NCBI RefSeq assembly: GCF_021018745.1
Contig: NZ_CP063845.1
Location: 1,922,001 to 1,986,000 of the forward strand
DNA length: 64,000 nucleotides
From: Gloeobacter morelensis MG652769
GTDB lineage: Bacteria; Cyanobacteriota; Cyanobacteriia; Gloeobacterales; Gloeobacteraceae
Reading direction: 5' to 3'
A program made the position numbers and the translations under genes. How positions within the stretch are numbered: the first letter of the stretch is position 1; the number at the start of each line of letters is the position of its first letter. Below the pieces are notes generated by a model that was given only the letters and a program-made list of their open reading frames with translations, was not told the DNA's origin and searched no databases. Below, piece by piece: positions 1 to 64,000 of this stretch.

Positions 1-386
1 TTGCGGTTGCCCGGCGGGCGGCATTTGACGATGTTGGCGATGTAGACGTCCTTTTCGGTGTCAAACTGCACCGCCTCCAGAATCTTATCGAGCAGTTGCC
101 CGGCTTTGCCCACAAAAGGAATGCCGGTGAGATCTTCGTTTTCTCCCGGTCCTTCGCCAATCACCATCAACAACGCCTCCGGGTTGCCGCGGCCCACCAC
201 TGCGTGGGTGCGGGTCTTGCCCAGTTCACAGCGAAAACAGGCATTGCAATGGGTGCGAATTTGCTCGAAATCGCTGTAGGTACCCGGCACGATCGAAACG
301 GCGGCATCTCTGGGGATGCGCTCGAATTGCACCTGGGTCGGTGCCGCCTCGGACAAATTAAAAAGGCTGACCTGCTCTTCGGCCAT
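1..386 (-). CDS. Type-4 uracil-DNA glycosylase (3' end outside window)
   Basis: Base-excision repair enzyme that removes uracil from DNA; the family carries a 4Fe-4S cluster. Translation from the ATG at 386 gives about 128 residues before the window edge. It shows the first cluster cysteines (CNACFRCELGKTR), followed by the conserved block VIGEGPGENEDLTGIPFVGK and then NIVKCRPPGNR with a third cysteine. These are hallmarks of family 4 UDG. The C-terminal half, with the last cysteine and the HPS motif, lies beyond base 1. It sits 32 bp behind the anti-sigma kinase gene on the same strand, so the two may be cotranscribed. Family assignment is secure; the partner relation is inferred. Confidence 0.9.
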   Translation of the reverse strand, partial: MAEEQVSLFNLSEAAPTQVQFERIPRDAAVSIVPGTYSDFEQIRTHCNACFRCELGKTRTHAVVGRGNPEALLMVIGEGPGENEDLTGIPFVGKAGQLLDKILEAVQFDTEKDVYIANIVKCRPPGNR

Positions 387-418
387 AGAAGCAATAATTT
401 GCGTCAGCCCAGTTTAAC

Positions 419-853
419 TCAGACAAGCCGGGGGCGAGTCTCGCGGCGCAGGTACTTGCAAAGGCGCAGCTGGTTGCCGGGAGGCACCCACTGCACCTCG
501 TCGAAGATCTGGCGCAGGATAAAAAGCCCCCGGCCACACTCCCACTCGACGCAGGGTGCCGCCTCGGGGCACGAGCCGTTCGGGTCGAAACCGGCTCCCT
601 CATCAACGATGGTCCAGATGTACTGATTGGGACCGACGGTGAACTGCACCGTGACCTGTTTGTGGGGGTCCAGGCAATTGCCGTGGCACGCGGCGTTGAC
701 CAGGGCTTCTTGCAGACCCAGCCGCACATCGGAGCGCCACAAGGGCGAAACTTCGGCCAGCAGCAGATCGAGAATCGGTCGCAAGTAAAGGGTCGAAGCG
801 AAAGTGACGGTACGCTGCTCTTGTTTGTAGGGCTGGAGAGCAATAGCGATCAC
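419..853 (-). CDS. Anti-sigma regulatory factor, RsbW-like serine kinase
   Basis: A 144-residue single-domain GHKL ATPase of the RsbW/SpoIIAB type. Such proteins bind a sigma factor or phosphorylate an anti-sigma antagonist on serine. Seen in order: the N box (QEALVNAACHGN, about residues 48-59), the G1 box (DEGAGFDP) and the G2 box (GRGLFILR). There is no histidine phosphoacceptor, sensor or membrane segment, which argues against a two-component kinase. It lies 65 bp downstream of radA and 32 bp upstream of the uracil-DNA glycosylase, all on the minus strand. Which sigma factor it controls cannot be told from here. Confidence 0.85.
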   Translation of the reverse strand: MIAIALQPYKQEQRTVTFASTLYLRPILDLLLAEVSPLWRSDVRLGLQEALVNAACHGNCLDPHKQVTVQFTVGPNQYIWTIVDEGAGFDPNGSCPEAAPCVEWECGRGLFILRQIFDEVQWVPPGNQLRLCKYLRRETRPRLV

Positions 854-918
854 AGGGGTCCTGCCTTCTTTTACCCGCGTCTATCCCCATTTTAACGGAG
901 TCAAAGCCGGGATAAAAC

Positions 919-2361
919 TTAAGATTTCTGAAAGTCGCTCTCCGGGCGGGGGACATCTGTCTCTTCAGGAGGATTACTCCCTGCTGAGGTGGGCTTGGGC
1001 GGTCCACCGAGGGCAGCCACCAGCGCCTCGACGACCCGCGATACCGGTACGATTTCCATGCCCGGCATGCCCACTACCGAACCGCGCGGCACGATCGCCC
1101 GACGGTAGCCGAGTTTGAAGGCTTCTTTGAGGCGCAGTTCCAGTTGGGAGACAGGGCGCACCTGACCACCCAGGCCGACCTCACCCAACAGCACCGTGTG
1201 CGGATCGACGATGCGATCGCGGAAACTGGCGGCCACCGCGACGGCCACCCCCAGATCGGCGGCGGGTTCGGAGACGTCGAGCCCCCCCACCGAGGCGACG
1301 TAGGCATCGAGTTTGGAGAGGGGAATGCCGACGCGCTTTTCGAGGACCGCCAGGATCTGCAGGAAGCGGTTGTACTCGATGCCGGTGGCGGTGCGGCGCG
1401 GCGAGCCGTAGCTGGTGGGGCTCACCAGGGCCTGCAGTTCGACGACCAGGGGCCGGGTGCCCTCGCAGGCGACGATCGTGGCGGTGCCGGGGGCGGGTTC
1501 GTCGCGGCTGGTCAAAAACAATTCCGACGGATTTTCGACCTCCGCCAGACCCCGCTCGCCCATCTCGAAGACACCGATTTCGTGGGTGGCTCCGAAGCGG
1601 TTTTTGACCGAGCGCAGCAAACGATGGCTCTGGAAGCGGTCGCCTTCGAAGTAGAGCACCGTATCGACCAGGTGTTCGAGCACCTTGGGTCCGGCGAGGG
1701 ATCCTTCTTTGGTGACGTGCCCGACGATAAACAGTGTGATGCGGGTGCGCTTGGCCAGGCGCATCAGCGAAGCGGTGCACTCGCGCACCTGGGAGACCGA
1801 ACCGGCGGCGGCGGTGAGCGCCCCCAGATAGACCGCCTGGATCGAATCGACAACAGCAATAGCGGGCTTGAGGCTCTCCAGTTCGCCCAGCACCGCCTCA
1901 AGCTCGGTCTCCGCCAGCAAAAAGAGCCCCGGCGCCGCCACCCCCAGCCGTTCGGCGCGCAATTTCACCTGCTGGGCCGATTCCTCGGCGGCGACGTAGA
2001 GCACCGTTTGCGCTTGCGAAAGCCGACAGGCGGTCTGCAGCAGCAGCGTCGATTTGCCGATTCCCGGATCGCCGCCGATGAGCACCAGCGAGCCTGGCAC
2101 CACACCGCCGCCAAGTACCCGGTCCAGTTCACCGAACCCCGAAGGGACGCGACTGTGCTGACTCTGGTCGATGGCGTCGAGGGCGACGGCGGCGCGCGGC
2201 CGCGCCGCAGCCGCGGCGGGGGAGCGGTGAGCAGCCGGGGTCGGGGAGACGGTCTGCTCGACAAAGCTGTTCCAGGCGTCGCAGCCGGGGCAGCGCCCCA
2301 ACCAGCGGACGTTTTCGTAGCCGCACTCGGTGCAGGTGAACTGGCTGCGCGTCTTGGCCAT
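919..2361 (-). CDS. radA: DNA repair protein RadA
   Basis: RadA (Sms) is a RecA-like ATPase that processes branched recombination intermediates and helps branch migration. The 480-residue product has the N-terminal C4 zinc finger (CTECGYENVRWLGRCPGC), then Walker A (GGDPGIGKSTLL, about 94-105), the RadA-specific KNRFG motif in the central part, and a C-terminal Lon-protease-like domain ending near PGMEIVPVSRV. The tail after this (about 30 residues, rich in Pro, Ser and Glu) is probably disordered. Length and domain order are normal. recF is transcribed divergently about 270 bp away, so two recombination genes share this intergenic region, in which I see no further gene. Confidence 0.97.
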   Translation of the reverse strand: MAKTRSQFTCTECGYENVRWLGRCPGCDAWNSFVEQTVSPTPAAHRSPAAAAARPRAAVALDAIDQSQHSRVPSGFGELDRVLGGGVVPGSLVLIGGDPGIGKSTLLLQTACRLSQAQTVLYVAAEESAQQVKLRAERLGVAAPGLFLLAETELEAVLGELESLKPAIAVVDSIQAVYLGALTAAAGSVSQVRECTASLMRLAKRTRITLFIVGHVTKEGSLAGPKVLEHLVDTVLYFEGDRFQSHRLLRSVKNRFGATHEIGVFEMGERGLAEVENPSELFLTSRDEPAPGTATIVACEGTRPLVVELQALVSPTSYGSPRRTATGIEYNRFLQILAVLEKRVGIPLSKLDAYVASVGGLDVSEPAADLGVAVAVAASFRDRIVDPHTVLLGEVGLGGQVRPVSQLELRLKEAFKLGYRRAIVPRGSVVGMPGMEIVPVSRVVEALVAALGGPPKPTSAGSNPPEETDVPRPESDFQKS

Positions 2362-2629
2362 AGTGGTGAACGGGTGTCCTTATATATTATCGCCCGTCGC
2401 GGAGGTCCAGTCCTTGATCCCGGTCTCGCTCAGTTTTCCGCTTTGGGGGAGCATTCGCCACCCCACCGGCGGCGTAGCCTCCCAGACCGTCGGCCAACCA
2501 GCACCCGCGGATATCGGGCTCGTTTGTCCTGGGGTGCGTCGTACTCCCGGATCAAGACAGCGCCAAACTTCCGGCGGGCAAACCGGTGCGCTTTAGACGA
2601 TGCTATAGAGAAGAGCCGCTACGACTATT

Positions 2630-3757
2630 GTGTTCCTACGATCTGTTCAGTTGCGCGATTTTCGCAACTACGCCGAAGCCGACCTCGAACTGACCAGCCC
2701 CAAGACGATCCTGGTGGGCGACAACGCCCAGGGCAAATCCAATCTACTGGAGGCGGTGCAGTTGTTGGCCACGGGGCGCTCGACCCGGGCTCTGCGCGAC
2801 CGGGAACTGATCGCCCAGGGCAAAGAGCAGGCGCGGGTGGCGGCGGCGGTCGAGCGGCTCGGAGATACGGTCGAGTTGGAGATGATCCTGCGGGCGGGCA
2901 AACGGCGCACCGTGCGGGTGGGGGGCGAGACGCGCCGTACCCAGGTGGAGGCGCTGGGCTATTTGCACTGCGTCTCTTTTTCGAGTCTCGATCTCGATCT
3001 GGTGCGCGGAGCGCCCGAGACGCGCCGCGACTGGCTCGACGGCATCTTGCTGCAGCTGGAGCCGGTCTATACCAATTTGCTTGCCCAGTTCGTGCAGGCG
3101 CTCCACCAGCGCAACGCCCTGCTGCGCAACCCCGAGCTGTCCCCGGAAGCCCTGGCCGAACAGCTGCCCTTTTGGGACGATTTGCTGGTGCGCGCCGCCA
3201 CACCCGTGATGCGCCGCCGCCACCGCCTCATCGAACGGCTCGCTCCCCTTGCCCGACGCTGGCACGGTTCGATTAGCGGCGGACGCGAGACGTTTGCGGT
3301 GCGCTACCAGCCGCAAATTAGCTTCGAGCAAGAGGATGCCCAGAGTGTCCAGCAAGCACTGCAGGAGCTGCTCAAAGAAAAACGCACCCTCGAAGGGCGC
3401 CGCGGCACCAGCCTGGTGGGACCGCACCGCGACGAAGTCGATCTCAGGATCGATGAAATCCCGGCCCGTCAGTTCGGCTCCCAGGGGCAACAGCGCACCC
3501 TGGTGCTCGCCCTCAAGCTGGCGGAGCTGGAGTTGCTTGAGCAGGTGACCGGTGAAGCGCCTTTGCTGTTGCTAGACGATGTCCTTGCTGAACTGGACCT
3601 GCACCGTCAGGACCAGCTGCTGGGAGCCATTCAGGAGCGGGTGCAGACGATTGTGACCACTACCCACCTGAGTTTGTTTGATAGCCAGTGGCTACAGTCA
3701 GCAACGGTGCTCACGATTGAGCGGGGGAGGATCGCATCTCCCCCTGCACCCTCTTAA
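2630..3757 (+). CDS. recF: DNA replication and repair protein RecF
   Basis: RecF is an SMC-like ATPase that loads RecA at gaps and supports replication restart. The 375-residue product begins with a GTG codon (MFLRSVQLRDFRNY). It contains Walker A (GDNAQGKSNLLEAV, about 31-44), the ABC-type signature (GSQGQQRTLVLALKLAE) and Walker B with the D-loop (LLLLDDVLAELD). These are the full set of catalytic elements, and the length is typical. It converges with tonB, whose stop is only 20 bp away. Unlike many bacteria there is no dnaN or gyrB beside it, which is common in cyanobacteria. Confidence 0.97.
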   Translation: MFLRSVQLRDFRNYAEADLELTSPKTILVGDNAQGKSNLLEAVQLLATGRSTRALRDRELIAQGKEQARVAAAVERLGDTVELEMILRAGKRRTVRVGGETRRTQVEALGYLHCVSFSSLDLDLVRGAPETRRDWLDGILLQLEPVYTNLLAQFVQALHQRNALLRNPELSPEALAEQLPFWDDLLVRAATPVMRRRHRLIERLAPLARRWHGSISGGRETFAVRYQPQISFEQEDAQSVQQALQELLKEKRTLEGRRGTSLVGPHRDEVDLRIDEIPARQFGSQGQQRTLVLALKLAELELLEQVTGEAPLLLLDDVLAELDLHRQDQLLGAIQERVQTIVTTTHLSLFDSQWLQSATVLTIERGRIASPPAPS

Positions 3758-3776
3758 AAGGGGTAGGGCTGGAGGG

Positions 3777-4547
3777 CTACTGCAGGGCGAAGGTGACCGG
3801 GATGCGCACCCACGCCCCCACCGACTCCTCCCCCCGCCGCGCCGGCTCGAACTTCGTGTTGCGCACCGCCGCCAGCGCCGCGTTGTCCAGCTCGCTGTGC
3901 CCGGAGGATTTGGCCACCTGCACCTCACCCACCGAACCGTCCGCGTTGATATAAGCCTTGACGATCACCCGACCTTCCCAGTTGTTCTGCTGGGCGATTT
4001 CCGGGTACTCCGGCTGCACCGCCCCCTTCGGACGGGCGTTGACCAGCGGCGGCGGCGGCGGCGGCGGTGGCGGCGGCGTCTCCACCACATCGGTGCCGCC
4101 GGTGCCCCCATCGACACCGAGAGGCGAGGTGCTGCCAAAGTCGTCGCCCTTTTCGGTGCCGTAACCGGTGCCGCGCGAACCGGCCAGTTGGTTTTCGCTG
4201 ACCGTGCCGGCGTCGGCGGTGACCGCCTTGGAAGAGAGGATCGTCCGCGAAGCCTTCGCTTTTTGGGGGGCGCTCTTTTTGGGAACGGGCTTACGGGAGA
4301 AGCTCTTCGGTTCGGGCGGTTTCGGTTTGGGCGGTTCGACTTTTGGTTTGGGAGGCGGCAGTTTGGGAGCCGTCTCGACCATGACCATTTTTTGGGCCTT
4401 GGGGATTTCGGGAGGCTTCGGTTCGGGCAGTTTGAGGGCGAACAGGCCGGCGTGGAGGAGGGCGGAGCCTACCACGCAGGCGAGGATGAGTTTGAGGCCA
4501 CCGCCGTCGTCATTTGGTGTCCGTTGCCATAGCGATCCGGGTTGCAT
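3777..4547 (-). CDS. tonB: TonB family energy transducer
   Basis: TonB couples the inner-membrane proton gradient, through ExbB-ExbD, to TonB-dependent outer-membrane receptors. The start MQPGSLWQRTPNDD is chosen because it overlaps the end of exbD by 38 bp; an earlier in-frame ATG would run further into exbD. The 256-residue protein has one N-terminal membrane segment (LKLILACVVGSALLHAGLFAL). A long Pro/Lys-rich spacer with repeated PKPPEP units follows, and a second polyproline stretch (about ten prolines) lies before the C-terminal TonB domain (residues 170-256, GRVIVKAYINADGSVGEV). It is the third gene of exbB-exbD-tonB. The substrate receptor is not in the window. Confidence 0.92.
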   Translation of the reverse strand: MQPGSLWQRTPNDDGGGLKLILACVVGSALLHAGLFALKLPEPKPPEIPKAQKMVMVETAPKLPPPKPKVEPPKPKPPEPKSFSRKPVPKKSAPQKAKASRTILSSKAVTADAGTVSENQLAGSRGTGYGTEKGDDFGSTSPLGVDGGTGGTDVVETPPPPPPPPPPLVNARPKGAVQPEYPEIAQQNNWEGRVIVKAYINADGSVGEVQVAKSSGHSELDNAALAAVRNTKFEPARRGEESVGAWVRIPVTFALQ

Positions 4548-4929
4548 TGACCTGCCTGAGTTCGTCGAGAATGCTGACAATGTACTTGTAGCGGACCGCC
4601 TTGTCGCCTGCAATGACGATAAGGCGCTCGGGATCTTGATCGACTACCGCTTTGATCGCCGGGCCGATGCTCTTGAGATCGATGGGATCTTTGTTGAGGA
4701 AGAACTTGCCCTCTTTGGTCACCGAGAGAGTCACCTGTTCGCTCATCTGGGTAGTCTTGGCGGCTTTCGCGGTCGGCAGGTCGAGCGAGAGACCCTGCTG
4801 GCGGGTCAAGAAGATCGACGCCAGCACAAAAAACGTCAAAATCGAAAACAGCACGTCGATGAGCGGCACCATGTTGATCTCGCCCGCGGACCCCTCGTCG
4901 CCGTCGCTGTCGCTGAGCTTGACGGTCAT
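4510..4929 (-). CDS. exbD: Biopolymer transport protein ExbD
   Basis: ExbD (139 aa) is the small proton-channel subunit of the TonB complex. Seen: a short cytoplasmic N terminus, one membrane helix containing the essential aspartate (INMVPLIDVLFSILTFFVLA), and a periplasmic ExbD/TolR domain ending near LDELRQVNATRIAMA. The start overlaps the exbB stop by 4 bp (ATGA), the usual sign of translational coupling. TolR is the alternative, but the adjacent tonB makes ExbD the better name. Confidence 0.95.
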   Translation of the reverse strand: MTVKLSDSDGDEGSAGEINMVPLIDVLFSILTFFVLASIFLTRQQGLSLDLPTAKAAKTTQMSEQVTLSVTKEGKFFLNKDPIDLKSIGPAIKAVVDQDPERLIVIAGDKAVRYKYIVSILDELRQVNATRIAMATDTK

Positions 4930-5561
4930 CGCTTCACTCCTTCGGCCTCAGCCATCCGCCAACGCAACTCCAACTGCGTCCCTGCCGTCTCCATCAGCAC
5001 GATCTGACGGCGAGCCAGCGCCCGAAACAAACTCGCAAAGATCAGCGTAAACAGTGCCACCATCATCCCCGTCGCCGTCGCAATCAGCGCCTCGGAAATG
5101 CCCCCGGCCACCTCCAGACCCTTGCTGGATGCCTCCGTGCCCAGACCCAACGACGCAAAGGAATTGATCAGACCCAACACCGTTCCCAACAAACCCAACA
5201 GCGGCGAGAGCGTCACGATCGTATCGAGCACCGAGACAAAACGCTTGAGCTTGGGGATCTCGGTTTTGGCCGCCCCTTCGATGGCCAGGCGAAAGGCCGT
5301 CTCGTCGTCGGTGCGCACCGAGAGCGCCGAACCGAAGATCCGTCCCAGCGGAATATCGGCATTTTCGTTGATCAGTCTACGCAGCTGGTCCGGCTGGAAG
5401 CGCTCGGTGGCGAAGGCCTGCTCCACAAAGGCTTTTTGGCGCGGCAGCAGGCGGACGTAGTAGATGATGCGCTCGATGATGATGGCCAGGGCGATGATCG
5501 AGCACAACAGCATCGGCCACATGACGATGCCGCCCCGCACAAACCAGTCTATGACTGCCAT
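4926..5561 (-). CDS. exbB: MotA/TolQ/ExbB proton channel protein ExbB
   Basis: ExbB (211 aa) forms the pentameric membrane scaffold of the TonB energiser. Three membrane segments are visible: residues about 13-30 (GIVMWPMLLCSIIALAII), and two in the conserved MotA/TolQ/ExbB domain (VLDTIVTLSPLLGLLGTVLG and ISEALIATATGMMVALFTLI). It is the first gene of the minus-strand exbB-exbD-tonB operon. Its 5' region shares about 230 bp with psaM, which is transcribed the other way. Confidence 0.95.
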   Translation of the reverse strand: MAVIDWFVRGGIVMWPMLLCSIIALAIIIERIIYYVRLLPRQKAFVEQAFATERFQPDQLRRLINENADIPLGRIFGSALSVRTDDETAFRLAIEGAAKTEIPKLKRFVSVLDTIVTLSPLLGLLGTVLGLINSFASLGLGTEASSKGLEVAGGISEALIATATGMMVALFTLIFASLFRALARRQIVLMETAGTQLELRWRMAEAEGVKR

Positions 5562-5622
5562 GGTTCCTCCCGACGACGATGGCTAATGGGTTCCAGTTTG
5601 TCTTGTAGCGCAATTTGTGCGC

Positions 5623-5637
5623 TGAGGAAGCTCCTCA
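5623..5637. promoter_or_regulatory. Perfect palindrome upstream of exbB
   Basis: TGAGGA-AGC-TCCTCA, two perfect 6-bp arms around 3 bp, lies about 62 bp upstream of the exbB start. It could be an operator for iron or metal control of the TonB energiser, or a chance hairpin. There is no T-run, so it is not a terminator. It does not match the classical Fur box. Confidence 0.25.
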
Positions 5638-5757
5638 CAAACATTCACTGCGCAATGGCTGACTATTTACTGTAACGAAATCGGGGCTGGGTTGTGGAGA
5701 GAATACAAAAATTTTTGGCCAGACCGTCACAGGCAGCATTGCACCGAGATGATTCGG

Positions 5758-5763
5758 TATAAT
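5758..5763 (+). promoter_or_regulatory. Probable -10 box of psaM
   Basis: A consensus TATAAT lies 28 bp upstream of the TTG start codon of psaM. No good -35 hexamer is found at 16-18 bp spacing. The hexamer overlaps an in-frame ATG at 5762, which argues against that ATG as the translation start. Confidence 0.5.
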
Positions 5764-5791
5764 GAGTCAAAAATTTTCAAAGGAGTTTGCC

Positions 5792-5896
5792 TTGTCCGCC
5801 ACCGTCGTCTCTGGAGCCCAGGTCGCTATCGCCTTCGTCGTCGCCCTCATCGCCGGCATCGCCGCTTTGCTTCTGTCGACCGCCCTCGCCAAGTAA
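5792..5896 (+). CDS. psaM: Photosystem I subunit PsaM
   Basis: A 34-residue single-pass membrane protein that matches PsaM, a small photosystem I subunit at the trimer interface. Its pattern SGAQVAIAFVVALIAGIAAL followed by LLSTALAK parallels the family (S-D-T-Q-V-x-I-A-L-V ... L-A-x-x-L-x-x-x-L-Y-K). The TTG at 5792 is chosen because a strong AAAGGAG lies 6 nt upstream and the product then has PsaM length. The in-frame ATG ten codons earlier has no ribosome site and overlaps the -10 box. The gene is followed 9 bp later by the FtsB-like gene on the same strand. Confidence 0.8.
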   Translation: MSATVVSGAQVAIAFVVALIAGIAALLLSTALAK

Positions 5897-5905
5897 TCCA
5901 CCACC

Positions 5906-6256
5906 ATGACCCGAACCGCCGCCTATCCCGGCCGCACGCGCCGCAGCGCCACGGCCTCTTTGTTGTGGGGACCTGCTCTGGGATGTGTCCTCGTCGCTGC
6001 TTTGTGCGTGGCTGCCGGCCTGCACCTGTGGCATCTGTGGCAGTTCCAGAGCGGGCAGTACGCACACCTGAGCGCTCTGGAAGCCGCCCTCGCCCACGCC
6101 CAGACCCAGAAGCAGCAGCAGCAGGAAGAACTGGTGCGCCGCTTCGATCCACAGCAACTGCAGCCGCTATTGCGGGAGCGCTACGGCTGGGTGGACCCGC
6201 GCGATCTCATTGTCAAGCTCAAAATCCCGGCCACAGCCCAGGCGCCCAGGCTTTAG
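5906..6256 (+). CDS. FtsB/DivIC-like septum formation initiator family protein
   Basis: A 116-residue protein with a basic N terminus, one membrane helix (about residues 22-46, ALGCVLVAALCVAAGLHLW) and a coiled coil (about 50-85, rich in Q, A, L and E). The ending RERYGWVDPRDLIVKL resembles the 'gyv.pgEiv..l' block of septum formation initiator proteins. FtsB/DivIC proteins bridge the early and late divisome in the periplasm. The similarity is in architecture and the C-terminal block only, so the call is tentative. Its stop overlaps that of the convergent M48 peptidase gene by 4 bp. Confidence 0.5.
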   Translation: MTRTAAYPGRTRRSATASLLWGPALGCVLVAALCVAAGLHLWHLWQFQSGQYAHLSALEAALAHAQTQKQQQQEELVRRFDPQQLQPLLRERYGWVDPRDLIVKLKIPATAQAPRL

Positions 6257-7278
6257 CGCTGCGCCTCGCGCGCCCCGCCCGCCGTGGTGCGCTGCAGTTC
6301 GCGCAGCCAATCGGTGATCTGGCGCGACAGCTGTTGCACTCCCAGGCCCGTCTCACCGATCAGGTGGCGGAACTGGGCTGCGTAAAAATCGACGGCCCGC
6401 TCGAATTCGGCACTCGGAGGCGGCTCCTGGCCGCGGCGCACGTAATTGCCGCCGATAATCCGGTCGAATTCGCCCGATTGGATCCAGCGGGTCAACTCCG
6501 AGACGCGGCGCACGGCGTAGGGGTGGGTGGTGCCCAGTTCACCAAAAAAGCGCAATCCCCGATCGACGTAGTCGTCCCAGGTCTCGTACTGGCTCGCCTG
6601 GTGGATAAAAGCATCGACGTTGAGCCCCTCGACGTTGCCGCCCGCGAGCTTCATCAAGGTGCGGCAGTGGATGCGCGGGTCGCGCACCACCAGCGCGGCG
6701 GCCCGGTCGCAGCTCAGTTCCGAAGCGCGCGACCACTCCTGCAGTACCAGGATGATGGCTTGAATGGGCAGATTGCCCAAAGGCGGCAGGGGCAGGGTGC
6801 TGAGGCTGACGTTGAGCAGCAGGGCGAGCACCGTGCGGTAAAGGACGTGCTCCGAAAGAATATGCCCCACTTCGTGGGCGAGCACCGACTTCAGCTCGTC
6901 CTCTTCGAGGATCGAAGCGAGGCCCGAATTGAGGATGATAATCGGCCGGTCGGCCCCGAAGGCCATCGCGTTGACCTGCGGGGTCTGCAACAGATACAGC
7001 TCGTAGACCGACGGCATGTCGAGCGTGTCGAGGCAGGAGAGGTACGCCTGATGGATTTTCGGCAGCTGGTTCGGCCCGAGCCGGATGCCGTTCCCCAGCA
7101 ACTGCTGTTTGAAGGAGCGCTCCAGGCCGAATTCGAAGAGCTTCTTGACGAGCACGTCGATAAACGGGATCTGCTTGAGGGCGGCGGTGGCGGCGCGATC
7201 GGCCGGGTGCTCGTAGGCTTTTGGGCTGATGCCGGTCAGCCGGTAGGGCGTGGGCGCAGAGCTGTTGCTGCTGGTCAT
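6253..7278 (-). CDS. M48 family zinc metallopeptidase
   Basis: A 341-residue protease starting at MTSSNSSAPTPYRL. It carries the zinc-binding HEVGH motif (SVLAHEVGHILSEHV) and the downstream glutamate ligand in ASELSCDRAAAL, both typical of the Ste24/HtpX family. A hydrophobic stretch between them (VLALLLNVSLSTLPLPPLG) may dip into the membrane. The N-terminal part (KAYEHPADRAATAALKQIP) is the usual start of cyanobacterial M48 proteins. A longer reading frame continues upstream but runs antisense-like through the murF start, so the ATG at 7278 is preferred. Substrate unknown. Confidence 0.88.
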   Translation of the reverse strand: MTSSNSSAPTPYRLTGISPKAYEHPADRAATAALKQIPFIDVLVKKLFEFGLERSFKQQLLGNGIRLGPNQLPKIHQAYLSCLDTLDMPSVYELYLLQTPQVNAMAFGADRPIIILNSGLASILEEDELKSVLAHEVGHILSEHVLYRTVLALLLNVSLSTLPLPPLGNLPIQAIILVLQEWSRASELSCDRAAALVVRDPRIHCRTLMKLAGGNVEGLNVDAFIHQASQYETWDDYVDRGLRFFGELGTTHPYAVRRVSELTRWIQSGEFDRIIGGNYVRRGQEPPPSAEFERAVDFYAAQFRHLIGETGLGVQQLSRQITDWLRELQRTTAGGAREAQR

Positions 7279-7303
7279 GCGGAATGATCGAAATCGATTG
7301 GCT

Positions 7304-8668
7304 CTATTGTGCACGCTCGGACGGTATACCTGCCCGGAACAAATCCTGAAACTCCACCAGAACCCGCTCCAGCCCCACCGCCCGCGAAGCTTTGAACAAG
7401 ATCCGATCCCCCGGCCGCACCCGCTCTGCCAGATATTCAGCCACCGCCCGGTGGCTGGCAAGCTGCACCACCGGAAGATCTCCGGCTCCTGCAAGCAACG
7501 CTTCGGTGTCTTCGCCTGCCTCCAGAACCACCAGTTCGTCGAGGGCCAAGCGGCGGCAGTGCTCGCCCAGGCTGCGGTGCAGATCTCGGCTGAATTCGCC
7601 CAATTCGCGCATCTGACCAAGAACTGCGATCCGGCGGCGGCCGGGTAGGCCCTCGAACCAGGCGAGGGCGGCGCGGGCCGATTCGGGGGCGCTGTTGTAG
7701 GTTTCGTCAATCAGCTGCACGTCGCCTTCGAGGGCGATCACCAAGCTGCGCCCGGTAGGAAGATGAAGGTCTTGGAGGCGCTCGCGCACCTGGAGCAGAT
7801 CGAGACCAAGATGTCGGGCGACCGCCAGGGCGGCCAGGAAGTTGAGGTGGTTATGGCGGCCCGGCAAGGGTGGGATAAAGGCGATCCCATCGACGTGCAG
7901 GTGCACGCCGTCGAAGCTGCCCATAACATCCCCGGCATCAAGACCATAGGTGAGCACCGGCCCCGCCCAGCGGCGGCGGGCGGTGGAAAGCAGCCGTTCG
8001 TCTTCGCCATTGAGAATCGCAGCCCCGCTAGCAGACATCCCGGCCAGCAGTTCGCACTTGGCATCGGCGATGGCGGCGTGGGAACCGAGCCGTCCGATGT
8101 GGGCGCTGCCGACGTTGGTGATCACCCCAACACTCGGGGCAGCACAGCGGGCGAGGCGAGCAATCTCCCCCGGGCCGCGCATGCCCATCTCGACCACGCA
8201 ATAGCGATGGGCGTCCGTCAGCTGTAACAGCAGCTTCGGCACGCCCACGTCGTTGTTTTCGTTGCCCGGCGGGGCGAGCACCGGCCCGGCAGTGGCGAGC
8301 ACGGCGCGAATCAGTTCGCGGGTGGTCGTTTTGCCGGCCGAACCGGTGACTGCCACCACCGGCAACTTGAAGCGATCCCGCCACCAGCGCGCCAGCGCCT
8401 GGTAAGCTTCCAGGGTGTCGGCCACCCGCAGATGAGGGGCGGCTACCGGCCGATCGGCAATCACCAGGGCCGCTCCCCCGGCCACCGCCTGCAGTGCATA
8501 GTCGTGGCCGTCGAAGCGTTCGCCCCGCAGCGCCACAAATAGCGATCCGGGTGTGAGGGTGCGCGTGTCGGTGGTGACGCCCTGCACCAACGCCGGGAGC
8601 ACTCCTTCCACCGCGGCACCCAGGAGGATTTGAAGTGTCTGTGTGTCGATTTTAAACATAGGGATCAC
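7304..8668 (-). CDS. murF: UDP-N-acetylmuramoyl-tripeptide--D-alanyl-D-alanine ligase MurF
   Basis: MurF adds D-Ala-D-Ala to the UDP-MurNAc-tripeptide, the last cytoplasmic step of peptidoglycan precursor synthesis. Seen: an N-terminal Mur domain (LFVALRGERFDGHDYAL), the ATP-binding loop (VTGSAGKTTTRELI, about residues 108-121), the central ligase motif with conserved NEN (PPGNENNDVGVP), and the C-terminal domain (DETYNSAPESARAAL). The first codon is GTG at 8668, overlapping the stop of the upstream J-domain gene by one base; an ATG at 8659 is an equally possible start. 454 aa is normal. Confidence 0.95.
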   Translation of the reverse strand: MIPMFKIDTQTLQILLGAAVEGVLPALVQGVTTDTRTLTPGSLFVALRGERFDGHDYALQAVAGGAALVIADRPVAAPHLRVADTLEAYQALARWWRDRFKLPVVAVTGSAGKTTTRELIRAVLATAGPVLAPPGNENNDVGVPKLLLQLTDAHRYCVVEMGMRGPGEIARLARCAAPSVGVITNVGSAHIGRLGSHAAIADAKCELLAGMSASGAAILNGEDERLLSTARRRWAGPVLTYGLDAGDVMGSFDGVHLHVDGIAFIPPLPGRHNHLNFLAALAVARHLGLDLLQVRERLQDLHLPTGRSLVIALEGDVQLIDETYNSAPESARAALAWFEGLPGRRRIAVLGQMRELGEFSRDLHRSLGEHCRRLALDELVVLEAGEDTEALLAGAGDLPVVQLASHRAVAEYLAERVRPGDRILFKASRAVGLERVLVEFQDLFRAGIPSERAQ

Positions 8669-9354
8669 TATCCCATGCGCAGCAGGCGCTCGGCCGCTTC
8701 GGTCGCCTGGCGGCGCAGGTCGGTGACGATCCCCACCAGTTCCTGGCCGACGTGTAGATGCTGGTAGTCGTAGTTGAGCGTAAAGTAGCGCAGTTCGTCG
8801 AGGGCATCGCCCAGCTGGTTGAGGCTGTGGTAGAGCAGTTCGGCTACGAGCGCCGCCCCCGCCGGGTTGGGCCGCGAGGCAAACAGCGCCTTTGCCTGTT
8901 GATATATGACCTGCGAGCGCTCCAGATACGCCACAAATTCAGCGATCAGTTCGTCGTCATACGGGTCGTAGGCAAGCTCATCGAGCTGCCGCCGGAAGGG
9001 TCGGATCACCCGGTAGATGGCGGTGTTGACCGGCCGGTAGATGTCTCTTAGCCAGCGAGCGCGCTCGCTATCCTCGCTGGCGCCCCGTCTGACGGGGGCG
9101 CGCGGGGCCGTCTGGGTGGCAACCCGGCTCGGGCGCTCATCGCCGTGGGCCAATAGCCGATCGTAGGACTGGCGCCGCTGCGGCTCGCTCAAGACCTCGT
9201 AAGCTTCGTTAAGGGTGACCATCCGCTGGTGACCGGCGAGGGCACCGGTGTCGGGGTGGTGCTGCTTGGCCAGCCGCCGGTAAGCCGCACGAATCTCCTC
9301 CGTCGTCGCCGACGGCTCGATGCCGAGGGTTTGATAGTGGGTCGGTGTGCTCAC
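8668..9354 (-). CDS. J-domain (DnaJ-like) protein
   Basis: A 228-residue protein with an N-terminal J-domain (residues 5-65: HYQTLGIEPSATTEEIRAAY, HPD at QHHPDTG). It would stimulate an Hsp70 (DnaK) ATPase. There is no Gly/Phe region, zinc finger or DnaJ C-terminal domain, so it is a type III J-protein with its own helical C-terminal part (about residues 90-228). Its stop overlaps the first murF codon (TAGTG), implying translational coupling. The client protein is unknown; a link with cell-wall synthesis is only suggested by the gene order. Confidence 0.85.
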   Translation of the reverse strand: MSTPTHYQTLGIEPSATTEEIRAAYRRLAKQHHPDTGALAGHQRMVTLNEAYEVLSEPQRRQSYDRLLAHGDERPSRVATQTAPRAPVRRGASEDSERARWLRDIYRPVNTAIYRVIRPFRRQLDELAYDPYDDELIAEFVAYLERSQVIYQQAKALFASRPNPAGAALVAELLYHSLNQLGDALDELRYFTLNYDYQHLHVGQELVGIVTDLRRQATEAAERLLRMG

Positions 9355-9422
9355 TTCACCAGTTTAGGGCCGCCTGCGCATGGGATCATCGCCTCTATCG
9401 GGCGTTTTGGACAACTATTCGG

Positions 9423-9755
9423 TTAAGTGAGGACGAGAAGCGCCGTGCATGGGTCTGTGTTCAGCGCAGGGATGTCCTGCTCGTAGAGCATGAGCAGTTG
9501 AACAAGTTGCTGCCGAGTGCAATTGCCGACGCGCAGCCAAACGATTTTGGGTGGATGTCCGTAGAGCAAACTACGCTGCTGAAAATCGGAGTCCTTCGAG
9601 ACGATAGTGAAGCCGTTGACGCGGGCATACTCCCAAACCTCCTCGTCGGTAAGTCCAAGTAGCCCACACTCGCGGACATGCGCGCTGTCCGGAAAAAGCG
9701 CCGCGAGCAGGTGGGGTAGCTTGGGCGAGAGGTTTTCATCAAAGAGCAGCTTCAT
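9423..9755 (-). CDS. DUF5615 family PIN-like toxin
   Basis: A 110-residue PIN-like protein (probable ribonuclease toxin). It starts with the family signature MKLLFDENLSPKLPHLLA, with conserved acidic residues at positions 6-7 and again in TIVSKDSDFQQRS and LTDEEVWEYA. The ATG lies inside the end of the DUF433 gene (17-bp overlap), the normal order of antitoxin then toxin. Family pairing with DUF433 is well known for this PIN-like group; activity of this copy is inferred. Confidence 0.85.
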   Translation of the reverse strand: MKLLFDENLSPKLPHLLAALFPDSAHVRECGLLGLTDEEVWEYARVNGFTIVSKDSDFQQRSLLYGHPPKIVWLRVGNCTRQQLVQLLMLYEQDIPALNTDPCTALLVLT

Positions 9756-9975
9756 ACGGAACGACGTTCATACGGCGGTCACGGTCAGCGGCAAAGGCAA
9801 AGCACGCCTGAATGTCGTCGGCGGTGAGGTCAGGAAAATCCTCCAGCACCTCGGGAATGGTCATTCCGCCCCCAAGATAATCGAATACATCGGTCACGGT
9901 GATGCGGGTGCCGCGGATGCAGGGTTTTCCGCTGCGGATGCGCGGGTCCATGGTGATGTGTTCGCGGTAATTCAT
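9739..9975 (-). CDS. DUF433 family antitoxin
   Basis: A 78-residue protein with the DUF433 pattern: HITMDPRIRSGKPCIRGTRI, then VTDVFDYLGGGMTIPEVLED, and a helix DLTADDIQACFAFAADR. This winged-helix-like fold binds DNA and neutralises the partner toxin. The start MNYREH is taken over an upstream GTG or ATG because the family begins about ten residues before the DPRIRSGKP block. It is the first gene of a two-gene unit with the overlapping toxin. Confidence 0.85.
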   Translation of the reverse strand: MNYREHITMDPRIRSGKPCIRGTRITVTDVFDYLGGGMTIPEVLEDFPDLTADDIQACFAFAADRDRRMNVVPYEAAL

Positions 9976-10021
9976 GGCGAGAGCATAGGTTGTTGGGCTT
10001 TTCGATTCTAAAGAGCAGGTG

Positions 10022-12403
10022 TCACTCGGCAATCTTGCGCAAAGGCGCCAGGCGCGGGTCGATCACTTTTTTGCCCTGGCCGGGGAAGCTAATCGCTAGA
10101 TATTGCTTCTCGCCCACGCCCAGGACGTGGGTAATCTGCCCGAGGCCGAACTGGTCGTGCTCGACCCGGTCGCCCACCGCCCAGTTCTGGGCGGGGCTTT
10201 TGCGCCGCGCGGGCGGAGCGGGTGGCGGGACAGCGGTCGGGCGCGCGGCGATCCGCTCGGCCCGGTCGCGCCGCCGGTCGGCCAGGCCCCTGCGCACGCG
10301 GGTACCGGCCAGTTTCTCGGCGGGCAGTTCCTTGAGAAACTGCGACGGGATGGCGGGCTGGCGGTCGCCGTAGAGGCGGCGGGCCTGGGCATAGCTCAAG
10401 AACAGACGCTCCTTGGCGCGGGTGATCCCCACGTAGCACAATCGGCGCTCCTCCTCGATGGCGGCGCTGTCGCCGTCTTGAATCGCCCGAAAGTGCGGAA
10501 AAAGCCCGTCTTCGAGACCGCCTAAAAACACCACCGGAAACTCCAGACCCTTGGCGGCGTGCAGTGTCATCAGCGAAATGCGCTCCGCCCCCGCTTCGAG
10601 ATTGTCCAGATCCGACGCGAGCGAGACATTGGCCAAAAAGGCTTCGAGCGTCGCACTTTCGGGATCTTCGCTTTCTTCTTCGAAACGCTGGACCACCGAG
10701 CGCAACTCCAGAACGTTTTCGAGCCGTCCCTCGGCTTCCTCGGTGCCTTCTTCCTGGAGCATTTGCACGTAGCCTGATTCTTTAAGGACCGTATCGAGCA
10801 GTTCCGAAACGCGCACCCGGGCGGCCAATTCCTGCAGGCGCTCGATAAAGCGCACGAACTGGAGAATTGGGCCGCTGGTGCGCCCAGCCAAATTTTTGAT
10901 GCTGGTCTCGTCGGTGAGCAGCTGCCACAGCGAAGTCTGGAGCATGCCGGCCCCGGCTTCGAGCTTATCGAGTGTCGTTTTGCCGATGCCGCGGCGCGGC
11001 GCGGACATCGCCCGCTTGAGGGCGACCGAGTCGGCGGGATTGTGGATCGCCTTGAGGTAACTCAGGACGTCCTTGATCTCGCGGCGGTCGTAGAAGCGCA
11101 AGCCGCCCACCACCGTGTAGGGCACCCCCCAGCGCGAAAGGGCCTGCTCGATGGGCTGCGACTGGGCGTTGACGCGGTAGAGCACCGCAAAGTCGTTCCA
11201 GGGACGAGTGTCGGCGTCTTTGAGTTTGCGCAGTTGCCCGACGATATATTCGGCTTCAGCCACCTCGTCCTCCGCCTCGTGCAGCGACACGGGCAAGCCC
11301 GCCGGACGGGTGGCCCTCAGCACCTTGTCGATGCGCTCGATGTTGTTGGCAATCAGTTCGTTGGCGACATCGAGAATCGTGGCCGAGGAGCGGTAGTTCT
11401 CTTCGAGCTTGATGAGCGTCTGGGTCTGGTCGTCGGCGAGGCCGTCGCCAAAATCGGACTGAAAATCCATCAGGATGCGAAAATCCGCCTGGCGAAAGCT
11501 GTAGATGGCCTGGTCGGCGTCGCCCACCACGAAGACCGACCGGTCGCGCCAGTCCCACTCGCTTTTGGGTTGGTTGTTGGTGGCAAGCAGGCGAATCAGG
11601 TCGTACTGGGTGCGGTTGGTGTCCTGGTACTCGTCGACCAGGATGTGACGGAAGCGGCGGTGCCAGTAATCGAGCACCTCGGGGCGCCGGCGCAACAACT
11701 GTACCGGCACCCAGATCAGATCGTCGAAATCAAGGGCATTGTTGCGCGCCAGTTGATCCTGGTAGCGCTCGTAGACCTGGGCGATGGTGCGGGCGCGCAG
11801 CGAACCGCCTTCCGCTTGCTGGTACTCCTCCGGCGAAAGACCCTGGTTTTTGGCGCCGCTGATGGCGAAGCGCACCGCGCGGGGCACGTAGCGCCGGTCA
11901 TCCAGGTTGAGCTGCTTGGTGACGATGTCTTTGATCTGATCCTGCACGTCCGATTCGTCGAAGATCGTAAAGTTGCGCTGCCAGGTCCGCCCGCGTTGGT
12001 CGGTGTACTTGTCGATGTCGTAGCGCAGCATACGGGCACACAGCGCATGAAAAGTGCCCACCCACAACGGCTGAATCAACTCCCGGCGCACCCGGCCTGC
12101 AATGGTGCGCTGCTCCGGCTCAGGCAGGGTGGCAAATGCCTGGCCACCCCGGCTTCTGGCGGTGCGCTCACAAAAGAGTTGCAAGATGCGCTCCTTCATC
12201 TCGCCCGCCGCTTTGTTGGTGAAGGTGACCGCCAGGATGTACTCGGGGTCCACCTGGTAAGTCTCGATAAGATGGGCGATGCGATAGGTCAGTACCCGCG
12301 TCTTGCCGCTGCCCGCGCCCGCCACCACCAACAGCGGACCGTTGAAGCGCTCCACCGCTTTTTGCTGCGAAGGATTGAGCAAAGCATCCATACCGAGGAC
12401 CAT
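10022..12403 (-). CDS. pcrA: UvrD/PcrA-type DNA helicase
   Basis: A 793-residue superfamily 1A 3'-5' helicase used in nucleotide-excision repair and removal of RecA or stalled RNA polymerase. Seen in order: the Q motif (LLNPSQQKAVERF), Walker A (AGAGSGKTRVLTYR), motif Ia (AVTFTNKAAGEMKERI), DEYQDTN (motif II), GDADQAIYSFRQAD (motif III), LTLHAAKGLEFPVVFLGGLE in the 2A region and VGITRAKERLFL (motif VI). The C terminus has the Tudor-like domain typical of PcrA (GDRVEHDQFGLGQITHV). The ATG at 12403 follows an AAAGG about 8 nt upstream. Confidence 0.96.
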   Translation of the reverse strand: MVLGMDALLNPSQQKAVERFNGPLLVVAGAGSGKTRVLTYRIAHLIETYQVDPEYILAVTFTNKAAGEMKERILQLFCERTARSRGGQAFATLPEPEQRTIAGRVRRELIQPLWVGTFHALCARMLRYDIDKYTDQRGRTWQRNFTIFDESDVQDQIKDIVTKQLNLDDRRYVPRAVRFAISGAKNQGLSPEEYQQAEGGSLRARTIAQVYERYQDQLARNNALDFDDLIWVPVQLLRRRPEVLDYWHRRFRHILVDEYQDTNRTQYDLIRLLATNNQPKSEWDWRDRSVFVVGDADQAIYSFRQADFRILMDFQSDFGDGLADDQTQTLIKLEENYRSSATILDVANELIANNIERIDKVLRATRPAGLPVSLHEAEDEVAEAEYIVGQLRKLKDADTRPWNDFAVLYRVNAQSQPIEQALSRWGVPYTVVGGLRFYDRREIKDVLSYLKAIHNPADSVALKRAMSAPRRGIGKTTLDKLEAGAGMLQTSLWQLLTDETSIKNLAGRTSGPILQFVRFIERLQELAARVRVSELLDTVLKESGYVQMLQEEGTEEAEGRLENVLELRSVVQRFEEESEDPESATLEAFLANVSLASDLDNLEAGAERISLMTLHAAKGLEFPVVFLGGLEDGLFPHFRAIQDGDSAAIEEERRLCYVGITRAKERLFLSYAQARRLYGDRQPAIPSQFLKELPAEKLAGTRVRRGLADRRRDRAERIAARPTAVPPPAPPARRKSPAQNWAVGDRVEHDQFGLGQITHVLGVGEKQYLAISFPGQGKKVIDPRLAPLRKIAE

Positions 12404-12487
12404 CGGGCCGCCTTTTGTGTCGTTTCTTTTCTGCACTATCCTACTCGCTGCCGGCGATGGACCCGATGACAAAGCCTAAGGGATGCA

Positions 12488-12501
12488 GTAGTGTCTTATA
12501 C
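12488..12501. promoter_or_regulatory. Candidate NtcA-binding site upstream of pipX
   Basis: GTA-GTGTCTTA-TAC fits the NtcA consensus GTA-N8-TAC exactly and is centred about 25 bp upstream of the pipX start. A TATACA overlaps its right half. The position is too close to the start codon for classical NtcA activation (site about 22 bp upstream of a -10 box), so repression or chance are alternatives. Confidence 0.35.
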
Positions 12502-12519
12502 ATCACAACCTGGAATGTC

Positions 12520-12795
12520 ATGAACGAGCAGTACCTGCAACATCCGCATTTCGGGTTGATGTTCCTGGTATGCAGCCTGGGACCGAAGAAGGGTCTATTT
12601 GCAACCCTTTACGCCCAGCGGATGTTGTTTGTCGTTACCGAGACCGAAGCGGAGACGATGCAATTCGAGTCGCTCAGCCGACTGCAGGCGCGCCAGCTGA
12701 TCGACGATCGGATGCGGGCCTGTCGGCGCGGCACCCTCGAACTCGATCACCAGACCCTTGACCGCATGAAAGCCTTCTATCAGCACGCGCTTTGA
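12520..12795 (+). CDS. pipX: PipX, PII-interacting coactivator of NtcA
   Basis: A 91-residue protein matching PipX, the small cyanobacterial protein that binds either PII (GlnB) or the nitrogen regulator NtcA, according to 2-oxoglutarate and ADP/ATP levels. Seen: the Tudor-like N-terminal domain (NEQYLQHPHFGLMFLVCSLG, then LFATLYAQRMLFVVT) and the C-terminal two-helix tail (SRLQARQLIDDRMRACRRG ... MKAFYQHAL). The canonical family has HPTFGLL and LFATLYAQRLFFLV at these places. The ATG at 12520 gives the normal length of about 90 residues; longer upstream starts lack family similarity. It is transcribed away from pcrA. Confidence 0.88.
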   Translation: MNEQYLQHPHFGLMFLVCSLGPKKGLFATLYAQRMLFVVTETEAETMQFESLSRLQARQLIDDRMRACRRGTLELDHQTLDRMKAFYQHAL

Positions 12796-12804
12796 TCTGA
12801 CGAA

Positions 12805-13794
12805 TTAGCCCGCCGGTTGATAACAGGCCCAGTGCCGCTCGGCAGCGTACTGGGGATCTTTGGCGGTCGCCCCGTGGGAACTACCCATGGGTTTGTTTGT
12901 AAGGGTGAGGTAGCCGTTGTCGGAGGCGGTTGTTCCTGCAGAAGCCGAAAGGCCAAGGGTTGCAAAGTTGGTCAGAATTTTAGGGGCCTGAGTGTCGATC
13001 TGGTGCACGACGGCGCGCATCGCCGAAACGGGTGTGACAAAGGGTGTTGTGATCCAGGCGGCGGAGGCGTACCCATCGCCGTCGACCACCGCGTCTACGA
13101 TCGACGAGAGATAGCAGACATTCGCCACCCCAAACGCCTGGGCCAACAGACCCGCGTGACCGCCTCCCTGGCTGTGACCGCCCAGGAGCAATTTCGACCA
13201 GTCGATAGTCTCCCCACCGATGGCTTCCGGCAGGCGCGTCTCCGGAGGCAGGTTGACCTTGAGGTAGGCCACCAGGCGTTCGAGCCGGTTGATCAGCGAA
13301 TTGGGATAATCCACTGCGACCACCGGCGAGACCGCTTCGCCGTAAACCACCTCGCGGCGGGCCGGGCCGTAGCAGTCGGGATCTTCGCCGCACAGGCTGC
13401 CGATGCTCGTCGAGTTGGCGTAGGCCAGCTGGAGGACCAGCAAACCGGCCGAGGCGCCTTCATCGAGGATATTGGCGCTCATGTATTTGCCGCTGATGGG
13501 GTTGTAGGGGCGGCTGTTGCTTGCCAACAGGAAAACCAGCACGCCTTTGAGGTCTTCGCGCTTTGCCGGCAAGGCTACCGCGTGGTAGCCGTAGCCGGTC
13601 TGGCCGCTCACCCGATCGGCAATGGCCGGATCGGTAGTCGAGGGGGCAATGGCACAGGCCAGATTGCCGCTTGCGAAGGTGATGTTCGCCCTTGTACCTG
13701 CCGGGCAGACCGCCGGGTCGGCCGAAGCCGCCACAGTCAAGCTGAACAGACCGCTCAGCAGGCAAGTGGCAAACGCAAACCATTTGGAGATCAT
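12805..13794 (-). CDS. Secreted alpha/beta-hydrolase-like protein
   Basis: A 329-residue exported protein. The ATG at 13794 is preceded by AGGAG at 7 nt. A signal peptide is visible (ISKWFAFATCLLSGLFSLTV, cleavage near AASA-DP). The mature part has the nucleophile elbow GGHSQGGGHAG, preceded by a beta strand (WSKLLLGG), and C-terminal histidines (SSHGATAKD and ERHWACYQP) that may complete a Ser-Asp-His triad. Several cysteines suggest disulphides outside the cytoplasm. It resembles BPSS1187-type secreted esterase-like proteins; substrate not known. Confidence 0.65.
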   Translation of the reverse strand: MISKWFAFATCLLSGLFSLTVAASADPAVCPAGTRANITFASGNLACAIAPSTTDPAIADRVSGQTGYGYHAVALPAKREDLKGVLVFLLASNSRPYNPISGKYMSANILDEGASAGLLVLQLAYANSTSIGSLCGEDPDCYGPARREVVYGEAVSPVVAVDYPNSLINRLERLVAYLKVNLPPETRLPEAIGGETIDWSKLLLGGHSQGGGHAGLLAQAFGVANVCYLSSIVDAVVDGDGYASAAWITTPFVTPVSAMRAVVHQIDTQAPKILTNFATLGLSASAGTTASDNGYLTLTNKPMGSSHGATAKDPQYAAERHWACYQPAG

Positions 13795-13960
13795 AGCCAA
13801 GCTCCTGGATAGTCCGACAGCAGCCCTGCAGCCCGCCGTAGAATCGGGCAGGGCCGTGGGAACAGTCTATCCACCACCCGCCAATCGGGATAGACGTCGA
13901 ATTACCAAGTTTTAGAAAAGACGTCGGTGGCAACCGATTGTGCCGCGCTGGGTTGGATAT

Positions 13961-16666
13961 CTAACGGAGGTTATGCACAATTGCCGCTTCGGTGATCGGA
14001 AAGCCCCCCGGCGGCAACTCGAACCGCGGCTCCACCTGCGCAGCGGCATCAGGACCCGCCGCCCGCAATCCTGCCGTTTCCTTCGTCTCGAATCGCAGCA
14101 GCACGTCATACGCCACCCGGCCCACCGGCGCACCCGGCACGCCCTGCACCAGACCCCGGTAGCGGAACTGGTTGCCGTACGCGTCCGTCAGGCGCGACTC
14201 GGTGTAGTTCAACCCCAGCCCCATTACCCCCATTGCCCGGAGGGTACGCAGTTCGCCGGTGGCCGAGAGGCCGTCGTGATCGGTGTCTTGCCACAGCCGC
14301 AATTTTGCGAACACCGCGTCTTTAGCGTCGATGCGCCCGTCGCCGTTGCCACCTTCACCCGCTTTATCGAACTCTGCCAGGGCCAAAAACCCGTTTGGTT
14401 CCCCCGTCCTGGGTTGGGGCGTGAAGTTGCCGAACAGTTCCTGGCCGTTGTCGATGCGGCCATTGCCGTCGCGGTCGAGCACCAACCAGGCATCGTCGGT
14501 GTTCGCTTTTGTCCACGCCAGGTGCATCGGCACCCCCGTGGCGGTGATGTCGAAGTCCACCCCGCCAAACTCGTCGCTTAGAGCAAATCCGTCGCCCGCA
14601 GTGTCGATGAGGATGGGGGTGGTGGGTTGCACGTAGCTGGGTGGGTAGAACTGGTAGGTCAATTGGGTACGCTGTTCCCGAAAGAGATAACCCTGGTCGA
14701 ACTGCTGACCGTTGCTGGTCATCAGAATGAACCAGTGGGCGAAGTCGGTGGTGCCGTTGTTGTATACCCCAAGGTCCACCCGCCCGTCACAGTTGAAATC
14801 GTCCACAACCGGAGTAAATACCGGGCCGCCGTAGTAACCGTAGTCGTAGATCTGGCGGTTGTAGTGGTCGCGTACCAGCCAGTGGCCGGTGAGGGTGTCG
14901 TACATACCCTCGTCCACTGCACCGTCGCCGTTGAAGTCGTAAGCCTGCGGCAGCCAGTAGCCGTCCACCCCAGGAAAGGCGGCCACCAGGTTATTGGTGC
15001 CGCTGCCGGTATAGGCGAAGTACCAGGTGGCGTTGCTGTAACGATAGACGATGCGGTCGGCAAGGCCGTCGGCGTTGGCGTCGCCGACGATGAACACGTC
15101 TTGGGGGGAATCGTCGCCGTAAGCCCCCAGATCGACGATGGCATTATCGGGTTTGGAGTAGTAGAGCCAGTGGTTGTCGTACCTGCGCCAGTAAGCGGCG
15201 TCGGTGAGCCCGTCGCCGTTAAAGTCGCCGGCCAGGGGCACATCGCCGATGTAGCCGAGGCCTAAGGCGAGCAGTGGTGCGGTGGTGCCGGTGTTGGTAG
15301 GGTTGGCGAACCACTGCCCGGTGGAGGGGCGGAAGACGGTGAGGTTGGCGAAGCCGGAGCCCAGGTAATTGCCGGGCATGGCGATGTCGCCGGTGATACC
15401 GAAGTTGGAGAGGGTAGTCTGGGAGCCGGAGGCGTTGTAGGTGGCGCGCTGGCTGCCGCCCAGGTAGGCGAGCAAGTCGGCGTTGCAGGTGTTGTCGAAG
15501 CTGATGGGCTTTTGCCCGGGCTTGGCGCACTTACCAATTCCCGGTCCGCCAAAACCGAACTGGGAAAGTGAACCGCTCGACTGATTTCCGACGTTGTACT
15601 GAGTAGGTTCGCTCGGAACGATGACGACATTGGGGTACGGTGCGGTACCGCCGCTGACTTTCAAGTAAGCCAAATTGGTAAACTTAGCAGGTGAGGCCGA
15701 GTTGCCCAGCGCCCCATTTCCCATGTCCGTGCACGTACCTTTGCCGCGCGGTGAAATGATCTCGCCCTGTGCATTCACCTGACCGCCCTGAGTAAAGCTT
15801 GAGAACCATACGCTTTCTGGAAAGTGGCCGAACTCAACGCCGTTGTAAGAAAGAGCCCAACGGGCGGGTAGGCTCCCTGAAGCGGCTTTGTACGCGATTG
15901 CAAAAGTAGCTGTTCCGCCAGGTGCTAATGTTTGCCCAAGAACGATTGTTGCCCCCGGAGTTGGTTTGTAACCAGAGTTGGAGGACTCACCAAAAACAAA
16001 TGCCCCATTTACGTAACGCGCAGCGAAAAGATGGATCTCCTTGTCATCATAAACTTCAGGTTCGACCAACCAACCAATCTCAACTTCGTTTTGACCGTTC
16101 GATGATGATGTCGCAATTTGTGCAAGAGAAGTGTCTCTTTTGGCTATATCGTAATTAGACTTTCCGATAGTGATAGTGGACTGAACGCCGGTGTTGGCGA
16201 CGCCAGCGATAGTAATTCCTACATAGTATCGGTACAATTTGTCACTAGGATCATAAACAGGTGCCTCTGTCACAGTACCAGGATTTCGGGAGAGTTCTGG
16301 GGGATGATCTCTCTCGCCCTGCTCATCCTGCTTTGGAGCGGGAACAGATGGCACGAGCTTGTGTTCCTTAAACAGTCGCTTGTAGAGTAGCTTTTGGGGA
16401 AACTGACCCGGAGGGCACTCCATCATGTCGTCCGGTGTCGGCACCGCCTCCGGGAATTCTGTAGGCACTTCGTAACACTCGTAGTACCTGCCGGTCGGTG
16501 CCAAGAGCACACTCGGTGGCTTTTTGCCGTTGACTTGCTCGGGCCTCTCGTAAGGATTTCTTGGCTTTTGTGGATCGAAGGGTTGGGCGGAGACGGCCGA
16601 ACACCCGATAAGCATGAGCAACAGAAGCATTATGGCTTTGAGGGGGACAAGGAATCTATGCGGCAT
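13961..16666 (-). CDS. Large exoprotein: neprosin-like domain, FG-GAP repeats, EF-hand-like tail
   Basis: A 901-residue exported protein. The start MPHRFLVPLKA gives a signal sequence ending LIGC-SAVSAQ, either a lipobox or a type I site after VSA. Residues about 130-330 look like a neprosin (DUF239) domain: VEIGWLVEPEVYDDK, then RWALSYNGVEFGHFPESVW and TCTDMGNG. Four or more FG-GAP/VCBS blades follow (AGDFNGDGLTDAAYW, GDANADGLADRIVY, YDFNGDGAVDEGMYD, DDFNCDGRVDLGVY). The end has calcium-binding DxDxDG loops (DRDGNGRIDNGQELFG, GNGDGRIDAKDAVF, DTDHDGLSATGEL). Plant neprosins are glutamic proteases; whether this protein is active is untested. It probably acts outside the cell and binds calcium. 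Confidence 0.7.
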   Translation of the reverse strand: MPHRFLVPLKAIMLLLLMLIGCSAVSAQPFDPQKPRNPYERPEQVNGKKPPSVLLAPTGRYYECYEVPTEFPEAVPTPDDMMECPPGQFPQKLLYKRLFKEHKLVPSVPAPKQDEQGERDHPPELSRNPGTVTEAPVYDPSDKLYRYYVGITIAGVANTGVQSTITIGKSNYDIAKRDTSLAQIATSSSNGQNEVEIGWLVEPEVYDDKEIHLFAARYVNGAFVFGESSNSGYKPTPGATIVLGQTLAPGGTATFAIAYKAASGSLPARWALSYNGVEFGHFPESVWFSSFTQGGQVNAQGEIISPRGKGTCTDMGNGALGNSASPAKFTNLAYLKVSGGTAPYPNVVIVPSEPTQYNVGNQSSGSLSQFGFGGPGIGKCAKPGQKPISFDNTCNADLLAYLGGSQRATYNASGSQTTLSNFGITGDIAMPGNYLGSGFANLTVFRPSTGQWFANPTNTGTTAPLLALGLGYIGDVPLAGDFNGDGLTDAAYWRRYDNHWLYYSKPDNAIVDLGAYGDDSPQDVFIVGDANADGLADRIVYRYSNATWYFAYTGSGTNNLVAAFPGVDGYWLPQAYDFNGDGAVDEGMYDTLTGHWLVRDHYNRQIYDYGYYGGPVFTPVVDDFNCDGRVDLGVYNNGTTDFAHWFILMTSNGQQFDQGYLFREQRTQLTYQFYPPSYVQPTTPILIDTAGDGFALSDEFGGVDFDITATGVPMHLAWTKANTDDAWLVLDRDGNGRIDNGQELFGNFTPQPRTGEPNGFLALAEFDKAGEGGNGDGRIDAKDAVFAKLRLWQDTDHDGLSATGELRTLRAMGVMGLGLNYTESRLTDAYGNQFRYRGLVQGVPGAPVGRVAYDVLLRFETKETAGLRAAGPDAAAQVEPRFELPPGGFPITEAAIVHNLR

Positions 16667-16702
16667 GGACTCGGTACTCCACAGGAGGCCGGATAACGGC
16701 AA

Positions 16703-17029
16703 ACTTCAACGGTAAAGCGCATCGTAGCGAAAAGGAACATAGCAACTTAATGCATGTACATTTGAGCGGCTCGAAAAAGTGTACCAACCCCGCAAGAAAG
16801 TTGGTACACTTTTTGGCAACTTCTTTTTGGCAACTTAAAGAAATTCTTAATAAGCCTGCTACTCGGTGTTGCCCACCCCGCCGTGGGCATCGCCCGTAGT
16901 GACCAAGGCAGGTTCGCCGAGGCTTCGCCGCCGCACGAAAGCGCATACAAGGCTCCTGGCACGCGGTGCCCACAGATTAGCCAGAGATCACCGGTTGAAC
17001 CAGACGTTGAATTACTGGACTGTTCAGAA
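16703..17029. other. Intergenic region of about 330 bp with strong hairpins
   Basis: There is no convincing reading frame between hisZ and the exoprotein gene. It contains a perfect 15-bp inverted repeat (16774-16788 and 16800-16814, AAAAAGTGTACCAAC / GTTGGTACACTTTTT), which can act as a terminator on either strand. A GC-rich stretch at about 16860-16990 has complementary GTGGGCA / TGCCCAC arms around a hairpin-rich core when read on the minus strand. This could be a small structured RNA or an extended 3' UTR of hisZ. I cannot assign it to a known RNA family. Confidence 0.4.
16774..16814 (-). terminator. Perfect 15-bp inverted repeat, possible terminator
   Basis: The arms 16774-16788 and 16800-16814 are perfect complements around an 11-nt loop. 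The outer ends are A5/T5, so a U-tract follows the stem on both strands. It sits about 215 bp beyond the hisZ stop and 108 bp before the exoprotein start, so it could separate these two minus-strand genes. Confidence 0.5.
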
Positions 17030-18205
17030 TCAGGCAATCGTCAGATCGCAATCGGTGGTACTACCGTCGGCGTGAACCCAGCGCACGACGGCCGCACCCA
17101 GAGCCCGGCCGTGGGCGATTGCCTCCGCACCGGTGCGGCCCAACAGTTCAATCTCCACCCGCTCGCCGGGAGCGCGGCGCAGCTTGTCCGCCTCGGCCAG
17201 GGCCGCCTCCCAGGCCTCCGGCCCGTCGGGCACCACCAGAAAGCCACCCCCCGCCGTGCGGCCCGGCAAGCGGCCGGTGGGCAAGAGCACCTGCTGGAGC
17301 GCTTCGAGGTTGAGGGCAAAGCCCGCCCCGGGCGCCGGCTTGCCGTAGGAACCGAGCAGATGGTCGTAGCGGCCTCCACGGCCAATCAGCCGCCCCCCGG
17401 CGCTCACCTCAAAAATCAGGCCCGTGTAGTAATCGAATGCTTCGACCAGGCTCAAATCGAGCACCACCGGCACCGAGCGGCCCCCCAGCCAGCCGGTGAG
17501 CGTCTCCAGTTCGGCGAGTTCCGCGCGCTGGGCGTCACTCATCGGCAGCGAGGACGCCTTGCTGAGCACCATCTCCGGTGCGCCGCGCAGGTCAAACAGC
17601 AGCAGCAACTGGGATCTGACCGCCTCGTCGATGCCCGCTTCAGCAAGAATCGCCACGCGGTCGAGTTCGGCCATCGCCCGGCGCAGCCGGTGTCGGGCAG
17701 GTTCGGCCACCTGGGCAAGCCACGAGCGGGTAAACGCGACCGCACCCAAAATCAGCGTCCAGTCCGGCGGGGCCAATTCCGCAAGGCAATCGGCGAGGAC
17801 CAGGAGCACCTCGGCGTCGGCGAGCGCCCCACCCGCGCCGATCAATTCCACCCCGGCCTGGTAAAACTCCTGCGGCTGCGTGGTGCTGCGAAAGACGTTC
17901 ATCTGGTAGGACAACCGCACCGGCCAGGGCGTATCGGCAAGGCGCGTGGCCACCGCCCGCGCCAGCGACGGGGTCGGGTCGGGCCTGAGGCCCAGGGACA
18001 CCCCCTCGGCGTCGCGCAGCTGCAAAATTGCCTGCAGGTCGATCGAACCGCTCGCCTGCAGCGTCTCCATCCGTTCGAGTGTGGGAGTGATGATCCGCTG
18101 GTAGTCCCAGCGGCTGAACACCCGCTGCAAACGCTGTTCGATCCAGAGCTTTTGCGAGACGTCGAGGGGCAGCAAGTCGCGCACCCCGGTCGGCGGTTGG
18201 TACAT
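17030..18205 (-). CDS. hisZ: ATP phosphoribosyltransferase regulatory subunit HisZ
   Basis: HisZ is a class II histidyl-tRNA-synthetase paralogue that lacks aminoacylation. It forms a hetero-octamer with short-form HisG for the first step of histidine synthesis. The 391-residue product starts MYQPPTGVRDLLPLD and shows motif 1-like IEQRLQRVFSRWDYQRIITP, motif 2-like LGLRPDPTPSLARAVATRL, and the HisS-like block VEAFDYYTGLIFEV and GRGGRYDHLLGSYG. The anticodon-binding domain of true HisRS is absent or altered, as expected. hisG is not in the window. Confidence 0.93.
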   Translation of the reverse strand: MYQPPTGVRDLLPLDVSQKLWIEQRLQRVFSRWDYQRIITPTLERMETLQASGSIDLQAILQLRDAEGVSLGLRPDPTPSLARAVATRLADTPWPVRLSYQMNVFRSTTQPQEFYQAGVELIGAGGALADAEVLLVLADCLAELAPPDWTLILGAVAFTRSWLAQVAEPARHRLRRAMAELDRVAILAEAGIDEAVRSQLLLLFDLRGAPEMVLSKASSLPMSDAQRAELAELETLTGWLGGRSVPVVLDLSLVEAFDYYTGLIFEVSAGGRLIGRGGRYDHLLGSYGKPAPGAGFALNLEALQQVLLPTGRLPGRTAGGGFLVVPDGPEAWEAALAEADKLRRAPGERVEIELLGRTGAEAIAHGRALGAAVVRWVHADGSTTDCDLTIA

Positions 18206-18229
18206 GGGAGAACCGAATTGTGTCCTTCC

Positions 18230-20584
18230 CTACTGTACGGCCGGGGCAGGGGAGATTAGCCTGCCGGAAAGCGCCTTTGCCTTGATGAGCAGCTTGTCGG
18301 ACGGGTCGGCCCCTTCGAGTACCTGGAGGGTGTACTGAATTTCTTTGTGGGCGGTAGTGCGATCCCCTTCAGCCAGGGCAATCTCCGCCAGTTCGTAGTG
18401 CGCCTCCGGCAGAGCCGGGATCACCTGTAAAGCCTTCGCAAGGGAAGCCTTCGCATTCGTCGGATCGCCCAGCAACCGGTAACAGCGACCGATGCCAGCA
18501 AGGCTCTCGCCTTCACCGGAGGGATTTCTCTTCAGGTGCCGCTGATAGAACTGCACAGCCTGCTTGTAGTCCTTGCGCAGTTCAGCGATTTCCCCACGGC
18601 GGCGCTCCAGGCCGATCGCATCAATCAGATAGTCCAGGCTGTAGCGGTGCAGTGTGGCTTCGATCTGGGGAATGAGCGGCTCGGCTCGGGCGACATCTTC
18701 GAGGGCCAAGTAAACCTTCAGGTAGCCCATCTGGATGAATGTCGACAGCAGCGGACTGGATCCCACCTGAGCCTGCATCCGCTTCAAGGCGGCAAAGGCC
18801 ATGTCCTGCCGCCCGGCCAGTACATAACCATCGAGGATGAATGCCTGGTTGAGAAGGGAGTTGATGAGACCGTCTTTGGTCGGCAGGAATTGGGGGATTA
18901 GCGGAACAACCTTTTGCCACTGGTGCCGCAGGCTATGGTGTGTGATCAGATTTGCGTAGGCATTCTCTTTCTGTTCGGCGGTCCGACTGTTGGCCTGGGC
19001 AAGGCGATTAAATTCAAGCGCCCCGGAAAATTCGCCTATACTGCTTGCCAGCGATGCCAACCCGAGCTGAGCCCCGGTATTGTTGTCATCGAGGGTCAGA
19101 GATTGCCGGTACAAGGAGCGAGCCTGCTCGAATCGCCCCTGCAGCCGATAGGTATCCGCCATGTATTGGTAGGCTGTGGACCGGCGTTCCTCGCGGTCGC
19201 CGAACTGCTCAAAAAGCCGTAGAGCTTCTGCATAGCGTCCGTTTTGCTGCTCAAGCTGGCCCATTTGCAGCAGATAGCTGGATGTTTCGGGATCAAGTTC
19301 AAGAATCCGTCGCAGCGTAGCGATGGCCCGGTCCCGCTGGGCGGTGTTCATGTGATGCCGGGCAAGGCGAAGATGTGCCTGGAGATCGTCCGGATAGAGG
19401 GCGACCCACTTCTCAATAGCCTGTAGTGCTTCCTCCGGCTGCCCCTTTAACCAGATCCAGGTCCGCAGAAAAAACTGGTATCGCTCGATCAGCTTGAAGG
19501 CGTACTGCTGTCCTTTTTCATAGTGACGTTCGGCCTGATCGATCTTGGCAGCCAGCAAGGAGCTTCCAATCTGCTCCAAATAGGCAGTGGCAAAGCTAGG
19601 GTCCGCCGCGGTCGCCCGGTCGAATTGCTCCAATGCCGCCGGGTAATTGCCGTCGAAATCGGCAAGGTTTCGGGCCAGGGTGAAGTGTTCCAGGGCGGTG
19701 AGCGAGCGGGTAAGCACCTCGGCCACCGGAAAATCGGCGATCGAATCGATGTGTTGGGCAGGTAAGTCAAGGTCGCGCTTGAGTTGCACCGACATGTCGT
19801 CAACTAGCTCAAACAGGTTCGTTCCCTGGTAGGTGCGGCGGGCCAAGCGTTTGACCCGCTCGGTCTCGTAAAGATCTACACGGATGGAAAACCGATCCCC
19901 GGTTTTGGTCACGGTGCCGGTGACGATGTAATCGAGTCTTTGATACTTGGCGATCTGCCGTTCCAAGCCTAAGGCCAGCACATCCCGATACGAAAACCCC
20001 GCCCGCCGGATCCGGTCGGCCAGGTTGTAACTGTCCTGCAAGCCCAGATAAAGATCCTGGGAAAGATCCGTAGCAAGGACAATCGGAATGCCCTGTTGCA
20101 GCCAATCGAGTTTCGGGTTGCCGCTGGTGTTCTCGAAGAAAAATAGCGCCAGGCGCTTGCGAAAGGCGCTTTTGGGCACCTGCCGCTCGACGGTGCGCCC
20201 GGAGCTGTCTTGAAGGGTGACCGTCTGGTTGATGCTGCCCAGTTCCTGGCCCTGGAACGTCAACCAGAGCACTGCCCCGGCTACCGCCAAGTTGACCGGA
20301 ACGCCGATTTTTTCCAACCATGTCCAGTGGGGTTCATCGCCCCCGCGAAAGTAAGCGACAGTCAGCACGCTCGGAGTGAGCAGGACCACCAGATAGAAAA
20401 AAAAGTCGGTGAGGGCGGGTGCCAGGGCGTAGCGTTCGCTCAGCCAGTCGACAAATTGCAGGACACCCCAGCAGAGCGTCACATAGGCCACCGCCACCTG
20501 GGGCACCTTGCGCGAAAGCAAAGAGCCGAGTAACCCGGAAGGTCGCCCCGGGGACGCTCTGAACGGTGTCGGTATTCTCGCCAT
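18230..20584 (-). CDS. Membrane-anchored TPR repeat protein
   Basis: A 784-residue protein starting MARIPTPFRASPG. The N-terminal 110 residues hold three membrane helices (VPQVAVAYVTLCWGVLQFVD, LTDFFFYLVVLLTPSVLTVA, VPVNLAVAGAVLWLTF). Next comes a domain (about 150-290) like the adenylate-cyclase-associated or FlgO-type 'LALFFFENTSGNPKLDWLQQ' module. From about residue 300 to the end it is a run of tetratricopeptide repeats (e.g. YAEALRLFEQFGDREERRSTAY, YRQSLTLDDNNTGAQLGL). It may be a scaffold or sensor. It ends 25 bp upstream of hisZ on the same strand, so they may be cotranscribed, but no functional link is evident. Confidence 0.7.
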   Translation of the reverse strand: MARIPTPFRASPGRPSGLLGSLLSRKVPQVAVAYVTLCWGVLQFVDWLSERYALAPALTDFFFYLVVLLTPSVLTVAYFRGGDEPHWTWLEKIGVPVNLAVAGAVLWLTFQGQELGSINQTVTLQDSSGRTVERQVPKSAFRKRLALFFFENTSGNPKLDWLQQGIPIVLATDLSQDLYLGLQDSYNLADRIRRAGFSYRDVLALGLERQIAKYQRLDYIVTGTVTKTGDRFSIRVDLYETERVKRLARRTYQGTNLFELVDDMSVQLKRDLDLPAQHIDSIADFPVAEVLTRSLTALEHFTLARNLADFDGNYPAALEQFDRATAADPSFATAYLEQIGSSLLAAKIDQAERHYEKGQQYAFKLIERYQFFLRTWIWLKGQPEEALQAIEKWVALYPDDLQAHLRLARHHMNTAQRDRAIATLRRILELDPETSSYLLQMGQLEQQNGRYAEALRLFEQFGDREERRSTAYQYMADTYRLQGRFEQARSLYRQSLTLDDNNTGAQLGLASLASSIGEFSGALEFNRLAQANSRTAEQKENAYANLITHHSLRHQWQKVVPLIPQFLPTKDGLINSLLNQAFILDGYVLAGRQDMAFAALKRMQAQVGSSPLLSTFIQMGYLKVYLALEDVARAEPLIPQIEATLHRYSLDYLIDAIGLERRRGEIAELRKDYKQAVQFYQRHLKRNPSGEGESLAGIGRCYRLLGDPTNAKASLAKALQVIPALPEAHYELAEIALAEGDRTTAHKEIQYTLQVLEGADPSDKLLIKAKALSGRLISPAPAVQ

Positions 20585-20648
20585 CAAACCGGTGCAACCT
20601 TTGCTTGCGCTGCCCCAAGCTTAGGGGATTGCGCAAGAATGCAAAAGT

Positions 20649-22898
20649 TCAGCTGGAACTGACCACCGCCACCGGGCAACTGGCCTGGCGCAGGAGGGTA
20701 TCGACGCGGTGGCCGAAGAAGACCCGCCCCGAGATCGGCCGGATGTTGCTGCCCAGGATAATCAGATCCACCCCTTCGCTGCGGGCGAAGTTCAGGATCT
20801 CTTTTTCAGGACTGTTGCCGGTGAGCACCGCTGTATTCACCTGGGCACCGAGGCCGCGGCCGATGTCGGCCTGCTGATCGACGATTTGCTGGGCGATGTC
20901 GAGGGCAATGCTCATGTTGTCCTGATCGACATAAAAATCGTCGAACTGCGGCAGGTTGACCACGTGCACCAGGGTGACGAGCGCTTGGGTCTGGGCGGCG
21001 ATGGTGCTTGCCACCTCGACCGCGTGTTTGCTGTACTCGGTGCCGATCGTGGGCACCAGGATGTGGCGGATCTCCTGCAGGGCAATGGTGCAGTGATCGC
21101 CTTCGGGCTGGGGCAGGTGGGATTTGACCACCATCGTTGCGCAGGGAGCCTCCTGCACCACCCGGTCCACGATCGAGTTAAAGAGCGTGCCGTCGGCGAA
21201 GCGTTGCTCGGTGGCCCCCATCACCAGCAGGTTGTAGCCTTTGGCCGCCTCGCGCAGGATCACCTCGGCCGGGTCGCGGCCCGATTCGACCCGCGTCTGT
21301 AGCGCCTTGGGCAGGCTCATCTCGTCGGCCACCGCTGCAAAGGCGGTCTCGGCACTCGATTCCGGGGCGACGACGGCGGCGCGGCTTTTGCCCCCCACAG
21401 GCCGATCCCCGCACTCGGCGAAAAGGGCGGTCACTTCAAGCTCATTCTGCTGGGCCATGTGGCTCACCAGTTGGGCCGCAAGCTGCACGTTGGCGCCGCC
21501 GCGGGTGGGCAACAGCACCCGGCGGACGCTTTTGACAAAACTGCGGCTCGCCATCTCCTCCATCTGCAGACGGCGGGCTTCCTCGTCGCCCATCTTGACC
21601 TTCGAGAGCGTCCAACGCAGCAGGGGCGGTGCCATCAGCGAGGTGACAATCGCCACCATGACGATGATCGAATACATCTGCTGGTTGAGGACACCCAGCG
21701 ACAGACCGATGGTGGCGACGATGATCTCCATCGCCCCCCGGGCATTCATGCCGGAACCGAGGGCCAGCCCCTCCCAGTGGCCGAGCCCGCCCACACGCGC
21801 GCCAATGTAGACGCCCACGAACTTGCCGAAGCAGGCAATAAACAGCACCAGCGCCCCAATCAGCAACGTCTGCGGCTCAAGAAGCTGAAGCAGATTTACT
21901 TTTAAACCAGCGACCGCGAAGAAGATGGGTGCGAGAAAAGCGGCGGTGAACACTTCAAGGGTGTGTCCGGCCTCACGGCTGAAGCGCGGCGCCTGGCCCA
22001 CCAGGATGCCGGTGACAAAGGCGCCGAGGGCCGCTTCGATGCCCAACTGGTGGGTGAGGGCCGCCGCCGCGAGGGCGACGACCAGCACGATCGTCAGCTG
22101 AGCAGGCACCCCGCCAATCCAGTCGTCCACCAGCCGCAACAGCTGGGCCACCAGGGTGCGGCCGATCGTAAAGGCGACGCCCAGGAAGATTACCGCCCCC
22201 CCAATCGAACTCAAGGCGGCGGTGAGGTCGAGCTTGCCGCTGCTGGCCAGACCGGCCACCACGGAGAGCAAAATCCAGCCGATCGTATCGTCGGTCATGC
22301 CTGCCGCGAGGGTCACCTGGCCGATGTCGCGGCGGATGAGCTTGAGGTCCATCAGCACCTTGGCGATCACCGGAATGGCCGAGATGCTCATCGCCGTGGC
22401 AATAAACAAGCTAAAAACAAACCGCTCGGAGGGCTGCGCCAGAAAATTCTCTGGCAGCAGCATGCCGAGACCGAAGCCGGTGGCAAAAGGGACAACGATT
22501 CCCCCCAGTGAGATGAGTAGCGCTGTCTTGCCTTTACTCACGATCAAGTTGAGGTCGGTCTCAAGCCCTGTGGCAATCAACAAGAACAGCACCCCCAACC
22601 AGGAGACGACCGAGATGAGATCCGACTGGATTTGACTTTTGGGAAAGATTTCCGATTGGAGTGCCGGTAGCAGAAAGCCAAAGACCGACGGCCCGAGTAC
22701 GACCCCCGCGAGCAATTCGCCCACCACCGGCGGCAAATCGATGCGGCGCATCAGTTCGCCCAGGCCCCGCGCCGCAAACAGCAGCAAGGCCAGTTGTAAC
22801 AGCAGCAGCAGCACCTCGTGGTGACCCAGGGGCTTGATCGGACCGCTCTGGGCGGTCGCAGCGGCAAAATATAAAAATGAGTGCAATGCGGCTTCCAC
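20649..22898 (-). CDS. Kef-type cation/proton antiporter with universal-stress domains
   Basis: A 749-residue CPA2 transporter. A GTG start at 22898 is chosen because GGGAGG lies about 9 nt upstream; a longer frame to 22970 has no ribosome site. Residues about 20-420 carry some 12 membrane helices (e.g. VVGELLAGVVLGPSVFGF, with the conserved TDD at AGMTDDTIGWILLSV). The cytoplasmic tail holds two universal-stress-like domains: KSVRRVLLPTRGGANVQLAAQ, and RHILVPTIGTEYSKHAVEVA with LIILGSNIRPISGRVFFGHR near the end. Such proteins exchange Na+ or K+ for H+; the USP domains may sense nucleotides. Confidence 0.88.
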   Translation of the reverse strand: MEAALHSFLYFAAATAQSGPIKPLGHHEVLLLLLQLALLLFAARGLGELMRRIDLPPVVGELLAGVVLGPSVFGFLLPALQSEIFPKSQIQSDLISVVSWLGVLFLLIATGLETDLNLIVSKGKTALLISLGGIVVPFATGFGLGMLLPENFLAQPSERFVFSLFIATAMSISAIPVIAKVLMDLKLIRRDIGQVTLAAGMTDDTIGWILLSVVAGLASSGKLDLTAALSSIGGAVIFLGVAFTIGRTLVAQLLRLVDDWIGGVPAQLTIVLVVALAAAALTHQLGIEAALGAFVTGILVGQAPRFSREAGHTLEVFTAAFLAPIFFAVAGLKVNLLQLLEPQTLLIGALVLFIACFGKFVGVYIGARVGGLGHWEGLALGSGMNARGAMEIIVATIGLSLGVLNQQMYSIIVMVAIVTSLMAPPLLRWTLSKVKMGDEEARRLQMEEMASRSFVKSVRRVLLPTRGGANVQLAAQLVSHMAQQNELEVTALFAECGDRPVGGKSRAAVVAPESSAETAFAAVADEMSLPKALQTRVESGRDPAEVILREAAKGYNLLVMGATEQRFADGTLFNSIVDRVVQEAPCATMVVKSHLPQPEGDHCTIALQEIRHILVPTIGTEYSKHAVEVASTIAAQTQALVTLVHVVNLPQFDDFYVDQDNMSIALDIAQQIVDQQADIGRGLGAQVNTAVLTGNSPEKEILNFARSEGVDLIILGSNIRPISGRVFFGHRVDTLLRQASCPVAVVSSS

Positions 22899-23017
22899 GG
22901 TATCGGCCTCCCGGTGTCGCAAACGGTGATCCCCGCGACCCAGCAAGGCCGGGGGTGGGGACTCTCGCACATATTAACAGTGGCTTTGCGCTTCGCGATT
23001 CTGCGTCAGGACAGATC

Positions 23018-24028
23018 TCACGTTCTGGCCGGCACTGTCTGCGCAGGAGGGGCCAGAAACACGTAGTAGAACTTCTGCGAGAGTTTGGCGATGAGCTGGT
23101 TGGCGCGCCGGTCGTTGTGGGGGCGCTCCACCAGGGCTACTGCCACGTAGCGCCGCCCGTCGGGCATGGTGACCACGGCGGCGTCACCGACCATCTTGCC
23201 GATGTCGCCGGTCTTGTGCAGGATCTTGGCCCCCGGGCCGAGACCCACCGGCAACAGCGACCCGGTGCGGGTACGGCCCATCAGTTCGTAGCCCTGGGTG
23301 CGCATCCGGGTGGAGACCAACCGGCCCCGCTCCAGCTCGGTGAGCAACAGCGCCATGTCCGCCGGGCTGGTGGTGTTGGTGCCTTCGAGATCCGGCAGCG
23401 GCGCGTTGATGCGGGTGGTGCGCAGGCCCCAGCGGCCGAATTGGGCGTTGAGGTAGTCGGCCCCGCCCACCAGGTCGATGATCATGTTGGTGGCGGTGTT
23501 GTCGCTGCGCACGATCATCAATCGGGCGACGTTGTATGCGCTCATGCGCTTGCCGTTGGGCAGGTACTGCATCCAGCCGGAGCCGCCGCCTTTGTGCTCC
23601 TGCCGCAGGGTGAGCGTGTCGTCGAGCTTGAGCTGACCGCTATCGACCTGGCGCAAAAATTCGACCAGCACCGGCACTTTGATGACGCTCGCGGCGCTGA
23701 AGCTCTCGGTGTCCGCCATCGCCACGTAGCGACCGCTGGCGGGTTCTACGAACAAAAAACCGGCTCGCAAGCGGGGTTGTTCGGTCAGTTTGACCATCGC
23801 CGATTCCAGGCTTTCGAGGCGCTCGCGCTTGTCCAGTGCGGGCAGGGGCAGCAGGTCGGGGGTGACGATCGCCTCGGGGAGCACCTGCTCGTCGAGCGGT
23901 GCACTTGGAGCGAAGGCCAAAAAACTGGGGCGCAGCCCCGGAAAAGCCACCACCGCCGCGGTCCCCGCCAACCCCGCCAGAACGGCAAATAGCGCGATGC
24001 GCCGCCCCCAGCGCTCGACCGGTGTCAT
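23018..24028 (-). CDS. Class A beta-lactamase-like serine hydrolase, membrane anchored
   Basis: A 336-residue protein with an N-terminal membrane anchor (RIALFAVLAGLAGTAAVVAF). It has the active-site motifs of the PBP/beta-lactamase superfamily: S-x-x-K in AASVIKVPVLVEFL, S-D-N in VRSDNTATNMIIDL and K-T-G in LHKTGDIGKMVGD. The fold order is that of class A beta-lactamases, but it may be a penicillin-binding-like hydrolase rather than a resistance enzyme. The start is uncertain: the ATG at 24028 has no clear ribosome site, and a TTG at 24082 would add an arginine-rich stretch. It follows the SpoIID gene, another cell-wall-related gene. Confidence 0.8.
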   Translation of the reverse strand: MTPVERWGRRIALFAVLAGLAGTAAVVAFPGLRPSFLAFAPSAPLDEQVLPEAIVTPDLLPLPALDKRERLESLESAMVKLTEQPRLRAGFLFVEPASGRYVAMADTESFSAASVIKVPVLVEFLRQVDSGQLKLDDTLTLRQEHKGGGSGWMQYLPNGKRMSAYNVARLMIVRSDNTATNMIIDLVGGADYLNAQFGRWGLRTTRINAPLPDLEGTNTTSPADMALLLTELERGRLVSTRMRTQGYELMGRTRTGSLLPVGLGPGAKILHKTGDIGKMVGDAAVVTMPDGRRYVAVALVERPHNDRRANQLIAKLSQKFYYVFLAPPAQTVPART

Positions 24029-24177
24029 CCGGCGCCGGCGCCGGGGGCGGGAAAGATCCTCAGTGGTGGCAATGTCCTGCAAGGTGGCGTCTCGGCGAAA
24101 GTTAAAAATTAATGTAAGGGATGCGGGCGAAATTTTCCCACCCCATTGCCGAATGATTCGCGAGGACCGGGGACGCC

Positions 24178-25296
24178 CTAGAAAATTTGCTTCTGCAGGG
24201 TGACGCCCTGGTAGTAGTGCTTGAGGATGCGGGAGCAATTCCAACCCAAAGCCGCGAGGGCGCGCGCCCCCCACTGGCTCATGCCGAGGCCGTGGCCGAA
24301 GCCGCGTCCGTCGAAGGTGAGGGCGGTCACCGGTCCTTGACCCGAACCGCCCACAGGGGTGATCTCAAAGAAATTGCTGCGCAGGCCGAGCTTGAGGCGC
24401 ACGTCGGTGCCTTTGAGCAGTTGGCTGCCTTTACTGCCCACAAACTGCACCGCCAGGATCCGGCCGCTGGTGCTGCGCTCGAGCACTTTGACATCGAGCA
24501 GCTCGCCCACCGCCTCGAGGCCAAAGGTTTTGCGCAGATTGACAGTTGGGATCACCTGCTGCCACTTCCAGTAGGGGGCGGCCTGGTCAAAATCTTCGAC
24601 CGTGCGCAGGTAGGGCTTGTCCTCTTCGCCGTAAACTTTGATGTCTTCGGTGCGGCCACCGGAGTGGCTGTGGTACATGGCGTTGATCACATTGCCCTGG
24701 AAGGTGATTACCTGCCCGGCGGTAGCCTCCACCGCCCGGCGCACCGAGTCGGTCTCGTACTGCGCCCCGCGGTAGACCTGCCATTGCACCGTATCGCCGA
24801 TGTCGTGGGTTTGGTTCTGGCGGCGGCCCCAGTGAAAAAGGGCGTAGGTGCGCGCGGCGATCGCCTGGGCCTTGAGGGCTTCCTCCGGCCAGCTGGCCAC
24901 CATCTCCGCCCCCACGACACCGTAAAGATACGCTTCGAGGTCCACCAGATTGAGGGCGGTGAGCCGACCCTCGGCAGCAAACGCCTCGGCAGCACCGCGA
25001 AACCAGCGGTCGCCGATGAAGACCAGCCCCTCGGGCCTGCTCGGCACCACACGGATGCGGCCCACGCGCACGTTGAGCGCCTGCACCTGGCTGCCTGCCG
25101 CGGCCATGGTCAAAGGCTGCATCGCCGGGAGCATGCCAAGGGTCTGGCCGCGCTCGTCGACCAGCCGTGCTTCCACCGAACTGCCGATGGTGACGGCGAC
25201 GACTTCTTCTTCGACCGCCACGCGCAGATCGATAGCCTGGGCCGGGGCGGACAGCAGCATACCTGAGGCTGCCACCGTTAGCAGCTTCCTGAACAC
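24178..25296 (-). CDS. SpoIID/LytB domain protein
   Basis: An exported 372-residue protein with a signal peptide (FRKLLTVAASGMLLSAPAQA). SpoIID proteins are lytic transglycosylases or amidase enhancers acting on peptidoglycan. Seen: LVDLEAYLYGVVGAEMVASW with EALKAQAIAARTYALFHWGR, the family signature including the catalytic glutamate of VGAEM. Later come YHSHSGGRTEDIKV and the C-terminal FDGRGFGHGLGMSQWGARAL. The GTG at 25296 gives a clean signal peptide; GTG 25308 or TTG 25326 are alternatives. It stands upstream of the beta-lactamase-like gene, so the pair may remodel the wall together. Confidence 0.88.
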   Translation of the reverse strand: MFRKLLTVAASGMLLSAPAQAIDLRVAVEEEVVAVTIGSSVEARLVDERGQTLGMLPAMQPLTMAAAGSQVQALNVRVGRIRVVPSRPEGLVFIGDRWFRGAAEAFAAEGRLTALNLVDLEAYLYGVVGAEMVASWPEEALKAQAIAARTYALFHWGRRQNQTHDIGDTVQWQVYRGAQYETDSVRRAVEATAGQVITFQGNVINAMYHSHSGGRTEDIKVYGEEDKPYLRTVEDFDQAAPYWKWQQVIPTVNLRKTFGLEAVGELLDVKVLERSTSGRILAVQFVGSKGSQLLKGTDVRLKLGLRSNFFEITPVGGSGQGPVTALTFDGRGFGHGLGMSQWGARALAALGWNCSRILKHYYQGVTLQKQIF

Positions 25297-25342
25297 AGCT
25301 CCGTTCACTCCTACGGTTTTGCTCAAATATTTACCACAAAAT

Positions 25343-25369
25343 GGCCGGCTTTCAGCATCGAAAGCGGCC
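25343..25369 (-). terminator. Hairpin downstream of nusA
   Basis: GGCCGCTTTC / GAAAGCCGGCC arms (one bulged base) with a 6-nt loop, followed on the minus strand by ATTTTG. It lies about 50 bp after the nusA stop and before spoIID. The short T-run makes it a moderate candidate for an intrinsic terminator. Confidence 0.45.
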
Positions 25370-25416
25370 GCACTTGCTGGTGCGCTGGGTTTGGAGTGCC
25401 CAACACACCGAAGTCG

Positions 25417-26568
25417 TCAGGAATAGGCGGCCTCCGCGCTGTACTCGCTCGCCTTTTTGATGTCGATCTTCCAACCGGTGAGGCGGGCGGCAAGCCGGAC
25501 GTTCTGGCCCTCTTTACCGATGGCGAGCGAGAGCTGATCATCGGGGACGATGACGTGGGCCTGGCGCGCGTCCGGGTCCACCAGGCGCACCTGGATCACC
25601 CGCGCCGGCGAGAGGGCGTTGGAGATATAGGTGGCCGGGTCGGGAGACCAGCGGATGACGTCAATCTTTTCGCCGCGCAGTTCGTTGACGACCGCCTGGA
25701 TGCGCGAGCCGCGCGCCCCAATGCAGGCTCCTACCGGGTCTACGTCGCGCTCGAGCGTATCTACCGCGATCTTGGTGCGCGGGCCGACGGTGCGCGAGGG
25801 CGGGTTCGCCTCGCGGGCCACCGCCACGATGCGGACGATCTCATCTTCGATTTCGGGCACTTCGTTGGCAAACAGGTACACCACCAACCCGGCGTCGGCG
25901 CGGGAGACAAGTAGCTGCGGGCCGCGGCGCGAACCTTCCCAGACTTTGCGCAGGAAGACCTTAAACGCCGAGCCGATGCGGTAGGGTTCGTTGGGGAGCT
26001 GTTCGTTCTTGGGCAGTTCCGCTTCCACTTCGTTCTGGCCGAAGCCGCTGGAGACCGCACAGATCACCGAGCGGCCTTCGAAGCGCATCACCCGCGCCTG
26101 CAATACTGTGCCTTCCAGTTCGCGGAACTCTTCTTGGATGAGCTTGCGCTGCTGGTCGCGCAGTTTTTGGGAGAGCACCTGCTTGGTCTGGATGGCGGCC
26201 ATGCGGCCGAAGTCGCCTTTTTCGGGGGTGACATCGACTACCACCGTGCCGCCGGGTTCGGCGTCCGGGGCCACTTCGCGCACCTCGGTCAGGGCGATTT
26301 CCTGGTCGGAATCGCTCACCGTATCGACGATGGTCTTGGTGGCCAGCACCCGAAACCCCTCGCGGTCGGTGTCCAGTTCGACGATGAAGTTGTCGAAGGC
26401 CATCTCCTCGCTATTTTCGCGCGGGTCGCGGTAGGTCTTGCGAAAGCGCTCGTAACCTTTTTTGAGCGCCTCGATGAGCGCCTCTTTGACGGCGTGCTTG
26501 GGTAAATTCCGCTGCCGGCTGATAGTTTCAATCTGTTGATTGACACCGGGCAAATGAATCATCGACAC
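25417..26568 (-). CDS. nusA: Transcription termination/antitermination protein NusA
   Basis: NusA binds RNA polymerase and nascent RNA and controls pausing, termination and rRNA antitermination. The 383-residue protein shows the N-terminal polymerase-binding domain (PKHAVKEALIEALKKGYERF), an S1 domain (about 135-200, LEGTVLQARVMRFEGRSVIC), and KH1 and KH2 (VDPVGACIGARGSRIQAVVN, and LSLAIGKEGQNVRLAARLTG). The acidic C-terminal repeats of E. coli are absent, as is normal in cyanobacteria. The GTG at 26568 is chosen for its GGAG 8 nt upstream. rimP lies 35 bp upstream, the common rimP-nusA order. Confidence 0.96.
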   Translation of the reverse strand: MSMIHLPGVNQQIETISRQRNLPKHAVKEALIEALKKGYERFRKTYRDPRENSEEMAFDNFIVELDTDREGFRVLATKTIVDTVSDSDQEIALTEVREVAPDAEPGGTVVVDVTPEKGDFGRMAAIQTKQVLSQKLRDQQRKLIQEEFRELEGTVLQARVMRFEGRSVICAVSSGFGQNEVEAELPKNEQLPNEPYRIGSAFKVFLRKVWEGSRRGPQLLVSRADAGLVVYLFANEVPEIEDEIVRIVAVAREANPPSRTVGPRTKIAVDTLERDVDPVGACIGARGSRIQAVVNELRGEKIDVIRWSPDPATYISNALSPARVIQVRLVDPDARQAHVIVPDDQLSLAIGKEGQNVRLAARLTGWKIDIKKASEYSAEAAYS

Positions 26569-26603
26569 GTTGGACTCTCCTGAAGCTATGTAGTTGTTCG
26601 ATC

Positions 26604-27074
26604 TCAAGGGCGCGACTGCACCAGCTGCACCCGCGCCACCTGGGGGCGGGGCAGCGCGACGCGCCGGCCGGCGACGGTGAGGTAGATGTTTTCACCGTCG
26701 CGCTCGAGCAAACGACCCTCCCACTGTTTTTTGCCATCCACCGGGCCGAAGGTCCTGACCATCACCGCGAAACCCCGAAAGGCGATAAATTCGCGGTCGG
26801 TGGTCAGTACCCGCTCGACGCCGGGACTGGAGACTTCGAGATTGTAAGCGCCGATGATGAGATCGTCGCGGGTGTCCAGCAGCGCTTCGAGGGCGCGGCT
26901 CATCTTCTCGCAGTCGTCAAGCCCGGTTCCTTCGGTGGGATGGCGGATATCCACCCGCAGGGTGGCCGGTTTGGTGTGGGTCTGGTAAGCGACCGCCACC
27001 AGTTGCAGACCCAGTTGTTCGGCAACCGGTTCAGCCAAGGCCGTCACCTGCTCGACAATGTCGCGGGGATTCAT
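26604..27074 (-). CDS. rimP: Ribosome maturation factor RimP
   Basis: RimP (156 aa) helps 30S subunit assembly. Starting at MNPRDIVEQVTALAEPVAEQ, it has the N-terminal domain with GLDDCEKMSRALEALLD and YNLEVSSPGVERVLTT, the family signature. The C-terminal Sm-like barrel follows (GKKQWEGRLLERDGENIYLT). The gene precedes nusA in the usual operon. The start is set by family similarity; a longer frame to 27152 includes no conserved sequence. Confidence 0.93.
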   Translation of the reverse strand: MNPRDIVEQVTALAEPVAEQLGLQLVAVAYQTHTKPATLRVDIRHPTEGTGLDDCEKMSRALEALLDTRDDLIIGAYNLEVSSPGVERVLTTDREFIAFRGFAVMVRTFGPVDGKKQWEGRLLERDGENIYLTVAGRRVALPRPQVARVQLVQSRP

Positions 27075-27170
27075 GCCATCAAAAAAGTGGGCCTCGAACC
27101 CACTCCTCCAGTCCCTGTGTGCTGAGGATACTAAGTATAGTGTGCCATACACAACAAGACCAAGGGAGCC

Positions 27171-28574
27171 GTGGCGACCACTCCACTCTGGGATGCGCTG
27201 AGGGCAGTCGCTCTAGCCTCGGGCACGGGCTTTCACACCCCGGGCCACAACGGCGGAGCGGGCCTGCCGCCAGCCCTCAAACACTGGCCCGATTGGGGCC
27301 GTCTGGACCTGAGCGAACTCGCAGGACTCGACAACCTGCACGCTCCCACCGGGGTGATCGCCCACGCGCAAGCGCTCGCAGCGGCAGCCTGGGAAGCGGA
27401 GCATAGCTGGTTTCTCGTCAACGGTGCGACCGCCGGGATCCAGGCGATGCTGCTTGCGGCCCTCGGGGAGGGGCAGAAGGTGCTCGTGCCCAGAAACTGC
27501 CACCGGAGTATCGTGCACGCCCTGGCGCTGAGCGGCGCGGTGCCGGTATTCGTCCAACCGGTGTGGGACGAATACTGGCAATTGGCCCATGGCCTCACGG
27601 CGGCGGCAGTGGCAGAAACCCTGGCCATCCACCCGGACATCCGGGCGGTGGTGGCGGTGCACCCGACCTACTTTGGGGCGGTGGGCGAGACGCGGGCCAT
27701 CGCCAGAGTCGCCCACGCAAAAGGGATTGCGCTGCTGGTCGATGCCGCCCACGGCGCCCATCTGCGCTTCCATCCGGACTTGCCCGAGTGCGCCCTCGCT
27801 GCGGGAGCGGACCTGGTCGTCCACTCCGCCCACAAGACGCTGCCCGCCCTCACCCAGGCGGCACTCCTGCACCAGCAGGGCACCTTGGTGGACCCGGCAC
27901 GGGTGGAGACGGCTGTGCAGCTGGTGCAGACCACCAGTCCGAGCTACTTGCTAATGGCCTCGCTCGATCTGGCCCGCGCCCACATGGTCCGCCACGGCTG
28001 CGAGCAGCTCGGGCACACCCTGAAGATGGCCCATCGACTGCGACACCCACTGCCCTTCGCCGTGCTCGGGGGCGACGGAACTGCTGGCTTCGATCCGACC
28101 CGCCTGGTCATTGACGTGGGTGGGCAAGGCTGGAGCGGTCACGCCGCTGAGACCTGGCTGGAGCAAAACGCCCAGGTGCGCGCGGAGATGGCCACCCACC
28201 GCCACCTGGTCTTCATCCTCAACAGCGCCCACACCGAAATCGACGGCGAGCACCTGCAAGCAGCCCTTCTGGCCCTGGCAACGGCCCAGCCGACCGGGGC
28301 AACGCCGCCGGATCTGCTGCCACCGCCGCTTCCGGAGCTGCGCTATTCACCGCGCGAAGCTTTTGGCCGCTCCCACCGGAGCGTTCCCCTGGCCGCGGCA
28401 GCCGGACTGACCAGTGCGGCCGATGTCTGTACCTACCCGCCCGGGGTGCCGGTGCTGCTGCCGGGCGAAGTGGTTGCCGCCCAGAGCGTCGAATACCTGC
28501 GCGCCGCCATCGCCGCTGGGGCCGAGACAGTCGGGATCGACGGGCGCGGACACATCCGGGTCACTGTTGACTAA
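27171..28574 (+). CDS. Orn/Lys/Arg decarboxylase family PLP enzyme
   Basis: A 467-residue fold-type I PLP enzyme of the SpeA/LdcC (group III) type without the N-terminal wing domain, as in short Gram-positive and cyanobacterial forms. Seen: FHTPGHNGGAGLPP at the start, WFLVNGATAGIQAMLLAAL, VDAAHGAHLRFHP (aspartate to the PLP ring nitrogen), and VHSAHKTLPALTQ with the Schiff-base lysine. The ending PPGVPVLLPGEVV is also typical. It would decarboxylate arginine, lysine or ornithine; which one cannot be read here. The GTG start has AAGGGAG very close upstream (2-3 nt), so initiation may be weak. It is divergent from rimP. Confidence 0.87.
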   Translation: MATTPLWDALRAVALASGTGFHTPGHNGGAGLPPALKHWPDWGRLDLSELAGLDNLHAPTGVIAHAQALAAAAWEAEHSWFLVNGATAGIQAMLLAALGEGQKVLVPRNCHRSIVHALALSGAVPVFVQPVWDEYWQLAHGLTAAAVAETLAIHPDIRAVVAVHPTYFGAVGETRAIARVAHAKGIALLVDAAHGAHLRFHPDLPECALAAGADLVVHSAHKTLPALTQAALLHQQGTLVDPARVETAVQLVQTTSPSYLLMASLDLARAHMVRHGCEQLGHTLKMAHRLRHPLPFAVLGGDGTAGFDPTRLVIDVGGQGWSGHAAETWLEQNAQVRAEMATHRHLVFILNSAHTEIDGEHLQAALLALATAQPTGATPPDLLPPPLPELRYSPREAFGRSHRSVPLAAAAGLTSAADVCTYPPGVPVLLPGEVVAAQSVEYLRAAIAAGAETVGIDGRGHIRVTVD

Positions 28575-28580
28575 ATCCTA

Positions 28581-28599
28581 ATTTAGACTTAGTCTAAAT
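28581..28599. promoter_or_regulatory. Perfect 8-3-8 palindrome, candidate operator of the dps unit
   Basis: ATTTAGAC-TTA-GTCTAAAT is a perfect 19-bp palindrome 29 bp upstream of the small membrane-protein gene and about 208 bp upstream of dps. It resembles Fur-superfamily operators, for example the Irr-type TTTAGAA-N3-TTCTAAA, so peroxide or iron control of dps is a reasonable guess. The regulator itself is not in the window. Confidence 0.5.
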
Positions 28600-28627
28600 A
28601 CAGAGACCACAGCATCTGAGGGGGCCT

Positions 28628-28789
28628 ATGGCCAGACGGTTTCTCGGGTTATTTCCCCGCGTGCCCAGCGCGGCCCTGGTCGCGTATCTTGAATACAGGA
28701 CTCGGCACAGCCCTTTCTGGCTGCGCGCCCTCAGTTGGGGATTGCCCCTGGCCGTTATCGGCCTGTTTTCCTGGCAAGTCCCGTATTAA
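28628..28789 (+). CDS. Small membrane protein upstream of dps
   Basis: A 53-residue product, MARRFLGLFPRVPSAAL..., ending in one hydrophobic helix (LSWGLPLAVIGLFSWQVPY). It starts with ATG 29 bp after the palindrome and stops 17 bp before the dps ATG, so both probably share one transcript. The N terminus is basic and should stay in the cytoplasm. I do not recognise the family. It could be a leader peptide, but its composition (positive N terminus, then a clean membrane segment) favours a real membrane peptide. Confidence 0.5.
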   Translation: MARRFLGLFPRVPSAALVAYLEYRTRHSPFWLRALSWGLPLAVIGLFSWQVPY

Positions 28790-28806
28790 CAAATTTGGAG
28801 GCAAAA

Positions 28807-29289
28807 ATGACCACAACGCTCAAGCAGCCGCGGCAGACGGAGCTTGTCACCGCGCTCAACCGCGAGCAGGCAAACGCCCTGGTGCTCTATCTAAACTACA
28901 AGAAGTACCACTGGTTGACCTTCGGTCCCTTGTTTCGCGAGATGCACCTGCTCTTTGAGGAGCAGGGCGGCGAGGTGTTTGCCACCATCGACGAGTTGGC
29001 CGAGCGCAGCTTGATGATCGACGGCAAGCCGGTGGCCGATCCGGCCCGCTACCTGCCCACGGCGACGGTGAAGCCGAGCGAGGGTGAGCTGTCGGTGCGC
29101 GAGATGGTCGAAGAGGCCCTCGCCTGCCACGAACTGGTGATCGGCGAGATGCACCAGGACGCCGATGTGGCCGCCGAAGCGGGCGATATCGGTACTGCCG
29201 ACCTTTACACTCGCCTGGTGCAGGTGCACCAGAAGCACCGCTGGTTCCTCAAGGAACTGCTCAAAAAGGGCGACAATCTCGTTTCCTGA
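28807..29289 (+). CDS. dps: Dps family ferritin-like DNA-protection protein
   Basis: Dps forms 12-mers that oxidise and store iron and protect DNA from peroxide. The 160-residue product shows the ferroxidase-site residues at the dimer interface: LNYKKYHWLTFGPLFREMHL (histidine ligand) and EEQGGEVFATIDELAERSLM (acidic ligands). The C-terminal helix ends in VHQKHRWFLKELL. The ATG has a strong TTTGGAGG. It follows the small membrane-protein gene and is closed by a strong terminator. Confidence 0.93.
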   Translation: MTTTLKQPRQTELVTALNREQANALVLYLNYKKYHWLTFGPLFREMHLLFEEQGGEVFATIDELAERSLMIDGKPVADPARYLPTATVKPSEGELSVREMVEEALACHELVIGEMHQDADVAAEAGDIGTADLYTRLVQVHQKHRWFLKELLKKGDNLVS

Positions 29290-29312
29290 CGGCGTTTGAT
29301 CGCCTTGTATCG

Positions 29313-29346
29313 GCCAGGAGCCTCCGTGCGGAGGCTCCTGGCTTTT
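29313..29346 (+). terminator. Rho-independent terminator of dps
   Basis: Perfect 13-bp stem GCCAGGAGCCTCC / GGAGGCTCCTGGC with a 4-nt loop, followed by TTTT, 24 bp after the dps stop. The T-run is on the plus strand only, so it serves dps and not the convergent esterase gene. Confidence 0.9.
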
Positions 29347-29359
29347 GTCTGTGCCGGCC

Positions 29360-30292
29360 TCAACCCGGGACGGTGCTGGTCACCACGTCCTGCCCACTGA
29401 CCTGGGCGCTGACCACGTCCGCCGCGCGATCGGGGCGTCCCGTCAAGCTGAAGCCCTTCAGCTGGTCGTAGGCGTACTGCACCTGCTCGAAGGTCAGCGA
29501 GTGCTCCGCCACGTCGTTGGGCGAAGTCACTTCTACGAAGAACACCGGCGCTTTGCCGCCCGTGAAGAGGGTCTTGATGTAGCCGACGCCCGAGACGGTC
29601 TCGGAGACGGGCGGCTCCTGGCCGGTACAACCGTTGAAGGAGACCCAGTAGTCGCGGGTGAAACCGTCCTGGACGTCGCGGGCCGGACCGAAGACATCCT
29701 GGTTCTCGCGTTTGCCGCGCATCACCACGGTGGCGATAAACCCGTCCGGGTCGTGGTTGCGGTAGTCCTGGACCTCTTCTGCCGGAGGCATCTGGCCGGG
29801 GATAGGCGGCTCGCCGTGGGGGGAAAGGCCCTTCAGGTGGCCGAACCCGGCGAAGCGCTTCGCAAGACCCGCCCCCATCAGCGTGCTGGTCATCGCCGTG
29901 CCGGCGGAGTGCCCCATAGCGTACAGGCGATTGATGTCGATCGGGAAGTGGGTCCTCACCGTGTCGAGCAGGGCGCTCAGAAAGGCGACTTCCTTGTGGG
30001 TGCTTTTGTCGACGCCGCCCATGAGTTTGTAGTGATCCCAGGTTTTGCCCTGGGGGTGAAAGCGGGTGTCGGGGATCCCCCCGGCGGGGGCCACCACCAG
30101 GCAACCGTTGGCGTCTGCGAAGCGGTCGAGTTGTTTGTCGGTAATCAGAAAGTCGGTGGCAGCGGCACCGGAGCCGTGCTGGAACAGCAACAGCGGCATC
30201 GGAGCGGCGGGTAGGAGTTCGGGGAGCGCCAGGAAATAGACCCGGTCGTCAAATCCCTGAACCGGGAAGGGTGTTCCAAGAATCTTTGCCAT
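29360..30292 (-). CDS. PHB-depolymerase/LpqC-like esterase
   Basis: A 310-residue alpha/beta hydrolase. Seen: an oxyanion-type motif near the start (LLLFQHGSGAAATDF), the nucleophile elbow YAMGHSAGTAMTS (Ser about residue 128), and later VVMRGKRENQDVFG and FFVEVTSPNDVAEHSL, where the catalytic Asp and His are expected. No signal peptide is obvious. The ATG at 30292 follows GAGGA. It resembles esterase D/CE1-type poly(3-hydroxybutyrate) depolymerases; the substrate is unknown and no PHB gene is nearby. Confidence 0.7.
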   Translation of the reverse strand: MAKILGTPFPVQGFDDRVYFLALPELLPAAPMPLLLFQHGSGAAATDFLITDKQLDRFADANGCLVVAPAGGIPDTRFHPQGKTWDHYKLMGGVDKSTHKEVAFLSALLDTVRTHFPIDINRLYAMGHSAGTAMTSTLMGAGLAKRFAGFGHLKGLSPHGEPPIPGQMPPAEEVQDYRNHDPDGFIATVVMRGKRENQDVFGPARDVQDGFTRDYWVSFNGCTGQEPPVSETVSGVGYIKTLFTGGKAPVFFVEVTSPNDVAEHSLTFEQVQYAYDQLKGFSLTGRPDRAADVVSAQVSGQDVVTSTVPG

Positions 30293-30631
30293 GGATTTTC
30301 CTCAATAAGCGTTGGCATCGGCAGCCAACCACCGTCCGGCTGCTGCAGCCGGGGCAAAATTTGCCCGTCTAGACGGTCGATTTGGCCAAAATCGGCGGTA
30401 AGTTCTCAGAAATACAGGCTGCGGTCCCCATTTTGGGCACCGGGGAAGATAGAGGTCTCTGTTGAAGAGTACGCTTGGCATGCCTCGGCGGTTCGCAACT
30501 TCATGGATCCTTAGCGCAGGGTTGGCGCGCTTTATGCGCCTATCGTCGCCTACCTCGCCGGTTATCTCCCCCGCAGGGTTACGCAGAGCCGCCCGCGGAT
30601 TAAGATCTATTACAGAGCGCTTGTGGGTACC
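30293..30631. other. Intergenic region without recognised gene
   Basis: This 339-bp gap separates the divergent esterase and SDR genes. It has no reading frame with protein-like composition on either strand; one long minus-strand frame is only the antisense of the SDR gene. It should hold both promoters, but no clear -10/-35 pair was seen. Confidence 0.4.
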
Positions 30632-31318
30632 ATGTCCATTCTGGTTGTCGGAGCTACCGGTCAGACCGGTCAGCAGATTGTCAAAAAATTGCGCGCCCAG
30701 TCGATGGCCCTCCGGGTTCTGGCCCGCTCCCGCGCCAGGGCCTGCGAGGTATTCGGCGACGGCACCGCGGTGGTCGAAGGGGACGTGCTGAAGACCGATT
30801 CGCTCGGCCCGGCTATGAACGGCGTCGAGACGATCTTCTGCGCCACCGGCACCCGCACGGGCTTCGGGGCCAACGGCGCCCAGCAGGTCGATTACGAGGG
30901 CACCCGCAACCTGGTCTACGCGGCGCGCCGGGCGGGGGTGGGACGATTGATCCTTGTCTCGTCGCTGTGCGTCTCGCGCCTGATTCACCCGCTCAATTTG
31001 TTCGGGGGGGTGCTCTTCTGGAAGAAGCGCGCCGAGGACTATCTTCTCGACAGCGGCCTCAACTTTACGATCGTCCGGCCGGGGGGCCTGCGAGACGGGG
31101 CAGGTGGAGCCGAGATCGTCGTGCGACCGGCCGACACCCTCTTCGAAGGCACGATCGACCGCGCCGATGTCGCCCGCGTCTGCGTCGAGGCCCTGGGCAG
31201 CGTTGAATCGGAGTACAAAATTGTCGAAATTATATCCGGTCCCGCAGCGGCCCAGCCTTCGCTCGCACCGCTGTTTGCGGCCTTGCCGGCGGCGGGATCG
31301 CGCTTGAGGGCCTCCTGA
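30632..31318 (+). CDS. Atypical short-chain dehydrogenase, NAD(P)-binding
   Basis: A 228-residue protein with the Rossmann motif at its very start (SILVVGATGQTGQQIVKKL, G-x-x-G-x-x-G). Next come LVYAARRAGVGRLILVSSLC and a proline-rich switch (NFTIVRPGGLRD), typical of the NmrA/SDRa5-like group found in cyanobacteria and plastids. The catalytic Tyr-x3-Lys is replaced by FWKKRAEDYLL, so it may bind rather than reduce. ATG 30632 is chosen to begin at the Rossmann strand; a GTG at 30623 is possible. Confidence 0.82.
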   Translation: MSILVVGATGQTGQQIVKKLRAQSMALRVLARSRARACEVFGDGTAVVEGDVLKTDSLGPAMNGVETIFCATGTRTGFGANGAQQVDYEGTRNLVYAARRAGVGRLILVSSLCVSRLIHPLNLFGGVLFWKKRAEDYLLDSGLNFTIVRPGGLRDGAGGAEIVVRPADTLFEGTIDRADVARVCVEALGSVESEYKIVEIISGPAAAQPSLAPLFAALPAAGSRLRAS

Positions 31319-31364
31319 AAACATAAATAACTTCCTCGTTTAGAGGCCGCGCCTTAGGGAAACT

Positions 31365-31690
31365 GTGGATGACTGAGCCGGACTCGTTCGCCTCCGCTCC
31401 CGCAAAGAGGATCGGGTTCTGGGTCGCAGCCGAATGGGTAGCAAAGCCCTTGCCAAACGGTGTGTAGCCGTAACCAGTCTTGACATTCTTGCTCACCGCG
31501 TCCACCGCCGCCACGACAGAGTTGTTCAGCGCGTCGTGCAGCAGATACTCCTCGCTGACCACTCCATTGGTCGTGCTGCGGGTGGCGTAGACTTCATCAA
31601 GGCCCAGACCGACCAGATGCCGGCGGGTGGTGGAGCCAACCGTCTCCTCGATGACCTGATCACCGCTGTTGACATAGGTGGTCGTCTTGT
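31365..31690 (-). pseudogene. RHS-core fragment without a tip (copy B)
   Basis: Reading the minus strand from about 31690 gives NKTTTYVNSGDQVIEETVG, then YLLHDALNNSVVAAVDAV, TGYGYTPFGKGFATHSA and ILFAGAEANESGSVIH. This is the usual RHS repeat core shortly before the hypervariable tip. After SVIH similarity ends and the frame runs into unrelated sequence. It has no start and no YYS...GRF...DPIG segment. Its last about 110 bp (31373-31490) are a diverged direct repeat of 32812-32925 in copy A. It lies directly after the immunity gene, as expected of a displaced RHS tip array. Confidence 0.75.
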
Positions 31691-32031
31691 TAATAAAGCT
31701 GCGTCAAAAGTGAAAAGGCAATTTCCCTGGAGAGGGGAGCCGTCAAAAAGGGTTGTGCGAGCTCGAAAATCACATCTTTTAAAATCTCTCTTGTTTCCAC
31801 TGGATAACCAATGTCGTCCCTCCCCTCGATTGCACCCGCCCACTCTTCAACGTCTTCTGCCAACAAGTCACCTTGCAAATACCTCTCCAAAACAGAAGCC
31901 ACATGCTCCGGCAAAAGTGTTACCAACTCTTCTTCGCTGTCCCACCCATACTCACCAAGCAAGGAGTCGATTTGAGACACAGGTCGGTCAAATTTCAACA
32001 AAGAGTGCAACAACTCAAGTCGGCTCTCCAT
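31690..32031 (-). CDS. Probable immunity protein for the RHS tip
   Basis: A 113-residue acidic, all-helical protein beginning MESRLELLHSLLKFDRPVSQ and containing WDSEEELVTLLPEHVASVLE, then DLLAEDVEEWAGAIEGRDDIGY and ILKDVIFELAQP. Small acidic proteins of this kind commonly follow RHS or contact-dependent toxin genes and neutralise them. It starts 8 bp after the stop of the toxin-bearing RHS fragment. The assignment rests on position, size, charge and general resemblance; no Pfam immunity family could be confirmed here. Confidence 0.65.
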   Translation of the reverse strand: MESRLELLHSLLKFDRPVSQIDSLLGEYGWDSEEELVTLLPEHVASVLERYLQGDLLAEDVEEWAGAIEGRDDIGYPVETREILKDVIFELAQPFLTAPLSREIAFSLLTQLY

Positions 32032-32039
32032 TGCTCTGC

Positions 32040-32897
32040 CTATCGATTTGGATATACCGGCGGTACGTTTTTTGGGAACTTCGTCGCTATTTTGACTACC
32101 GACCCATTTGGTGCAATGGTTGTTATCGTATAGTTGAGCGTCCTACCAATTGCATCGATCTGCTTCTCATATATCGCATAAGACCCTGGAATGTTCCGAG
32201 CGGGGGAAGTTGCCTGAAACGCCTTTCCGCCATTTGGGAGATTATAAATCTTAGTTGCTCCCGCATTTCTTGGCAAACTTTTGTTGAATCGTCCAAGGTT
32301 TTTAGCCTGTTCAGGATTCAGCGAATCGGAACAATATATGCTTGAAAAAGCATAGTTACCACAAGCCCCTTCGCCCCGGTAGCTCCCGAAGCTGCCAACT
32401 TGTGCCACTAAGTCGTTCACCACTCGATAGCTTCCGAAGTTGCCAGTTTGGGTTACCAAGTCGCTCGGCACACCACCGACAGGGTTGACGGAGACGTCTT
32501 CGGGGTCACCCAGATAGCCCCTTGTGCCCACTGCCCCGACACCCGCCTGCAAAGTCGCCTGCAGAGCAAACCGCTCTCCAGGACCCAGGACAATGCTTTC
32601 CACGAACGGACTGACATACCCCTCGCTGATGCCCACCGAGAAGGTCGGCACCCCTCCCCCAAGTCCGGTCGGGTCATAATCGACGTGCGGACGGTTGAAG
32701 ACGTACCGGTACAGATTCGTATCCCCGCCAGATAGACCAATCGGGTCCTCCGCCAAAAACCTGCCTAAGGCCGCACTGTAGTACCTTCCGCGCAGATAGT
32801 GAATCACAGAACCTGACTCGTTCGCCTCTGCTCCTGCGAAGAGAATTGGGTTCTGGGTCGCGGCGGAGTGGGTGGCAAAGCCCTTGCCAAACGGCAT
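32040..32897 (-). CDS. RHS-core end with C-terminal toxin-like domain (copy A, 5' truncated)
   Basis: A 285-residue reading frame that starts inside an RHS core (PFGKGFATHSAATQNPILF, then YLRGRYYSAALGRFLAEDPI and NLYRYVFNRPHVDYDPTGLG). The DPxGL boundary normally marks the switch to a variable toxin. The remaining about 190 residues are glycine-rich, then end in a compact domain (CGNYAFSSIYCSDSLNPEQA, GATKIYNLPNGGKAF, PGSYAIYEKQIDAIGRTLNY). This 'PGSYA.YEK..D..G.T..YT' block is common at the ends of polymorphic toxins. The core is open upstream only to about 32970 and no good start is seen, so this is probably an orphan tip rather than an expressed gene. Confidence 0.7.
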   Translation of the reverse strand: MPFGKGFATHSAATQNPILFAGAEANESGSVIHYLRGRYYSAALGRFLAEDPIGLSGGDTNLYRYVFNRPHVDYDPTGLGGGVPTFSVGISEGYVSPFVESIVLGPGERFALQATLQAGVGAVGTRGYLGDPEDVSVNPVGGVPSDLVTQTGNFGSYRVVNDLVAQVGSFGSYRGEGACGNYAFSSIYCSDSLNPEQAKNLGRFNKSLPRNAGATKIYNLPNGGKAFQATSPARNIPGSYAIYEKQIDAIGRTLNYTITTIAPNGSVVKIATKFPKNVPPVYPNR

Positions 32898-33017
32898 ATA
32901 GCCGTAACCGGTCTTGACGTTTTTTGGCGAAGTGTGGAGGACGGTTTGATATGCGTCCGTTGGTTTTGCTTATTTCAATCCGAGTGAACTGAACATCATA
33001 CTCTCGCATTTTTCAAC

Positions 33018-33317
33018 TCAATGTAGAGTGAAAATTTTGTTTATAATAGATAGGAAAATCCAGACGATAAACAGAATGACCATAAACGGCGCCAATGCGA
33101 GCAATAAGCCTCCGCTTAGCGAAATGACGCGAAGTCTTGCTGGGGGATTCAAAACACCTGAATTGCCATAATATTTGCTAAACACGTCGATCATCTCACC
33201 TAAGGTTTCTACTGTGTTCCAATCGCGACTCCTAGTTTTGATACCAAGCCTTTTCTCTATGGCAGGTACAAAGTCGAGCGCAAGATCTTCTTCTTCTAGG
33301 TTCAAGTCAAGCATCAA
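33018..33317 (-). CDS. Truncated DUF1493-like protein with C-terminal membrane helix
   Basis: A 99-residue product with an acyl-carrier-like N-terminal half (DLNLEEEDLALDFVPAIEKR, DWNTVETLGEMIDVF) resembling DUF1493. One or two C-terminal membrane segments follow (ISLSGGLLLALAPFMVILFI). The frame stays open upstream (LHESKK...) until the end of the IS at 33336, so the N terminus was probably lost to the insertion. Such proteins occur beside RHS tips, perhaps as immunity proteins. It lies just upstream of the toxin-bearing RHS fragment. Confidence 0.55.
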   Translation of the reverse strand: MMLDLNLEEEDLALDFVPAIEKRLGIKTRSRDWNTVETLGEMIDVFSKYYGNSGVLNPPARLRVISLSGGLLLALAPFMVILFIVWIFLSIINKIFTLH

Positions 33318-33403
33318 TTTCTTCGACTCATGTAGTTCAAGGGGTGACAGAGTAGCTCACAAACCGGACTGGACAAGCATTCCAGGCATCGCTACATAGG
33401 AAA

Positions 33404-33431
33404 ATGGACTTGGGATGTCGCCCAAGTCCAT
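33404..33431 (+). promoter_or_regulatory. Perfect hairpin over the first transposase codons
   Basis: ATGGACTTGGG-ATGTCG-CCCAAGTCCAT: 11-bp perfect arms with a 6-nt loop, starting at the first possible ATG of the transposase. Transcripts reading in from outside would fold it and hide this start, a device known from IS10 and IS50. The same structure is in the other copy at 46567-46594. Confidence 0.55.
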
Positions 33432-34594
33432 CCAAAAAAACAATGATGCCTGCATTCTACCAGACCTTCTTCGCACACCTGCTCACTGCGCGACAGTCTC
33501 TGTTTTTGCATTTGCTTGTCGCCACTTTGCAAACCCACAAACAGCTCGCCTTGGGCAAACTCTCCCAGGCACTGCCGCTGCCGATCACTGCCGACAGTCG
33601 CAAGCGCGCTCTCCAACGCTTTCTCACCCTCGACAAACTCAATATTTTCGAGGCTTGGTTCCCATTGGTTTTGTACCTGGTACTGACCCACTTTTCCAAG
33701 ACAACCACACTCAAACTGGCGATCGACCGCACCGACTGGTGGCACTACAACGTGCTGACAGTGGCCCTGGTGTGGCATAGACATGCCTTGCCACTCAATT
33801 GGACCTTGCTCGACCATCCTGGCAACAGTAACCTCGAAGACCAACAACTGTTACTCTCACCGGTTCTGTCTCTACTTTCTGCCTATCGCGTCGTGGTGTT
33901 GGGGGACAGAGAGTTTTGCAGTGTCAAGCTGGCCAATTGGTTGCGCAGTCGAAAGGCCGGCTTTTGCTTGAGATTAAAAATCAGTGAATATATTCGACAA
34001 CAAGGTGCAGACTTTCGCTCGCTAAAGTCTTTGGAACTACAACCTGGAATGTCGATGTTTCTTGGCGGAGTGCGCGTCACCAAAAATCGTAAAAACAAGG
34101 GATTCGAGCCGTTCAATATTGCTTGTATCTGGAAACGAAAAATCCGGAATATGCAACCGGGTGAAGGCTGGTATATTTTGACAGACCGGCCAAAGTTACA
34201 CGAAGCACTTGAGCTGTATGCTGACCGTTGGGGAATCGAAGTTTGGCACAAAGACGTCAAATCCTGTGGCTACCATCTTGAAGAAGTACGCGTCAGTCAG
34301 GAACGGATGATGCGGGTACTGTTGTTAGCATCGATTGCCTGGAGTGCAGCGATGCTCAACGGTCTGCAACTGGAGCGAATAGGGGTGGACAAGTACACCG
34401 GCAGGGTTCAAGAAAAGCAGCGACGCTTGCGGCGTCACAGCCCTTTTCGGGTTGGCCAGTACGCTTGGCACTGGGCACAGGCGGTGCTGGGTTTGGGTGA
34501 CTGGCTCGACAATTTGATAGACACCTGTAGGAACAAAGCCCGGGACTATCGACGCGGGTTGCGGGCTGCAAGGTTGATGCTGAGCGTCACGTAG
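33404..34594 (+). CDS. IS4-family transposase
   Basis: A DDE transposase of 396 residues (383 if translation begins at the ATG 33443, MPAFYQTFFAHLL). Catalytic regions: first Asp in LAIDRTDWWHYNVLTVAL, second Asp in VVLGDREFCSVKLANWL, and the Y-x2-R-x3-E-x6-K block YADRWGIEVWHKDVKSCGY that defines IS4-family enzymes. All are intact, so the element could be active. It shares the same plan with the type 2 transposases at 55971 and 59464, but is clearly a different protein. Confidence 0.93.
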   Translation: MDLGCRPSPSKKTMMPAFYQTFFAHLLTARQSLFLHLLVATLQTHKQLALGKLSQALPLPITADSRKRALQRFLTLDKLNIFEAWFPLVLYLVLTHFSKTTTLKLAIDRTDWWHYNVLTVALVWHRHALPLNWTLLDHPGNSNLEDQQLLLSPVLSLLSAYRVVVLGDREFCSVKLANWLRSRKAGFCLRLKISEYIRQQGADFRSLKSLELQPGMSMFLGGVRVTKNRKNKGFEPFNIACIWKRKIRNMQPGEGWYILTDRPKLHEALELYADRWGIEVWHKDVKSCGYHLEEVRVSQERMMRVLLLASIAWSAAMLNGLQLERIGVDKYTGRVQEKQRRLRRHSPFRVGQYAWHWAQAVLGLGDWLDNLIDTCRNKARDYRRGLRAARLMLSVT

Positions 34595-34615
34595 CCTTGT
34601 CTGTCACCCCTTGAA

Positions 34616-34965
34616 GGGCTTGTCAGTAAATTGTTGTGAAGAATTTGCTGAGAGAAAACTCAGCCTTGGCAAAAAATCGAGGAGCTTTCGATCGCCACAG
34701 TGGCGCATCGGGTCGGTTTTTCAACCGGAGCCATTTCACGGCCCAGTTTCGCAAAGCAACAGGCAAAACCCTTAAGGGCTCTCGCGATAGCCTGGGGACC
34801 GATTGTGAAGTAGAGACTTATTTTCCTTAATAAAGTAATAATAATTTCTATCCTCGATCAATTTTCTGTTAGAATCATTTGCGCTTAATCGTGAGCGACA
34901 AAACCGACAAATGTTTTGCATAAATGTCTTGCTCCAGGCTTACTCTTTAAACAGAGTTACTTTGG
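34616..34965. other. Gene-poor stretch after the IS
   Basis: 350 bp with no intact gene. It holds the AraC-type remnant at 34682-34800 and then an AT-rich stretch (34820-34900) that probably carries the promoter of the following exported-protein gene. Confidence 0.4.
34682..34800 (+). pseudogene. Remnant of an AraC-family regulator (C-terminal helix-turn-helix)
   Basis: In one frame the sequence reads ELSIATVAHRVGF and, after a one-base shift, FNRSHFTAQFRKATGKTLKG. Together these equal the second AraC helix-turn-helix with its signature. The rest of the gene is missing, and the IS end lies 66 bp upstream, so the regulator was probably removed with the flank of the IS. Confidence 0.6.
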
Positions 34966-36071
34966 GTGGAGAGGTACATAAATCGCAAAGCTACGTGTCT
35001 ATCGTTTCTGTTAGTATGCTCCGCTCCCGGCCTGGCCTTCGCCGCACCGGGGAAGCCCGCTCCAGCCGACTCCCGGCACCAGGAGGCGCTTGAGCGGCTG
35101 CAAAAGCTGACTGTCCCCCCGGCGAGCGGCGGCGCGGTCGAGTCCAGCCCGCAAATTGGTGAGACGGTTTCTGTGGAGTTTGTCGATGTGCCGGGGCTGA
35201 ACGAAGCACAGACGCTTTCGGCACCGGTCAGCCTGAGCGGCACCGTCAACGATCCGACGGCGCTTTTCACCATGACCCAAAAAGGCACGGGCAAGGGTCT
35301 GAGTGTGACTATCAACAAATCCTCCAGCCGCAAAGCGGCGATCTTCGGCACCTCCAACAGCGCCGGGGGCACGGTCTCTGCCTACAACACCGGCACCGGC
35401 CCGGCCGGATACTTCGAAATTACCAATCCTGCCAGCGCCAACAGCGCCCTCATCGTCAAGACCGGCAGTGGCGGTGTGGCCCTGAGCGCCACCCACAGCA
35501 AAGCGGCCGACGATACCCCGGCCATCCAGGGCATTCATGCCCCGGATTTTGACGTTTACGGCATCGGGGTGCAGGGGCAGGGCGGTTTCGTGGGCGTCCA
35601 GGGCGTCGCCACCACCCTCGACAGCTATGCGGGGGTGGCAGGCAGCGGCCCGCAGGGCGTCGTGGGATCAGGTGACTACACAGGCATCTACGGCAGTGCC
35701 GGCCGCGAAGACGGCGTCGGGGTTTACGGCAAAGGTGCTACTGGAGTCGTCGGCGAGAGCACGGCAGAGGGGGGTGCGGCCTCTCCGGTGCGAGCGGCAG
35801 CGGCTTTGGTGGCGATAGCCGCCGCACCCCCACATCGGCCCCACCGCCCAGGACTTCCAATCTGCCTTCAGCGTCGGTAGCGACGAAAAAACGATCAATA
35901 CCGCCGATGCCCAGGGGGTAGCCCTCGCAGCTATCCAGGGACTTGCCGCCCTGGTGCGCGAACAACAGGCGCTCATTGGCCAATTGCGCAGTGAGCTTCA
36001 GGCAATGCAGCAGCAGATGGCCGCGTTGCAACGCTCTGCGGCCCAAAGCCCGGTACCGGCCGCCGCGTGAA
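34966..36071 (+). pseudogene. Exported glycine-rich repeat protein, frameshifted
   Basis: The first frame (34966-35880) starts with GTG and a signal peptide (CLSFLLVCSAPGLAFA-AP). It continues with short beta repeats of the kind GVQGQGGFVGVQGVATT, YAGVAGSGPQGVVGSGDYTG and GVYGKGATGVVGEST. Near 35767 (G6 run) the frame is lost, and near 35825 (C5 run) again. Adding one base to each run gives one frame that ends at 36071 with a coiled-coil tail (GLAALVREQQALIGQLRSEL, MQQQMAALQR). The gene is either a pseudogene or carries sequencing errors in homopolymers. The repeat region with a coiled coil at the end resembles phage tail-fibre and exoprotein stalks. Its last base is 2 bp from the aminopeptidase stop. 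Confidence 0.6.
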
Positions 36072-36072
36072 T

Positions 36073-37947
36073 CTACTGGCGGGCGACCGTTGAGCTATCG
36101 AGCCCAAAGCGGCACTGTTCTGCCAACCACTGCACTGCCTGAGGATCCAGGTCCGGGCAGAGCTGTTCGTAGACTGCGCGGTTGTAGTGGGCGAGCCAAG
36201 CGCGCTGGCGATCGTCGAGCCGACCCAGATCGACAAGCCGCGCATCGAAGGGAATGAACGTCAGCGGCTCGAAGCCGTACCAGACGATCCCGCCGCTTGT
36301 TTCCAGTTCACGCACGATGTAAAGATTCTCGATGCGGATGCCGCCCCAGCCCGGCCGGTAGTAGCCCGGTTCGATGCTGGTCACCATCCCCGGCTGCAAC
36401 TCCTCGCGGGCGCGCTTGTTGATGCCGACCGGGCCTTCGTGGACGCTCAAGAACGCTCCCACGCCGTGGCCGGTGCCGTGGCCGTACTCCAGCCCCGCGC
36501 ACCAGAGGCTGGCGCGGGTGATGCCGTCGAGTTGGGCGCCGGTGGTCCCCTTCGGAAAGTGCTGCGCGGCACAGTTGATGTGGGCCTTGAGCACCTCGGT
36601 GTAGCAGCGCACCTGCTCAGGATCGGGGGTGCCCGCGACGACGGTGCGCGTGTCGTCGGTGGTGCCGCCGGTGTATTGGGCACCCGAATCGAGCAGCAGC
36701 AGCGCGCCCGGGGTCATCGGAGAATCAGGATCCGGGGTGCTGTAGTGGACGATCGAGCTGTGGGCGCCGATACCCGCTATCGGGTTGAAGCTCAGGCCCT
36801 GAAAATCCGGTTCCTCGCGGTAATACCGCTCGACCGCACAGGCGACGTCCCGTTCGCTCACCACCTCGCCCGCTGCGAAACGGCGCATCACCTCGGCCAA
36901 GGCCCGGGTCTTGGCCCGGCTCGCCTGCAGGTTGGCCCGCTGCATACTTGCGATCTCGGCCGTGTTTTTGTGGGCTTTGAGTTTTTCGATCGGGTGGTCC
37001 GCCTCGACCACCGCCGCTGCGCCCAGACAGCCGAGGGTGCCCATGGTCGTCTGGCGAATGTCGACCAATACCGCCTGAGTGCCGTCGGCACTCAGACGGG
37101 CCAGGGTCTCGCCGTAAGCCGCGTAGGGCAAGATGTTTATTTCTGCGGGCAGGGCGGCGCGCACCCCGCCGTCCAGCCGCTCGGGGGCGGTAAATAGATA
37201 GCTCTCGGTGCGGGTGACGACGGCGTAGGCGATGAACACGGGGTTGAAGGGCACATCCCAGCCGCGCAAGTTCAACAGCCAGGCCACCTGATCGAGCCGG
37301 GTGACAGGCAGCACCGTCGCCCCGGCGCGCTCGATCTCCGCGCGCACCGCCGCGAGCTTCTGGGCGGCGGACTGGCCCGCCACCGCTTCGCTCACCGCAA
37401 AAACGGGCCGCTCGGACCAGAGCGAGGGCAATCCGCCCTCCAGTTCGGCGCGCACCCGATCGACCAGGTTGCCCGCCACCGCTACCACTTCGATCCCCAC
37501 CGGCCGCAACTGGCGCTCGAAAGTGCGCCACTGCTCGACGGCAATCGCCAGCGGGTCAAGGCCCAGGCGAAAGGGCCTCCCTGAGGCGCGGCGGACCTGG
37601 CCTAGATCTTTGAGTGTCTGGATGGGCCCCTTGTGACCTGCCAGGCCCAGTTTGCACACGCCGACGGCCTGCCCATCGACCTGCTTGTCCGCCTGCTCCC
37701 AGTAGCGCGAATCGACAAAAAGCCAGCTCTGTTCAAGCCCGACCAGCAACTCGCCCGCCGAACCGGTAAATTCGCTCAGCCAGGCGCGCCGGGCCCGGGC
37801 CTCGGGCAGGTATTCACCCAAGTGCTCGTCGGTGGAGTTGATCAGATAGCCGTCCAGTTGCCGGTCCGCCAGCAACCGGCGCAGACAGGCGAGGCGTTCG
37901 CGCACACCGGTGACGCTGCTGGAGCGGACAACATCGAGCGGAGCCAC
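36073..37947 (-). CDS. Xaa-Pro aminopeptidase (M24B family)
   Basis: Removes an N-terminal residue preceding proline. The 624-residue, three-domain form is like eukaryotic APP1: two N-terminal creatinase-like domains (LINSTDEHLGEYLPEARARR, WLFVDSRYWEQADKQVDG) and the C-terminal pita-bread domain. Metal ligands are visible: LLLDSGAQYTGGTTDDTRT (two Asp), YGHGTGHGVGAFLSVHEGP (His), SIEPGYYRPGWGGIRIEN (Glu) and a final Glu in that block. A GTG start at 37947 is preferred for its GAGGAGGT 6 nt upstream. It converges with the frameshifted exported-protein gene. Confidence 0.92.
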   Translation of the reverse strand: MAPLDVVRSSSVTGVRERLACLRRLLADRQLDGYLINSTDEHLGEYLPEARARRAWLSEFTGSAGELLVGLEQSWLFVDSRYWEQADKQVDGQAVGVCKLGLAGHKGPIQTLKDLGQVRRASGRPFRLGLDPLAIAVEQWRTFERQLRPVGIEVVAVAGNLVDRVRAELEGGLPSLWSERPVFAVSEAVAGQSAAQKLAAVRAEIERAGATVLPVTRLDQVAWLLNLRGWDVPFNPVFIAYAVVTRTESYLFTAPERLDGGVRAALPAEINILPYAAYGETLARLSADGTQAVLVDIRQTTMGTLGCLGAAAVVEADHPIEKLKAHKNTAEIASMQRANLQASRAKTRALAEVMRRFAAGEVVSERDVACAVERYYREEPDFQGLSFNPIAGIGAHSSIVHYSTPDPDSPMTPGALLLLDSGAQYTGGTTDDTRTVVAGTPDPEQVRCYTEVLKAHINCAAQHFPKGTTGAQLDGITRASLWCAGLEYGHGTGHGVGAFLSVHEGPVGINKRAREELQPGMVTSIEPGYYRPGWGGIRIENLYIVRELETSGGIVWYGFEPLTFIPFDARLVDLGRLDDRQRAWLAHYNRAVYEQLCPDLDPQAVQWLAEQCRFGLDSSTVARQ

Positions 37948-38036
37948 AGAAAGACCTCCTCGCAGGAGCATTTCCCCCAAACTAACGCAAGCCGGTGCCA
38001 TGCAATACTGAAACGATAGTCACCGACAGACCGCCC

Positions 38037-38162
38037 ATGTTCAGCGATACCCCCGGTCACATGATCTCTTTTCCAATATTTATCTATCTTTTTATTGGCC
38101 TTTTCATCGGCCTCGGCCTGATGGCTTTTGTACTGCAAAACCAGCTCAAGAAAACCCCCTAG
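38037..38162 (+). CDS. Small single-pass membrane protein
   Basis: A 41-residue product starting MFSDTPGHMISFPIFIYLFI and ending in LQNQLKKTP, with one membrane helix of about 22 residues. It has the size of small photosystem or cytochrome b6f subunits, but I cannot match it to a named one. It stands between the divergent aminopeptidase gene and zipN, with a 4-bp tail-to-tail overlap with zipN. No clear ribosome site is present. Confidence 0.45.
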   Translation: MFSDTPGHMISFPIFIYLFIGLFIGLGLMAFVLQNQLKKTP

Positions 38163-40045
38163 AGCAGCACTTTCATCTCCTCGATGCGCCAGCCGGTGGC
38201 GGCTTTGACTAGCGAGTAGCGCACCCGGTAAGGGCGGTCGTAGGAGCGCGAGGGTTGCAGCTGATTGTCGGCGTAGAGATTGGCAACCTCGGTGACCTGC
38301 GCCGTCACCGCCACCCGGTCGGGGCGGCGGTCGTCCACCTGCTCGATCTTGAGATCTTTGAGGTTGAACTTCCAGTACTCGCCCGCCTGGCGGCTCTGTT
38401 CGACTTTTTGCTGCCAGACGCGCTGGGGGGAACCTGTGAGCATCGTCTGCATCTGGGCGGTGCGGTGCTCGGGACCGAGGGCCTGCTGCTTGGCCGTTTG
38501 CCAGTTTTTGAGCATGGCGGCGATTTGCGCGTCGGTGGGGGGCTGGTTGTCGCCGGGGGCCGCCGGGGTGGGGGCGACAGTCGGCGGCGGGACCGGGGCG
38601 GCGACGGTTGGAGCGGGAGCCTGCACCGGCGAAGCGGCGCGTCTGGCCGCCGGTGCAGGCTCGGACTGACTCTGGCGCTGGGTGAGCAACCAGCCGCTGC
38701 CGAGCAGGAAAATAGCGACCAGGGCAGCGGCCACCGACCAGGCCTGGGGCGAGAGCAAGTTGGCGCGGCGGCGGCGGGCCTCAGCCCCCACCGGCGTCAG
38801 CAGGCGGTCGGGTTCGATGGTGCCCGCCGCCCCGGATGGCATTACGCGGGCCGGCCGCGGCTCCGGGGCAGCAGCCGGCGCTGGCTGTGGGTCATCGAGG
38901 AAGGCTTGTACCTCGGGGTGGGCAAAGTAAGCCTTCAGGGTATAGCTGCCCGAGCGCAGGTCGCGAAAACCCGGAAAGACTTCCTGGGCCAGCCACACGT
39001 CGGTATAGCGGCAGAGCCCCGGCAGCAGGTCGGGTGAATCTTGGGACAGGTTTTTGATGTAATCGACCGCCTGCTCCTCCGCCGAGCGCTCGATGTTCTT
39101 CTGGGCTTCCTCGACCTGGCCCAACAGCAGGGCGCACACGGCCAGTTCCAGATGGACGTCCTGGCGCTGAACGAGCTTGATGAGGTGCCCCCTGGCGCGG
39201 CGCACGCACTGGGGCGATCCTTCGATAAAGCCGCGGGCCAGTTGCGCCTGGGCAGCCAGGTACTGGGCGGCGGGCGACGGGCGGGCCGCTTCGCGCTCGA
39301 ACAGTTCTTGCTGCTCGGCCACCGTCAGACGCAGGCGCAGATACTGCAAAAACTGCACGAACTCCTCGCGGCTGAGGCCCGATTGATCGTTGCCGTCGCC
39401 TTCGATACCCTCGCGCTCCACAAGCAGGGCCGCGAGTAGCGCCATGCCTTGCTGGCGCTGGGGGGACGGGGGGTCGGCCGCTCCCGCCAACAGCTGCAAG
39501 ATCCGCTCGGGCCGCCAGCGCTTGAGCAAAGTCTGCAACTCCTGCTGGACCGGCTTCAGGCAATCGCCGCCGCGCAAAATCTCCAGAGCTTCCTCAAGTT
39601 CGAGATGGGCCAGGGTGAGGTTGCCCTGCCGGTAAGCTTCCTGGGCCAGCGCCTGGTGGGCGAGGGCCAGCACCAGCCGGGTATCCGGGTGATCCGCTAC
39701 CGCTAGAGCCTCCTGGTGGCGCTCAATCAGCGTTTGATATTCGCCCAGTTCGTACAGAAACAACAGCCCCACTGCCGCCTGGCTGCTGTCGAGAAACAAT
39801 CCTTGTTTGCCTTCGCGATGGTACTGCTCGCGTCGGACGGGATCGCCCAGCACTGTGCACGCTTCGCGCAGCCAGTGCTCGCGGGCCGAGCGCACCGCCG
39901 CTGAAAACTCGCGTCTGGGCGCCTGGGCCAAGCGATCGGCAAAAGCAGGCTCCACCTGCTCGTAAGTGCACTGGGGCGGCACTCCGAGAATCTGGTAGTA
40001 GCTTAGCGGCAGGGAGAGGGATGAGGCAGAATCCATGGCGCGCAA
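38159..40045 (-). CDS. zipN: Cell-division protein ZipN/Ftn2 (ARC6-type)
   Basis: ZipN/Ftn2, the cyanobacterial ancestor of plastid ARC6, tethers and stabilises FtsZ at the membrane. The 628-residue protein has the N-terminal J-like domain without HPD (SYYQILGVPPQCTYEQVEPA), and a helical FtsZ-interacting central part (to about 370). A Pro/Ala linker follows, with one membrane helix (WSVAAALVAIFLLGSGWLL), a long Ala/Pro periplasmic linker and a C-terminal ARC6/IMS domain (MLKNWQTAKQQALGPEHRTA, YDRPYRVRYSLVKAATGWRI). Start is TTG at 40045 (AGAGG at 5 nt) or ATG at 40036. The domain order identifies the family well. Confidence 0.88.
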   Translation of the reverse strand: MRAMDSASSLSLPLSYYQILGVPPQCTYEQVEPAFADRLAQAPRREFSAAVRSAREHWLREACTVLGDPVRREQYHREGKQGLFLDSSQAAVGLLFLYELGEYQTLIERHQEALAVADHPDTRLVLALAHQALAQEAYRQGNLTLAHLELEEALEILRGGDCLKPVQQELQTLLKRWRPERILQLLAGAADPPSPQRQQGMALLAALLVEREGIEGDGNDQSGLSREEFVQFLQYLRLRLTVAEQQELFEREAARPSPAAQYLAAQAQLARGFIEGSPQCVRRARGHLIKLVQRQDVHLELAVCALLLGQVEEAQKNIERSAEEQAVDYIKNLSQDSPDLLPGLCRYTDVWLAQEVFPGFRDLRSGSYTLKAYFAHPEVQAFLDDPQPAPAAAPEPRPARVMPSGAAGTIEPDRLLTPVGAEARRRRANLLSPQAWSVAAALVAIFLLGSGWLLTQRQSQSEPAPAARRAASPVQAPAPTVAAPVPPPTVAPTPAAPGDNQPPTDAQIAAMLKNWQTAKQQALGPEHRTAQMQTMLTGSPQRVWQQKVEQSRQAGEYWKFNLKDLKIEQVDDRRPDRVAVTAQVTEVANLYADNQLQPSRSYDRPYRVRYSLVKAATGWRIEEMKVLL

Positions 40046-40165
40046 TAAGACCTCTTGCCAAAAAGAATAACCCCATATCTAGCAAATGTGCGGAGGCAAA
40101 CATCTTCTGTTGAAAACTGTTGACAGACCGATTGAATCGGCATAAATGCCTAGCGCCTATACTGG

Positions 40166-40459
40166 ATGGCAGCCCCATTCGCCACACCGCCGATGGTCTA
40201 CACCGTGATGCTCGCCGCCCTAGTCAGTCTGGCACTGGCGCTCCAGTCCCTGATCACCGGTGTCGGCATTTTGATGGTGCTGGAGGCCTATTTGCAGGCG
40301 ATCGATTCGCCGCTGTGGCTGGCCTTCAACCGGATCAATCCGTTTTCGGAGTTGAGCCGGCCGTGGAAAATTTTGGGAGGAACCAGTTGTGTGCTGGCCG
40401 GCTCGATGGCCCACCTGCTGATGCGCTTCAGTTACGGCACCATCGTCCCGGGTGGGTAG
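40166..40459 (+). CDS. Small two-helix membrane protein, unknown
   Basis: A 97-residue protein with one strong membrane helix (VMLAALVSLALALQSLITGV) running into a second hydrophobic stretch (GILMVLEAYLQ), and a weaker third one (GGTSCVLAGSMAHLLM). I do not recognise a family. It overlaps the 3' end of the sugar nucleotidyltransferase gene by 28 bp in convergent orientation. Composition is protein-like and it begins with ATG, but the ribosome site is poor. Confidence 0.45.
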   Translation: MAAPFATPPMVYTVMLAALVSLALALQSLITGVGILMVLEAYLQAIDSPLWLAFNRINPFSELSRPWKILGGTSCVLAGSMAHLLMRFSYGTIVPGG

Positions 40460-41373
40460 ATGCCGGGGGCCAGGGGCCGATTGACCAGCGAGGCACCGCC
40501 CAGCACCGTGCCGGGGGCAATGGCCGCCTCAGGGCCGACCCAGCAGCGCCCGCCGATATAGCAGGGTGCTTCGAGCCGGGCGGCCGGATCGACCGCGGCG
40601 CCTGCGGCCACCCAGATTCCCGGAGCGGTCTGTTGTGCCTGTGGCGGGTAGGGCATGCGGCCGCTCAGAATATCGACGTGGGCTTGCCAGTATTTGGCCG
40701 GATTGCCGATGTCGAGCCAGTAGGCATCCGAAACAAAGCCCAGCACCTGCTGCCGTTGGGCCAGCAGGTCCGGAAACAACTGGCGCTCGAAGCTCCAGGG
40801 AGTCTGTTTGGGCACAGCGGCAAAAATGCGCGGCTCGAGCACATAAGTACCGGCGTTGACCGTGTCGATGCCCAGCCGGGCGGCTTCCTCGGCGGTCGGC
40901 TTCTCGCGAAAGGCCACCACCCGATGGTGCTCGCTCAACTGCACCAATCCGAAGGCGGTCGGGTCGAGCACGCGGGTGAGGGCGAGGGTGGCCACCGCTC
41001 CCGCCTCGCGGTGCGCGGCGAGAAGCGCCTTTAAGTCCAAATCGGTGAGGATATCGGCGTTGAAGACTACCAGCGGTGCGCCGGTGAAATAGGGCTCGGC
41101 CAGCTTCACCGCCCCGGCGGTATCCAGTGGATTGTGCTCGATACTGTAGCGGATGCGCACGCCAAAGGCGCCGCCGTCGCCGAAGTAATCCTGGATCTGT
41201 CCTGCCTGGTAATGCACGTTCATCAGGATGTCGACAATTCCTGCCGCCCGGCAGCGCTCCACCAGCAAGCACAGGAAGGGACGCTCGAAGATGGGCAACA
41301 TCGGTTTAGGCGTTTGATAGGTCAAAGGTCGCAGGCGCGTCCCTTTGCCCCCGGCCACAATTACCGCTTGCAT
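40432..41373 (-). CDS. Sugar nucleotidyltransferase (GDP-mannose pyrophosphorylase-like)
   Basis: A 313-residue enzyme that would make an NDP-sugar from NTP and sugar-1-phosphate. Seen: the nucleotide-binding signature at the start (AVIVAGGKGTRLRPLTYQTP, then KPMLPIFERPFL), the metal-binding aspartate in LVVFNADILTDLDLKAL, and YWLDIGNPAKYWQAHVDIL. A short left-handed beta helix closes the protein (APCYIGGRCWVGPEAAIAPG). Which sugar and nucleotide it uses cannot be told. It is divergent from the LCP gene, which also works on envelope glycans. Confidence 0.87.
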   Translation of the reverse strand: MQAVIVAGGKGTRLRPLTYQTPKPMLPIFERPFLCLLVERCRAAGIVDILMNVHYQAGQIQDYFGDGGAFGVRIRYSIEHNPLDTAGAVKLAEPYFTGAPLVVFNADILTDLDLKALLAAHREAGAVATLALTRVLDPTAFGLVQLSEHHRVVAFREKPTAEEAARLGIDTVNAGTYVLEPRIFAAVPKQTPWSFERQLFPDLLAQRQQVLGFVSDAYWLDIGNPAKYWQAHVDILSGRMPYPPQAQQTAPGIWVAAGAAVDPAARLEAPCYIGGRCWVGPEAAIAPGTVLGGASLVNRPLAPGIYPPGTMVP

Positions 41374-41460
41374 TGTTTGTCGCTCCGGATGCGATTCGGA
41401 ATTTACCTTGCGATATAATTTGCAACGATGTCAATGTTTACGTCCTTGACGAGGCTTTGA

Positions 41461-42777
41461 GTGAGCAAAACCACCCAACCCACCCCCACCCGCACCGCAT
41501 GGAACAGTTGGATACTTCTAGGCGTGGCGGCGGTGCTGACCTTCCTGGGGGTGGTGGGAGGGATGACCCTGTGGCTCAGTAAACCCTTCGAGAACGACCG
41601 CTACCGCGAAGCGAACGCCCAGTTTGCCAGGGCGAATTTGGGACAGAACTTGAACATTTTGTTGCTGGGCACCGATATCGTCGCTTCGAGCAAAGCGACC
41701 GCTACCGGCTTTCGGCCGCCGACCGACTCTTTTGAAGGGCGCAGCGACACGATCATGCTCGCCCACTTCAACCCGGAACAAAAAAAAGTGAACGTGCTGT
41801 CGGTCCCCCGCGACACACGCACCGACATCCCGGGTTTTGGCGAGCACAAGATCAACGTCGCCAACGTCTACGGCGGGCCGGCCCTCGCGGCTCGGGCAAT
41901 CGGTGCGTTGACGGGCGCTGAAATCAACCGCTACGTGCGCATCAACCCCCAGGGAGTCGTGCAGCTCATCGACGTGCTGGGCGGGGTGACCGTCTACATC
42001 CCCAGGCGGATGAAATACAGCGACGACTCCCAGCATCTTTATATCGATCTGCCCCAGGGCTGGCACACCCTGAGCGGTTTTCAGGCCCAGCAGTACCTGC
42101 GCTTTCGCTCCGACGAACTGGGGGATATCGGCCGGGTGCAGCGCCAGCAGGCGCTGCTGCGCTCCCTTGCCGACCGGGCGGTCCGGCCTGAGAATTTGCT
42201 CAAAATCGGCGCCATCCTCGAAACGGTCAAAACCAACATCGACACCAACCTCACCATCGAGGACATCTTTGACCTGGCCAAATTCGCCACCCAGATCGAT
42301 CTGAAGCAGGATCTGCAGATGGTGCTGATGCCGGGTCGCTTCAGCCGTCCGGGCGAGTACGACATCAGCTACTGGATCCCGAATCGCGACAAAGCTTCCC
42401 AACTGGGAGTGCGCTTTTTTGGGGCGGCTGCCCAGGCGGATGCTGTAGCGGACGAGCCTTTGGAGCCGCGCCAAGTGCGCCTCACGGTTCAGAACGCCAC
42501 GGGGGTGCCCGGCATGGCCCGCCAGGTGGGCCGGGTTTTGCAAAAGCAGGGCTTCCAGGTGCTCGACTATGCCGCCGACCGCCCCGATCCGATCTGGCGC
42601 ACCGAGATCATTGCCCAGCACGGTAACGCCGAGGCGGCCCAACTGGTGAGCGACGCCCTCAAAGTGGGTGCGGTGCGTGTCGAGGCCACCGGCTCGATCT
42701 ACACCGATGTCACGCTGCGCATCGGCAAAGACTGGTTGAAGCGCCTCGAACAGCAGCAGTCCGACAAGACTGCTTAG
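41461..42777 (+). CDS. LytR-CpsA-Psr (LCP) family glycopolymer ligase with LytR_C domain
   Basis: A 438-residue membrane protein. The N terminus has one membrane helix (WILLGVAAVLTFLGVVGGMT). The LCP domain (about 60-270) has NILLLGTDIVASS, DTIMLAHFNPEQKKVNVLSV and PRDTRTDIPGFGEHKINVAN, with the conserved Arg and Asp residues that bind polyprenyl pyrophosphate. A second region is YLRFRSDELGDIGRVQRQQA. The C-terminal LytR_C domain (about 340-430) begins RQVRLTVQNATGVPGMARQV. LCP enzymes attach glycopolymers to peptidoglycan. The start is GTG. Confidence 0.9.
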   Translation: MSKTTQPTPTRTAWNSWILLGVAAVLTFLGVVGGMTLWLSKPFENDRYREANAQFARANLGQNLNILLLGTDIVASSKATATGFRPPTDSFEGRSDTIMLAHFNPEQKKVNVLSVPRDTRTDIPGFGEHKINVANVYGGPALAARAIGALTGAEINRYVRINPQGVVQLIDVLGGVTVYIPRRMKYSDDSQHLYIDLPQGWHTLSGFQAQQYLRFRSDELGDIGRVQRQQALLRSLADRAVRPENLLKIGAILETVKTNIDTNLTIEDIFDLAKFATQIDLKQDLQMVLMPGRFSRPGEYDISYWIPNRDKASQLGVRFFGAAAQADAVADEPLEPRQVRLTVQNATGVPGMARQVGRVLQKQGFQVLDYAADRPDPIWRTEIIAQHGNAEAAQLVSDALKVGAVRVEATGSIYTDVTLRIGKDWLKRLEQQQSDKTA

Positions 42778-43119
42778 GGCAGGTGTTGAAGGCATAGTTT
42801 AAAGGATGGTCTTTGGCTGGGCTTTGCTTGGCTATTTATGCGGATTCGGTGCTTTGGCTTAGCCCGCTAGTTTGTGGGCGAGAGGCGGCACCCCCTTCGG
42901 GTGCCCCTCTCGCGCTCTCCCCCTCCCCGCGTCGAGGGGGTGCCACCCCCCCGACACCCCCCGGACTGAGCGGCGCGGTAGGCGGGAAACTGTGCGGCTG
43001 GGCTTGGCTGAGATTTCCAGTGCGTGCACGCTCCCGTGACGACTGCGGCATATTTGCCAGGATGAAAACGATCGGGATTTTCAGTCGGCCTGCCGTTGTC
43101 CGGGCAACCTGAAATTGCT
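42778..43119. other. Intergenic region with GC-rich hairpins
   Basis: 342 bp between the convergent LCP and methyltransferase genes. It holds a very stable hairpin (42878-42913) and further G/C runs at 42915-42965. No protein-like frame was seen on either strand. Confidence 0.4.
42878..42913. repeat. Strong inverted repeat (GCGAGAGG...CCTCTCGC)
   Basis: GCGAGAGGCGGCACCC / GGGTGCCCCTCTCGC arms with a 5-nt loop and one mismatch, about 100 bp after the LCP stop. There is no T-run, so a factor-independent terminator is unlikely; it may be a 3'-end stabiliser or an interspersed repeat unit. Confidence 0.5.
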
Positions 43120-43722
43120 CTAGCGGACAAATATGCTGAGCAGCACTGGCCCGAAGAGTCGGCGGTGTGCCGCACAGCCCAGGCCCGCCGCCAGTGCCAT
43201 CTGCGCGCGGCAAGCGGGGCTATAGAGCCTGAGGCCGCCGGGGGTGATATTCATTCGTGCGCTGCCGGTGCGCCCAAATGCACCCGCTTCGACCCAATAG
43301 AAGCGACCCCCCGGCCTGAGCACCCGGCCAATCTCCGCCAGTACCCCTTCGGGATTTGGGTAGTGCTGAAAGCTGAAGGTACACAACAGAGCATCGAAGC
43401 GACCGTTCGCAAAGGGTAGCTCCTCGGCGTTACCTTGAAGGAACTTCAGCCTCCCTGAGTGGCGGTTGCGCAGGTGGGCCTGTTCGATCATCCCCTCAGA
43501 CAAATCCAATCCGACCCCCCGCATCTGCTCCCAGCGGTCAGCCATTTGTCCTAACAGGCGGCCGGTACCGCAGCCGAGATCGAGCACGGCATCGGCAGGT
43601 CGGACGTGGGTCAGCAGCAACCGGTGGCACCAGCGGTAGACCAGTGAAGTCCAAAAGCCGTCGTAGCGACTTGCCCAGCCGTCGAAATAGTGTTCCTTAG
43701 CTCTGAGCGACTCCTTTTCCAC
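43120..43722 (-). CDS. Class I SAM-dependent methyltransferase (UbiE/Methyltransf_11-like)
   Basis: A 200-residue enzyme. The SAM-binding motif I is AVLDLGCGTGRLLGQMAD, followed by the acidic loop VGLDLSEGMIEQA, motif II FDALLCTFSFQHYPNPEG and motif III VLRPGGRFYWVEAG. The GTG at 43722 is chosen because GGAGG lies 8 nt upstream; the frame continues to 43908 but that part has no conserved sequence. Substrate unknown. Confidence 0.85.
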   Translation of the reverse strand: MEKESLRAKEHYFDGWASRYDGFWTSLVYRWCHRLLLTHVRPADAVLDLGCGTGRLLGQMADRWEQMRGVGLDLSEGMIEQAHLRNRHSGRLKFLQGNAEELPFANGRFDALLCTFSFQHYPNPEGVLAEIGRVLRPGGRFYWVEAGAFGRTGSARMNITPGGLRLYSPACRAQMALAAGLGCAAHRRLFGPVLLSIFVR

Positions 43723-43927
43723 CGATCCAACCTCCACACCTGCCGTAACGCCAGTATCAACCCTTACACTGCTGTACACTCTCCAGTTTGGCGCTGAACA
43801 GCTACTGCTACTGTACTTTTGGCAGTGCTTAAGTGAGCCTGATGCAGGTTCAATTGGCTGGAGTAGTATGCAGCGCATCTGAATATGAGGTATGTACTTA
43901 CTTATCACTCCCTCAGCTGGTTTAGCT

Positions 43928-44266
43928 CTACTGAGTCTTGGCTTTCTTGAATTCGCGTGTGAAAGCGTGAGATCTATATGCGTCTGTGTCTGATATCATA
44001 GCGCCATACTTCTTTCCAAGATAGGTAGAAACCGTCCTTGGTTCATCCTCAACAGCTCTCTGCTTTCGCACGAACTGTAAGCTTTCCAGAAAGTTTCCTG
44101 CTCCATCGTACAGTTCAACATAGCTTTCTGGAGCAAGATTCATGCTGCCAGTTTCAATCTTCTTTTTTATCAAGTCATTAATGATAATAGGGATGCTGCC
44201 TTCTGCAAAAGCTGGCAGAGCTAGGAAAGTCCAGATGATAAAGATGCCGGCCAGAGTTCCTTTCAT
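43928..44266 (-). CDS. Small exported protein, unknown
   Basis: 112 residues with a signal peptide (KGTLAGIFIIWTFLALPAFA-EG). The mature part of about 91 residues is mixed-charge (INDLIKKKIETGSMNLAPES, TREFKKAKTQ). No known family. Base composition is more AT-rich than the core genes around it, in keeping with the accessory segment that leads into the nested transposon. Confidence 0.55.
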   Translation of the reverse strand: MKGTLAGIFIIWTFLALPAFAEGSIPIIINDLIKKKIETGSMNLAPESYVELYDGAGNFLESLQFVRKQRAVEDEPRTVSTYLGKKYGAMISDTDAYRSHAFTREFKKAKTQ

Positions 44267-44318
44267 TTTTCTCTCCTAATGTTTGATCATTGACTACGAT
44301 GATTTTTCTTGAGCAAGA

Positions 44319-44693
44319 TCAGTCTTTGGTACAGTTTACTGCACATGAGGTGCCACCAAGGTACGGGGCGGCCAATGTTCTCTGGTTGACGTCCCCATAT
44401 ACCAAATTCGGAGATTCCCCGTAGAAATAGTTCGCGTCTGAACCATTCTGGTATATGGTCGAATAGGGGCTGCCATTGTTACTGTTTAGAAAGACATTGT
44501 AACCACCTCCCGAGCTACTTGGGCGAGGCTCCAGAAAAGCATTTGCAGAATAGCCTGTATCCGGATTTGTAAGCATTACACCAATGGCTTGGCCGCTAGG
44601 CGACACTGGGACGCCGAGCACAGGCAACGCATAGACGCTAGTACAAACAACTCCAAGCGCAGAGGCTATGGAGAGCAACTTTCGCCGTTTCAA
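44319..44693 (-). CDS. Small exported protein, Ser/Gly/Asn-rich
   Basis: 124 residues with a signal sequence (KLLSIASALGVVCTSVYALP). The mature part is rich in Ser, Gly, Asn and Tyr (EPRPSSSGGGYNVFLNSNNG, YQNGSDANYFYGESPNLVYG) and ends with two cysteines (TSCAVNCTKD). It looks like a small secreted or surface protein. No family recognised. It lies 52 bp upstream of the other small exported gene on the same strand, so they may form a unit. Confidence 0.55.
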   Translation of the reverse strand: MKRRKLLSIASALGVVCTSVYALPVLGVPVSPSGQAIGVMLTNPDTGYSANAFLEPRPSSSGGGYNVFLNSNNGSPYSTIYQNGSDANYFYGESPNLVYGDVNQRTLAAPYLGGTSCAVNCTKD

Positions 44694-44859
44694 AGCCAGA
44701 CTCCACTAAAATGTATGCGAATAAAGGATATACGCAGCAAAAAAAAACACTGAAGTCGTCCAGAATACATTTTCTGTTTTGGGTGACGAACAAGTGAAGT
44801 CGACCCTGGAAAAAAGTTCCAGGAAAGGATCTGTCAAGAATTTTGTGTAAGTGATTTTG

Positions 44860-45382
44860 TCATACCTTTAGCCTTCCTTCGAACTCAATCATCAGCCGGT
44901 TCAAGGCAGGACGCCAGGCCCGAATCGGCATCGTCCACTTCTTCATCTGGTTTTGAACTGCCAAGTACACCATCTTTATCACCGACTCGTCATTCGGCAT
45001 AATCCGGTGATTGCGACTGACTTTGCGGATAGTCATGTTCAGTGATTCTATCGCATTCGTCGTGTAGATTACCTTGCGAATGTCCTCACCAAATCGAAAA
45101 ATTGGAATCACCCGTACCCAGTTCTCTCGCCACATGCGACTGACACTCGGATACTGCTTATCCCACTTCTCGCTCAACAGTTCTAGATGTGATTCTGCTT
45201 CGTCTTCCGTCGCTGCACTGTAGATTGCTCGCAAGTCTGCACACAACGCTTTGCGGTCTTTCCATGACACATATTTGCACGAGTTCCTGACCATGTGCAC
45301 CATGCATAATTGCACCAAACAACCGGGGTACACTGATTCAATCGCTTCCGGTAAACCAGTCAAACCATCCACACAGGCAATC
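44860..45382 (-). pseudogene. IS256-family transposase, C-terminal fragment
   Basis: About 170 residues starting at the IS4-type insertion: IACVDGLTGLPEAIESVYPG, LVQLCMVHMVRNSCKYVSWK and VIYTTNAIESLNMTIRKVSR with the catalytic glutamate. These match the C-terminal half of Mutator/IS256 transposases. The N-terminal half is at 46663-47386; joining them after removing the insertion gives the continuous ...RDILIACVDGLTG.... Confidence 0.9.
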
Positions 45383-46662
45383 TTCAAGGGGTGACAGACA
45401 AGGCTACGTGACGCTCAGCATCAACCTTGCAGCCCGCAACCCGCGTCGATAGTCCCGGGCTTTGTTCCTACAGGTGTCTATCAAATTGTCGAGCCAGTCA
45501 CCCAAACCCAGCACCGCCTGTGCCCAGTGCCAAGCGTACTGGCCAACCCGAAAAGGGCTGTGACGCCGCAAGCGTCGCTGCTTTTCTTGAACCCTGCCGG
45601 TGTACTTGTCCACCCCTATTCGCTCCAGTTGCAGACCGTTGAGCATCGCTGCACTCCAGGCAATCGATGCTAACAACAGTACCCGCATCATCCGTTCCTG
45701 ACTGACGCGTACTTCTTCAAGATGGTAGCCACAGGATTTGACGTCTTTGTGCCAAACTTCGATTCCCCAACGGTCAGCATACAGCTCAAGTGCTTCGTGT
45801 AACTTTGGCCGGTCTGTCAAAATATACCAGCCTTCACCCGGTTGCATATTCCGGATTTTTCGTTTCCAGATACAAGCAATATTGAACGGCTCGAATCCCT
45901 TGTTTTTACGATTTTTGGTGACGCGCACTCCGCCAAGAAACATCGACATTCCAGGTTGTAGTTCCAAAGACTTTAGCGAGCGAAAGTCTGCACCTTGTTG
46001 TCGAATATATTCACTGATTTTTAATCTCAAGCAAAAGCCGGCCTTTCGACTGCGCAACCAATTGGCCAGCTTGACACTGCAAAACTCTCTGTCCCCCAAC
46101 ACCACGACGCGATAGGCAGAAAGTAGAGACAGAACCGGTGAGAGTAACAGTTGTTGGTCTTCGAGGTTACTGTTGCCAGGATGGTCGAGCAAGGTCCAAT
46201 TGAGTGGCAAGGCATGTCTATGCCACACCAGGGCCACTGTCAGCACGTTGTAGTGCCACCAGTCGGTGCGGTCGATCGCCAGTTTGAGTGTGGTTGTCTT
46301 GGAAAAGTGGGTCAGTACCAGGTACAAAACCAATGGGAACCAAGCCTCGAAAATATTGAGTTTGTCGAGGGTGAGAAAGCGTTGGAGAGCGCGCTTGCGA
46401 CTGTCGGCAGTGATCGGCAGCGGCAGTGCCTGGGAGAGTTTGCCCAAGGCGAGCTGTTTGTGGGTTTGCAAAGTGGCGACAAGCAAATGCAAAAACAGAG
46501 ACTGTCGCGCAGTGAGCAGGTGTGCGAAGAAGGTCTGGTAGAATGCAGGCATCATTGTTTTTTTGGATGGACTTGGGCGACATCCCAAGTCCATTTTCCT
46601 ATGTAGCGATGCCTGGAATGCTTGTCCAGTCCGGTTTGTGAGCTACTCTGTCACCCCTTGAA
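45383..46662 (-). mobile_element. IS4-family insertion sequence, type 1, copy 2 (1280 bp)
   Basis: Same ends (TTCAAGGGGTGACAGA) and same transposase as the element at 33336-34615, in opposite orientation. It is flanked by a perfect 9-bp duplication CAGGCAATC (45374-45382 and 46663-46671) inside the IS256 transposase gene, which shows that it inserted there by transposition. Confidence 0.95.
45404..46594 (-). CDS. IS4-family transposase
   Basis: 396 residues, identical in translation to the protein at 33404-34594, with all DDE and YREK motif residues present. The hairpin over the first codons is also conserved (46567-46594). Confidence 0.93.
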   Translation of the reverse strand: MDLGCRPSPSKKTMMPAFYQTFFAHLLTARQSLFLHLLVATLQTHKQLALGKLSQALPLPITADSRKRALQRFLTLDKLNIFEAWFPLVLYLVLTHFSKTTTLKLAIDRTDWWHYNVLTVALVWHRHALPLNWTLLDHPGNSNLEDQQLLLSPVLSLLSAYRVVVLGDREFCSVKLANWLRSRKAGFCLRLKISEYIRQQGADFRSLKSLELQPGMSMFLGGVRVTKNRKNKGFEPFNIACIWKRKIRNMQPGEGWYILTDRPKLHEALELYADRWGIEVWHKDVKSCGYHLEEVRVSQERMMRVLLLASIAWSAAMLNGLQLERIGVDKYTGRVQEKQRRLRRHSPFRVGQYAWHWAQAVLGLGDWLDNLIDTCRNKARDYRRGLRAARLMLSVT

Positions 46663-47386
46663 CAGGCAATCAAAATATCCCTCAAACCCCGATTGTTCAA
46701 CTCCGTCAGTAAACCCAACCAAAACTTTGCTCCTTCATGGGCCGAAAGCCAGATACCCAATAGCTCCTTCTGGCCCTCCATGTCTACACCCAGTGCCAGG
46801 TACACCGCCTTGTTCACCACCCGACCGTTGTCGCGCACTTTTACCTGCAAACAGTCAAAATAGACGATCGGATAGACCGCTTCGAGCGGGCGGTTTTGCC
46901 ATTGGCGCACCACATCCATCACCGCATCGGTGACATTCGAGATCAACGTCGGCGAGACCTCGACCCCATACATTTCCATCAGCTGCGCCTGGATATCTCG
47001 GGTGGTCATCCCGCGCGCATACAGCGCCAGGATCTTCTCATCGAGCCCCGCCAGACGGGTCTGACCTTTGCGCACCACGACCGGCTCGAACTCGGCATTG
47101 CGGTCGCGCGGCACGTTCAGTTCAACGGCACCGCATTCCGCTTGAATCGTCTTCTGGCTTTTGCCATTTCTGGAGTTGCCAGTGCCTTTGCCGGCGGCTT
47201 CGTGCTTTTTGTAACCGAGGTGGGTTTCCATCTCGGCTTCGAGAGCCCGTTCAATCACCGCCTTGGTTAATTGTTTGAGCAAACCGCCTTCACCGACAAT
47301 GGTTTGCGGGTCGACCTGCCCCCCGAATGGGGGGTGCCGTCATAATCTTTGAGTAGTTCATCGAGGATCTCTTTGCGGATGGTCAT
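46663..47386 (-). pseudogene. IS256-family transposase, N-terminal fragment, frameshifted
   Basis: The gene would begin at ATG 47386 (MTIRKEILDELLKDYDGTP). At a run of six G (plus-strand C6 near 47319-47324) the frame is lost; one more base would restore HSGGQVDPQTIVGEGGLLKQ. From 47282 on, the correct frame runs through KAVIERALEAEMETHLGYKK, MTTRDIQAQLMEMYGVEVSP and PIVYFDCLQVKVRDNGRVVN (first catalytic Asp) to the IS4-type insertion. Both defects make the element immobile by itself. Confidence 0.88.
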
Positions 47387-47716
47387 CAGCTTCTCCTGTC
47401 TGAGAGAGTATTGTACTTTCTTTGCTGAGACCACTTACACAATTTACTTTACAGACCCCCAGGAAAGGCCAATGGCTCAAGCTATCGGCCTGCAGCACCC
47501 TTCAACAGGAGAAGAAATTGGCGCCTGCCTGTAGCACTACCAGCAACAAACCAGCGAAGTCCAGCAGTCGTCGTACCGACAGTCTGCTTTCGGCTTTAAC
47601 CAGACTTGAGCCACAACGTCATTTATCGAATTTGCTTCCTACGCCGACACAGATGGACCGTGCGCCACCCCCGCACCTGTGCTAATCGTGTGAAGAACGC
47701 TCCGGCAGTCCTCCGT

Positions 47717-48637
47717 ATGAACCCAGCCGCTCCCGTTACCGCCCGCCTGGTCGATCGCCTCGTAGGCGGCATGCTGACCGTTGAACCGGTCTTCAATCTG
47801 GCCCGCCACCAGGCCCGCCGGATGATGATCCGCCGGGCGGAGTCGGTGGGAGTGGCCTGGCGCAAGCGGGTGACGGAGCTGCGCAGCCGCGACTGGCAGG
47901 CGGATCTGGCGGCGGTGGAAAACGGTGACTTGCTATATCCGGAATACTACCGGCGGCCTTTTCATGCCTACGATCTGGGCAATCTTTGCTGGGAAGCCGC
48001 TTTTGAAGTCGAAGTCGCCGCCTACGCCGCCCACGCCCGCATCTGGCCCGACGCTGGAGCCGGGGGAGATGCCCGCCTCAGAAAGGGCTTTCTTGCAATT
48101 CTCAAGGCCCACCGCCCGGGGCCGGTGGACGCGATTGTGGACCTCGGCTGCAGCATTGGGATGAGCACGTTCGCCCTGCAAAGCGCCTACCCCGAGGCGC
48201 GGCTCGCCGGGATTGACCTCTCGCCGCACTTTCTGGCCGTTGCCCGCCACCGGGCGCACAGCGAGGGAAGGACTGTCGCCTGGCGGCACGCGGCAGCCGA
48301 GCGGACCGGCCTGCCGGAGGGCAGCGTCGATCTTGTCTGCGCTTTTTTGCTTTTTCACGAACTGCCCGCCCAGGCTACCTGCCAGGTGCTGCGCGAAGCC
48401 CACCGGTTGCTGCGACCCGGCGGCACCCTGGCGGTGATGGATATGAACCCCAGATCGGACGTCTATACCCGGATGCCCCTGTACGTGCTTACGCTGCTCA
48501 AGAGCACCGAGCCGTATCTTGACGAATACTTCGGCCTCGATCTTGAAGCGGCGATCAGCGGGGCCGGCTTCGCGCCGCCCAGTCTCACCTGCAACACCCC
48601 TCGACACCGGACGCTCATTGCCCGGCGGGTCGAGTGA
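47717..48637 (+). CDS. Class I SAM-dependent methyltransferase
   Basis: A 306-residue protein starting MNPAAPVTARLVDRLVGGML. The N-terminal half (to about 135) is helical and holds no SAM motif. The Rossmann part follows: IVDLGCSIGMSTFALQSAYP, LAGIDLSPHFLAVARHRAHS, VDLVCAFLLFHELPAQA and LRPGGTLAVMDMNP. The C terminus (EPYLDEYFGLDLEAAISGAG) may close over the substrate. Such two-part methyltransferases occur in cyanobacteria and plastids. Substrate unknown. Confidence 0.83.
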   Translation: MNPAAPVTARLVDRLVGGMLTVEPVFNLARHQARRMMIRRAESVGVAWRKRVTELRSRDWQADLAAVENGDLLYPEYYRRPFHAYDLGNLCWEAAFEVEVAAYAAHARIWPDAGAGGDARLRKGFLAILKAHRPGPVDAIVDLGCSIGMSTFALQSAYPEARLAGIDLSPHFLAVARHRAHSEGRTVAWRHAAAERTGLPEGSVDLVCAFLLFHELPAQATCQVLREAHRLLRPGGTLAVMDMNPRSDVYTRMPLYVLTLLKSTEPYLDEYFGLDLEAAISGAGFAPPSLTCNTPRHRTLIARRVE

Positions 48638-48734
48638 AAATACAGCTTCAAAAACCCAACGGCCTTGCCGCCGAAAGTGGGCCTGCCCGTCGCAGAAGTG
48701 CTCGAATATAGTAGAAGGCTCCCATCGCTGCTCC

Positions 48735-50435
48735 ATGCTGACGCACCTTCGCATCGAGAATTTTGCCCTCATCGACCATCTGGCGCTCGATTTTGCAGGC
48801 GGTCTCAATGTGCTTACCGGTGAGACCGGGGCGGGCAAATCGATTATCCTCGACGCGCTCGATGTGGTGCTCGGCGGCCGGGTGAGCGGTGCCCAGGTGC
48901 GTACCGGCGCCCAGCGCGCCGTGATCGAAGCCACTTTTGCTCCCTCCGCCGCCATCGAAGCCTGGCTTGCCGCTCAGCAGATCGACTCGCTGGAGGAAGG
49001 TCTGGTGGTCGTGCGCGAAATCAGCGGCAAGACCAATCGCGCCCGCATCAACGGTGTACTCGTCAACCAGGCGGTGCTGCGCGAGTTGCGCGAGCAGCTG
49101 CTGGAGATCACTGCCCAGGGTCAGTCGCTGCAGCTCGAAAAACCGGAAGTGCAGCTGGAATTGCTCGATAATTATGGCGAGATTGCCCCCCGGCGCGAAC
49201 GGTTCCGCCAGGTCTACGAAACGTTGCAGCGGCGCAAAGGCGAGTGGGCCCGCAAAAAAGCCTCGCGCGACGACCGTCTCCAGCAGTTGGATTTGTTTCG
49301 TTTTCAGTTCGAGGAGCTGTCGCGCGCCGGTCTTGAGGACCCGCAAGAGGAGGAGCAGCTGTTGGCCGAGCGCTCCCGACTCGCCCACGCCGTCGAGCTG
49401 CAGCACAACAGCCTGAAGCTCTACGAGCTGCTCTACGAAGGAGCCGAGGGCCAGCCGGCGGTCACCGACCTGCTCGGTCAGTCTGCAGACTTGTTGATCC
49501 AGATGGGTGCGTACGATGCGAGCCTCGTACCGCTGGGCGAAATGCTCGAAAACGCCCTGGTGCAGGTGCAGGAGTGTGCCCGCGCCGTCAACCGCTACGG
49601 CGAGACGGTCGAATCGGACCCCGAAACCCTCGAATATACCGAGAAGCGCCTGCGCCAACTCAAAAACCTGCGCCAGAAGTACGGACCGACCCTCGCCGAT
49701 GTGATCGCCCATTACCGGCATCTGGAGCGAGATCTAGCCGCCATCGAAGGGAGCGGTGAAGATCTGGAGGCGGAGGAGAGGGAACTGGCGGGGGAGACGC
49801 GGCGGGCCATTGAGCTGGCGGCCGAATTGACCCGGGGGCGCACCGAGGCCGCCGGGCGGCTCGAGGGCGACCTGGTGCGCGAACTCGCCCCGCTCGGTAT
49901 GGGCAAGGTCCGTTTTGCCGTGCGCATCGAGCCTTCGCGCCTCGCTATTAGCGGTGCCGACCGGGTGAGCTTTTTGTGGAGCCCCAATCCCGGCGAACCG
50001 CTCCAGCCGCTCACCGAAACCGCCTCCGGCGGCGAGATGGCCCGGTTTTTGCTCGCCCTCAAAGCCTGCCTGGGGGGAGCCGACCGCATCGGCACCCTGG
50101 TATTCGACGAAATCGACATCGGCGTCTCCGGGCGGGTGGCCCAGGCGGTGGCCGAGAAACTTTTGCAACTCGGGGCGTCCCACCAGGTGCTCTGCGTCAC
50201 CCATCAGCCGTTGGTGGCCGCCCTCGCCGACAGCCACTACCGCGTGCACAAGGCGGTGCTTGCCGAGGACGGTCAGGAGCGCACGGTGGTGCGCGTCGAG
50301 ACCCTCAACAAAACCGAGGCGCGCCGCGAGGAGTTGGCCCAGCTGGTGGGGGGGCACTCGGCCCACGAAGCGCTCGAATTTGCCGGTGCCCTGCTGGCCG
50401 ATGCCGACCGCCGCCGCAGCGCCGGGCGCCCGTGA
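48735..50435 (+). CDS. recN: DNA repair protein RecN
   Basis: RecN is an SMC-like protein that acts early at double-strand breaks. The 566-residue product starts MLTHLRIENFALIDHLALDF and has Walker A (GETGAGKSIILDALDVVLGG), an internal coiled-coil pair (about 165-370), the signature TASGGEMARFLLALKA and Walker B (TLVFDEIDIGVSGRVAQAVA). It begins 97 bp after the methyltransferase. It is the third recombination-repair gene in this window besides radA and recF. Confidence 0.96.
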   Translation: MLTHLRIENFALIDHLALDFAGGLNVLTGETGAGKSIILDALDVVLGGRVSGAQVRTGAQRAVIEATFAPSAAIEAWLAAQQIDSLEEGLVVVREISGKTNRARINGVLVNQAVLRELREQLLEITAQGQSLQLEKPEVQLELLDNYGEIAPRRERFRQVYETLQRRKGEWARKKASRDDRLQQLDLFRFQFEELSRAGLEDPQEEEQLLAERSRLAHAVELQHNSLKLYELLYEGAEGQPAVTDLLGQSADLLIQMGAYDASLVPLGEMLENALVQVQECARAVNRYGETVESDPETLEYTEKRLRQLKNLRQKYGPTLADVIAHYRHLERDLAAIEGSGEDLEAEERELAGETRRAIELAAELTRGRTEAAGRLEGDLVRELAPLGMGKVRFAVRIEPSRLAISGADRVSFLWSPNPGEPLQPLTETASGGEMARFLLALKACLGGADRIGTLVFDEIDIGVSGRVAQAVAEKLLQLGASHQVLCVTHQPLVAALADSHYRVHKAVLAEDGQERTVVRVETLNKTEARREELAQLVGGHSAHEALEFAGALLADADRRRSAGRP

Positions 50436-50456
50436 AGGGTGCGCCTTGCCGAGCGC

Positions 50457-50879
50457 TTAAGCGGGAGCCGCTGCCGGGGCGGCGACCGGCTCGGGCACCC
50501 AGCTCTCGCCGTACTTGTTCTTGAGCGCCTGGAAGGCTTCCACCTGCCCCGGCGCGTACTCACCGGGCTGCCCCCACTGCAAAAACAGACTCATCGGCGC
50601 CTTGTGGCCGTCTTCTTTGAGAAAGCGCACGGCGTAGGTCGTAAAGTTACCGCGCTTGGCGGGCAGTTCTTCGAAGCGAACAAGTTTGACCTCGGCCATA
50701 TTCAAGTGAAACTCGAAGTGCTCGCTGTGCAAATTGGCGTAGTGGGGCAGGTGCGGAACGTAGAAAGGATTTTTGAGTTCGCCGCGCGCTTCAAGGACGG
50801 CTGTGTCGTTGGTGACGATAAAGCGCAGCAACCCCAGCGCGCCGCATTCGTCCAGAAATTCTTTGAGTGTGCTGACCAT
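50457..50879 (-). CDS. ChuX/HutX-like (haem utilisation) family protein
   Basis: A 140-residue cytosolic protein: TLKEFLDECGALGLLRFIVT, NDTAVLEARGELKNPFYV, EHFEFHLNMAEVKLVRFEEL and YAVRFLKEDGHKAPMSLFLQ. The order of strands resembles the ChuX/HutX fold, whose members bind haem, but no haem ligand can be confirmed. The tail is a low-complexity Pro/Ala run. A cyanobacterial relative of unknown role is the safest reading. Confidence 0.55.
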   Translation of the reverse strand: MVSTLKEFLDECGALGLLRFIVTNDTAVLEARGELKNPFYVPHLPHYANLHSEHFEFHLNMAEVKLVRFEELPAKRGNFTTYAVRFLKEDGHKAPMSLFLQWGQPGEYAPGQVEAFQALKNKYGESWVPEPVAAPAAAPA

Positions 50880-50920
50880 CGCCGCCTCCCAAACGCACGC
50901 TTCATCATAACAGGCTGGCT

Positions 50921-51553
50921 TCAGCCGGGACCGTTCGACTCGTAGAGCTTGAGATAGCGCTTGGAATCCTGGCTGTAGCGATCGAGGGTGAACGAACCGG
51001 TAGCACAGATGGTGCGGGTGGAGGTGGCGACATCGAAACTGACGAAGGTAACGTCCATGGTGTAGGTGATCGGTTTGCCCTTCTCACCGCTACCGAGGGT
51101 CCACAGCAAATAGGTGCTCGCATTGACGAAGCGTCGAAATATTTGTTTGTCCGCCGGGTCCGGGCTGATGTCGAGATAAAATGTTCGATTTTCAAGGATC
51201 TCGGCGTTGTTGTTGCCCCGCAAGTTGCCCTCGAAGCTCCAGTTGTCCTGCAGGGTGCTGGTACGGTTTTTATAAGTCTTCTTGATGAGGACGGCGTAGG
51301 ACTGGTCGATTCCCAGTTCGCGGATGGACTTTGCAAAGTAGGCAACCGCGTAAATGTTGTCCTTGGAGCTGAAGCGGGTGCGCAAAGTGGCGGGATTCTC
51401 GCTGCCGATGATGATGGGCTCCCCAGAAAAGAGGATCTTCCCTGCATAGCGCTGGGGGACGTCGCTTTGGGCGGCGGCTGAAGCCGGGCGCCACAGCCGG
51501 CTCAACAGCGCTCCGCCAATCAGAAAGCTTCTTCTTGCCAGGATGTGCTGCAT
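50921..51553 (-). CDS. Exported protein with Tat-type signal, unknown
   Basis: 210 residues. The N terminus ARRSFLIGGALLSRLWRPAS has the twin-arginine pattern (R-R-S-F-L), followed by a short hydrophobic region and Ala-x-Ala near residue 27. The mature part is mostly beta (YAGKILFSGEPIIIGSENPA, TYTMDVTFVSFDVATSTRTI). Family not recognised. A GAGAGGTGA stands before the ATG. It is next to the MFS exporter gene on the same strand. Confidence 0.55.
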   Translation of the reverse strand: MQHILARRSFLIGGALLSRLWRPASAAAQSDVPQRYAGKILFSGEPIIIGSENPATLRTRFSSKDNIYAVAYFAKSIRELGIDQSYAVLIKKTYKNRTSTLQDNWSFEGNLRGNNNAEILENRTFYLDISPDPADKQIFRRFVNASTYLLWTLGSGEKGKPITYTMDVTFVSFDVATSTRTICATGSFTLDRYSQDSKRYLKLYESNGPG

Positions 51554-51593
51554 CGGTCACCTCTCCCGTTTGGGCCGTTGCCTCTAGGGATAA

Positions 51594-53252
51594 TCATTCA
51601 TGGGCGGCGGCCGGGGGAGCCTCCGGGCTGTTGGAGCGCTTGAGGGGCAATTCGGGCACCAGTAGACCCAACGCCAGGGCAATCAAAGGCAAAGGCAGGC
51701 TCGCCTGGTAGACCCGCGCTACCCCCTCGGCGAAGGAGCGCCGCACAGCGGTCGCGACCTGCGCCTCGGTGCTTTGTCGCACCTGCGGGGTAAAACGCGG
51801 CGCCATCTCCGCCCCCAGTGCCGCCAGTTCCGCCGCCGCCTGCTCGCCGCCGTTGCGCAGCCGACCAGGATCCAGGTGGGCGGCCAGGTTCGTCGGCAGA
51901 CGGGAAGCCACCGGCTGCAAGTTCTCCACCAGGGCAGTGTTCAGATAGGTCACCAGTAGTGCCCCGTACAGAGCGGCACTCACAGTCTGACCGAGTTGGG
52001 CAAAAAACAGCCGCCCGGCGGTGGCCACCCCGACGTTCTCGAAGGGTACGGCGTTCTGCAGCGCCAGATTCGCCTGGGGAAAGGTGGCCCCGGCCCCGAG
52101 CCCGAAGATGGCGATCGAAAACCACACCTGGGCAATCGTGGTGGCGATCGAAAGTTGGGTGAGCAAAAAAATGCCTCCCGACATCAGCACCAGACCGACC
52201 AGCATCGCCGCTTTGTAGCGGCCGGTGCGCTGCACGACGATGCCGCTGATAAAAGAACTGACCAGCAACCCGAGCGTCTCGGGGATCAAAGCCACCCCCG
52301 CCTCGGTGGCCGACGCCCCCATCACGTTGACCAAAAACACCGGCAAGAACAAGATGGCGACGATAAAAGTCGCCCCGACCATCACCGACATGGCACAGAT
52401 GAGGCTGAAAATTGGAATGCGAAACAGCGACAGCGGCAAGATCGGCTCTTTGGCGCGCCGCTCAGCAAAAATAAACAACCCAAAGCCCACCGCCGCCGCG
52501 GCGAGTAGGCCCAGTACCAGGGGCGAATCCCAGGCGTATTTTTCTTTTTCGAGGCTCAAAGCCGCCAACAGCGGCACGACCGTGAGCATCAACAGCACCG
52601 CTCCCCAGTAGTCGATGCTGCGGGTGAGGCCGCTACCCAGGCGGGGCATGAAGGCGAAGATGAACGCCAGCGCCGGCAAACCAAAGGGCAGGTTGATAAA
52701 AAAGATCCAGTGCCAGCCTAGGGTATCGGTGAGCACCCCGCCCAGCAGTGGCCCCACGATGCTGCTCAAAGCAAAGACAGAAGCGATGATCCCCTGCAGT
52801 TGGGCGCGCTCCGCCGGCACGTACAAGTCGGCGGGGATCGTGAGGGCCACCGAAGTAATCGCTCCGGCCCCCAACCCCTGGATGCCCCGAAACACGACCA
52901 GCAAAAACATGGAAGGCGCCAGACCGCACAGGAACGATCCCAGCAGAAAAATGGCGATGCCGATGAGCAAAATGGTTTTGCGGCCGTAGAGATCCGAGAG
53001 CTTACCCAGAATCGGCAGCGAGGTGGTACTCACCAGCAGATACGATGCCGAAGTCCAGGCCAACAGATCGAGATCCCCCAGGTCCGCCACGATCTTGGGC
53101 AGGGCAGCCACGACGACCGTCTGATCGAGGGAGGTCAAAAACAGGGCAATCAACACCGCCCCCATCACCAGGCGCTTGGTGCGCTCGTCGAGGGCCGTCG
53201 TGTAATCGATCGGTCGCTGGTCCTGCACCACGAAGTCCCCGGTCACAAGCAC
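51594..53252 (-). CDS. DHA2-type (14-TM) MFS multidrug exporter
   Basis: A 552-residue transporter with about 14 membrane helices. Motif A is LGKLSDLYGRKTILLIGIA, motif C-like LALTIPADLYVPAERAQLQ comes after GLGAGAITSV, and the N-terminal motif D1-like block is LFLTSLDQTVVVAALPKIV. This is the EmrB/QacA drug:H+ antiporter group. No partner EmrA or TetR gene is near. The start is uncertain: GTG 53252, or GTG 53231/53228 after GGGGA. Confidence 0.88.
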   Translation of the reverse strand: MLVTGDFVVQDQRPIDYTTALDERTKRLVMGAVLIALFLTSLDQTVVVAALPKIVADLGDLDLLAWTSASYLLVSTTSLPILGKLSDLYGRKTILLIGIAIFLLGSFLCGLAPSMFLLVVFRGIQGLGAGAITSVALTIPADLYVPAERAQLQGIIASVFALSSIVGPLLGGVLTDTLGWHWIFFINLPFGLPALAFIFAFMPRLGSGLTRSIDYWGAVLLMLTVVPLLAALSLEKEKYAWDSPLVLGLLAAAAVGFGLFIFAERRAKEPILPLSLFRIPIFSLICAMSVMVGATFIVAILFLPVFLVNVMGASATEAGVALIPETLGLLVSSFISGIVVQRTGRYKAAMLVGLVLMSGGIFLLTQLSIATTIAQVWFSIAIFGLGAGATFPQANLALQNAVPFENVGVATAGRLFFAQLGQTVSAALYGALLVTYLNTALVENLQPVASRLPTNLAAHLDPGRLRNGGEQAAAELAALGAEMAPRFTPQVRQSTEAQVATAVRRSFAEGVARVYQASLPLPLIALALGLLVPELPLKRSNSPEAPPAAAHE

Positions 53253-53350
53253 GCATTTACGATGATACCGCCGGGAGCAAGATCGTCAGGACTTACCAGA
53301 GGTCGCTCCACTGTTGTTGCTGAGTGGTCTACCCCCGCACATTCGTTTGC

Positions 53351-54493
53351 TCACTCTGGAACAGCACTATCCGTGGAAAGGGTACTGCTGGTGACGTCTC
53401 CTCCGATAGCGATAGCACCGTCCCCGCTTGCAATGACCACCTTTTGCGCGTAGACGGCGTACAACCCGGTGTATCGGGGATCAATTTTCTGATAGGTCTC
53501 GCCGAAAGCTGAAATCGATTGCAGGAAAGTGCCGGTCCCGGCGAGATCGAGGCGGCCCTCCATCAGCTTTGACAAGCCAAATACCGCTTGGGGAAAACGG
53601 GGCACCATTTCATCGAAGTCGGTGACGACAGCTCCCTGATACTTTTCTCGAACGTAAAATTCCTCTAACCAGGCACAGGAACTCTCTAATCCTCGGCGTG
53701 AAGCGGGATCGAACGTCGCAAAGGTGACGTACTGACTTCGCTGCCCTTCAAACTCGCCTAAAAACGAAACCGCCACACTTACCTCGTAACCCAGAATACC
53801 TCGTCGTGGACGAGGGAGCTGTTCGACACCCTCGACGTGCAGATATAGCAAGGGGATGTCCCGCCTGTTGCCGAAGATGGTGGCCAACTCTTCCGAGACA
53901 TAGCGCATCTCCCCTTCAAGATTGACTGGGGTGGCCCCACGGGTTGCGATACATCTTTTTAGGGAACCGTAGAAGCGGCGTGGCACCAACACAGGGAAAC
54001 CCTCGTGGCAGACACCACTCGAAGAAGCTGTCATAAAGTAATGCGGTTCCTCGTCGATTTTCCTCGGGCGAAGACGCAACGCCCCTACCCCTCCTTCGAG
54101 CATGTTGGCCTTGCCGTAGGGGTCGAAGTATGTGCTCCCGTCGGGCGCTACCTGTAGGTTTTGCAAAGCATTCTCCCGGTATGATCTTGCGCCAGGGGAG
54201 TGGAACTTGCCGGGAGATACTGGGAACCACTCGAACAGGTGGAAATGTTCGAGCCTTACGCGCCTCGTGTCGTGTAGACGCTCCGCGAAGAAATAACCCC
54301 ATGCCTCTTGATTGCTGGAAACCGTCAGAAGTCGGTCTTCTGGACGGTTTGAGCGGCCTGCAAAAGGAAGGCTCACCAGGTCCGCCAAGCGCTCTATCAG
54401 GCCGCCTAGCGAGTAAGTTGATTGGAGAACCCGTTTTGGTCGCTGCTTCGGTCCCCTGACCGATTCGCCCTGCCGATGGCCGAAAAGCTCCAT
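53351..54493 (-). CDS. Beta-tag protein of the NTPase conflict locus (unknown function)
   Basis: A 380-residue protein starting MELFGHRQGESVRGPKQRP. It has no recognised domain, signal peptide or membrane helix; the middle is beta-rich (GILGYEVSVAVSFLGEFEGQ, SQYVTFATFDPASRRGLESS). Its last 30 residues (VVIASGDGAIAIGGDVTSST, then LSTDS) resemble the C terminus of the neighbouring 149-aa protein and the tag inside the NTPase. That points to a common binding or scaffold element. It is transcribed away from the NTPase gene. Its function is not known; it may be the effector or a regulator. Confidence 0.55.
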   Translation of the reverse strand: MELFGHRQGESVRGPKQRPKRVLQSTYSLGGLIERLADLVSLPFAGRSNRPEDRLLTVSSNQEAWGYFFAERLHDTRRVRLEHFHLFEWFPVSPGKFHSPGARSYRENALQNLQVAPDGSTYFDPYGKANMLEGGVGALRLRPRKIDEEPHYFMTASSSGVCHEGFPVLVPRRFYGSLKRCIATRGATPVNLEGEMRYVSEELATIFGNRRDIPLLYLHVEGVEQLPRPRRGILGYEVSVAVSFLGEFEGQRSQYVTFATFDPASRRGLESSCAWLEEFYVREKYQGAVVTDFDEMVPRFPQAVFGLSKLMEGRLDLAGTGTFLQSISAFGETYQKIDPRYTGLYAVYAQKVVIASGDGAIAIGGDVTSSTLSTDSAVPE

Positions 54494-54572
54494 TATCCGT
54501 GTCTCTCTGAGCAAATATGATAAACATACTGCGCCCACGCTCGGGCTGCGACCCAAGCCCACTGGCCATTTG

Positions 54573-55022
54573 TCATTTCTCCATCCAGTTGTGGCTGCCG
54601 GTGATGAATGTGCTGCTCGAAACGCTCCCGCCGACGGCAATGCTGCCTGCCCCACTAGCGGCCACGTTTACCCCAACAGCTCCGGCCCCCTCCAGCATCT
54701 GAGCGATCTGTTGGGCTAGAGCCTGATCCTCGCCCAAGATTTTGCTCACCTGCAACTCCAAAAAGTCCTCGGCGGCCTTCACTCCAGGAAAGGCAGCGGC
54801 TTCTTGGGCAGCGGCTGAAGCGACTGCCTTAGCTTCCACCTTGGGTGCCAGTTTGGCCCACAGCGTTTTGGCTAAGCTCCAAGCATCAGAGCCCATGGCT
54901 TTGCCGGCAGCTTCGGCAGCTTGCTTGGTGGCTTCCTTAGCCAACGACAGCAGGTGCGGCAGGAACGGGGTCAGGAAGACAGTGAGATCCTTGGATAGAG
55001 CGTCGATGGCTGTGGGATCCAT
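54573..55022 (-). CDS. Beta-tag adaptor-like protein
   Basis: A 149-residue protein starting MDPTAIDALSKDLTVFLTPF, with GAGGAG upstream of the ATG. Residues 1-115 are helical and alanine-rich (LLSLAKEATKQAAEAAGKAM, DAWSLAKTLWAKLAPKVEAK). The end GAGAVGVNVAASGAGSIAVG, then GSVSSSTFITGS, is a short beta tag of the G-x-I-A-x-G-G-x-V-x-S-S kind. Small proteins of this build are common beside cyanobacterial STAND NTPases. It begins 422 bp from the divergent DUF4062-NTPase gene. An adaptor role is inferred. Confidence 0.6.
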   Translation of the reverse strand: MDPTAIDALSKDLTVFLTPFLPHLLSLAKEATKQAAEAAGKAMGSDAWSLAKTLWAKLAPKVEAKAVASAAAQEAAAFPGVKAAEDFLELQVSKILGEDQALAQQIAQMLEGAGAVGVNVAASGAGSIAVGGSVSSSTFITGSHNWMEK

Positions 55023-55085
55023 ATGGGACTCCTCGTGAGTAAAATCTGCGGCCATTATTTAACGAGTAGCGAGCTGTGAGCAAGT

Positions 55086-55445
55086 TTATGCAGTAATCCC
55101 CTTTGTTGCCGTCCAGCACCGAGCCAGACCATAACAGTTTTCTCGCCCGTCAACTCCAGCGAGAACCTGCACAGTACCATCCGAACACTGGTGAGATTTC
55201 TTCTTAGTCTTCACCCCCAAATAACTTGGCTTAACCTGTTTTCTGAGGCTTCCTTGCCACTCCTGGTCAAACGTGCCGTTAGGCCACTTTCGGTCTATTT
55301 GCCGTTCTGCCGCCAATCCCGGTGTGTAGAATAGCAGCACAGCAAAGGCAGCTTGACCTGCTTGGTAGGGATCCCAAGCTACTCTGAGTTCACTTCCGAC
55401 ATAGTCGCGGATATAGAATCTTAGAAGCACTGTGTCGCTTCCCAT
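55086..55445 (-). CDS. Doubtful small reading frame
   Basis: 119 residues, MGSDTVLLRFYIRDYVGSEL..., in the space between the two divergent tag genes. It overlaps the start of the DUF4062 gene on the other strand by 2-14 bp. No family or clear ribosome site is seen, and the composition is only weakly protein-like. If it is not a gene, this 420-bp stretch is a promoter region. Confidence 0.25.
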   Translation of the reverse strand: MGSDTVLLRFYIRDYVGSELRVAWDPYQAGQAAFAVLLFYTPGLAAERQIDRKWPNGTFDQEWQGSLRKQVKPSYLGVKTKKKSHQCSDGTVQVLAGVDGRENCYGLARCWTATKGITA

Positions 55446-55962
55446 GCCCTCCTTTCACGTCCGTGTTTTTGTCAGCTCCACCTGGCTAGACCTGCAGCCG
55501 GAACGTCAGGCTATCGAGCAAACCTTGCAACGCTTTCACGAAACGAAGTTCAACGGCATGGAGCATTTCGGCAGCCGAGACGAGACCACCCGCGCGGCTT
55601 CCCTTAGCGAGGTGGACAAGAGCGATTTGTATGTCGGAGTCATAGGAAGTCGTTACGGGTCAGGCATTACTGAGGCTGAGTATCGGCGAGCACGAGAGCG
55701 GAGACTGCCCTGCTTTATCTACTGCAAAGAGGACTCTGCAGTTGCCGGTAAGTGGCAAGAGGCGGACCTTGCCAAGGCCGAAAAGCTGACCGCGTTGGTG
55801 AAGGAATTGCGCTCTAACCACACCATCACCACGTTCACACAGCCCGATGAGCTAGCGGTAAGTTTAGCGGTAGACCTGCACCGCTGGCTGTTCGAAGAGT
55901 ACCTTGCTCCCCGGTTACAGATAGCAAGTGAGAGAGGGGATATCCAGACCTTGACGGGGTGA
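55432..55962 (+). pseudogene. DUF4062 domain: N-terminal fragment of the split NTPase gene
   Basis: About 170 residues up to the IS. VRVFVSSTWLDLQPERQAIE, SEVDKSDLYVGVIGSRYGSG and EYRRARERRLPCFIYC are the DUF4062 hallmarks, a TIR-like domain often found at the N terminus of STAND NTPases in conflict systems. Start is GTG 55432 or ATG 55444. The IS begins at 55951 directly after the duplicated ATCCAGACC, and the frame stops in the IS end. Removing IS and one repeat continues the frame into LRELGRKVLNMDDLMGALGK at 57235. Confidence 0.88.
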
Positions 55963-57225
55963 CAGATAGCCTAAGAAGTGGACTGCAAGAGCATCACAGC
56001 CCGCTGACCCTCGCGATATCGTTGCCGCCATTTCTTACGCATGTCCATCAATTGCTCTACCAGTGACTGGCAGCTCGCCATCCCTTCGAGCCACACTTCA
56101 CTGTGCAACCCGGCTGCAAACGTGCTGCGACGTCTAATACTTCTACCTCGCTCCGACACCCGCGACACGTACTTTTCTACTCCTTGAGCCTTCAGGCGTT
56201 GTCCACGCAACACCGACACACTCATCGCCACGGCAAGCACCAATAACAGTCGCTTGAAGCGCCGTGGCTCCACCCGCAACTTCTCCAGATTGTAACCGCC
56301 GCTTTTGCAATCTCGAAACATCTCCTCGATGCCCCAGCGACAACGGTACCAGGCAATAGCCTCTTGCGGTGTTGCCAGGTTAGTCAACAGCCACCACGGT
56401 TCGTGGTACGGCTTTCTACTGCCAGGTTGGAATCCGAGTTTACCAACGATGTTCACCGGCCCGAATCGCTTCTTCTTGACCAGAGTCACCCCTTTGTACC
56501 AAAGAGTTTGTCCAGGTTCAAGATGGATATTCGCCAGGCATCGCCAGGGTGCTTCCTCGGAGTACCGCAACCACTCGCTTTGCTTCAACCGCAGACAGTA
56601 AGCGACGTTTTCCGCCTGGAGCCACCGGGCGAAATCGACAGAACCGAACTCGCGGTCCCCGAGGACCACAATCGATTTGGAGCAGAAAAATCGGAAAACA
56701 GGCCGAAGCACACTTCTGCGCTCAGCCAAACTGGAATTGCCGTCATGGTTCAGTAGCCTCCAGTAAATGGGGATGGCGCGTTTTTGCCAGATAAGAGCAA
56801 CCATCAGCAGATTGTACTTGTACCAGTTGGTGCGGTCGATAGCAAGGATAAGGCGATGAGGATTATCGGCAAAGCGTTGGATAATCAGGGCAAGCAAGGG
56901 CAGCCAGAGGTGCCAGATGTTGAGTTTGGGAAGCAGCAGAAAGCGTTGGATGGCTTTGCGCCTGCTGTCGGTCTTGATCGTCAGGGGAAGCGCCTCGGCC
57001 AGTCGTTGGATGCAGAGGTGCTGTTGACGTTGTAGAGTATGGACAAGCAGCTGAAGGAAGATGACCTGGTCGTAGGCAAGTCGCTCTTTGAGCAAGTGTT
57101 GGTAGAATAGAGGCAACATAATTTGGATATGGGGGTTTGCCCACAGTGGCAAGCCCTTCTTCTTTAGGTTACAGGCATCAAAGCAAGACGCTGCAGGCGT
57201 TCCAGCCTTTCTGTCACCCCGTCAA
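55951..57225 (-). mobile_element. IS4-family insertion sequence, type 2, copy A (1275 bp)
   Basis: Terminal repeats TTGACGGGGTGACAGA, flanked by the perfect 9-bp duplication ATCCAGACC (55942-55950 and 57226-57234). It lies in the DUF4062-NTPase gene. The ends differ from those of the type 1 element by three bases only (TTCAAGG versus TTGACGG), so the two belong to one subgroup. Confidence 0.95.
55971..57152 (-). CDS. IS4-family transposase
   Basis: 393 residues (382 if it starts at MLPLFYQHLL). Catalytic parts: LAIDRTNWYKYNLLMVALIW, VVLGDREFGSVDFARWLQ and YRCRWGIEEMFRDCKSGGYN (YREK block). Identical in translation to the protein at 59464-60645. Intact. Confidence 0.93.
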   Translation of the reverse strand: MPLWANPHIQIMLPLFYQHLLKERLAYDQVIFLQLLVHTLQRQQHLCIQRLAEALPLTIKTDSRRKAIQRFLLLPKLNIWHLWLPLLALIIQRFADNPHRLILAIDRTNWYKYNLLMVALIWQKRAIPIYWRLLNHDGNSSLAERRSVLRPVFRFFCSKSIVVLGDREFGSVDFARWLQAENVAYCLRLKQSEWLRYSEEAPWRCLANIHLEPGQTLWYKGVTLVKKKRFGPVNIVGKLGFQPGSRKPYHEPWWLLTNLATPQEAIAWYRCRWGIEEMFRDCKSGGYNLEKLRVEPRRFKRLLLVLAVAMSVSVLRGQRLKAQGVEKYVSRVSERGRSIRRRSTFAAGLHSEVWLEGMASCQSLVEQLMDMRKKWRQRYREGQRAVMLLQSTS

Positions 57226-57234
57226 ATCCAGACC

Positions 57235-59394
57235 TTACGCGAACTTGGCAGGAAAGTCCTCAACATGGACGACCTAATGGGTGCACTGGGGAAGCGAGGT
57301 GTCCACGTCACTGGCGACGTCGTACAGAGCTTGATCGTCACTGGCGAAGGCAATGTAATCAACCACCACCTCAATGGTCTTGACCGGCTACCAACCGACT
57401 ACTCGATCCCCTTCAACAATTTTTTGACCGCCTACCTGGGCAGACCCGGGGAGCCGGTCCCTTTCGGTGGTCGAATAAGCGACATCCAGGAACTCGATCG
57501 CTGGCTTGGCGATCCCAATAGCCCTCCATACCGACTTTTGGCCGCTCCAGCGGGAAGGGGAAAATCAGCCCTTCTGGTGCACTGGAGCACCGATTTGGTG
57601 CCGCGTGAAAATGTGGCGGTCGTGTTGGTCCCGGTGAGCATTCGATATGGTACCAACCGCCCCGAGGTGTTCCTCGCAGCAGCAGTAGCCCGGCTCGCAG
57701 TGCTGCATGGAAGGGAGGTTCCGACTGTAAACGTCTCAACGGAGATGTTGAAAAGCTTGATGGGTGAGTACCTAAAGAAGCCACTTGCAGACGGTAGGCA
57801 ACTGCTTTTCATACTCGATGGGCTGGATGAAGCAGCAGGCTGGGAGGCAGATGCAGGTTTGTTTTCGACCACTCCACCTCAAGGCGTCCGAGTGCTGGTC
57901 TCCGCCCGCCTCTTGGCGGGGGACGACAGAGTCGGGGGATGGTTAAGACGTCTAGGTTGGGATTTACATAGTCTGGCGCGCGGGATAGAACTGTCTCCTT
58001 TGGACGAAGTGGGAGTCAAAGACGTGCTCGTGAGCATGGGAAACCCTCTTTGCGCGCTCGGTGAGCAGGAAGACATCGTTCGGCAACTGCACCGGCTCAG
58101 TGAAGGGGAGCCACTGCTAGTGCGACTGTACGTAGAGGACTTACAAAGGCAGTGTGGGACTTTCACCAACGTGGCTCTGGAGAAACTAGAGAGCACTCCC
58201 CCGGGTCTGCAAGGATATTTCGAGCGCTGGTGGGCTGAACAGAGGAAGCTGTGGGGCGACAAGGTACCGCTAAGAGAACCTAGCGTACAAGCCCTACTCA
58301 ACCTTTTCGCCTGCGCACAAGGCCCGCTCAGGCAAAAGGATATCCTTGCAATAGTTCCACCACAAAGCGGCCTAAACTCTTGGACGTTAGAGGAAGCGCT
58401 AACGCCTCTAAAACGCTTTGTAGTTGGCGACGGGGACAGGCAAGGGTATGTCTTCAGCCACCCGAAATTGGGATTTTATTTTTATGATTTCTTGACGGAA
58501 AACGAACGCCAGGAATGGAACAAAAAGTTTCTGGACTGGGGCCAGCGAACGCTTGAAGAGCTTGAGACTGGTCAACTACAGCCTATAAATGCTCCTGCGT
58601 ATCTGGTGCAATACTACGTCACCCACATCAAACTACGGAATAGCTCCCGAGACAGTTTACCGGAAGAGCTTTATAAACTTTTGACGAGTTCTCAAAATTG
58701 GTTAGAAGCAGTAACTAACAAACTTGGCGCGCCTTTCTTCGTTCAAGAATTGGCCGCTTTATCCGAGCAATTGGGGTCGCTACCAAAAGCACCTCGTATC
58801 CGGATACTTTGTGGATTAGGCATGGCTCGGCAAGTGATCAGCCACAAGGTTGAAATGATTTGCGGCCAAGATCTACACCACTTGATTACCAACGGAAAGG
58901 TGGATGAAGCCATTGGTTATGCTCTACTTGAGGCTACCCCTACCAGGCAATTTTATCGATTGACAGTGATTCGCGATGCCTTTCTTAGGCAAGGTAGTTC
59001 TGCTAACGAAAGTCTTGCTACTCATGCTAAAAAAGTCGCAAACGCTATGCGAGATGTTATACGTCTTATTGAAGAGCCGATTGAGCATATCAACGCTTTG
59101 ATAACACTTGGCCAGTGTCTTGCAGATTTTAGAATGTTAACCGAAGCTTTGCAGATACTCAAGGAAGCATTCGACAGAATTTTATCTAATTTTGATCAAA
59201 CACAACAATCCCAGAATCTATTCAAAGTATTCTCGGTTGTGGCCGAGAATAAAATAGATGAACAAGTAAAATCTTGGTGTGATTCTTTGGCAGATGAATC
59301 TTTGCGCAGCGAATGCAGTTGGCAACTGGCTAGGTCCCTAGCAAGCCTTGGTCCAAGTTACTTAGAAAGAGCAAAGGGTATGGCCGCTATTTGA
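57235..59394 (+). pseudogene. Beta tag and NACHT/STAND NTPase: middle fragment of the split gene
   Basis: About 718 residues between the two IS copies; an ATG at 57265 (MDDLMGALGKRGVHVTG) could start a shorter product of 709 residues. First comes a beta tag (RGVHVTGDVVQSLIVTGEGN). The NTPase follows with Walker A LLAAPAGRGKSALLVHWSTD, Walker B LLFILDGLDEAAGW and sensor-like VRVLVSARLLAGDDRVGGWL, then a winged-helix-like part (LRQKDILAIVPPQSGLNSWT). From about 58480 on the sequence is helical, repeat-like and more AT-rich. The frame ends in the second IS. Such NTPases are switch proteins that oligomerise on sensing a trigger. Confidence 0.88.
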
Positions 59395-60665
59395 CGGGGT
59401 GACAGAAAGGCTGGAACGCCTGCAGCGTCTTGCTTTGATGCCTGTAACCTAAAGAAGAAGGGCTTGCCACTGTGGGCAAACCCCCATATCCAAATTATGT
59501 TGCCTCTATTCTACCAACACTTGCTCAAAGAGCGACTTGCCTACGACCAGGTCATCTTCCTTCAGCTGCTTGTCCATACTCTACAACGTCAACAGCACCT
59601 CTGCATCCAACGACTGGCCGAGGCGCTTCCCCTGACGATCAAGACCGACAGCAGGCGCAAAGCCATCCAACGCTTTCTGCTGCTTCCCAAACTCAACATC
59701 TGGCACCTCTGGCTGCCCTTGCTTGCCCTGATTATCCAACGCTTTGCCGATAATCCTCATCGCCTTATCCTTGCTATCGACCGCACCAACTGGTACAAGT
59801 ACAATCTGCTGATGGTTGCTCTTATCTGGCAAAAACGCGCCATCCCCATTTACTGGAGGCTACTGAACCATGACGGCAATTCCAGTTTGGCTGAGCGCAG
59901 AAGTGTGCTTCGGCCTGTTTTCCGATTTTTCTGCTCCAAATCGATTGTGGTCCTCGGGGACCGCGAGTTCGGTTCTGTCGATTTCGCCCGGTGGCTCCAG
60001 GCGGAAAACGTCGCTTACTGTCTGCGGTTGAAGCAAAGCGAGTGGTTGCGGTACTCCGAGGAAGCACCCTGGCGATGCCTGGCGAATATCCATCTTGAAC
60101 CTGGACAAACTCTTTGGTACAAAGGGGTGACTCTGGTCAAGAAGAAGCGATTCGGGCCGGTGAACATCGTTGGTAAACTCGGATTCCAACCTGGCAGTAG
60201 AAAGCCGTACCACGAACCGTGGTGGCTGTTGACTAACCTGGCAACACCGCAAGAGGCTATTGCCTGGTACCGTTGTCGCTGGGGCATCGAGGAGATGTTT
60301 CGAGATTGCAAAAGCGGCGGTTACAATCTGGAGAAGTTGCGGGTGGAGCCACGGCGCTTCAAGCGACTGTTATTGGTGCTTGCCGTGGCGATGAGTGTGT
60401 CGGTGTTGCGTGGACAACGCCTGAAGGCTCAAGGAGTAGAAAAGTACGTGTCGCGGGTGTCGGAGCGAGGTAGAAGTATTAGACGTCGCAGCACGTTTGC
60501 AGCCGGGTTGCACAGTGAAGTGTGGCTCGAAGGGATGGCGAGCTGCCAGTCACTGGTAGAGCAATTGATGGACATGCGTAAGAAATGGCGGCAACGATAT
60601 CGCGAGGGTCAGCGGGCTGTGATGCTCTTGCAGTCCACTTCTTAGGCTATCTGTCACCCCGTCAA
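59391..60665 (+). mobile_element. IS4-family insertion sequence, type 2, copy B (1275 bp)
   Basis: Same element as 55951-57225 in the opposite orientation, with its own perfect 9-bp duplication GGCCGCTAT (59382-59390 and 60666-60674). The separate duplications show two independent insertions into the same gene. Confidence 0.95.
59464..60645 (+). CDS. IS4-family transposase
   Basis: 393 residues from a TTG at 59464, or 382 from the ATG at 59497. All IS4-family motif residues are intact, and the translation equals that of the copy at 55971-57152. A 9-bp stem with one mismatch (GGGCTTGCC / GGGCAAACCC) covers the first codons, like the hairpin of the type 1 elements. Confidence 0.93.
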   Translation: MPLWANPHIQIMLPLFYQHLLKERLAYDQVIFLQLLVHTLQRQQHLCIQRLAEALPLTIKTDSRRKAIQRFLLLPKLNIWHLWLPLLALIIQRFADNPHRLILAIDRTNWYKYNLLMVALIWQKRAIPIYWRLLNHDGNSSLAERRSVLRPVFRFFCSKSIVVLGDREFGSVDFARWLQAENVAYCLRLKQSEWLRYSEEAPWRCLANIHLEPGQTLWYKGVTLVKKKRFGPVNIVGKLGFQPGSRKPYHEPWWLLTNLATPQEAIAWYRCRWGIEEMFRDCKSGGYNLEKLRVEPRRFKRLLLVLAVAMSVSVLRGQRLKAQGVEKYVSRVSERGRSIRRRSTFAAGLHSEVWLEGMASCQSLVEQLMDMRKKWRQRYREGQRAVMLLQSTS

Positions 60666-60674
60666 GGCCGCTAT

Positions 60675-61593
60675 AAATGGCACTAATCACGAGCGGTGCT
60701 CGGATCTTGAAATCCTTGCTAACGCATGGAGGGAACCACAGGACCAATACTGGAGTTACAATGATACACGCACTTCTGAGATGGATACCATTGCTTTTAT
60801 ACAACAACGAAGTGACTTGATTGCTGCCATTTGTGCCATGGCAAGTACTCTACATAAGGACGCACAATACAGAGCAATTGGAGATAGGTTGTATACGATT
60901 GCTAAAAAGACGATTAATTCTTTTCGAAATGGCGGCGAAATCAACATTTGTACACATGACAATGGGTGTATTCTCCTCGCATTTTCATTCGTTGAAGCGC
61001 AGGAACTTGAACAAGCTATTGAGGTGATAGGTTGTATTCATGAACAAGAAGAACGCTCAAAAGATCTGGCTGATATAGGTCTAGCTATAGCTAGAGCAGG
61101 AGCGCGTGAGCAAGCGATAAACTTGATATCGTCAATTAAAGACAAAGAGGTCTCCAGTCAAGCGTTAAATGATTTTACTTTACTGGATGAACAAGTGCAG
61201 GGCAAAGCGCTCAGAAAAGAGCTACTTCCAGAGCGTGTTCAGGAGGCGTTTAAGTTTATAAAATCTGGTCAGCTTACCGATGCCAAGAAGTGTTATTCTG
61301 CTCAAGCAATGTCTGATCCTTACTACTCAGGTAGTAGGCTTCTTAGTGATCTATGTGTCGAGAATGCAAAGTTTGGAAGAATAGAAAAATCTATTGAGAT
61401 TTTGAGTTGGCCATGCCAGAGTATTGGTGGTTACGTACAAGGCTTGGCTAAACTCGCTCCTCACTTCGAACAAATCGAGCCAGGGTTAGCCTTGGTGGTT
61501 TTCAAGGAAGCTGTTCGCATTGCGCCTTGGGTAAATTCTTCTTCGCGTGAAGTTTGGACTGAATGCCTGAATGCCCTTTCATCAAGCAGCTGA
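60675..61593 (+). pseudogene. Alpha-helical C-terminal fragment of the split NTPase gene
   Basis: About 306 residues, beginning directly after the second target duplication (NGTNHERCSDLEILANAWRE). An ATG at 60781 could start a 270-residue product. The sequence is helical and repeat-like (AFSFVEAQELEQAIEVIGCI, IGLAIARAGAREQAINLISS), typical of the sensor superstructure at the C terminus of STAND proteins. It is AT-rich compared with the NTPase core. With the other two pieces it restores a protein of about 1193 residues. Confidence 0.82.
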
Positions 61594-61646
61594 ATATCAC
61601 ACTTCATTTTAGCAATTTTGCTTATAGACCGCCTTGACTATTATAT

Positions 61647-61859
61647 CTAATCAGTCGAATTTGCTGCCGAGCGACGTTGACCACGCTGCCTTGCCTGAAA
61701 CTGACCCAGCGGGCTTTGAGCGTGTTGCAGCTCCAGCCGATCGAGATGGTGTTGCAACTGCTCGGACCACTGGCGCAATGCATCGAGATTTTCGCGCGCC
61801 TGCTCAAGGTGTTGGTGGTGGGTTTGCAGGTCAACCCTTAAACGTGGTCGATCAGACAT
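61647..61859 (-). CDS. Small coiled-coil protein
   Basis: A 70-residue protein, MSDRPRLRVDLQTHHQHLEQ..., predicted to be one long helix rich in Gln, His, Leu and Arg (ARENLDALRQWSEQLQHHLD). The ATG overlaps the TGA of the gene before it (TGATG), so it is probably translated by reinitiation and its product works with that protein. Family unknown. Confidence 0.55.
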   Translation of the reverse strand: MSDRPRLRVDLQTHHQHLEQARENLDALRQWSEQLQHHLDRLELQHAQSPLGQFQARQRGQRRSAANSTD

Positions 61860-62200
61860 CAGGGCAACTCCCAATCGCTGCGGATTTCTTGTACGCTGCG
61901 CTCAAGCGGCCCAAGCCGCTCCCGCCCGATTTCGTAGCTTTGCACAAGCAGTTCCATTGTAGCGGCGGCCACATCCGGTGCACCTTCGGCGGCGCGAGCC
62001 AAAAGGCCGCCTAATCGCCGATAAGTATCTCGTACTTGCTCACGAATACCGACGAGAATCTCCAGATCGCCCAGAGTTTCTGCCGTCTCGCCGTAAGTTT
62101 CAAAGAGATTGCGTTCTGTCTCAGCGGCTCCATCAAGCAGAACGAGCAGTTGGTCGAGTAGATCGAAGATGTCGCGCTTGAGAGTATCGGGTAGGCGCAT
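61859..62200 (-). CDS. Small helical protein, coupled to the following gene
   Basis: A 113-residue acidic helical protein (MRLPDTLKRDIFDLLDQLLV, YRRLGGLLARAAEGAPDVAA, YEIGRERLGPLERSVQEIRS). ATG 62200 or GTG 62209 can be the start. No known domain. It forms a two-gene unit with the coiled-coil gene at 61647 and lies 57 bp downstream of the RND pump gene on the same strand. Confidence 0.6.
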   Translation of the reverse strand: MRLPDTLKRDIFDLLDQLLVLLDGAAETERNLFETYGETAETLGDLEILVGIREQVRDTYRRLGGLLARAAEGAPDVAAATMELLVQSYEIGRERLGPLERSVQEIRSDWELP

Positions 62201-62257
62201 CGAAGGCACTTTGAAATAAACGGTGTTTGGCTGATATTCCTCGCAAGACGCTCGGTG

Positions 62258-64000
62258 TCACTGTTGCTGGGCGGGGGCTGCCGCTTCGGGGCTCGCCTTG
62301 GGGGTACCGCCCGCAAGGCGCAAAAGCCACTGCTGCAGATCGTCGATGCAGGTGAAGACCACCGGTACGACGATGAGGGTGAGCAAGGTCGAAGTGACTA
62401 GACCCCCCACCACCGCCACGGCCATGGGGGAGCGCACCTCGGAGCCCGCCCCCAAACCCAGGGCGATCGGGAGCATGCCCGCGATCATGGCGATCGTGGT
62501 CATCAAGATCGGCCGCATGCGCGATTCGCCCGCCTGCAGCAAGGCTGACCGGCGCGGCTGGCCCGCTTCGATGGCCATCAGGCCGTACTCGACGAGCAAA
62601 ATGGCGTTCTTGGTGACCAGGCCCATCAGCATGATGATGCCAATCAGCGCGTAGAGGCCCAGAGATTTGCCGAAGAGCAACAGCCCCAGCACCACCCCGC
62701 CCAGGGACAGGGGCAGCGAGACCATGATCGTCAGCGGGTGCAAAAAGCCGCCGAACAGCAGCACCAGCACCGCGTAAATCAACAGCACCGCCGCGCCGAT
62801 GGCGAACCCAAAGCCTTCAAATACGTCGCGCTGGTTCTCGGCGTCGCCGGTGAGCTGCTCGCTCACCCCGGCGGGCAAATTGCGCAACACGGGCAACTGG
62901 TGCACCTGGGCGAGGGCCGGTCCCAGTTCGGTCCCCGGCAGCAGATTGGCCCCCACTGTCACCTGCCGGGCGCGGTCGTAGCGGTCGATCTGGGCTGAGC
63001 CGCTGCCCAGGTGCACCTCCGCCACCGCTTTGAGGGGCACCAGTTCGCCCGAAGCCGAAGCGACGCGCAGGTCGCGGATCGCCTCCAGGTTGCCCCGGAA
63101 AGCCGGGTCGAGCTGCACGCGGATATTGATCTGACGGCCCGGCAGGTTGAACTTGGCCAGATCCGCCTCCCGGTCGCCCAGGGTGGCAATCAGGGCCGTG
63201 CGGGCAATCGCCTGCACCGAGACCCCCAGTTCGGCGGCACGGTCGAATTTTGGGCGCACCTGGATTTCGGGGCGCAGGATCGCCGCCGATGAACTGACGT
63301 CGGTGAGGCCCGGAAGCGAGCGCATCTGGTCGGTCAGAGCCGCGGCGGTGCGGCGCAGGGTGAGCGAATCGTCGCTTTTGAGGACGATCTGCAAGGTCTT
63401 AATGCTGTCCCAGTTGCCGCCGGAAAAAGCGAAGCGCACCCCGGGGATCGCAATCAATTGCTCGCGCACCGCCGCTTCGAACTTTTGCTTGGAATTTTGG
63501 CGCTCGGACTTGGGCTTGAGGGAGATATAAAACTTGGCTTCGTTGATTTTGCCGCTGTTGTCGTAGGTGCCGACGGTGGTCTCCAGTTTGGAGACTTCCT
63601 CGCGGCCCATGACGATCGCGTTGACCCGCTCGACCGCCTGGCGGGTCTGGGCAAAGGTCGCCCCCGGCGGCAACTCGACGGCGAGGGTGCTCTGGTTGTC
63701 GTCGACCGAGCCGATGAGCGAGGTGGGGATGGTCTGAAACAGCGTCAGGCTCCCGGCGAAGAAGGCCCCGGCCACCGCGAGGGTGATGAAGCGGTGATCG
63801 ATCGCCCAACCCAGGAACCGGTCGTAGAGGCGAGCGAGCGCTCCTTTGCCTTCGGCCTCCGGCAGAGGCTTCATCAGGTAGGCCGCCAACAGCGGGGTGA
63901 GCATGCGCGCCACCACCAGCGAAAAGAGCACCGCCGCCGCCACGGTGATCCCGAACTGGCGATAGTACTGGCCCTGGATGCCGCCCATGAAGGCCACCGG
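62258..64000 (-). CDS. RND efflux pump inner-membrane subunit (AcrB/HAE1 type, 5' part outside window)
   Basis: The last about 580 residues of a protein of about 1030-1070. Seen: membrane helices after VLFSLVVARMLTPLLAAYLM, the second periplasmic loop (FLGWAIDHRFITLAVAGAFF, then IPTSLIGSVDDNQSTLAVEL), and the C-terminal helix bundle (ALIGIIMLMGLVTKNAILLV, RMRPILMTTIAMIAGMLPIA, PMAVAVVGGLVTSTLLTLIV). It would form a tripartite pump with a membrane-fusion protein and an outer-membrane channel, probably encoded beyond 64000. Substrates unknown. Confidence 0.92.
   Translation of the reverse strand, partial: PVAFMGGIQGQYYRQFGITVAAAVLFSLVVARMLTPLLAAYLMKPLPEAEGKGALARLYDRFLGWAIDHRFITLAVAGAFFAGSLTLFQTIPTSLIGSVDDNQSTLAVELPPGATFAQTRQAVERVNAIVMGREEVSKLETTVGTYDNSGKINEAKFYISLKPKSERQNSKQKFEAAVREQLIAIPGVRFAFSGGNWDSIKTLQIVLKSDDSLTLRRTAAALTDQMRSLPGLTDVSSSAAILRPEIQVRPKFDRAAELGVSVQAIARTALIATLGDREADLAKFNLPGRQINIRVQLDPAFRGNLEAIRDLRVASASGELVPLKAVAEVHLGSGSAQIDRYDRARQVTVGANLLPGTELGPALAQVHQLPVLRNLPAGVSEQLTGDAENQRDVFEGFGFAIGAAVLLIYAVLVLLFGGFLHPLTIMVSLPLSLGGVVLGLLLFGKSLGLYALIGIIMLMGLVTKNAILLVEYGLMAIEAGQPRRSALLQAGESRMRPILMTTIAMIAGMLPIALGLGAGSEVRSPMAVAVVGGLVTSTLLTLIVVPVVFTCIDDLQQWLLRLAGGTPKASPEAAAPAQQQ

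What the first reader, a model, noticed from the sequence alone, without database searches (positions are those of the whole stretch)
55432..61593. One large DUF4062-tag-NACHT/STAND gene split by two inverted IS copies
Seen: each IS is flanked by a perfect 9-bp duplication (ATCCAGACC; GGCCGCTAT). Deleting each IS with one repeat joins 55950 to 57235 and 59390 to 60675 in frame, giving about 1193 codons without a stop. Family knowledge: DUF4062 and NACHT/STAND NTPases act as triggers in bacterial conflict and defence systems. Inference: a defence-like gene was silenced recently by two independent insertions, which suggests selection against its activity (autoimmunity) or loss of need.
Basis: partly seen in the sequence, partly recalled or inferred. 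Interest (0 to 1): 0.8.

Follow-up and report, generated by a model that had tools for sequence, protein, structure and literature searches.

The report
Tagged immune receptor broken by transposons
In this Gloeobacter-type cyanobacterium, two identical transposons have cut a large immune-receptor gene into three pieces, while two neighbouring genes that look like its partner weapons, joined to it by a shared short protein tag, remain unbroken.

Summary
Two identical 1,275-bp IS4-family elements in opposite orientation, each with its own perfect 9-bp duplication, interrupt one open frame of 1,197 codons. Intact single-gene DUF4062-NACHT relatives in Rhodocyclaceae span the first junction at 41-45% identity, so the pieces were one gene.

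DUF4062 was described in 2026 as a TIR-like NADase. The window domain matches the solved Klebsiella enzyme and keeps its catalytic glutamate.

The new part is the "tag": a 30-residue motif shared with the C-termini of two intact genes next door, a Bell-like protein and an orphan. A motif model finds only these three proteins in this genome. It also finds an untrained hydrolase effector beside the receptor homologue of another Gloeobacter. A third Gloeobacter keeps an intact TIR-tag-NLR divergent from the same Bell gene; a fourth has the Bell gene without the NLR.

Best reading: a tag-linked NLR suicide module whose receptor carries its own NADase, disabled by a recent IS burst. The same IS also broke HmaB (Hma defence) and a caspase-STAND gene. 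Selection for loss is unproven: once one copy had broken the gene, the other says nothing about selection. Novelty: new variant of a known kind.

The parts
53351..54655 (-). Orphan gene, probable tag-coupled effector (start uncertain); relative on a Nostoc plasmid directly after a NACHT gene
53363..53434 (-). C-terminal tag of the orphan gene (IASGDGAIAIGGDVTSSTLSTDS)
   Evidence: E 3.1e-10; in the query set
54573..55055 (-). Bell-like small helical protein, 160 aa, intact; family beside NLR genes in cyanobacteria
54576..54662 (-). C-terminal tag of the Bell-like protein (SIAVGGSVSSSTFITGSHN)
55432..61593 (+). Receptor gene DUF4062-tag-NACHT-solenoid, interrupted by two IS copies; 1,197 codons when the inserts are left out
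55462..55692 (+). DUF4062 TIR-like NADase domain
55678..55680 (+). Codon of Glu83, aligned with catalytic Glu97 of KpSwz
55942..55950 (.). Target duplication ATCCAGACC, left copy
55951..57225 (-). IS4-family element copy 1 (transposase 55971-57152 on the minus strand)
57226..57234 (.). Target duplication ATCCAGACC, right copy
57283..57378 (+). Central tag of the receptor (GVHVTGDVVQSLIVTGEGNVI)
57544..57567 (+). P-loop (APAGRGKS) of the NACHT/STAND core
59382..59390 (.). Target duplication GGCCGCTAT, left copy
59391..60665 (+). IS4-family element copy 2 (transposase 59464-60645 on the plus strand)
60666..60674 (.). Target duplication GGCCGCTAT, right copy
60675..61593 (+). C-terminal part of the alpha-solenoid (probable sensor)

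Best explanation
The locus 53351-61593 is (was) a tag-linked NLR conflict module. The receptor gene encodes, in order, a DUF4062 TIR-like NADase, a 30-residue tag, a NACHT/STAND NTPase and an alpha-solenoid sensor. Two neighbouring genes encode tagged partners: a small helical Bell-like protein and an orphan protein. Proposed mechanism: a trigger binds the solenoid; the NACHT oligomerises; this packs the DUF4062 domains into active NADases and brings the tags together, which template the tags of the partner proteins and switch them on; the infected cell dies or stops growing. In this genome the receptor is out of action because two copies of a recently amplified IS4-family element landed in it independently. 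One cuts between NADase and tag, the other inside the sensor. The partner genes are intact but have lost their switch. Shown: anatomy, insertions, catalytic residue, tag sharing, intact relatives. Inferred: NADase activity, tag templating, cell death, loss of function.
For: Insertions and frame. One ancestral gene: intact DUF4062-NACHT single genes L110, L111, L113 (41-45% identity over receptor residues 10-640); single ORFs carry homologues of both sides of junction 2. NADase family: PDB KpSwz E 8.6e-8 with the Glu97 position kept; DUF4062 domains hydrolyse NAD and defend against phage (PMC13174449); AF2 model pLDDT 74.7 with Foldseek matches to deoxyribosyltransferase, DNPH1 and TIR folds. 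Tags: an independent probe (G001 Bell tail) ranks the Bell, receptor and orphan genes 1-2-3 of 283 window ORFs, scores 75/63/56 against 46 for the next; the tag model finds only these three in the genome, and outside its query set finds the hydrolase effector beside the G003 homologue (8.7e-5) and a hydrolase-TIR effector in G002 (1.9e-5). Same arrangement intact in G002: TIR-tag-NB-ARC-TPR divergent from the Bell gene. 8 of 12 Bell/NLR neighbours in other cyanobacteria share their own tag; so do the orphan's relative and its neighbouring NACHT on a Nostoc plasmid.
Against: No experiment. Pfam NACHT and NPHP3_N matches of the window protein are below their cut-offs; only PADLOC STAND_TPR is strong. 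The tag match between the window's own receptor and Bell protein is modest when taken alone (score 38, p about 0.003-0.005), and in a scan with the receptor tag alone the Bell gene ranks only fifth of 283 ORFs, the receptor itself being first. The Bell-like protein has no clear transmembrane helix and its single-sequence model is unusable (pLDDT 42.5). DUF4062-NACHT relatives without any tag exist, so the tag is not needed for the fused NADase. Amyloid formation was not tested.
Confidence: 0.68

Rival explanations
1. Neutral decay: a recent IS burst happened to hit an expendable gene twice; no selection for silencing was involved.
For: Seven identical copies; the hit gene is accessory and sits in a hot spot with different content in sisters; after either insertion the other is free.
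Against: Two hits in one gene expected at about 0.018 pairs under uniform targeting; three of six hit loci are conflict genes; receptors also broken or missing in two other Gloeobacter genomes.
Confidence: 0.5
2. Selected silencing: receptor activity was harmful (self-toxicity or false alarms), so inactivating insertions were favoured.
For: Same pattern of receptor gone and tagged partner kept in G001; truncated homologue in G003; IS hits in other conflict genes of this genome.
Against: No population data, no cost measured; the second insertion carries no information; G001 may never have had the NLR.
Confidence: 0.35
3. The three pieces are working separate genes: a free DUF4062 NADase (176 aa), a tag-NACHT protein (709 aa from ATG 57265) and a small solenoid protein.
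For: Piece 1 keeps the whole DUF4062 domain; an isolated TEP1 DUF4062 domain is active (PMC13174449); piece 2 has an ATG.
Against: Intact relatives are single genes; piece 3 has lost its first 35 codons before any ATG; copy 1 of the transposase reads against the gene.
Confidence: 0.07
4. Composite transposon: the IS-NACHT-IS block moved as one unit into a DUF4062 gene.
For: Inverted flanking IS copies resemble Tn10-type layouts (my knowledge).
Against: The outer flanks differ and each IS has its own duplication; DUF4062 and NACHT are fused in intact relatives.
Confidence: 0.01
5. The tags are ordinary flexible or beta-rich linkers with a common composition, not a coupling motif.
For: Short, Gly/Ser/Thr/Val-rich; the receptor-Bell score alone is modest.
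Against: Whole-genome search finds only locus members here, plus two untrained effectors elsewhere in the genus; pairs match within loci in other genomes with different tags.
Confidence: 0.2

Closest known systems
Bell/BASS NLR amyloid-signalling pairs (reviewed in PMC7889193; motif models in PMC8086366)
   Same: NLR gene beside a gene for a small helical protein; both share a short motif that ends the small protein; found in cyanobacteria
   Different: Here the motif sits in the middle of the NLR, behind a TIR-like NADase, not at its N-terminus; a second, orphan tagged gene is present; the genus is unicellular (my knowledge), whereas the published cases are mainly filamentous bacteria
Swarozyc (KpSwz) DUF4062 antiphage NADase (PMC13174449, PDB 10wc)
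   Same: DUF4062 domain with the same catalytic Glu position
   Different: KpSwz has a helical stalk and a portal-binding auxiliary domain in a 326-residue chain and no NACHT; here tag, NACHT and solenoid follow
Human TEP1, NPHP3, NWD1, NWD2 DUF4062-NACHT proteins (PMC13174449)
   Same: DUF4062 next to a NACHT-type NTPase
   Different: Bacterial; a tag lies between the two domains; solenoid at the C-terminus
Bacterial NLR-related NACHT proteins, for example bNACHT25 (PMC12169576)
   Same: Central NACHT linking detection to a response
   Different: DUF4062 as N-terminal effector plus a tag for separate partners; not compared by phylogeny here
EAD-coupled conflict systems (PMC7159879)
   Same: A small coupling module shared by core protein and effector; the G003 homologue carries a helical domain on both receptor and hydrolase
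   Different: In this window the coupling module is the beta-type tag only; Pfam did not confirm EAD1 in the relative

Membership tests
DUF4062 TIR-like NADases | Sequence match to the DUF4062 model | tested here: met
   PF13271 68 bits against 24.7, full model 1-82
DUF4062 TIR-like NADases | Catalytic Glu (KpSwz E97) | tested here: met
   Window Glu83 aligns with the mutated E97A position of PDB 10wc (chain index 84); conserved in three relatives
DUF4062 TIR-like NADases | NAD hydrolysis | not testable with these tools
   Needs an enzyme assay
Swarozyc system | Portal-binding auxiliary domain after a helical stalk | tested here: not met
   The KpSwz match ends at residue 151; tag and NACHT follow
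STAND/NACHT (NLR-related) NTPases | P-loop and Walker B-type motif in a STAND-type core | tested here: met
   G.GKSALL and D..DE invariant in the aligned family; PADLOC STAND_TPR E 2.3e-23
STAND/NACHT (NLR-related) NTPases | Pfam NACHT or NPHP3_N above the gathering score | tested here: not met
   14.5 against 26.7 and 17.6 against 24.8 bits; so filed as STAND-type, NACHT subclass not certified
Bell/BASS NLR pairs | Small helical protein with a C-terminal motif beside an NLR carrying the same motif | tested here: met
   the window receptor-Bell score alone is modest
Bell/BASS NLR pairs | Motif at the N-terminus of the NLR | tested here: not met
   Motif is central, after DUF4062; hence 'works like', not a standard member
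Bell/BASS NLR pairs | Published Bell and BASS1-10 profile matches; amyloid formation | not testable with these tools
   Profiles not held; no assay
Bell/BASS NLR pairs | Hydrophobic transmembrane-type helix in the Bell domain | tested here: inconclusive
   No strong hydrophobic 19-mer (best 1.3, in the tail); model unusable
IS4-family insertion sequences | IS4 transposase model, inverted ends, fixed-length duplication | tested here: met
   transpos_IS4_2 209.5 bits against 152; 22-bp ends 91% complementary; 9-bp duplications at all 7 sites

The most novel reading that the evidence does not exclude
A dual-output bacterial NLR: one receptor oligomer fires its own fused TIR-like NADase and, through a centrally placed amyloid-type tag, also recruits two separate effectors (a Bell-like protein and a new orphan effector family). 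In Gloeobacter the receptor is the part that is repeatedly lost while the tagged effectors are kept.
Probability: 0.4. Interest if true: 0.75.

Novelty: new variant of a known kind. Interest (0 to 1): 0.56.

Why it matters
It places the newly described DUF4062 NADases inside tag-coupled NLR systems, and shows a tag in the middle of a receptor that also carries an enzyme. That makes a clear test possible: does one receptor drive two kinds of killing? The Gloeobacter set supplies natural comparisons (intact TIR-tag-NLR plus Bell in one genome, Bell without NLR in another, IS-broken DUF4062-tag-NLR plus Bell here). It also points to an orphan effector family linked to NACHT genes, and to one IS burst hitting three conflict genes in a genome.

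Tried and rejected
Composite transposon origin: rejected by the differing outer flanks. Separate ancestral genes: rejected by intact fusions. The first genome-contig scan with the single core found nothing; the two-sequence alignment then found 12 relatives. Orthologue at the same place in sister genomes: none, the site is a hot spot with other genes. Fold of the Bell-like protein from one sequence: unusable. EAD1 in the G003 homologue: seen by eye on both receptor and hydrolase, not confirmed by Pfam. PDB sequence matches for the STAND core or the orphan gene: none. IS relatives on plasmids: none. Enrichment of IS hits in defence genes was not measured, because the defence fraction of the genome is unknown; only assumed fractions were tried. 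One Pfam call failed on wrong coordinates.

Full report
What is there. The two IS copies are 55951-57225 and 59391-60665, each 1,275 bp and exact reverse complements of each other. Joining the flanks gives one frame of 1,197 codons from GTG 55432 (1,193 from ATG 55444) with a single stop at its end. The element belongs to the IS4 family. The genome holds seven full copies, all 100% identical, all with perfect 9-bp duplications, plus three partial or diverged matches. The nearest element in the sister genome G001 is a 693-bp remnant at 92%. So the copies moved recently, and the two in this gene are separate insertions: the outer flanks of the pair differ, which excludes arrival as one composite transposon, and the matched duplications show no net inversion.

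Where it is. The contig is 4,921,229 bp, which fits Gloeobacter morelensis; G001 (4,659,019 bp) and G003 (4,724,791 bp) fit G. violaceus and G. kilaueensis. The flanking MFS and RND genes are syntenic in G001 and G002, but the genes between them differ in all three genomes, so this is a hot spot for exchanged genes. GC falls from 0.63-0.66 in the flanks to 0.56, 0.51 and 0.43 along the receptor gene, which fits acquired DNA.

One gene. A scan with an alignment of the window core and the G003 homologue found 12 relatives. Three Rhodocyclaceae assemblies (L110, L111, L113) have intact single genes of 2,512, 2,518 and 1,389 aa that begin with DUF4062 and continue into the same STAND core, at 41-45% identity from about residue 10 to 640 or beyond of the joined protein. 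This settles junction 1. For junction 2 the repeats diverge, but cyanobacterial single ORFs of 1,383-1,388 aa carry homologues of both sides in the right order. The N-terminal module of the family changes: DUF4062, TIR (L114), trypsin-like (L116), zinc ribbon (L109), short leader (Ktedonobacteria), and in G003 a helical domain.

The enzyme. DUF4062 was reported in 2026 as a TIR-like NADase family with antiphage activity and in human TEP1 (PMC13174449). The window domain matches KpSwz in the PDB at E 8.6e-8 and TEP1 at 8.7e-4. The residue aligned with catalytic Glu97 is Glu83. In the PDB chain this position is Ala at index 84, which with the 15-C construct corresponds to residue 97 (the offset is my reading). 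The Glu is invariant in the three relatives. An AlphaFold2 model from four sequences (pLDDT 74.7, pTM 0.72) has the alternating strand-helix order, and Foldseek returns deoxyribosyltransferases, DNPH1 and TIR domains, with low TM-scores.

The tag. The three Rhodocyclaceae relatives lack about 60 residues between DUF4062 and the core. In the window this stretch holds GVHVTGDVVQSLIVTGEGNVI; G003 has SVKANGDVTNSVIITGNDKIV at the same place. Two intact genes on the minus strand just upstream end in related motifs: the 160-aa gene 54573-55055 (SIAVGGSVSSSTFITGSHN) and the gene 53351-54655 (AIAIGGDVTSSTLSTDS). Those two tails match each other with score 69, p 2e-4 by shuffling. The receptor tag against the Bell-like tail is weaker (38, p 0.005), but among 14 NLR N-termini the two Gloeobacter receptors rank first and second for that tail. 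As an independent probe, the G001 Bell tail picks the same three genes as 1, 2, 3 out of 283 window ORFs. A model of six tags searched in four whole Gloeobacter genomes finds three hits here, all in this locus, and two convincing hits outside the query set: an alpha/beta-hydrolase in G003 (8.7e-5), 3.4 kb from the receptor homologue, and a hydrolase-TIR protein in G002 (1.9e-5). Both effectors carry the tag between the enzyme and a helical C-terminal domain.

Wider context of the partners. The 160-aa protein has relatives in 14 further genomes of 292 cyanobacteria, typically beside a gene with an early P-loop. In 8 of 12 such pairs the tail of the small protein matches the N-terminus of the neighbour. 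This is the layout published as Bell/BASS NLR pairs (PMC7889193, PMC8086366). The orphan 53351 has no relative in the 292 cyanobacteria searched, but one on a Nostoc plasmid (E 4e-30), directly after a NACHT gene. There the tail VNTDGGNYIESICGNYIEGD matches the NACHT N-terminus INTGGGNYNERIEGDYIQGN (score 66, p 3e-4). So this family too looks like a tag-coupled effector, with a different tag in a different genome.

Natural comparisons. G002 has the Bell orthologue (54% identity) divergent from an intact TIR-tag-NB-ARC-TPR gene, the same arrangement as in the window with a classical TIR in place of DUF4062. G001 has the same region with the Bell gene at 95% nucleotide identity, but 146 bp where G002 has the NLR gene. 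In G003 the receptor homologue ends at an IS3-type element. So receptors are missing or broken by different routes while tagged partners stay. The direction of change in G001 (loss or never gained) is not proven.

Other IS sites. Of the seven copies, two are here. One splits HmaB in an otherwise open HmaABC defence locus. One splits a caspase-nSTAND1-WD40 gene. One splits an FG-GAP protein. Two are not inside a long frame. Three of six loci being conflict genes is striking, but the genome-wide fraction of such genes was not measured; with assumed fractions of 2, 5 and 10% the chance is 0.0002, 0.002 and 0.016.

How it most likely worked, and what is left. Inferred: the solenoid senses, the NACHT oligomerises, DUF4062 domains become active NADases, tags assemble and recruit the two partners. 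One IS leaves a complete DUF4062 domain in a 176-aa product without the oligomerisation part; the other cuts the sensor. I take the receptor to be dead and the partners to be without their switch. Whether loss was favoured (self-toxicity) or merely tolerated cannot be told from one genome.

Judgement. The real interest is the tag-coupled module with a centrally placed tag behind a TIR-like NADase, a new variant of a known kind.

Noticed in passing
L134:6192-10799 (G000:C1 about 3739191-3743798): An identical copy of the same IS splits HmaB, the DNA methylase of an HmaABC defence locus whose HmaA and HmaC frames are open.
   Followed up: partly
L135:7570-12621 (G000:C1 about 3169569-3174620): Another identical copy splits a caspase-nSTAND1-WD40 gene in its WD40 part.
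   Followed up: partly
L136:6512-9172 (G000:C1 about 1112511-1115171): A further copy splits an FG-GAP repeat protein.
   Followed up: partly
window 53273-61683 versus L098 and L099: The stretch between the MFS and RND genes is a hot spot: three Gloeobacter genomes carry three different gene sets there.
   Followed up: partly
L163:3074-6279: Intact TIR-tag-NB-ARC-TPR gene divergent from a Bell-like gene in G002; the NLR is absent beside the same Bell gene in G001 (L165).
   Followed up: yes
L018:1362-2549 and 5984-8026: An alpha/beta-hydrolase and a STAND gene share both a helical coupling domain and the beta-type tag; IS3-type elements lie on both sides of the STAND gene and one cuts its end.
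   Followed up: partly
L164:3503-5407: Effector with alpha/beta-hydrolase, TIR, tag and a helical coupling domain in one 634-aa frame in G002.
   Followed up: partly
L166:82-3446 (Nostoc plasmid pNPM4): NACHT gene followed by a relative of the orphan 53351; both carry a GGNYxExIxGxYIxG-type motif.
   Followed up: partly
L105-L116: Most relatives with a complete 3' end finish in WWP or similar (for example EVGYWWP); the window gene does not, and its C-terminus resembles that of a cyanobacterial TIR-type protein (L019).
   Followed up: no
L112:7965-12958: The Dictyobacter kobayashii relative changes frame near 8198, between leader and P-loop; either a mutation or a sequencing error.
   Followed up: no
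L127:3325-4245 and 6685-7104: A Bell-like gene and a second gene share a C-terminal tag (GGIYVGGNAxFxGDVAG), another two-effector arrangement.
   Followed up: no
window 55951-60665: The two inverted identical IS copies, about 2.15 kb apart, could invert or mobilise the NACHT core as a unit.
   Followed up: no
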